From: a candidate division TA06 bacterium SM23_40
GTDB lineage: Bacteria; LJUI01; SM1-40
Reading direction: 5' to 3'
Length of the DNA: 24,414 nucleotides
Assembly (NCBI GenBank): GCA_001303705.1
Contig: LJUI01000021.1
Coordinates: 1 to 24,414, forward strand
The position numbers and the translations under genes were made by a program. This document shows positions 1 through 24,414 of the stretch, in pieces; the first letter of the stretch is position 1, and every line of letters starts with the position of its first letter. Under the pieces are notes generated by a model, which saw only the letters and a program-made list of their open reading frames with translations, was not told the DNA's origin and did not search any database.

Positions 1-1
1 T

Positions 2-556
2 CACACCGAGGCGGGTCTCTCCATCCGACCTGCCGGGTGGCTGGAGGCCGACGTCACCATGTTCCGCGACGCGGGCGAGGAGAGGATCGAGTTCGTCGCT
101 CCGCCTCCGCCGCCACCGCACTACGAGAATGTCGGTGACTTCACGACCCGGGGGGTCGAGGTGACGACCGCGCTGCGGCCGATACCGGCAATCAAAGCGT
201 TCGCCGGCGGCACGTACCTCGATTCGGAACCAGATGCGCTCCCGAATACGCCCGAGCTGACCATTAATGCAGGCGTGAGCCTCCAGCCCTTTAGCTGGTG
301 GATGCTTCATCTCGATTCCGAGTACGTCTCGGAGAACTACAAGAGCAACCCCCGATTCCCCGGGACCAGAGACAGGATCGACCCGTTCTTTCTCGTTAAC
401 GGCAAGATGTCGATCGATCTCCGCGGCCTGGGTCTCGGCGTTCCTGCGCAACTCTTCGTGGCGGGGGAGAACCTCACGGATACTGAGTATGAGCACAAGC
501 GCGGCTATCCCATGCCGGGCGTCTCGGGGATGGTCGGTCTTGAGCTCAACTACTGA
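2..556 (+). CDS. TonB-dependent outer-membrane receptor, C-terminal part (5' end outside window)
   Basis: The reading frame is open from base 2 and ends at TGA 554-556, so only about the last 184 residues are present. The segment alternates polar and hydrophobic residues as in a beta barrel. It has the receptor-family signatures NVGDFTTRGVE (a conserved turn before a late barrel strand) and, near the end, AGENLTDTEYEHKRGYPMPG. It finishes on LELNY, with the terminal aromatic residue expected of an outer-membrane barrel recognised by BAM. Known family role: energised uptake of siderophores, cobalamin, sugars or other ligands through the outer membrane with TonB-ExbBD. The ligand cannot be inferred because the plug domain lies outside the window. 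A run of seven prolines (FVAPPPPPPHY region) is probably an extracellular loop. The gene is convergent with the transporter at 801-2066, which might handle the same substrate at the inner membrane; that link is only inference. Confidence 0.9.
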   Translation, partial: HTEAGLSIRPAGWLEADVTMFRDAGEERIEFVAPPPPPPHYENVGDFTTRGVEVTTALRPIPAIKAFAGGTYLDSEPDALPNTPELTINAGVSLQPFSWWMLHLDSEYVSENYKSNPRFPGTRDRIDPFFLVNGKMSIDLRGLGLGVPAQLFVAGENLTDTEYEHKRGYPMPGVSGMVGLELNY

Positions 557-622
557 CGGGAGTGCAACCCAGGTAGGTCAAGGGCCGGGTGGCCTGGCGT
601 GCCCGGCCATTTCTATCCCCGC

Positions 623-832
623 TCAGCCACATGCCCCGTCTCGCCGGGTCCGCGACATGTCAATGCGGGGTCAGCTTGCTTCGGCCGAGGCACTCTCAGT
701 CCCGGGGGGCGACGCCAGCCAGGCGCATCAGCCACATGCCCCGTCTCGCCGGGTCCGCGACAGGTCACTGCGGGCTCAGCTTGGTTCGGCGGTGGCCCTC
801 TCAGTCCCGCGGGGCGACGCCAGTCAGGCGCA
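623..832. repeat. Two-copy 105-bp tandem duplication at the 3' end of the MFS gene
   Basis: Copy 1 spans 623-727 and copy 2 spans 728-832. By eye they differ at about 9 of 105 positions. Copy 2 contains the last codons and stop of the minus-strand MFS gene (801-832). Copy 1 therefore carries a second, untranslated version of the same C-terminal end (reads RLAGVAPRD-stop on the minus strand). The duplication occupies most of the gap between the two convergent genes. No T-rich terminator is obvious there. Confidence 0.9.
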
Positions 833-2066
833 GCTGTGATGTCTTATACAGGGCGACGAGGGCGGTTGCTGCCGAGAGTACGAAGAGCACGTAGTAGGAT
901 GTCACGCTCACGATGAGGCCTCCCACCGCCGGGAAGATGAGCGAGGGAGCGATGAGCGTGTTCATGAGACCGAGATAGGTGGGGCGGGTGATGGGGGGAG
1001 CGATATCGAGGAGGACATTTGAATAACCGATCCGCGTCCCGCTCAGCGATGCCCCCATGAGGAAGAAGACGGGGAGGTACAGGGAACGGGGGACGGAGAC
1101 GCCCGCGAGGATGATCGGTATCACAGGCATGAGTATCGAGAAGACGGCGATCGACTTGAGGATGGCCCGGTTGCCCCACCTGTTGCTCATCGGCCCCCAC
1201 AGTGCATTGGAGACGATGAGGCCGAGCATCTGGACGGTAAGAAACAGCCCCGCCGATTCCTCGCTGAACCCCAACCTCTGGATGCCGAAGATGATATAGA
1301 ACGGCCCTGCCATCATAGCCACCCCGAGCAAGAGACGTGCTGCAAGCAGTGTCCGGAAGTCCGAATCATCCCGAAAGATCGCGATTCCTTCCCCGAGATA
1401 GGCGAGAAAGGTGCGCCGCTCCTGGCGCACTGGCTCGATCGGCTCGGCCGCGAACGAGAAGAGTGCCGTCCCCACTGCGACCGCGAAGACGCTGCACCAG
1501 AAGATGAGGGCATAGTTCGCCGGGAACGCATGGCGTGCGAGGAGATATCTCACCAGCAGTCCGGCGAGCGCCGCCGAGATCCCGCCGAGGAAGAGGCGCC
1601 ACGCCCACATCGTTCCGCGCTTCCGCGACGGTATCGCCTTGCCGATGATGTCGAAGAACGCGATGCCGGCCACACCGCCGGCGAGAGAATAGACGGAGAA
1701 GAAAAAGAAGAAGGCGATGAGTAGTAGGCCGGGAGTACGGTTGCCCACGAGGAGGGGAGCGGCTGCAAGGCCGACAAGAGAGAAGACCCTCACGAATGCC
1801 ATCTGGACATAGACAGGTTTCTTTCGGATGCGGTTCTCGATGAGGTGGCCGGCGAAGAGTTGCGGGAGGAACCAGCCGGTTGGTTCCAGCGATCCGGCAA
1901 GCCCGATGAGTATGGGCGAACGTGTGAGGTGGGAGACGAACGCCGGGAGCACAGTAGAGAGATTGAGGAAGGCGCTCGAGAGATTGAAGAAGACTCCGTT
2001 GCCGATTCCCAGGTAGTAGTTGCGGCGGAAGTGTTTTTGAGCGACCGGCGTCAATGATTCGAGCAT
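801..2066 (-). CDS. Major facilitator superfamily (MFS) transporter
   Basis: This 421-residue protein has about twelve hydrophobic segments, the usual size and layout of an MFS secondary transporter of the inner membrane. Between segments is a basic loop, PSRKRGTMWAWR, and the two halves are joined by a polar stretch near AAEPIEPVRQERRT. The N terminus (MLESLTPVAQKHFRRNYYLG) is cytoplasmic and has no signal peptide. The start at 2066 is supported by a GAGGAA Shine-Dalgarno-like sequence just upstream on the minus strand. Substrate is unknown, and I see no motif tying it to sugars, drugs or siderophores. It is monocistronic: the next minus-strand gene ends 330 bp upstream. Its last 32 bp lie in a tandem duplication, so the C-terminal tail (LTGVAPRD) has been copied downstream. 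Confidence 0.85.
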   Translation of the reverse strand: MLESLTPVAQKHFRRNYYLGIGNGVFFNLSSAFLNLSTVLPAFVSHLTRSPILIGLAGSLEPTGWFLPQLFAGHLIENRIRKKPVYVQMAFVRVFSLVGLAAAPLLVGNRTPGLLLIAFFFFFSVYSLAGGVAGIAFFDIIGKAIPSRKRGTMWAWRLFLGGISAALAGLLVRYLLARHAFPANYALIFWCSVFAVAVGTALFSFAAEPIEPVRQERRTFLAYLGEGIAIFRDDSDFRTLLAARLLLGVAMMAGPFYIIFGIQRLGFSEESAGLFLTVQMLGLIVSNALWGPMSNRWGNRAILKSIAVFSILMPVIPIILAGVSVPRSLYLPVFFLMGASLSGTRIGYSNVLLDIAPPITRPTYLGLMNTLIAPSLIFPAVGGLIVSVTSYYVLFVLSAATALVALYKTSQLRLTGVAPRD

Positions 2067-2396
2067 CGTTCCTCGTCTAGTTGCAGTTCATACTCCGGTG
2101 TTGCACGCAGTATCGGCGGTGCGAGGTGAAGATGACGCAATCTCCTCGACGTGCCGGGTCAGGTACGGGCAGCGTCTGCGCCCTCTTCGGCCTCGGGCCA
2201 GGTCGTTCGCGGCATGCTCTGGTCGATACGCAGCCGAGTGTGCACAGGAGGCTCCCGGGAGGAGCCTCCTGGTTCTCGTTCACGATCGAGAGATCAGTTG
2301 AGGTATTGCCTCCACTGCTCGCGACAATGCAGCGAGCGGCGATGCGACGAAGGAAGTCCCCATGAACTCCGGGCGCTGGCACAGTTCCGGGCGCCC
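2067..2396. other. Gene-free stretch with one strong hairpin (2246-2270)
   Basis: These 330 bases separate two minus-strand genes. The frames open here have no recognisable protein and no convincing start context. The only clear structure is a perfect 10-bp inverted repeat, AGGAGGCTCC / GGAGCCTCCT at 2246-2255 and 2261-2270, with a 5-base loop. It lies about 130 bases past the stop of the SPFH gene and could stop or stabilise that transcript, but no T-tract follows it on either strand. The MFS promoter should lie in 2067-2200; I could not pick a convincing -35/-10 pair. Confidence 0.6.
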
Positions 2397-3329
2397 CTAT
2401 GACGTCGGGGTGCTCGGGGCGGCCCCTTCTCCTTCAGTGCCCCGGAGGAGCTCGCTGATGCCGGCGATGCTCCCCAGGACGCCCGATGCCTCGAGCGGAA
2501 GGAACACCTTCGTCGCCTTTCCGTCGGCGATCTTCGCCAGCGCTTCCAGATACTTGACGGCGAGCAGGTCGTTCGTCGGCCTTCCGTTGTGGATCGCCGA
2601 GAAGACACGTTCTATCGCCTGACCCTCACCCTCCGCCACGGTGAGGAGCTTGAACTTCTCCGCATCGGCCACCTTCTTGATCGCCTCAGCCTCACCCTCT
2701 GCGGTGAGGATCTTGGCCCTCTTCTCGCCCTCGGCTCGCTCGATGGCAGCCTGACGGTCACCCTCCGCATCGAGGATCTTGGCGCGGCGATCGCGCTCAG
2801 CCTTCATCTGCCGGTGCATGGCCTCGGTCACATCGACCGGAGGATCGATGCGCTGAATCTCGACCCTGCTGACGCGCGTGCCCCACTTATCTGTCGCATC
2901 ATCCATGATCGTACGCAGCTTGGCGTTGATCGACTCACGCGACGTCAGGGTCTCGTCAAGCGCCATATCTCCGACCACGTTACGGAGGTTGGTCTGGGCC
3001 AGCTTCACCGCCGCCGTATAGAAATCGACGACATTGTAGGTGACCTTGATCGGGTCGGTCACCTCGTAGTACACGACCGCATCGACCGTGACGACGACAT
3101 TATCCTTGGTGATCACCTCTTGGGGCGGAACGTCGACGACCGTCTCACGCATATCAACCTTGGTCATCCTCTCGATGATGGGCATGATCATCGTGAGCCC
3201 ACTGCTGGCAGTGCGCTGATACTTGCCGAGCCGCTCGATCAAGCCCTTCTCCCAGGGCCGGACGATACGAACGGCGCTCATGGCCAGGATGAAGATGACA
3301 ACGGCTACGATGATGAGCAGGATCAACAT
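2397..3329 (-). CDS. SPFH/Band 7 membrane scaffold protein (stomatin/QmcA-like)
   Basis: The 310-residue product has one N-terminal membrane helix (residues 1-22, mostly Ile/Val/Leu) followed by the SPFH core. Family hallmarks are [18 protein letters not shown] near residue 28, the [19 protein letters not shown] strand pair around residues 75-95, and the TLTSRESIN segment near 125. Residues about 165-245 form a charged helical coiled coil with repeated AEGE motifs ([28 protein letters not shown]). Known role of the family: large oligomeric cages or lipid microdomain scaffolds on the inner membrane, often regulating membrane proteases. It lies directly after the NfeD gene with no gap, the classic NfeD/stomatin operon, so the two almost certainly work together. 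The C-terminal tail ([14 protein letters not shown]) looks unstructured. Confidence 0.93.
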
Positions 3330-3776
3330 CTATGTGACCTCCTCAGTTGGTTTGACGACGAGGTGTGTTCCTTCTATCCGGACGACGGTAACCTTCGTGC
3401 CGACCGGGATGTTACCCTCGCTCTCGCTCGTGGCGCGCCACTCGTCTTTCTCCACGCGCACGCGGCCCGCGTCCTTGAGCGGATCGATCGACTCGATGAC
3501 GACACCGTTCTTCCCGATAGCCCGCTCGGCGCCAATGCCAGGAGGCGGCGGCGATGTGACTCGATCGGCGAACCGGCGGGAGAGGAGGACCAGGATCGCA
3601 GACAGAAAGACGAAGGCCGCCCACTGCCACCCGGGTCCCAGACCAAACAGCGCGGCGAGCGCTGCTGCCGCCGCCCCGATTCCGAACCAGAGGAGAAAGA
3701 AGCCGGTTGTGACTATCTCCCCGAGGATGAAGGCTGCAGCGAGGATCGCCCAGATCCACCAGAGACGAGGGTCCAT
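3330..3776 (-). CDS. NfeD family membrane protein
   Basis: This 148-residue protein has two to three hydrophobic helices (about residues 5-65, starting DPRLWWIWAILAAAFILGEI) and a soluble C-terminal domain of about 70 residues. That domain fits the small OB-fold (NfeD-C): IGKNGVVIESIDPLKDAGRVRV, then PVGTKVTVVRIEGTHLVVKP. Short NfeD proteins lack the N-terminal ClpP-like protease domain and partner a stomatin-like protein. Here the partner begins immediately after this stop codon (3330-3332 TAG, next ATG at 3329). A strong AGGAGG Shine-Dalgarno sequence lies about 11 bases before the start. The transcript probably starts near 3992, giving a long, GC-rich, structured leader of about 215 nt, which may modulate translation. 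Confidence 0.92.
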   Translation of the reverse strand: MDPRLWWIWAILAAAFILGEIVTTGFFLLWFGIGAAAAALAALFGLGPGWQWAAFVFLSAILVLLSRRFADRVTSPPPPGIGAERAIGKNGVVIESIDPLKDAGRVRVEKDEWRATSESEGNIPVGTKVTVVRIEGTHLVVKPTEEVT

Positions 3777-3849
3777 TGCTGTATTTGACCTCCTGTTGAG
3801 GCGATAGATCGATCGGCATGCCGCGCCGTAATCAGGTCGGGAGACCGCC

Positions 3850-3895
3850 CTCCTCGGCGCGGCGCCTCGCCATGTGCGCCGCGCAAATGGAGGAG
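3850..3895 (-). other. Strong hairpin in the 5' leader of the nfeD operon
   Basis: A perfect 9-bp GC-only stem (3857-3865 with 3876-3884, loop 3866-3875) is extended by an outer 6-bp stem (3850-3855 with 3890-3895, CTCCTC/GAGGAG). It falls inside the stretch transcribed from the minus-strand promoter at 3999-4027. I compared the leader with signatures I know of tmRNA, 4.5S RNA, RNase P RNA and cobalamin riboswitches and saw none. It may be a regulatory leader or only local GC-rich structure. Confidence 0.45.
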
Positions 3896-3982
3896 ACCGT
3901 CGGGCCCCGGGCCAACTGGACGCGGCAGGCCCCGGCGCATCGCGCGGGATCCGCCCGATGGGCTCGATCGCGATTCGTGACT

Positions 3983-3998
3983 GGTTCAGGCCTGAGCC
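3983..3998. promoter_or_regulatory. Palindrome over the predicted nfeD transcription start (operator candidate)
   Basis: GGTTCAGG followed directly by CCTGAGCC forms a 16-bp palindrome with one mismatched pair. It abuts the -10 box at 3999-4004 and covers the expected +1 position near 3992. This is a typical position for a repressor operator; it could equally form a 5'-end hairpin. No regulator gene is adjacent. Confidence 0.4.
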
Positions 3999-4027
3999 AC
4001 ACTAGCACAGCGGGGTAGGGTTGTCAA
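3999..4027 (-). promoter_or_regulatory. Sigma70-type promoter for the nfeD-SPFH operon
   Basis: Read on the minus strand there is a perfect -35 box TTGACA (4027-4022), a 17-base spacer and a -10 box TAGTGT (4004-3999). The bases TGC directly before the -10 form an extended -10 element. The start is predicted near 3992, about 215 bases before the NfeD start codon. The perfect -35, ideal spacer and extended -10 make this one of the better promoters in the window. Confidence 0.65.
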
Positions 4028-4099
4028 CGACCCTCCCGTAACTCCATACGCCTGATACCGATCGAATGTTCCCTGCCGACTCACAGGGGAAGTTTCCGA

Positions 4100-4128
4100 T
4101 TGACTATTCGTCTCTCAGTTGATACACT
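4100..4128 (+). promoter_or_regulatory. Sigma70-type promoter for ecfT-truA
   Basis: TTGACT at 4100-4105 and TACACT at 4123-4128 are separated by exactly 17 bases. Transcription would start near 4135, about 96 bases before the EcfT start codon. It is divergent from the nfeD promoter, with about 70 bp between the two -35 boxes, so the interval 4028-4099 is the shared regulatory region. Confidence 0.6.
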
Positions 4129-4230
4129 CATGGAAGGTACGTTACGATTACGACGCACTGAACGCCAATAGGGCGCGCAGGACATGAGGAGGACGCGTAC
4201 AGGGGCTGGAGTGTATCGAGAGAGGGCCGG

Positions 4231-5040
4231 ATGTGGCAGGGAAGCGACATCGCACTGGGGCGGTACGTGGCGGCCGACTCGGCCGTGCATCGCCTCGATC
4301 CCAGGACCAAGCTGGCGAGCTGCGTACTCCTGCTTGTCGCCATCCTGCTCGCTCACCACATAGTGGAGCTCCTCGCCGCGATCCTGCTGCTGGTGGCCGT
4401 CACGATGGCGGCGAAACTGCCGCCGAGGCTGGTGTGGCGAAACCTCCGACTCTTCCTCTGGCTCCTCATCATCACGCTCATTCTTCATCTCTTCTTCACT
4501 CCGGGAAGACCGATCATCGAGATCCCCGGAGTCGGGTGGCAAGTGACGTGGGAGGGCGTCGGGCGAGGTATCTTCTACGTGGTGAGACTCGGGCTCGTCA
4601 TCACCATGGCAGCTCTGCTGACGCTGACGACCTCGCCCCTCGAGCTCACGGACGGTATCGAGCGGCTGATCCGTCCGCTGCGCCGCCTCCGTGTGCCGAC
4701 GTCCGAGCTGGCGATGATGCTGGCGATCGCCCTCCGGTTCGTGCCCACGCTGTTCGCTGAGGGGCGGCGGATACGGATGGCGCAGTTGGCCCGCGGCGCG
4801 AGGCTCGAGGGCAACCTGATGGTGCGGCTCAGGGGCGTCGTAGCTCTGGCTGCTCCGCTGCTCATCAGCTCGTTTCGGAGGGCGGATGAACTCGCGCTTG
4901 CGCTGGAGGCGCGGTGCTATCGCGGCGGCCAAACCCGTACCCAACTCATCGAACTTCGCCTGCGCGAAGCCGACTACGTCGTGCTGGCCGCAGCCGGGGC
5001 AGCCTGCGTCGCCGCCGGGATAGCCAGATGGAGTCTATAG
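4231..5040 (+). CDS. ecfT: Energy-coupling factor (ECF) transporter T component
   Basis: The 269-residue protein starts with the family signature HRLDPRTKL (residues 20-28), followed by hydrophobic helices at about 30-60, 72-90 and 112-135 and a late helix at about 248-265. The long cytoplasmic helices carry the two Ala-Arg motifs that dock on the ATPases: ARG at 187-189 (QLARGARLEG) and ARC at 227-229 (ALEARCY, usually ARG). Known role: the scaffold between vitamin- or metal-binding S components and the EcfA ATPases in the inner membrane. Only truA follows (17-bp gap). In Firmicutes ecfA1-ecfA2-ecfT-truA is a conserved order, so the truA link is a remnant of familiar synteny, but no EcfA ATPase or S component is encoded in this window. 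The ATG start has a GAGAGG Shine-Dalgarno-like sequence. Confidence 0.9.
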   Translation: MWQGSDIALGRYVAADSAVHRLDPRTKLASCVLLLVAILLAHHIVELLAAILLLVAVTMAAKLPPRLVWRNLRLFLWLLIITLILHLFFTPGRPIIEIPGVGWQVTWEGVGRGIFYVVRLGLVITMAALLTLTTSPLELTDGIERLIRPLRRLRVPTSELAMMLAIALRFVPTLFAEGRRIRMAQLARGARLEGNLMVRLRGVVALAAPLLISSFRRADELALALEARCYRGGQTRTQLIELRLREADYVVLAAAGAACVAAGIARWSL

Positions 5041-5057
5041 GGTTCATCTCCTGAATC

Positions 5058-5786
5058 GTGAGAAACATCAAGCTGACGATCGAGTTCGATGGCAGCGGAT
5101 TCCACGGTTGGCAGATCCAGGGGGAACTCCCGACCGTTCAGGGCGCGCTGGAGGACGCTATCGCGCGCCTCACCGGAGAACGCATCCGCGTCATCGGTGC
5201 TGGGCGTACCGATGCGGGCGTCCATGCCCTGGGGCAGGTCGCCAATTTCCATACCCGATCGAAGCTCGACGTCTCACAGATCGGGGCAGCACTCAATGGG
5301 ATCTTGCCGCGCTCGGTATACGTCCATGAGGCAATCGAGGTGGCCCTGGACTTCAATGCGCGGTTCGCTGCCAGGACCAGACGGTACCGGTATCGGCTGC
5401 TGAGGGGCCGCTCACCCATGCGCAGGAAGTGGGCGTGGGAAGTGCCGTTCGTCTTCGATCCGCAGCCCATCCGGGACGCGCTTAGAACGCTCGAGGGCAG
5501 GCACGACTTCACATCGTTCACCCTGCACGCGCTGGAGCAGCACGGGCGCGTGGCGACAATCCTCGATCTACTCTGGCAGGACGGGCCAGACGAGTGCGTT
5601 CTGGAGATCGAAGCCGATCGCTTTCTGCGCGGCATGGTCCGCAGCATCGTCGGCACACTCGTCCAGATCGGACGCGGCAAGCTCGCCGTCGAAGACCTCG
5701 AGCGGATCCTGGAAGCGAGAGACAGACAGGAGGCCGGCCCCACCGCCCCTGCCCACGGCCTCTGCCTCCTCTCCGTCTCCTACTAA
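5058..5786 (+). CDS. truA: tRNA pseudouridine(38-40) synthase TruA
   Basis: The 242-residue product matches the TruA family over its length. It has the N-terminal strand IKLTIEFDGSGFHGWQ, the catalytic loop GAGRTDAGVHALGQVANF with the nucleophilic aspartate at residue 52, the RYRYRL core, the FTSFT motif, and the late RFLRGMVRSIVG helix seen in all TruA proteins. It isomerises uridines at positions 38-40 of the tRNA anticodon stem-loop in the cytoplasm. The start is GTG at 5058; no in-frame ATG fits better, and the next residues (RNIKLTIEF) align with family N termini. The Shine-Dalgarno sequence is weak, so translational coupling to ecfT (17-bp gap) is likely. Length is normal for the family. 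Confidence 0.96.
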   Translation: MRNIKLTIEFDGSGFHGWQIQGELPTVQGALEDAIARLTGERIRVIGAGRTDAGVHALGQVANFHTRSKLDVSQIGAALNGILPRSVYVHEAIEVALDFNARFAARTRRYRYRLLRGRSPMRRKWAWEVPFVFDPQPIRDALRTLEGRHDFTSFTLHALEQHGRVATILDLLWQDGPDECVLEIEADRFLRGMVRSIVGTLVQIGRGKLAVEDLERILEARDRQEAGPTAPAHGLCLLSVSY

Positions 5787-5801
5787 CCGGGCACGCCAAC
5801 C

Positions 5802-5940
5802 GGGGACGTTGGTAGGTTCAGAAGGTTATGGCGGGGACGTTGGTAGGTTCAGAAGGTTATGGCCGGGGACGTACCCAGGTTTTGAAGGTTATTCCCCGGA
5901 GCGACGCAGGCGGGGACGTCGGCAGGTTGGGAACGTCTTC
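5802..5940. repeat. Short interspersed/tandem repeats with GGGGACGT core
   Basis: Four units start with GGGGACGT, at 5802, 5833, 5865 and 5912. The first two are essentially identical over their 31 bases (GGGGACGTTGGTAGGTTCAG then AAGGTTATGGC). The third and fourth are degenerate; the third ends in TTCCCC, so it is partly palindromic. Intergenic repeats with a GGGGACGT-type core are, from memory, found in many environmental bacterial genomes and often associated with REP-type (IS200/Y1 transposase) elements, but no transposase is nearby. The rest of the gap 5787-6040 shows nothing else clear. Confidence 0.75.
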
Positions 5941-6040
5941 TAGAGAAGGATGAAGTGGCCCGGGGCGCCGCGGCCGGAACGAGCGCACTGTGACATGGCC
6001 CGGGTCGGCGTCATGAGGCCAGTTCTGAGGGAGGGTTTGG

Positions 6041-6685
6041 ATGAAGATATTCATCGACACTGCCAATGTCGAGGAGATCCGAGAGGCTGCCAGCCTCGGA
6101 GTCCTCGATGGGGTGACAACCAATCCGACGCTCCTGTCAAAAGAGCAGGGAAGCTTTCGCGACATCCTAAAGCAGATTTGTGAGATCGTTGACGGTCCGG
6201 TGAGTGCGGAGGTGGTCGCATCCGATGCTGAGGGGATGGTCGCCGAAGCTCGTGAGTTATCCGCCATCCACAGCAACATCGTCATCAAGGTGCCGATGTC
6301 GAAGGAAGGGATGAAGGCAGTCCACCGCCTCAAGCAGGAGGGGATCCGCTGCAATATGACGCTGGTCTTCTCTCCCAATCAGGCGCTGCTCGCCGCCAAG
6401 GCGGGGGCTGCATTCGTCAGTCCTTTCGTCGGCCGTCTCGATGACATCAGCCACATCGGTATGGAGATCGTCGATCAGATCGTCGAGATCTTCAGCATCT
6501 ACGACATCGAGACACAGGTAATCGTCGCCAGCATCAGGAATCCCCTCCACGTCATCGATGCCGCGCTCACAGGCGCCGATGCTGCCACGATTCCGTTCAA
6601 GGTGATCGAGCAGATGGTGAAGCACCCGCTGACGACGATCGGGATCGAGCGATTTCTCGCCGACTGGCAGAAGGTGAGACAGTAG
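6041..6685 (+). CDS. fsa: Fructose-6-phosphate aldolase / transaldolase-family protein
   Basis: The 214-residue protein is the size of the small single-barrel transaldolases (FSA/TalC). Family features in order: [13 protein letters not shown] at the N terminus, the GVTTNPTLL motif near residues 24-32, the Schiff-base lysine K83 in [16 protein letters not shown] near 104, the SPFVGRLDD motif near 127, and the late segment [17 protein letters not shown]. It would cleave or form fructose 6-phosphate, or transfer dihydroxyacetone units between sugar phosphates in the non-oxidative pentose phosphate pathway. Aldolase and transaldolase activity cannot be told apart here, and I use the gene symbol loosely. 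The ATG follows a purine-rich GGGAGGG Shine-Dalgarno sequence. It stands alone, 255 bp after truA and 83 bp before the protease gene. Confidence 0.92.
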
Positions 6686-6763
6686 GAGTTGAGCGCTATG
6701 GGGACGATGGTCGGCTGGCTCGAACAGTGGAGACGAAGAAACGGGCGAGCATCGAATCGTTGT

Positions 6764-6768
6764 GAGGA
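6764..6768 (+). promoter_or_regulatory. Shine-Dalgarno sequence that suggests GTG 6775 as the HtrA start
   Basis: GAGGA directly abuts the ATG at 6769 with no spacer, which is too close for that start. The in-frame GTG at 6775 has an acceptable 6-base spacing. The change would remove only two residues (Met-Ile). Confidence 0.45.
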
Positions 6769-8016
6769 ATGATCGTGAAGGGACTGTACACAATAGGGAT
6801 TTTCCTGCTGGGAATAGCGTTTGGACTTGCCGGCGTCGGTGTGATGAGCATCCTCGGGCATCAGTCGACGTTTCCCGTCCTCGGCGCTTCTGCCCTCGGG
6901 CAGGTTCCCCCTGAGTCCGGAGCGGAGGCGGATGAGGGGGGCGCCGCGGCGGCAGTCGAAGGCATCGACGACATCACCGCATCGAGGGTCAATGCCATCG
7001 TGCGCGCCGCCCGGGAGGTCGGGCCCGCGGTGGTCTCGATCAGCGTGATCCAGACCCGTATTTACACCGTATCTCCGTTCACGGGTCCATTTAGGGATCC
7101 GTACTTCGATCAACTCTGGCGTGACCTGTTCCCTCCCCGGCGGTATCGGGAACAGATCACAAGCCAGGGCTCGGGCGTCATCATCGACTCGGATGGGCAT
7201 GTCCTGACCAACGACCATGTGGTGCACGGGGCTGAGGAGATCAAGGTGACGCTCGCCGATGGAAGGGTCTTCGACGGAGAGCTGATCGGGACCGACCCCT
7301 ACCTCGATCTGGCGTTGGTGAAGATTCAGAGCGAGGACATTCCGCACGCCCGGCTGGGAGACTCGGAGAGATTGATCATCGGCGAGTGGGCGATTGCCAT
7401 CGGCAACCCGTTCGCCTACTTCCTCGAGGATACCCAGCCGACGGTCACAGTCGGGGTGATCAGCGCCCTGCACCGGGCCATCAAGTCATCCGGCCGGAGC
7501 CGGGAACCCCAGATCTATGCGGATATGATCCAGACCGACGCCGCCATCAATCCCGGGAACTCCGGCGGCCCGCTTGTGAATGCAGCAGGAGAAGTGATCG
7601 GCATCAACACGTTCATCTTCACGGCTGGCGGCGGATCTGAGGGGGTGGGGTTTGCCAGGCCGATCAATGCCGCGAAGAAGATCCTGGGGGAGCTGAAAGA
7701 GTATGGTCGTGTGCGCGTGGCCTGGCTCGGCATCCGCGTTCAAGAGCTGACCCCGCTGCTGGCGGAGTCGCTCGAGATCGATAACCTCGATGGGCTTCTG
7801 GTCGCGAACATCGAGCAGGGGAGCCCCGCCGAGGGCGCTGGAGTGAGGCGAGGCGATATCATACGGACGATCGATGGCGAGCCCGTCGCCTCATTCACCG
7901 ACTGGCAGGTGGCTCTCCTCACTGTGCGCGTCGGGGACACGGTCGATCTTGCGCTTGAGCGCGACGGTCGGGGGCGCGTGGCGAGTATCAAGGCGGCTGA
8001 GTTCAAAGGAGACTAG
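6769..8016 (+). CDS. Membrane-anchored HtrA/DegS-like serine protease with one PDZ domain
   Basis: Length is 415 residues from ATG 6769 (413 if GTG 6775 is used). One uncleaved-looking N-terminal membrane helix (about residues 4-29) anchors the protein, with the rest in the periplasm. The trypsin-like domain carries the full triad: H150 in LTNDHVVHG, D180 in YLDLALVKI and S265 in NPGNSGGPL. A single PDZ domain follows at about 320-410, with GSPAEGAGVRRGDIIRTIDG. One PDZ domain plus a membrane anchor resembles DegS rather than DegP. Known role: periplasmic protein quality control or a site-1 stress protease. A linker of small and acidic residues (about 45-65) follows the anchor. The adenylosuccinate lyase gene begins 7 bp downstream, so the two are probably cotranscribed. 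Confidence 0.93.
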   Translation: MIVKGLYTIGIFLLGIAFGLAGVGVMSILGHQSTFPVLGASALGQVPPESGAEADEGGAAAAVEGIDDITASRVNAIVRAAREVGPAVVSISVIQTRIYTVSPFTGPFRDPYFDQLWRDLFPPRRYREQITSQGSGVIIDSDGHVLTNDHVVHGAEEIKVTLADGRVFDGELIGTDPYLDLALVKIQSEDIPHARLGDSERLIIGEWAIAIGNPFAYFLEDTQPTVTVGVISALHRAIKSSGRSREPQIYADMIQTDAAINPGNSGGPLVNAAGEVIGINTFIFTAGGGSEGVGFARPINAAKKILGELKEYGRVRVAWLGIRVQELTPLLAESLEIDNLDGLLVANIEQGSPAEGAGVRRGDIIRTIDGEPVASFTDWQVALLTVRVGDTVDLALERDGRGRVASIKAAEFKGD

Positions 8017-8023
8017 GTGCGCC

Positions 8024-9325
8024 ATGATCGAACGGTACACACTTCCCCGCATGGGATACATCTGGAGCGAGGAGAACAAGCTGGCGACGTGGCTCGAGGT
8101 CGAGCTGCTCGTCGCCGAGGCCGAGGCTGAGGCCGGAATCATCCCCAGAGATGCGGCCGAGACGATGCGTGCCAAAGCCGCATTCGACATCGATCGCGTC
8201 AAGAAGATCGAGGAGCGGGTGAGGCACGATGTGGCGGCCTTCGTCACCGACGTCGCGGAGACCATCGGCCCCGTAGGTCGATACCTCCATTTCGGTCTGA
8301 CCTCCTCCGATGTGCTCGATACCGCAGGTGCGGTTCTGATGCGGGACGCGGGTAAGGAGATCGAGTCCGATCTGTCGGAACTTCTGGCAGCGCTCGAGGA
8401 GAAGGCACGCGCTCACCGGGACACACTCATCGTCGGGCGCACACACGGCGTCCACGCCGAGCCGACGAGTCTGGGGCTCAAATTCCTGCTCTGGTATGAT
8501 GAGACGAAGAGGAACCGTCAGCGCATGGCGGCCGCGGTTGAGCGGATCTCGTACGGCAAGATCTCGGGGGCGGTGGGAAACTTCGCTCATCTCGACCCGG
8601 GGATCGAGGAGTCCGTCTGCGCGCGGCTGGGCCTGAAGCCGGCCCCGGTATCGAGCCAGGTCGTGCAGCGTGACCGCCACGCCGAATACATGACGACGCT
8701 TGCTATCATTGCCTCGACCTGCGAAAAGATCGCAACAGAGATCCGGAACCTTCACCGCACCGAGATCGGCGAACTGGAAGAGGGATTCACCACGGGGCAA
8801 AAGGGGTCCTCCTCGATGCCCCACAAGCGGAATCCCATTGTGAGCGAACGGATCGCCGGGCTTGCGCGCGTCGTGCGGGGGAATGCGCTGGCCGCCCTCG
8901 AGAACGTCGCGCTGTGGCATGAGCGCGACATCACCCACTCATCCGTCGAGCGGGTGATCATACCGGACAGCACCATCCTCGTCGACTATGTGCTTCACAA
9001 GCTCGTGGATGTCATCCGAAATCTCGTCGTGCGCCCCGACCGCATGCGAAAAAATCTCGAGCTGACAGACGGGTACATCTGCTCTCAGAAGATACTGCTC
9101 GGCCTCATTGCAAAAGGCGTTTCGCGTGAGGAGGCGTATCGGCTCGTCCAGGGCGCTGCATTTCGCGGGCGCGAAGAAGAGAAGGATTTCCGGTCACTCG
9201 TCGAGAGCGATTCCGATATAGGACAACACCTGTCGCAGGAAGAGATCGCTGAATGCTTTCGTCTCGACGGGTATCTCAAGAACGTCGGCCACATCTATGA
9301 ACGGGTCCTCGGCAAGCATCGGTAG
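8024..9325 (+). CDS. purB: Adenylosuccinate lyase
   Basis: The 433-residue protein belongs to the fumarase/aspartase superfamily and is close to purB of the short bacterial type. Visible motifs: TSSDVLDT near residue 93, the catalytic His region [12 protein letters not shown] (H141), and the superfamily signature [11 protein letters not shown] at 261-271 on the flexible loop with the catalytic serine. It cleaves SAICAR to AICAR and adenylosuccinate to AMP in purine synthesis. I chose ATG 8024 because [19 protein letters not shown] aligns with family N termini; the frame is open further upstream but overlaps the protease gene. The AAAGGAG ribosome site at 8005-8011 lies inside the end of the protease gene. 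purC follows after 62 bp, so two purine steps are linked. Confidence 0.96.
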
Positions 9326-9387
9326 CCACCGGCCGTAGCCTGCCGAGGTCAGAACGAACAGAAATCCGCAGCGATGCGAGGGATTCG

Positions 9388-10092
9388 ATGACGAAGGGCG
9401 AGAGGTTATACGAGGGCAAAGCGAAGATCCTGTACGCAACGGACGATCCGGATCTCGTGATCCAGGAGTTCAAGGACGATGCGACCGCGTTCAACGCCAA
9501 GAAGCGCGGCCAGATCGCCGGCAAAGGGCGGTGCAATAACGAGATTTCGACGATCCTCTTCAGACACCTCGAATCGGAGGGAGTGGCGACGCACTTCGTT
9601 CGTCGCCTGAGCGAGCGCGAGATGCTTGTGAAGAAGGTGGAAATCATTCCGATTGAGGTGACGGTGAGGAACGTTGCTGCCGGCGGCATCTCGAAGCGTC
9701 TGGGAATCGCGGAGGGTGTGGTCTTCGCCGAGCCGGTGGTGGAGTACCACCTCAAAGACGACGCGCTCGGAGATCCGCTCATCAACGATGAACACATTCG
9801 TGTCCTCAACCTGGCGCCGCCCTCCGAGGTCGAGCTTCTGAGGAGCCTTGCGCTCGAGGTCAACCGGATACTGAGCGCCTTCTTCCTCGACCGCGGACTG
9901 CGCCTCATCGACTTCAAGCTCGAGTTCGGGCGGCATCGAGATGAGATCCTCCTGGCGGATGAGATCTCGCCCGACACGTGCCGCTTGTGGGACGCAGAGA
10001 GCGGTGAACGCCTGGACAAAGATCGGTTCCGCCGTGACCTGGGGCAGGTTGAGGAGGCCTACCTCGAGGTACTGCGCAGGGCATCACCCTAG
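9388..10092 (+). CDS. purC: Phosphoribosylaminoimidazole-succinocarboxamide (SAICAR) synthase
   Basis: The 234-residue length is typical of stand-alone bacterial PurC. Motifs: [10 protein letters not shown] at the N terminus (nucleotide loop), [30 protein letters not shown], and the family signature LIDFKLEFG near residue 171, followed by [11 protein letters not shown]. The enzyme joins aspartate to CAIR with ATP, giving SAICAR, which is the substrate of the PurB encoded just upstream. The GCGAGGG ribosome site sits 6-7 bases before ATG 9388. The first GGDEF gene begins 12 bp after the stop, so purine synthesis and c-di-GMP genes probably share a transcript. Nothing unusual in length or key residues. 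Confidence 0.97.
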
Positions 10093-10104
10093 GGAGAGGG
10101 ATCG

Positions 10105-11346
10105 ATGGCTCCGGAGCTGAACTACGCTTTGCTGGCCGCCGCGGGCCTTCTGGCCGTTTTCTTTCTGCTGTTGGCGCTCAATGCCAGGACGAGGGTGCGT
10201 GGGGTGGAACAAGAGCTGTTGATGCTCAGCAAGAGGATCGAGCGACAGAAGGGCGAGCATCGCAAAGAAGTGGCAGCGACCCAGCGGAACATCGAGACCC
10301 TTGCGCGGGAGATCGACACGAGGCGTCGGCTGTTCGTCATTCTGCTCGATCTGGCAAAAGAGCTGGGAGCGAGTACCGATCGGGCTGATATCTATGCGCT
10401 ATTGGTCAGGTCGGCTCACCGGCTGGCAGAGGCTCAGGAAGTCGAGCTCTTCCAGACCCGACCGGCGAGGACCGAGCTCTCCCTCGCCGCCCATATCGGC
10501 CTGCCTTCAGGCATCCCGCCCGATGTCGCCATTCCCATCGGAGAGGGATACATCGGGTACACAGCCCAGAAGCGCCTGCCGATGACCATCGCGGATTTTC
10601 GGATGGAGAGCAACCTCGCCCAGCGGGAGATCGAATCTCCCTGGAATCAGCGGTTTCGAACAGACATCTGTATCCCGCTCACGTACCGCGACAGGATCTT
10701 CGGCGTGATCAACGTCGGGGGGCTCGCCGAGCTGAGTGATGATGTCAAGTCGATACTGGTGATGATCGGGAGCCTGGGGGCGATGGCTCTGGAGAATTCC
10801 CGGCTGTTTCACGAGATCCAGGCCGCGAGCGAGACCGATGATCTCACGCGACTGCTCAACAGGCGGAGCGCACTCGACGTGCTGCGTCGGGAGATCGAGC
10901 GATCTCTCCGCTATGACCGAGCGAGCTGCCTGATCATCCTCGATATCGATCATTTCCGTCAGTATAACGAGGTGAACGGCCGTCCGAGTGGTGACGACGT
11001 GCTCCGCCAGTTCGCGGTGTTGCTCAGAGATCAGCTTCGCAACACCGACTACGTCGGGCGGTACGGCGGCGAAGAGTTTATCGTCGTGCTCCCCGAGACG
11101 GAGAAAGAGATCGCGGCTCGCCTGGCCGAGCGAATTCGGCAGGCCGTACAAGATGAACCGTTCTCCGGGGAGTCGAGCGTCCCCGGAGGCTGCTTGACTG
11201 TGAGCATCGGCCTCGCTGCATGCCCCGTGGACGCAGTAGACGTTGAGCGCATGGTGAGCATGGCCGAAAGAGCGCTCTATCAGGCCAAGCACGAAGGGCG
11301 CAATCGGGTCGTGATCGCCTCACGTGCGGAGGCACCGACCACCTGA
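10105..11346 (+). CDS. GAF-GGDEF diguanylate cyclase, membrane-anchored (GGDEF protein 1)
   Basis: The 413-residue protein has one N-terminal membrane helix (about 6-27), a basic and acidic coiled coil (about 30-75), a GAF-like sensor domain (about 80-235) and a GGDEF domain (about 245-405). The active-site signature is GGEEF at residues 321-325, which is compatible with cyclase activity. The inhibitory I-site RxxD (RNTD, 312-315) is intact, five residues before it. The substrate-binding segment reads DIDHFRQYNEVNGRPSGDDVL, where the usual His of GHxxGD is Arg. Predicted reaction: two GTP to c-di-GMP with feedback inhibition, controlled by an unknown GAF ligand or partner. ATG 10105 follows a GGGAGAGG ribosome site. 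It is the first of three consecutive GGDEF genes and begins 12 bp after purC. Confidence 0.92.
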   Translation: MAPELNYALLAAAGLLAVFFLLLALNARTRVRGVEQELLMLSKRIERQKGEHRKEVAATQRNIETLAREIDTRRRLFVILLDLAKELGASTDRADIYALLVRSAHRLAEAQEVELFQTRPARTELSLAAHIGLPSGIPPDVAIPIGEGYIGYTAQKRLPMTIADFRMESNLAQREIESPWNQRFRTDICIPLTYRDRIFGVINVGGLAELSDDVKSILVMIGSLGAMALENSRLFHEIQAASETDDLTRLLNRRSALDVLRREIERSLRYDRASCLIILDIDHFRQYNEVNGRPSGDDVLRQFAVLLRDQLRNTDYVGRYGGEEFIVVLPETEKEIAARLAERIRQAVQDEPFSGESSVPGGCLTVSIGLAACPVDAVDVERMVSMAERALYQAKHEGRNRVVIASRAEAPTT

Positions 11347-11359
11347 GGGGGTGGAGTCT

Positions 11360-12580
11360 GTGACTGTTGAAATGTTGTTGTTGGTGCTGTCGCCCCTGGT
11401 TGTGGCGGTGGGTGCAATTGACTTGATCCGCAGCAGGAGGAAGGCTCGCGAGTTGAGGCGATCTCTCGGCAAGCGGAGAGAGGAGCTTGCTCAGGTGATG
11501 CGTGTCCACGAGGAGAGCATGAGCATCCTCCGCCGTGCTCTCCAGAACCTCGAACAGGAGAGGAGTGACAGTAGGAAGCTCCTCGAGTCGACAGTCAACT
11601 TCATCGGGCGAGTTCTCGAACACCGTGATCCCAGTCGCCGTGCGGCCGGTATCGTCGAGGGGGCGACGAGACTTCTGGAGGCGAAGGAAGTGTCGTTCTA
11701 CGTGCCGACCAGGGACGGACGGGACCTGGTGCTGCGCCATATCTCGGGCCTCGGATACGAGGAGGTCAGCGATGTGAGGGTGCGAGTGGGAGAAGGGCGA
11801 GTGGGAACCGCTGCCGCGCGCGGCACCATAATGCAGGAGAAGGACTTTGAACGGGAGGGTGTCCCGCCCGAGTCCGGTCTGCTTCCCGACGCGCGGTCGT
11901 GTGTTCCGCTCCTGGGCTGGGCCGGGCTGTACGGGGTCGTCGGGGTGGGGAGCACGAGTGTGGGGCGGATGGATGAGCGGCTCACCGTGATCTCGGGGTT
12001 CGGCGGCCTCACCCTGGAGACTGCCGCTCTGCTGCACCGTGCCGAAGAGGAGACTCAGATCGATGCGACGACCCGGCTTGTGAACCGTGCCAACGCACTG
12101 AGGGCTCTCGATCGCGAGATCGACCACGCGCGACGCTATGGCCGAACCCTCTCGGTCTCCCTCTTTGGAATCGACGGATATCCGCAGGTCGAGGGGGAGC
12201 CTGATACTGCACGGGGCGCCGCTCAACTGAGGGCGGTGGGCAAGCTTCTCGCCGAGAGTGCAAGAGACACAGACCTTCCGGCGCGACTTGACGAGGAAAC
12301 GTTCATCGTCCTGCTGCCCGAGAGCGGCCGGTCAGATGCGGTCGAGATGGCCGATCGAATTCGGAAGGAGTTCGAGGAGAGTACCTCGTCCGGCGAGATC
12401 CCGGTGATGTTCGGGCAGGGAACCATGAGCGGTGGGATCGCAACATTCCCGGAAGATGGGGACGATGCAGTAGTTCTCGTGCAGCGTGCTACCGACGCTC
12501 TGGTGAGAGCTCGAAAAGAAGGCGGCAATCGCGTGATCTCTTCCCCGTCACCGGATGAGGCCGGCGGTCAGTCGAGCTGA
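11360..12580 (+). CDS. GAF plus degenerate GGDEF protein (GGDEF protein 2), likely c-di-GMP receptor
   Basis: The product has the same plan as GGDEF protein 1: N-terminal membrane helix (about 5-20), coiled coil (about 25-75), GAF-like domain (about 80-235) and GGDEF fold (about 240-395). The active site is destroyed: GGDEF reads DEETF at 311-315, and the substrate loop reads GIDGYPQVEGEPDTARG. The RxxD I-site (RDTD, 302-305) is kept with the canonical five-residue spacing, so I infer c-di-GMP binding without synthesis. The start is one of GTG 11351, GTG 11360 or ATG 11372. I prefer 11360, which gives 406 residues and lies 8 bases after a GAGGGGG stretch (11345-11351). The gap from protein 1 is 13 bp. 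It probably arose by duplication of gene 1. Confidence 0.85.
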   Translation: MTVEMLLLVLSPLVVAVGAIDLIRSRRKARELRRSLGKRREELAQVMRVHEESMSILRRALQNLEQERSDSRKLLESTVNFIGRVLEHRDPSRRAAGIVEGATRLLEAKEVSFYVPTRDGRDLVLRHISGLGYEEVSDVRVRVGEGRVGTAAARGTIMQEKDFEREGVPPESGLLPDARSCVPLLGWAGLYGVVGVGSTSVGRMDERLTVISGFGGLTLETAALLHRAEEETQIDATTRLVNRANALRALDREIDHARRYGRTLSVSLFGIDGYPQVEGEPDTARGAAQLRAVGKLLAESARDTDLPARLDEETFIVLLPESGRSDAVEMADRIRKEFEESTSSGEIPVMFGQGTMSGGIATFPEDGDDAVVLVQRATDALVRARKEGGNRVISSPSPDEAGGQSS

Positions 12581-12660
12581 GCCGGGGGATGCCTGGGAGA
12601 TGATCATGTCGTCGTTCCTTGAGGTGTGTGCGAGGGTCAAACTGCCGGAGGTGAATAGAG

Positions 12661-13650
12661 ATGGACTTTGAGGCCACCCCTGGTCTGCGCAGCAGGCGTC
12701 ACCTTTGGAAGCAGCTTGCCGTCGAAATCGAACGCGCAGCCCGCTATCATCGCCCTCTTTCCGTGACCGTGTATGACGTGGATCATCTGGGAGCCTACAA
12801 TGAGAGGCACAGCAGGGAGGATGGGGATAAGGTGCTCGGGGAGATCGCGACGATACTCATCGCACAGACTCGTGCGGCCGACATTCCTGCGTACTATGGT
12901 GGAGGAACATTCGTCCTCGCGGTTCCGGAGGCCACAAAACATCAGGCATTCGGGCTCGCCGAGCGGGTGAGACGCATGGTCGAGTTCACATTCGCACCCG
13001 GGCGGAGGAGTCGCCACAAAGTGGCGGTGACGACGAGTGCCGGCGTATCGTCCTATCCTGCTGATGGAGAGGACCCGATGGAGCTGGTGAGAGCTGCGAG
13101 AAAGGCGATGAAAGCTGCGAAGAAAGCGGGTCGGAACGTCGTGATGAGCACACCCGAGGTGCCAGAGGTGGCCGTCCCCGTGGCTGCTAAGAGGGCCGCG
13201 GGGCCGAAGGCTGCCGCGAAGCCGAAGAAGGTTGCGAGGCCGAAGAAAGCAGCGAAGCGGGCCAAGCCGAAGCCGGCGGCGAGAGCTAGAAAGAAGGTAG
13301 CCGCCAGGCGGGCAGTGAAGAGGAAGCCGGCGAAGGCAAAGCGGGTGGGCACGAAGAGGGCGGCGAAGCCGAGGAAGGCGGCTGCCAGGCGTGTGAAGAA
13401 GAAGGCGGTGAAGAGGAAGCCGGCACGGGCGAAGAAGGTGACGAAGACGAAGAAGGCGACACGGGCGAAGAAGGCGACACGAGCCAAGAAGGTGACGAAG
13501 ACGAGGAAGGCGACGAAGGCGACGAAAACGAGGAAGACGTCAGTGAAGCGGCCGGCGAAGGGGGCCAGGTCGGCCAGGACGGCGAGGAGGACTGGCAAGA
13601 CGGTGACTAGGAGGGCTGGTCGATCCGCCAGGGGTGGGAAGAGGTCGTGA
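12661..13650 (+). CDS. Degenerate GGDEF domain fused to a histone H1-like Lys/Arg/Ala tail (GGDEF protein 3)
   Basis: This 329-residue protein begins directly with a GGDEF fold (about 5-162), without membrane helix or GAF domain. The signature is GGGTF (80-84) instead of GGDEF, so catalysis is unlikely, but the RxxD I-site (RAAD, 71-74) is kept exactly five residues upstream. Residues 175-329 form a tail of 155 residues with about 71 Lys/Arg (46%) and many Ala, Pro and Thr. It has no acidic or aromatic residue and shows short repeats such as KRKPAKAKR/KRKPARAKK and KKATRAKKATRAKK. Such tails bind DNA or RNA in bacterial H1-like proteins and in AlgP. I infer a cytoplasmic nucleic-acid-binding protein that may respond to c-di-GMP. 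The ATG follows a strong GGAGGTG ribosome site. The frame is uninterrupted through the tail. Confidence 0.88.
   Translation: MDFEATPGLRSRRHLWKQLAVEIERAARYHRPLSVTVYDVDHLGAYNERHSREDGDKVLGEIATILIAQTRAADIPAYYGGGTFVLAVPEATKHQAFGLAERVRRMVEFTFAPGRRSRHKVAVTTSAGVSSYPADGEDPMELVRAARKAMKAAKKAGRNVVMSTPEVPEVAVPVAAKRAAGPKAAAKPKKVARPKKAAKRAKPKPAARARKKVAARRAVKRKPAKAKRVGTKRAAKPRKAAARRVKKKAVKRKPARAKKVTKTKKATRAKKATRAKKVTKTRKATKATKTRKTSVKRPAKGARSARTARRTGKTVTRRAGRSARGGKRS
13183..13647 (+). repeat. Low-complexity, internally repetitive DNA coding for the basic tail
   Basis: The segment is dominated by AAG, GCG, GCC and AGG codons with many imperfect short repeats, for example GCGAAGAAGG and ACGAAGACGA motifs at 13420-13530. 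It is prone to slippage, so tail length may vary between strains. The mirror-strand reading frame gives a Phe/Ala-rich artefact. Confidence 0.8.
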
Positions 13651-13684
13651 GATGTAGGCGCTTCTCGCGGAGGGGAGAGGGCGT

Positions 13685-16264
13685 GTGAAGGTTACGATCG
13701 ATCACATTCTTCCGCGTGTAACGAAACCGATTCGGTATCTGGGCGACGAAATTCACTCCGTACACAAGGATCATACCCCGGATCGGCTCAAGGTGGCGCT
13801 CGCCTATCCTGACGTCTACGAGCTCGGCATGTCGAACCTCGGGCTCCAGATCCTCTATCACATCCTCAATCGGAGAGATGATGTAGTCTGTGAACGGGTC
13901 TTTGCGCCCTGGACAGACATGGAGGACGAGATGCGCCGCGGGGGGCTGCCGCTCTTCGCTCTCGAATCGCGGACGCCGATCCGTGAGTTCGACCTGTTCG
14001 GCATCAGCCTCCAGCACGAGCTCGCCTGCACCAACGTGCTCAACCTCCTCGATCTCGCCGGCATACCGCTTCACTGGCGTGACAGAGCACGTACCGATCC
14101 GATCATAGTGGGAGGTGGTCCGTGCGCATTCAACCCCGAGCCCGTCGCTGACTTCTTCGATTGCTTCGCGATTGGTGAGGGCGAGGAGGTTATCGGAGAG
14201 CTCGTGGACGTGGCGAAGGAGTGGCTGGCTACGGGCGATCCGAGAGCAACACTCCACCGTGAACTCGGCCGCCTTTCCGGGGTATACGTTCCGGCGCTCT
14301 TCGATGGTGCGCCGCCCGGCGCGTCGGCCCGATCATCGGAGCCCCGCGCGCGGGTGAGCAGGCGCATCGTAGAGGATCTGCGCCCTGAGTATGCTCCCCT
14401 GCCTCCTATCGTTCCGTTCTGCGAGATAACCCACGACCGCCTCGGGGTCGAGGTAATGAGGGGGTGCACACGGGGGTGCCGCTTCTGCCTTTCCGGCATT
14501 GGATACCGGCCGGTGCGCGAGCGCCCGCTCGAATCGGTCATCGAGATCGCGCGTCGCGGCCTGAGAGAGAGCGGCTGGGACGAGGTCTCGTTCGTCTCTC
14601 TCTCCAGTAGCGACTACTCCCGTCTCGAGGAGCTCGTGGAGCGACTGCCGCACGAGCTCGGAGAAGAACAAGTCGCCATCTCTCTCCCATCTCTGAGGCC
14701 GGACGCCTTCAGCGAGCGCCTCGCCAGGGGGCTGAGCCAGTTCCGCCGCACCGGCCTCACATTTGCGCCAGAATGCGGCTCGTGGCGGCTCGGTGGAGTG
14801 ATCAACAAACAGGTGGGCGAGGACGCGCTCCTCGACGCGATCGCGCACGCGTACACTGCCGGGTGGAGGCAGATCAAACTGTACTTCATGATCGGCCTCC
14901 CCACCGAGACATCTGACGATCTGCAGGGCATCGTCGATCTCACGCGGCGTGCAGCGAAGGTCGGGCGCAAGACGAAGGGCAGACTGAAAGTATCGATCTC
15001 TCCGTTTGTGGCGAAGGCACACACGCCCTTCCAGTGGACCGCGCAGGAAGGCATAGAGGAGATGAGGGAGAAAGAGCTCTTCCTGAGGCGGGCGCTCAGA
15101 TCGCACAACGTGACGGTCAAATGGCGAAGCCCTGAGATATCGTTTCTCGAGGGTGTGCTTGCGCGGGGCGACCGCCAGTTGGTGCGTGTTATCGAGAGGG
15201 CCTGGAGAATGGGGTGCCGATTCGATAAGTGGACTGAGCATTTCCACTACGATCGCTGGGAGCGAGCGTTCTCCGAGGAGGATATCGATCCCACAGCGTA
15301 TCTGCGAGCCAGGCCACTCGATGAGGTTCTCCCGTGGGATCACATCGATATCGGCGTCGCCCGTGCGTTCCTGACCGAGGAGAAGGCCCGCAGCGAGGCG
15401 GGCGACGTCACCCCTGATTGTCGCGAACAGACGTGTGTGCACTGTGGGCTGCCGTGCGAGGCAGAGGGACGCCCGCCCGCGCTCCTCGGGAGCGCGCGAG
15501 AGTCCGCCTTGCCCGCCGCCGAGGCCGAGGCCCCGGCAGCCACCTACGGCAGGCCCAAGAGGCGAGAGTATCGCCGTCCGCAGCCGGTAGCCACCCGGTT
15601 TCGCACGAGATTCAGGAAGACGCGTTCCGCACGTTTCCTCTCTCATCTCGACCTGATGCGGGCGATCATTCGATCAGTCCGCAGAGCGGGGCTGCCGCTG
15701 GCCTACTCGCAGGGATTCCGCCCGCACCCCAGGATATCGTTCGGTCCCCCGCTCGCGGTGGGAATGAGCGGGCAGTCGGAGTTCTTCGATCTCCGGCTGG
15801 GCAGGGGGTACCCGGGGAACATCGCCGCGGCGCTGGCCAAGTGGATGCCGCCCGGCATCGAGGTCGTCGAGGCCAAACCCATCTTCTCAAAGGCGCGCTC
15901 GCTCAGCGGGCTCATCAGCTCTGCCACGTACCGAGTGGAGGGGATTGATCGGGCGACCCTGGAGCGCATCGAGCCGAGGCTGGAGGAGATGATGGCCTGC
16001 GAGAGGATCGTGGTGAAACGCGTGACAGAGGGAGAAGCATCCGAGATCGACATCCGTCCCTACCTCAGCTCGCTACGTCTGGTCGATGGATCAGCGCTGG
16101 AGATGACGCTGAGATTCACACCCACGGGCACAGCGAGGCCGACTGAGGTCCTTACGGAGGTAATGGCGCGCGGTACCATCGATATCGCAGGTCTCCGCAT
16201 CGAGAGGACCGACTTGTCCGTGGAATGGGATGGGGAGGCGCGATCTCCCATGGACTTCATCTAG
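13685..16264 (+). CDS. Fused radical SAM (TIGR03960-like) and radical SAM-linked DUF2344 (TIGR03936-like) protein
   Basis: The 859-residue protein has an N-terminal region like the B12-binding-domain radical SAM family (KVALAYPDVYELGMSNLGLQ near 38, IIVGGGPCAFNPEPVADFF near 140). A radical SAM core follows, with the CxxxCxxC cluster C261-C265-C268 (MRGCTRGCRFC), and then a Cys-rich end C579, C584, C587, C591 that could bind metal. After a linker (about 593-628) comes a DUF2344 domain (about 630-859) starting at RFRTRFRKTRSARFLSHLDLMR. In many bacteria these are two adjacent genes next to rng. Here they are one protein, supporting a shared, still uncertain function thought to involve RNA or ribosome maturation. 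The start is GTG 13685 after a GGAGAGG ribosome site, 34 bp past the previous gene. Confidence 0.9.
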   Translation: MKVTIDHILPRVTKPIRYLGDEIHSVHKDHTPDRLKVALAYPDVYELGMSNLGLQILYHILNRRDDVVCERVFAPWTDMEDEMRRGGLPLFALESRTPIREFDLFGISLQHELACTNVLNLLDLAGIPLHWRDRARTDPIIVGGGPCAFNPEPVADFFDCFAIGEGEEVIGELVDVAKEWLATGDPRATLHRELGRLSGVYVPALFDGAPPGASARSSEPRARVSRRIVEDLRPEYAPLPPIVPFCEITHDRLGVEVMRGCTRGCRFCLSGIGYRPVRERPLESVIEIARRGLRESGWDEVSFVSLSSSDYSRLEELVERLPHELGEEQVAISLPSLRPDAFSERLARGLSQFRRTGLTFAPECGSWRLGGVINKQVGEDALLDAIAHAYTAGWRQIKLYFMIGLPTETSDDLQGIVDLTRRAAKVGRKTKGRLKVSISPFVAKAHTPFQWTAQEGIEEMREKELFLRRALRSHNVTVKWRSPEISFLEGVLARGDRQLVRVIERAWRMGCRFDKWTEHFHYDRWERAFSEEDIDPTAYLRARPLDEVLPWDHIDIGVARAFLTEEKARSEAGDVTPDCREQTCVHCGLPCEAEGRPPALLGSARESALPAAEAEAPAATYGRPKRREYRRPQPVATRFRTRFRKTRSARFLSHLDLMRAIIRSVRRAGLPLAYSQGFRPHPRISFGPPLAVGMSGQSEFFDLRLGRGYPGNIAAALAKWMPPGIEVVEAKPIFSKARSLSGLISSATYRVEGIDRATLERIEPRLEEMMACERIVVKRVTEGEASEIDIRPYLSSLRLVDGSALEMTLRFTPTGTARPTEVLTEVMARGTIDIAGLRIERTDLSVEWDGEARSPMDFI

Positions 16265-16555
16265 GAGATCTCCCTCAGCCGTTCGGCAGGCCTTGCGCCG
16301 ACGGTCAGAATCAGCTTTACTTGATATGAACCCAGTTGGATTCCGCTGCGTACCCGATTCTTCTGGTCTTGAGGAGAGGGATATGCTACGCGCCACGGGG
16401 TAGCTCGGGAGGCCGGCAGACGAGATCGGCCCGCGGGTCGTGAGGAGGGGGAGAGCGGATGAAGCCCCCTGCGGGGTGCACGAGATGGCGCCCCGTGTGG
16501 GCGGCTCTGCCCCGGCGCTTCAGGGTGTGCGGCGGAACGAAAGGGAGAAGGAAGC
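16265..16555 (+). other. Gap between the radical SAM gene and rng
   Basis: This 291-base gap holds no convincing gene or known RNA. A 10-bp perfect palindrome, GGAGATCTCC (16264-16273), overlaps the preceding stop. A weak -35-like TTGCGC lies near 16294 with a poorly matched -10 about 17 bases later, so an rng promoter here is only a guess. RNase E/G mRNAs are often autoregulated through their leader, so the untranslated region could matter. Confidence 0.4.
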
Positions 16556-18079
16556 GTGCATACATCTATCATCGTCAATGCCGACACCAGCGAGACGAGG
16601 ATTGCCATCCTCGAGGATCAGCGCTTGGTGGAGCTGTACATCGAGAGGGTTGAGCAGAAGCGCATGGTGGGGGACATCTACAAGGGTAGGGTTGTATCGA
16701 TCCTCCCCGGGCTTCGTGCCGCCTTCGTCGACATCGCCACTGAACGCAATGCGTTCCTGCCGCTTGCGGATGTGACTCAAGAGCTCCTCGAACTCGAGGG
16801 TATGGATGACATCGAGATCGAGGAGAAAGGAAGCAGGCGCGCGCCGATTGCTGCGGAACGCCTGAAGGAGGGACAGGAGGTTCTCGTCCAGGTCTCGAAG
16901 GAGACGATGGGAACCAAAGGTCCGCGTGTGACCTCCTACGTCTCGCTGCCGGGACGGTATGTCGTTCTGATGCCCGGTGTCGAACATATAGGGATCTCGC
17001 GACGTATCAGTGACCGCGAGGAACGGGACCGCCTGCGGAACATCGTGGCGAACCTGCGGCCGAAGGGGATGGGTCTCATCGTAAGGACGGCGGCCGAAGG
17101 CCACAAGGCCGCAGACTTTCGTTCAGATGTCCGCTCGCTCGTCCGGCAGTGGAACAAGATAAAGAAAGGTGCGGAGAAGAAGAAGGCTCCTTCCCTGATC
17201 CACAAGGATATCGGGCTGACACTCAAGCTGATCCGCGATCTCTTCACTCCCGAAGTGAACGAGCTGATCATCGACTCGAAGGACGAGTACAAACAGGTCG
17301 TCTCCTATGTCAACGCCGTCTCACGGCACCTCAGACCCAGGGTGCATCTGTACCAGGGCGATATCCCCATCTTCGAGAGCCACGGCGTCGAGGCTCAGAT
17401 CGAGAAGGCCCTGGAGCGCAAAGTCTGGCTGAAGACGGGCGGGTACATCACGGTCGATCAGACCGAGGCGCTCGCGGCCATAGATGTCAATACCGGCCGG
17501 TTCTCCAAGGAGCGCGACCCCGAGAAGATGATCCTGAAGACGAATACGGAGGCGGCGCGCGAGATCGCACGGCAGCTGAGGCTGAGAGATGTGGGAGGGA
17601 TCATCGTCATCGACTTCATCGATATGGTCAGGGAGGAGAACAAGCGGAAGGTGCTGAACGAGCTGAAGACGGCGCTCAAGCGCGATCGGTCGCGCACGAA
17701 GGCACTGCGGGTGAGCGACCTCGGGCTGATAGAGATGACCCGGGAGCGCGCCCGCCCCAGTCTCCTCCACACCTTCAGCGATCCCTGCCCGACCTGTGAC
17801 GGGACCGGCCGGGTACTCTCCAAGCTGACGGTGGCTCTCAAAATCGAACGGTGGCTGCGGCATGCGGGCCCGGAGCTGGTCAAGAAGCGGATTCAGCTCA
17901 GAACTCATCCGACCCTCGCCGACTATCTGAGTATTGAGCGAGTGGAGACGCTCTCGGAAATTGCCCGCCTCCATCAAATTGGGGTTGTGGTAAAGGGCGA
18001 TCCTTCTTATAGTATAGAAGACTTCCGCGTCTTCCTGCTCGACGTGAGCAAGGACATCACGGAGGAGTATGAGGCGTAG
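16556..18079 (+). CDS. rng: Ribonuclease G/E family endoribonuclease
   Basis: The 507-residue length fits RNase G (no long C-terminal degradosome scaffold). Domains: an S1-type RNA-binding domain at about 35-125 (VGDIYKGRVVSILPGLRAAFVDI), the 5'-sensor/RNase H-like core, then the DNase I-like catalytic region. The Mg-binding aspartates are D310 in AAIDVNTGRF and D353 in VIDFIDM. The Zn-link CPTC lies at 411-414, used for dimerisation. Known role: 5'-monophosphate-stimulated cleavage of rRNA precursors and mRNAs in the cytoplasm. The start is GTG 16556 after GGGAGAAGG; HTSIIVNADTSETRIAIL fits the family N terminus. The upstream radical SAM/DUF2344 neighbour is typical of rng. The usual downstream rplU-rpmA genes are absent; a HEAT-repeat gene follows after 105 bp. 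Confidence 0.95.
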   Translation: MHTSIIVNADTSETRIAILEDQRLVELYIERVEQKRMVGDIYKGRVVSILPGLRAAFVDIATERNAFLPLADVTQELLELEGMDDIEIEEKGSRRAPIAAERLKEGQEVLVQVSKETMGTKGPRVTSYVSLPGRYVVLMPGVEHIGISRRISDREERDRLRNIVANLRPKGMGLIVRTAAEGHKAADFRSDVRSLVRQWNKIKKGAEKKKAPSLIHKDIGLTLKLIRDLFTPEVNELIIDSKDEYKQVVSYVNAVSRHLRPRVHLYQGDIPIFESHGVEAQIEKALERKVWLKTGGYITVDQTEALAAIDVNTGRFSKERDPEKMILKTNTEAAREIARQLRLRDVGGIIVIDFIDMVREENKRKVLNELKTALKRDRSRTKALRVSDLGLIEMTRERARPSLLHTFSDPCPTCDGTGRVLSKLTVALKIERWLRHAGPELVKKRIQLRTHPTLADYLSIERVETLSEIARLHQIGVVVKGDPSYSIEDFRVFLLDVSKDITEEYEA

Positions 18080-18184
18080 CTGGCGCTCCGCTCTGTCCGG
18101 ATTCTGCGGCCGGCCGCGCGCCCGCTCGCCCTTGGGCTCTTGTGGGAGGGTGGATTGCCCGCTATCCTTGCAGGGAGCCACCCA

Positions 18185-19969
18185 ATGGCCCAGAACGGAT
18201 CGACATCGGGTACCGATGTTACACTCTCTCCTGGCGACGGCCGCCCGTCGCCGGACGAGCCCCCGCAGACCGACCTGGATGGCCGGCGGCAGGAAACCGG
18301 CGATATCCGTGCCCTTGTCCAGGCGCTGATGAGGGCGTTCTCATCTCTCCTCTCCTATCCCTCGAATAGCCGTGTTCTCGTCAAGCAGAAGGAGGCTCTC
18401 GCGGCTCTCTTCGACCGGCACCTCAGTACGCACGACGACCTCCGGCTGACCCTCTCGGAGGAAGGATTCCACGCCGAGGGGGTATCCCTCCCGTCACATC
18501 AGAGACGCGCTGTCACGCTTCCCTTCCTGCTCTTCACCGGCGGCCTGCGGGAGATCATCTTCCACGTCGGCATCGATGCTGAGGAATTGTGGTCGTTCCT
18601 CGACGCAGTGCGAACGTGCGCCACACTGCCGGAGGATGACAGGGATGTGGAGAGCCTGCTGTGGGAGCGAGAGTTCGCCAATATCGAATATGTCGCTGTC
18701 GAGGAGCTGGAGACCGAGGGGGCGGGCGAGATCGAAGGGTGGTTCCGTGAACTGGAACTCCCCACCCTTGCGGCGAAAGAGAACGTGCCCCTGACGCATC
18801 TGGACGCCTCGGAGCTCGTCTCGTTCAAGGCGAGGTTGGTGCAGAGCGGTGGGGTGGGTCGGGATGCCCTTGACGTGGAGCCGGCCGAGGGGATCTCCGA
18901 GTTCATGGTCTGGAACGACCGTGATCTCGAGCAGATCGAACAGATAACCGACCGGACTCAGCTGCAGAGCACCCCGCAGCAGGCAGTCGATCTGCTGTCT
19001 GATATCCTCGAGCTCGAGGAAGTGGAAGAGAGGTGGACCGACATCATACATCTCATGGATGGGTATTATCGGGAGCTCATCCAGCGGCGTGACTTCCCGA
19101 GCGCGGTCCAGTTGATCGGACGTCTGAGGAAGATGGCGGCAGGCCAGGAAGCCGCCGCGGCCAGGGCCCAGACCGCACTCGAGAGACTACTGGCTCCGGC
19201 GGGAAGGGAGACGATACGGGAGACACTTGCCCAGGGGTTTGTGCCTGATATCGCCGCGCTGGAGCAGTTCCTGAGAACGATCGGGCCGGAAGTGATTCCC
19301 CAGCTCTGTGCTGCCCTCTCTATGAGCGCCGATAATAAGACACGCGAATCTCTGGCGGAGATGGTATTGAAACTGGCCGATGGGAACGCAAACCTCATCA
19401 TTCCCGTAGCAAAGGAATCGCCGCCGCAGGTGATTCTCGAGATCGTTCCCCTTCTGGGCCGCATCCCGACCGCCGATGCCCTGCGGGGCCTCGGTCTGCT
19501 CGCGCGGCATTCCGATTCGAGGGTCCGGTTGGCGGCCGTCGCCGAGCTGGTGAAGCGCGCCGAGCCGGATGCAGCTCGTCACCTCGTTCGTTGTCTCAGT
19601 GACGAGAACCTCGAGGTCCGGCTCAGAGCACTCTCCCGCCTATCTATGCTGAATGATGAGGGAGCGCTCTGGCAGGTCGTGGGCATGGTCGAGCACGCGA
19701 GCTTCTACCGGCGAAACAGATTGGAGCAGATGGCGCTCATCGAGGCGCTCGACCGGTGGAAGTGGGAAGGGGCAGTGGGGGTCCTCACTCAGCTCCTCCT
19801 GCGTCGCAGAGGTCTAGGAGGGCAGGATTATGAGCCCGTTCGGTGGAAGGCGGCGATGGCCCTGCGAAGCATCGGCACTGAGCCGGCGCGGAATGTCCTG
19901 GATCGCGGTGCACGGAGCTGGCGCAAGAGCGTGCGCCGGGCGTGTAGACGGGCTTTACAGGAGACCTAA
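18185..19969 (+). CDS. HEAT-repeat protein with an N-terminal module shared with the next gene
   Basis: The 594-residue protein has no signal peptide or membrane helix. Residues 1-40 are low-complexity and polar. Residues about 41-178 form an alpha/beta-looking module ending in FHVGIDAEELWSFLDAVRT. Residues about 200-330 are acidic and helical (DILELEEVEERWTDIIHLMDGYYREL). From about 330 to the end, helical hairpins resemble HEAT/armadillo repeats, clearest in LARHSDSRVRLAAVAELVKR and LSDENLEVRLRALSRLS. The last 25 residues are very basic (RSWRKSVRRACRRALQ). I chose ATG 18185 (GGGAG 7 bases upstream); the frame is open to GTG 18140. It lies 5 bp before the HD-GYP gene, whose ribosome site is inside its end, so the two are translationally coupled. 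Function unknown; probably a protein-interaction scaffold for the HD-GYP partner. Confidence 0.82.
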   Translation: MAQNGSTSGTDVTLSPGDGRPSPDEPPQTDLDGRRQETGDIRALVQALMRAFSSLLSYPSNSRVLVKQKEALAALFDRHLSTHDDLRLTLSEEGFHAEGVSLPSHQRRAVTLPFLLFTGGLREIIFHVGIDAEELWSFLDAVRTCATLPEDDRDVESLLWEREFANIEYVAVEELETEGAGEIEGWFRELELPTLAAKENVPLTHLDASELVSFKARLVQSGGVGRDALDVEPAEGISEFMVWNDRDLEQIEQITDRTQLQSTPQQAVDLLSDILELEEVEERWTDIIHLMDGYYRELIQRRDFPSAVQLIGRLRKMAAGQEAAAARAQTALERLLAPAGRETIRETLAQGFVPDIAALEQFLRTIGPEVIPQLCAALSMSADNKTRESLAEMVLKLADGNANLIIPVAKESPPQVILEIVPLLGRIPTADALRGLGLLARHSDSRVRLAAVAELVKRAEPDAARHLVRCLSDENLEVRLRALSRLSMLNDEGALWQVVGMVEHASFYRRNRLEQMALIEALDRWKWEGAVGVLTQLLLRRRGLGGQDYEPVRWKAAMALRSIGTEPARNVLDRGARSWRKSVRRACRRALQET

Positions 19970-19974
19970 TACCG

Positions 19975-21525
19975 ATGGAAGAGAAGGACGAGATCCGCTC
20001 ACACGAAGATGAGTCGACAGAGGGCACCGGGAACAGAGCTCCGGGTTCCTCCTCGGCGGGGTTCGATACGGACTGGGAGAAGCGGATGGTGCAGTGGGGG
20101 CGTGACCTTCTGCGCCGGTTCTATGGAGCGAGCAGAGTTGCCCAGATCTACGATCCGTCGAACGTAACGTTCAAAAGACATATGGACTCCTTCTACGGGG
20201 CCATTCAGGAATTCATCGCCCTCGAATCGGACGTTCAGTTCCGCGTCGCATGGCTCAGTCTCTTCCTCAATGGGGTCCGGATAAAGACGGATTTCAGCAG
20301 CTTCGCTGCGTTCAAGTTCCTGGTTGACGAGTTCTGCCGGCGCGGGATCGGTGCGATCACGTTCAAGAGCGGGTTGGATGCAGAGGAACTCACGGCGTTC
20401 CTTCGGCTCTTCAGCCTGGGAGGAAAAGAGGAGAGCGGGGCATACGCTAACTTCGTCGCAGCGCTCCAGAAGAACAACATTTCTCATGTGGTAATCTCCG
20501 AGGCAGGGGAGGGAGGGCGCAGGAAGGTAGAAGATCAGGGGGACCGCGCCGCGGCCCGATCCGCGTTTCTCTTGACCATGGGTCATCTGAAGCGTGTGGT
20601 GGCGCGGATCGAGGGTGGTGAACCGGCTAATATCCGGGGCGCACGACGGGCAGTGGAGTCGGTCGTCGAGTGCGTCGATCGGGATGAGTGCTACATGCTC
20701 GGCCTCACGGTGATCAAGAATTATGTCAACTATCGTCTCAACCACTCAGTGAATGTCTGCATCCTCTCGGTCGCCATGGGTCGGCGCCTCGGGCTCGACA
20801 GAAAGTCGCTCAGAGACCTGGGGATCGCTGCGCTGTTCCATGATATCGGGACCCTCGATGTGCCGGATGAGATATTGAGCAAGCCCGAGACCCTCACGGC
20901 CGAGGAATTCACGGCCGTCACGCGGCACACCCTCAGGGGCGCTGAGATGATAACGCGGCTGAAGGGCGTGTCCCAGGTGCCGATTGCCGCGATGGCGGTC
21001 ACGCTCCAGCATCATCTCCATCTGGATCTGTCGGGGTATCCACGTATCGAGCGAGAGTACGAGGTCTGCCCGTTCGCCAGGATCGTGGCTATCGCCGACT
21101 ACTACGACGCCATGACGAGCGAGCGGCCGTACCGCAGCCGGCCGGTCCGCCCTGACAAGACGATCGCCCACATGCTGAAAGGAGCGGGGAAACAGTTCGA
21201 TCTTCTCCTGCTCAAGGTCTTCGTTCAGATGATGGGAGCATATCCCGTGGGTAGCCTCGTCCTCCTCGATACGGGAGAACTGGCGGTGGTGGTCGCTCCC
21301 AACCCGGAGCCGGAGCTGTGGGCGCGGCCCAGGGTAAGGATCGTTCGCGACGCCGACGGCAACCTCTGTCAGAAGACGATCGACGTCAACCTCGACGAGA
21401 CCGACCCGATTGCCAGTCGTCCCCTGCGGAATATCGTCAAGGCGACCGACCCCGCTGACTATGCCATCGACCTCCCCCGCGTCATGCTCCACGGCATGAT
21501 GGTACAGGAAGTCGCCGCCCGATAG
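19975..21525 (+). CDS. HD-GYP-type phosphodiesterase-like protein with a novel N-terminal module
   Basis: This 516-residue soluble protein has an N-terminal module (about 35-178) resembling that of the HEAT protein upstream, ending in TFKSGLDAEELTAFLRLFSLGG. The HD-GYP domain spans about 245-430: H257 in NHSVNVCILS, H289-D290 in ALFHDIGTLDVPDEIL, HH346-347 in LQHHLHLDLSGYP, and the late metal Asp in VAIADYYDAMTSERPYR. Canonical domains read HDIGK and HHExxDGxGYP; here the Lys is Thr, the Glu is Leu and the Gly after Asp is Leu. Metal ligands look intact but activity may be altered. Known role of the family: hydrolysis of c-di-GMP (or cGAMP) to GMP. A further C-terminal domain (about 420-516) is unassigned. 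Ribosome site AGGAG (19959-19963) lies in the preceding gene. Confidence 0.9.
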   Translation: MEEKDEIRSHEDESTEGTGNRAPGSSSAGFDTDWEKRMVQWGRDLLRRFYGASRVAQIYDPSNVTFKRHMDSFYGAIQEFIALESDVQFRVAWLSLFLNGVRIKTDFSSFAAFKFLVDEFCRRGIGAITFKSGLDAEELTAFLRLFSLGGKEESGAYANFVAALQKNNISHVVISEAGEGGRRKVEDQGDRAAARSAFLLTMGHLKRVVARIEGGEPANIRGARRAVESVVECVDRDECYMLGLTVIKNYVNYRLNHSVNVCILSVAMGRRLGLDRKSLRDLGIAALFHDIGTLDVPDEILSKPETLTAEEFTAVTRHTLRGAEMITRLKGVSQVPIAAMAVTLQHHLHLDLSGYPRIEREYEVCPFARIVAIADYYDAMTSERPYRSRPVRPDKTIAHMLKGAGKQFDLLLLKVFVQMMGAYPVGSLVLLDTGELAVVVAPNPEPELWARPRVRIVRDADGNLCQKTIDVNLDETDPIASRPLRNIVKATDPADYAIDLPRVMLHGMMVQEVAAR

Positions 21526-21631
21526 GGAATGCATCCCCGTGCAACTGAGTATGACCGGGCGTGCGGCGGGGCGAATATGGCGCCCGAACGGGCAACGCCG
21601 GGTGAGTCACTCTCTTCGCGCTCCTTTCCCC

Positions 21632-21661
21632 TTTACACGGTGCGGCTCAACTCTATATAAT
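21632..21661 (+). promoter_or_regulatory. Strong sigma70 promoter upstream of tRNA-Leu
   Basis: TTTACA at 21632-21637 and a perfect TATAAT at 21656-21661 are separated by 18 bases. The predicted start is near 21668, about 187 bases before the tRNA. The stretch 21526-21631 before it holds no gene that I can recognise. This is the best -10 box in the window, as expected for a stable RNA gene. Confidence 0.75.
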
Positions 21662-21668
21662 GCATGCT

Positions 21669-21808
21669 AGATCGGCATCCCGTGATGCCGATTATCATGA
21701 TGTCCGTGAGGCCGGCATTCCGTGATGCTGGCGAGATCGGCATGGTGTGGTGCCGGCGAGATCGGCACGCTGCGATGCTGAAGAGGCCGGCATCTCAGTC
21801 GGGACAAT
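21669..21808. repeat. Degenerate 25-bp tandem array between promoter and tRNA
   Basis: Units begin with AGATCGGCAT or AGGCCGGCAT at 21709, 21734, 21759 and 21784, spaced exactly 25 bp. A further unit starts at 21669 with a degenerate stretch between. The typical unit is AGATCGGCAT followed by a GTG(A/G)TGCCGGCG-like half. The first unit starts at the predicted transcription start, so the array makes up most of the pre-tRNA leader. Confidence 0.8.
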
Positions 21809-21854
21809 AGCCGGGACAATACCGGCATCCAGATCACAGAAAGAGTCCATATTC

Positions 21855-21942
21855 GCCGGGGTGGCGGAAATGGCAGACGCGCCAGCTTGAGGGGCTGGTG
21901 GGAGTAATTCCTGTAGGGGTTCAAATCCCCTCCCCGGCACCA
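21855..21942 (+). tRNA. tRNA-Leu, anticodon GAG
   Basis: All arms can be drawn: acceptor GCCGGGG with CCCCGGC (21855-21861 and 21932-21938), D arm 21864-21880, anticodon stem CCAGC/GCTGG around loop TTGAGGG with anticodon GAG at 21889-21891, a long class II variable arm (21899-21914), and T arm AGGGG-TTCAAAT-CCCCT at 21915-21931. The discriminator A and CCA end are encoded (21939-21942). The long variable arm and A73 agree with leucine. It would read CUC and CUU codons. Confidence 0.97.
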
Positions 21943-21953
21943 TTCTTGCATGT

Positions 21954-21984
21954 CGCTGTCGCAGAGGGAGTTAGAGCGACAGCG
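21954..21984 (+). other. Hairpin just downstream of tRNA-Leu
   Basis: CGCTGTCGC (21954-21962) pairs perfectly with GCGACAGCG (21976-21984) around a 13-base loop, starting 12 bases after the tRNA CCA. No T-tract follows. It may guide 3'-end processing or stop the transcript. Confidence 0.5.
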
Positions 21985-22050
21985 CGAGTGCGAGTCATAC
22001 AGGGGCGCTGATCGAGGGCCGGGCAGGTACGGCGGCCAGGGACGTTACCC

Positions 22051-22094
22051 AAAGGAGCACCGGATGCGGATGGACTCCGGGACCGGGCTCCTTT
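22051..22094 (+). terminator. Terminator-like hairpin after tRNA-Leu
   Basis: AAAGGAGC (22051-22058) pairs perfectly with GCTCCTTT (22087-22094), with further CCGG/CCGG pairing possible inside. The stem ends in TTT followed by AACCTT, so the T-tract is short. It could end the tRNA transcript. From here to 22295 I see no gene, only GC-rich sequence. Confidence 0.35.
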
Positions 22095-22295
22095 AACCTT
22101 GCATCGGGCGGCCGGACAGGGGCGCTCGCTGCGAACGCCTGAACGCCGCTGAAGGCGGGGCATGAGCCAGGCGTTCCGGCTTCTGGCGTAGCCGGCTGAT
22201 GCGACACCGATGGGCCGCGGTCTCTGCGCGAGTCTGCTGCGCCCTGCTGTGTGCCCGTGCGGCACGTGCCCTGCAGCGGCCTTGGAATACCGGAC

Positions 22296-22455
22296 GTAGT
22301 GTGTACAGGCCTCCCGGTCTCTTCGATAGTGTCTGCAGGTCCATGCATGCTGGGGGTAGTGCGTGCGGGTACGCCCATGCCGAGGGTAGTGTGTATGGGC
22401 TGACCTATGCCGCGGGCAGTGTATGCTCGTTCCCGGATCCTGAGGTAGTGTGCGG
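22296..22455. repeat. Degenerate 30-bp tandem array running into the start of the reductase gene
   Basis: Units begin with a GTAGTGTGT-like core at 22296, 22326, 22356, 22386 and 22416 (exactly 30 bp apart) and 22445 (29 bp). Typical cores: GTAGTGTGTAC, ATAGTGTCTGC, GTAGTGCGTGC, GTAGTGTGTAT. The second half of each unit is less conserved but often CCATGCCG-like. The last core overlaps the ribosome site of the next gene. Confidence 0.85.
22442..22446 (+). promoter_or_regulatory. Ribosome-binding site inside the last 30-bp repeat unit
   Basis: GAGGT at 22442-22446 lies 9 bases before ATG 22456 and overlaps the final repeat core (22445). It favours ATG 22456 over the GTG at 22450, which has no proper spacing. 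Anything that binds the repeat in RNA or DNA would cover this site. Confidence 0.55.
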
Positions 22456-23766
22456 ATGAGAAGAAGAATCGGAATACGCCGTGAGGACAAGAATCCGTGG
22501 GAGCGCCGCGTCCCCCTCACTCCTGAGGACATTCGGGAGCTGAGCGAACGGCACCAGCTCGAATTCTGGCTGCAGCCCTCCGAGATACGTATCATCCCCG
22601 ATCAGGCGTACGTCGAGGTAGGGGCGAAGATCGAAGAAGATCTCTCTTCATGCCCGGTCGTCTTCGCGGTGAAAGAGATCCCGGTCGGTCTTTTCCGTGC
22701 GGGCTCCACCTACGTCTTCTTCGCCCACGTCATCAAGGGGCAAAAGTACAATATGGGGATGCTCAGGAAGATGATGGAGCTCGGGTGCCAGCTCATCGAG
22801 TATGAGAAGGTGGCCGACGACGGGGGGCGACGCCTCATCTTTTTCGGCAAGCACGCCGGTCTGGCGGGCATGATCGATGCGCTCTGGGCGCTCGGACAGA
22901 GGCTGAACTGGGAGGGCATCCCCACGCCGCTCGCCGACATCAAACATGCGTACCAGTACGAGAGCCTGGAGCAGGCAAAGGCGGAGATCACCCGGGTGGG
23001 CAAAAAGATCTCCTCACAGGGCCTACCAGAGTCGCTCGCGCCTCTGGTCGTCGGGATTGCGGGATACGGACACGTATCACAGGGAGCACAGGAGATACTC
23101 AGTCTCCTTCCTGCACAGGAGATCGCTCCCGAGAAGGTGGGCAAGCTTGCAAGAGCATCCTCTGCCTCGAACAGGGTCATCTACAAGACTGTCTTCCGAG
23201 AAGAGCATATGGTGGAGCCGATCGCGCCAGAGGCGATGTTCGAACTTCAAGATTACTATGACCACCCGGAGAAGTATCGGACACAGTTCCCGGCGTACGT
23301 GCCTCACCTTACCGTGCTCATGAACTGCATCTATTGGGAAGAACGGTATCCCCGGCTCGTCACCAAGCAGTTCCTGAAAGAACTGTACAGAGGCTCATCT
23401 CGCCCGCGCCTTCGGGTCATAGGAGACATAAGCTGCGACATTGAGGGCGCGATCGAGTGCACAGTCAAATGGACTAACCCGGAGAAGCCCATCTTCGTCT
23501 ACAACCCGTTCGATGGCACGACCCGCGACGGACATGAGGGGACGGGGCCGGTCGTGCTGGCAGTAGACAACCTGCCGTGTGAGATACCCCGCGAATCGTC
23601 CATCTACTTCAGTAACATATTGAAGGAATTCGTGCCGGCGATCGCGGCCGCGGACCCTTCCGTTCACTTCAGCGATTACCGGCTCCCTGCCGAGATAAAG
23701 CGCGCCGTCATCGTATACAAGGGAGAGCTGACGCCGGACTATCGGTATATCGAGCGGTACCTGTGA
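22456..23766 (+). CDS. Lysine-ketoglutarate reductase-like protein (N-terminal half of LKR/SDH type; AlaDH/PNT-like fold)
   Basis: The 436-residue protein opens with IGIRREDKNPWERRVPLTPEDI, the start expected of lysine-2-oxoglutarate reductase domains in bifunctional LKR/SDH enzymes and of the related alanine dehydrogenase/transhydrogenase N-terminal domains. Further features: FFAHVIKGQKYNMGMLRKMM near residues 87-106, LIFFGKHAGLAGMIDALWALG near 130, a Rossmann-like VVGIAGYGHVSQGAQEIL near 198, and a late RVIGDISCDIEGAIECT segment near 320. It would join lysine and 2-oxoglutarate into saccharopine with NADPH, or act on a related amino acid. The next gene start (24386) looks like the saccharopine dehydrogenase partner, so the eukaryotic-style fusion is split here. 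It is flanked on both sides by tandem repeats. ATG 22456 is preferred. Confidence 0.85.
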   Translation: MRRRIGIRREDKNPWERRVPLTPEDIRELSERHQLEFWLQPSEIRIIPDQAYVEVGAKIEEDLSSCPVVFAVKEIPVGLFRAGSTYVFFAHVIKGQKYNMGMLRKMMELGCQLIEYEKVADDGGRRLIFFGKHAGLAGMIDALWALGQRLNWEGIPTPLADIKHAYQYESLEQAKAEITRVGKKISSQGLPESLAPLVVGIAGYGHVSQGAQEILSLLPAQEIAPEKVGKLARASSASNRVIYKTVFREEHMVEPIAPEAMFELQDYYDHPEKYRTQFPAYVPHLTVLMNCIYWEERYPRLVTKQFLKELYRGSSRPRLRVIGDISCDIEGAIECTVKWTNPEKPIFVYNPFDGTTRDGHEGTGPVVLAVDNLPCEIPRESSIYFSNILKEFVPAIAAADPSVHFSDYRLPAEIKRAVIVYKGELTPDYRYIERYL

Positions 23767-23775
23767 CGGGGGATC

Positions 23776-24295
23776 CCATAGATCTGTGTCGGGGGTCGCT
23801 GTAATCAGGCAGGGTGCGAACACTATGTCGGGCAGCGCCCATGGCCGGGGAACAAGCAGACCCCGTGTTGAGCGATACGTGTACTCAGGGGTCGCGCAGA
23901 CACTATGTAGAGCAGCGCCCGCGGTCAGGGATTGGGCAGACTCCGCGTTGAGCGATACGTGCTATCAGAGGTTGCGCAGACACTATGTCGAGCAGCACTC
24001 GCGATCAGGGACTGCGCGAACAGTATGCCGAGTGTAACCTGCGATCAGGGGATGCGCCGATACCACCTGGGGCAGGACCTATAGTCGGAAATTGTATAGA
24101 TGCGATATCGGCGGTGCCTGTGATCGGGGGATTGCAAAGACCCCACATCGAGTGTTACCTCTGCGTGGGGAATGTGGAGAGGCTCAGTGAACGGAGCATG
24201 TGATTGGGGACCCCGCGATCGCCAGCTCGAGGGATACTTGTAGTTGCCGACTGCGCGAGAGAGGTCGATCCAGTCATATAGATAGATGAGACACG
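23776..24295. repeat. Degenerate 40-bp tandem array (about 13 units) between the two lysine-degradation-like genes
   Basis: Using the GCAGAC-like start of each unit, positions 23776, 23816, 23856, 23896, 23936, 23976, 24016, 24056, 24096, 24136, 24176, 24216 and 24256 keep an exact 40-bp register. Units from 23816 to 24055 are well conserved; the ends are decayed. Units at 23816, 23896 and 23976 resemble each other (CACTATGT core), and units at 23856 and 23936 resemble each other (GTTGAGCGATACGT), giving an 80-bp higher-order period. Forty is not a multiple of three, so the array is not a coding repeat. No other feature explains this 520-base stretch. Confidence 0.88.
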
Positions 24296-24304
24296 TCCGA
24301 CCGG

Positions 24305-24327
24305 GCGATCGGTTCGGTGCCGATCGC
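24305..24327. promoter_or_regulatory. Perfect 8-bp inverted repeat before the last gene
   Basis: GCGATCGG (24305-24312) and CCGATCGC (24320-24327) are exact inverted copies around a 7-base spacer TTCGGTG, ending 58 bases before the start codon at 24386. It could be a dimeric regulator site or an mRNA hairpin. No clear promoter was found beside it. Confidence 0.4.
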
Positions 24328-24385
24328 ACGCCAGGGTCGACAGCGAGGAGTGTGGGGAAGTAGTCCTGATAGGAGGCAAGAACAG

Positions 24386-24414
24386 ATGCAAAACGTACTC
24401 GTTCTGGGCGCCGG
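24386..24414 (+). CDS. Saccharopine dehydrogenase-like protein, first codons only (3' end outside window)
   Basis: An ATG at 24386 follows a perfect AGGAGG ribosome site (24371-24376) by 9 bases. The nine complete codons read MQNVLVLGA and the next begins with GG, matching the start of an NAD(P)-binding Rossmann fold (VLVLGAG). Given the lysine-ketoglutarate reductase-like gene upstream, a saccharopine dehydrogenase is the best guess: oxidation of saccharopine to glutamate and aminoadipate semialdehyde. Ten residues cannot prove this; any Rossmann-fold dehydrogenase would fit. Confidence 0.6.

What the first reader, a model, noticed from the sequence alone, without database searches (positions are those of the whole stretch)
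12661..13650. Catalytically dead GGDEF domain fused to a histone H1-like basic tail
The N-terminal GGDEF fold has GGGTF in place of GGDEF but keeps the RxxD c-di-GMP site at the canonical five-residue distance. The C-terminal 155 residues are about 46% Lys/Arg with no acidic or aromatic residues, like H1-type nucleic-acid-binding tails. I do not recall this domain pairing being described. It suggests a second-messenger-responsive nucleoid or RNA-binding protein, linking c-di-GMP directly to chromosome compaction or transcription.
Basis: partly seen in the sequence, partly recalled or inferred. Interest (0 to 1): 0.8.

Follow-up and report, generated by a model that had tools for sequence, protein, structure and literature searches.

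The report
Dead c-di-GMP enzyme with histone-like tail
A bacterium from a poorly sampled lineage carries, next to a working-looking maker of the signal molecule c-di-GMP, a broken copy of that enzyme that keeps the signal-binding site and has gained a long DNA/RNA-sticky tail; it is probably a signal-controlled nucleic-acid binder, but no relative or experiment yet confirms this.

Summary
ORF 12661-13650 (+) encodes 329 aa: a Pfam GGDEF domain (residues 8-159, E 1e-27) followed in frame by a 156-residue tail with 45.5% Lys/Arg and no D, E, F, W, Y or H. The active-site acids are gone (GGGTF; PleD E370 and E371 become G and T). All four c-di-GMP I-site positions are kept (R25, R71, D74, R102), as are the GTP-holding residues. 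The tail is not a composition artefact: dinucleotide shuffles never lack acidic codons. AlphaFold2 gives a folded GGDEF domain and a disordered tail.

It is the third of three tandem GGDEF genes: an active-looking membrane GAF-GGEEF gene, its degenerate tandem copy (DEETF, RxxD kept), and this one. RNase E/G lies about 3 kb downstream and an HD-GYP protein about 6 kb downstream.

No such fusion was found in the sampled genomes or in open-access papers. No phylum mate was held, so conservation of the tail could not be tested. Likeliest function: an I-site c-di-GMP receptor that binds nucleic acid through its tail. c-di-GMP-responsive nucleoid proteins are already known (CdbA, H-NS, Lsr2); the new part is this pairing of modules.

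The parts
12661..13650 (+). g3: degenerate GGDEF domain with K/R/A-rich tail, 329 aa
   Evidence: GGAGG ribosome-binding site about 10 nt upstream
12682..13137 (+). GGDEF domain of g3 (residues 8-159)
   Evidence: Pfam E 1e-27, nucleotide range; AF2 block means mostly pLDDT 86-95; Foldseek hits DosC, WspR, PleD, GcbC with E down to 7.6e-15
12871..12882 (+). I-site RAAD (R71..D74); R25 and R102 complete the site
   Evidence: PleD alignment R313/R359/D362/R390, roles from PMC7288161
12898..12912 (+). GGGTF in place of GG(D/E)EF (residues 80-84)
   Evidence: PleD E370 and E371 become G82 and T83
13180..13647 (+). Basic disordered tail, 156 aa, 71 K/R, no acidic, aromatic or His residue
   Evidence: pLDDT about 42-51
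10105..11346 (+). g1: hydrophobic N-terminal segment, GAF, intact GGEEF with I-site RNTD; probable active diguanylate cyclase
11324..12580 (+). g2: hydrophobic N-terminal segment, GAF, degenerate GGDEF (DEETF) keeping RDTD and R345; tandem copy of g1 (32% over 358 aa)
13685..16264 (+). Radical SAM protein with DUF2344; starts 34 nt after g3
   Evidence: neighbour in the apparent operon
16556..18079 (+). RNase E/G family protein
   Evidence: PF10150 E 1.7e-106; possible partner in the RNA rival
19975..21525 (+). HD-domain protein of HD-GYP type (candidate c-di-GMP phosphodiesterase)
   Evidence: PF13487 E 8.6e-26; HD and GYP motifs read from the translation

Best explanation
g3 is a pseudo-diguanylate cyclase that works as a c-di-GMP receptor attached to nucleic acid. 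Steps shown here: the catalytic acids are lost, the full I-site residue set is present, and the tail is real, basic and predicted disordered. Steps inferred: the tail binds DNA and/or RNA without sequence preference, as the AlgP and PhaF tails are thought to do. c-di-GMP, made by the neighbouring g1 and perhaps removed by the downstream HD-GYP protein, binds the I-site as a dimer and cross-links two GGDEF domains (g3 with g3, or g3 with g1 or g2). That changes how many tails act together and so tunes bridging or compaction of DNA, or occupancy of RNA. Because the guanine- and phosphate-binding residues remain, the dead active site may hold GTP or (p)ppGpp as a second input.
For: The full I-site is conserved while both catalytic acids are lost (roles). 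g2 has also lost its active site yet keeps RxxD and the R390 equivalent, so I-site retention despite active-site loss occurs twice in one cluster. The active-looking g1 lies in the same apparent operon. Tail composition and predicted disorder match nucleic-acid-binding tails (AlgP, PMC9239181). Charge appears to be kept by selection: among codons one transition away from Lys AAG (40 copies), Arg AGG occurs 18 times and Glu GAG never, and shuffles always contain acidic codons. PopA is a precedent for a dead GGDEF domain acting as an I-site receptor (PMC12564702).
Against: No binding data exist. No homologue with the tail was found, so its conservation is untested. The K/R-rich tail could bind any polyanion. 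I-site residues can persist simply by descent. The Arg codons of the tail are unlike those of neighbouring genes (AGG 18 of 29 against 73 of 477), so repeat expansion of the DNA may have shaped it.
Confidence: 0.48

Rival explanations
1. RNA-side role: g3 is an RNA-binding accessory of the operon's RNase E/G or of RNA turnover, comparable in idea to E. coli CsrD, a degenerate GGDEF/EAL protein needed for RNase E to cleave CsrB/C. c-di-GMP may or may not be sensed.
For: The RNase E/G gene is two genes downstream, same strand; basic tails bind RNA as well as DNA; CsrD precedent (PMC5876332).
Against: The rSAM-rng pair occurs in other genomes without GGDEF genes directly beside it, so proximity may be incidental. 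CsrD has degenerate GGDEF and EAL domains and is reported not to respond to c-di-GMP, unlike the intact I-site here.
Confidence: 0.15
2. Local feedback partner: g3 (and g2) pair with g1 through I-site cross-linking and damp its cyclase activity; the tail only anchors the complex to nucleic acid or acidic membrane lipids.
For: I-site cross-linking joins opposite GGDEF domains (PMC7288161); R25, the PleD R313 equivalent that serves the neighbouring domain, is kept; g1, g2 and g3 are adjacent.
Against: Does not explain why a 156-residue tail was acquired; heterodimers were not modelled.
Confidence: 0.15
3. Plain polyanion-binding or nucleoid/granule-tethering protein whose GGDEF domain is just a scaffold or binds GTP/(p)ppGpp; c-di-GMP is irrelevant.
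For: The residues that hold GTP (D39, N47, D56, K154, R158) are kept; PleD structures with (p)ppGpp exist (9g85, 9g86); AlgP and PhaF use such tails for granules (PMC9239181).
Against: The full I-site is kept; no PPK1-type polyphosphate kinase was found in this about 90%-complete genome, which weakens a polyphosphate role (PPK2 not tested).
Confidence: 0.15
4. The tail is a recent, slightly or non-adaptive expansion of AAG/GCG/AGG repeats on a decaying GGDEF duplicate.
For: Tandem repeats in the tail (54 bp x 2.1, 84%); unusual AGG share; no relative with a tail found.
Against: Zero acidic codons where shuffles average 22; GAG 0 against AGG 18; the GGDEF domain retains I-site and substrate residues and is predicted to fold; clean ribosome-binding site.
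Confidence: 0.07

Closest known systems
PopA (Caulobacter), degenerate GGDEF c-di-GMP receptor
   Same: Inactive A-site with c-di-GMP binding at the I-site RxxD (PMC12564702)
   Different: PopA is a response regulator; no basic tail is described; it directs CtrA to degradation at the cell pole
CdbA (Myxococcus xanthus)
   Same: c-di-GMP receptor acting as a nucleoid-associated protein (PMC7156744): same proposed function
   Different: Ribbon-helix-helix fold in which DNA and c-di-GMP binding appear mutually exclusive; not a GGDEF protein, no H1-like tail
H-NS (Salmonella) and Lsr2 (mycobacteria) as c-di-GMP targets
   Same: c-di-GMP tunes nucleoid proteins (PMC10657408; PMC10808224)
   Different: Unrelated folds, no GGDEF I-site
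AlgP / PhaF H1-like tails
   Same: Folded or helical N-part plus about 150-aa K/A-rich disordered tail that binds DNA and is thought to tether granules (PMC9239181)
   Different: KPAA repeats; N-parts are not GGDEF. Here K/R/A/T-rich, 19% Arg
CsrD
   Same: Degenerate GGDEF protein acting with RNase E (PMC5876332)
   Different: GGDEF and EAL, membrane-bound, reported not to respond to c-di-GMP

Membership tests
GGDEF domain (PF00990) | Profile match and fold | tested here: met
   E 1e-27, 97 bits against cut-off 23.8; Foldseek E down to 7.6e-15 to DosC, PleD, WspR
Active diguanylate cyclase | GG(D/E)EF acids | tested here: not met
   GGGTF; E370 to G82, E371 to T83
Active diguanylate cyclase | Guanine-, Mg- and phosphate-binding residues (D327, N335, D344, K442, R446) | tested here: met
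   D39, N47, D56, K154, R158
I-site c-di-GMP receptor (PopA type) | RxxD at the right spacing plus R390 and R313 equivalents | tested here: met
   R71, D74, R102, R25 (roles)
I-site c-di-GMP receptor (PopA type) | Measured c-di-GMP binding | not testable with these tools
   Needs ITC or DRaCALA
H1-like / AlgP-like basic tail protein | Long Lys/Ala-rich region without acidic or aromatic residues, disordered | tested here: met
H1-like / AlgP-like basic tail protein | Match to a family model or sequence homology of the tail | tested here: not met
   No Pfam or NCBIfam match for the tail; no convincing match in 385 other genomes, only two at E about 8e-4 with stops inside
H1-like / AlgP-like basic tail protein | Nucleic-acid binding | not testable with these tools
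   Needs gel shift or ChIP/CLIP

The most novel reading that the evidence does not exclude
A new class of second-messenger effector: a dead GGDEF domain whose intact I-site senses c-di-GMP, fused to a histone H1-like tail and encoded beside its own cyclase, so that c-di-GMP (possibly with GTP/ppGpp) directly sets how strongly DNA or RNA is bridged.
Probability: 0.35. Interest if true: 0.65.

Novelty: new variant of a known kind. Interest (0 to 1): 0.48.

Why it matters
The c-di-GMP-controlled nucleoid proteins I found described (CdbA, H-NS, Lsr2) have folds unrelated to GGDEF. If this protein works as proposed, it shows that evolution can build such a link from two common modules, a dead cyclase and a basic tail, and suggests searching for similar tail fusions among the very many degenerate GGDEF proteins.

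Tried and rejected
Frameshift or chimera at about 13180: rejected, since frame 0 is open throughout, the other + frames hold stops, and the tail ends 34 nt before the next gene. Real gene on the opposite strand (13053-13598): no Pfam match better than E 0.14 and no NCBIfam match. Conserved neighbourhood: the radical SAM gene was used to fetch 80 loci and 30 more including the window's own. Only a few of the 80 longer loci hold a GGDEF gene, none as a tandem cluster directly before the rSAM gene; the loci carry only about 1.5 kb on each side. Similar tail elsewhere in the genome: none found, and its two HU proteins are tailless by length (99 and 95 aa open frames); but the search corrects for biased composition and is weak for such tails. 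Tail fusions elsewhere: P0001 against 59 genomes (up to 37 candidates each), 386 genomes (5 candidates each), 1 and 8 genomes of other phyla and plasmids (low-complexity filter on): none. The basic charge after the GGDEF domain in about 60 fetched loci is at most +8 per 30 residues against +17 here. Papers on GGDEF with H1-like or lysine-rich tails: none. Polyphosphate idea: no PPK1 found.

Full report
Observation. The ORF at 12661-13650 on the + strand is exactly as described. It encodes 329 residues, has a good ribosome-binding site, and its stop-to-stop frame is only two codons longer. Residues 8-159 match PF00990 with E 1e-27. Residues 174-329 are 45.5% Lys/Arg with no acidic, aromatic or histidine residue. 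Dinucleotide-preserving shuffles of the tail DNA never come close: acidic codons average 22 with a minimum of 10 (observed 0), and K/R averages 46 with a maximum of 64 (observed 71). Within the tail, Lys AAG occurs 40 times and its one-transition neighbour Arg AGG 18 times, but the equally close Glu GAG never, which suggests selection on charge. Read from the other strand the same absence would avoid Ser codons, so this test alone does not settle the strand. The reading frame of the GGDEF domain, the ribosome-binding site, the 34-nt spacing to the next gene and the lack of a convincing family match for the antisense frame do favour the + strand. The tail contains imperfect repeats and uses AGG for Arg far more than neighbouring genes, so repeat expansion probably contributed to its origin.

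GGDEF domain. Aligned to PleD and read with the residue roles given in PMC7288161, the domain keeps the Mg-site Asp (D39), the guanine-binding Asn and Asp (N47, D56) and the phosphate-binding Lys and Arg (K154, R158). It has lost E370 and E371 (G82, T83). All four I-site positions are kept: R71 and D74 (RxxD), R102 (R390) and R25 (R313, which serves the partner domain). The domain should therefore be catalytically dead but able to bind c-di-GMP, and possibly GTP-like ligands. AlphaFold2 from a seven-row alignment gives a confident GGDEF fold and a tail with pLDDT about 42-51 and no predicted secondary structure. Foldseek retrieves DosC, WspR, PleD and GcbC.

Surroundings. Three GGDEF genes lie in a row after purC. 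g1 (10105-11346) has a hydrophobic N-terminal segment (read from the translation), a GAF domain and an intact GGEEF with I-site. g2 (11324-12580) is a tandem relative of g1 (32% over 358 aa) with DEETF and most active-site residues lost, but RxxD and the R390 equivalent kept. g3 has neither the membrane segment nor the GAF domain. A radical SAM-DUF2344 gene starts 34 nt later, followed by RNase E/G, a HEAT-repeat protein and an HD-GYP-type protein. The genome holds nine GGDEF matches, one PilZ protein, two HU proteins and no detected PPK1; it is 189 contigs at about 90% completeness, so absences are tentative.

Relatives. No genome of the same phylum is held, and a scan of GTDB contigs with the neighbouring radical SAM protein gave only distant hits. 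No GGDEF protein with a comparable tail appeared in the sampled genomes or on plasmids. These searches are weak for low-complexity tails and scored only a few GGDEF proteins per genome in the larger sample, so rarity is suggested, not proven.

Mechanism. The most economical reading is an I-site c-di-GMP receptor that holds nucleic acid through its tail, with c-di-GMP-driven cross-linking of GGDEF domains altering the number of tails acting together. PopA is the precedent for the receptor half, AlgP and PhaF for the tail, and CdbA, H-NS and Lsr2 for c-di-GMP control of nucleoid proteins. The target could equally be RNA: RNase E/G is encoded nearby, and CsrD shows that a degenerate GGDEF protein can serve RNase E, although CsrD is reported not to respond to c-di-GMP. 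A third possibility is local feedback on g1. Binding, coupling and target are all inferred.

Verdict. A real and well-described feature, an apparently unreported combination of two known modules, in a lineage without close relatives in hand. New variant of a known kind; moderate interest until homologues or binding data exist.

Noticed in passing
window 11324-12580: Second degenerate GAF-GGDEF gene (DEETF) that keeps RxxD and the R390 equivalent; a tandem relative of the active-looking g1, overlapping its end by 23 nt.
   Followed up: partly
window 19975-21525 and 18140-19969: HD-GYP-type protein directly after a HEAT-repeat protein; their N-terminal regions show weak similarity (22% over 140 aa, E 0.005), perhaps a shared uncharacterised domain.
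   Followed up: partly
window 13053-13598, - strand: Long antisense ORF (181 aa, F/L/A/V-rich) opposite the tail; probably the mirror of the K/R/A-rich frame.
   Followed up: yes
window 22450-23766: Alanine dehydrogenase/PNT-like protein (438 aa; PF05222, PF01262); possibly saccharopine-pathway-like.
   Followed up: no
whole genome G000: The genome is alone in its phylum in the held collection; the best radical SAM homologues found are only about 41-50% identical.
   Followed up: partly
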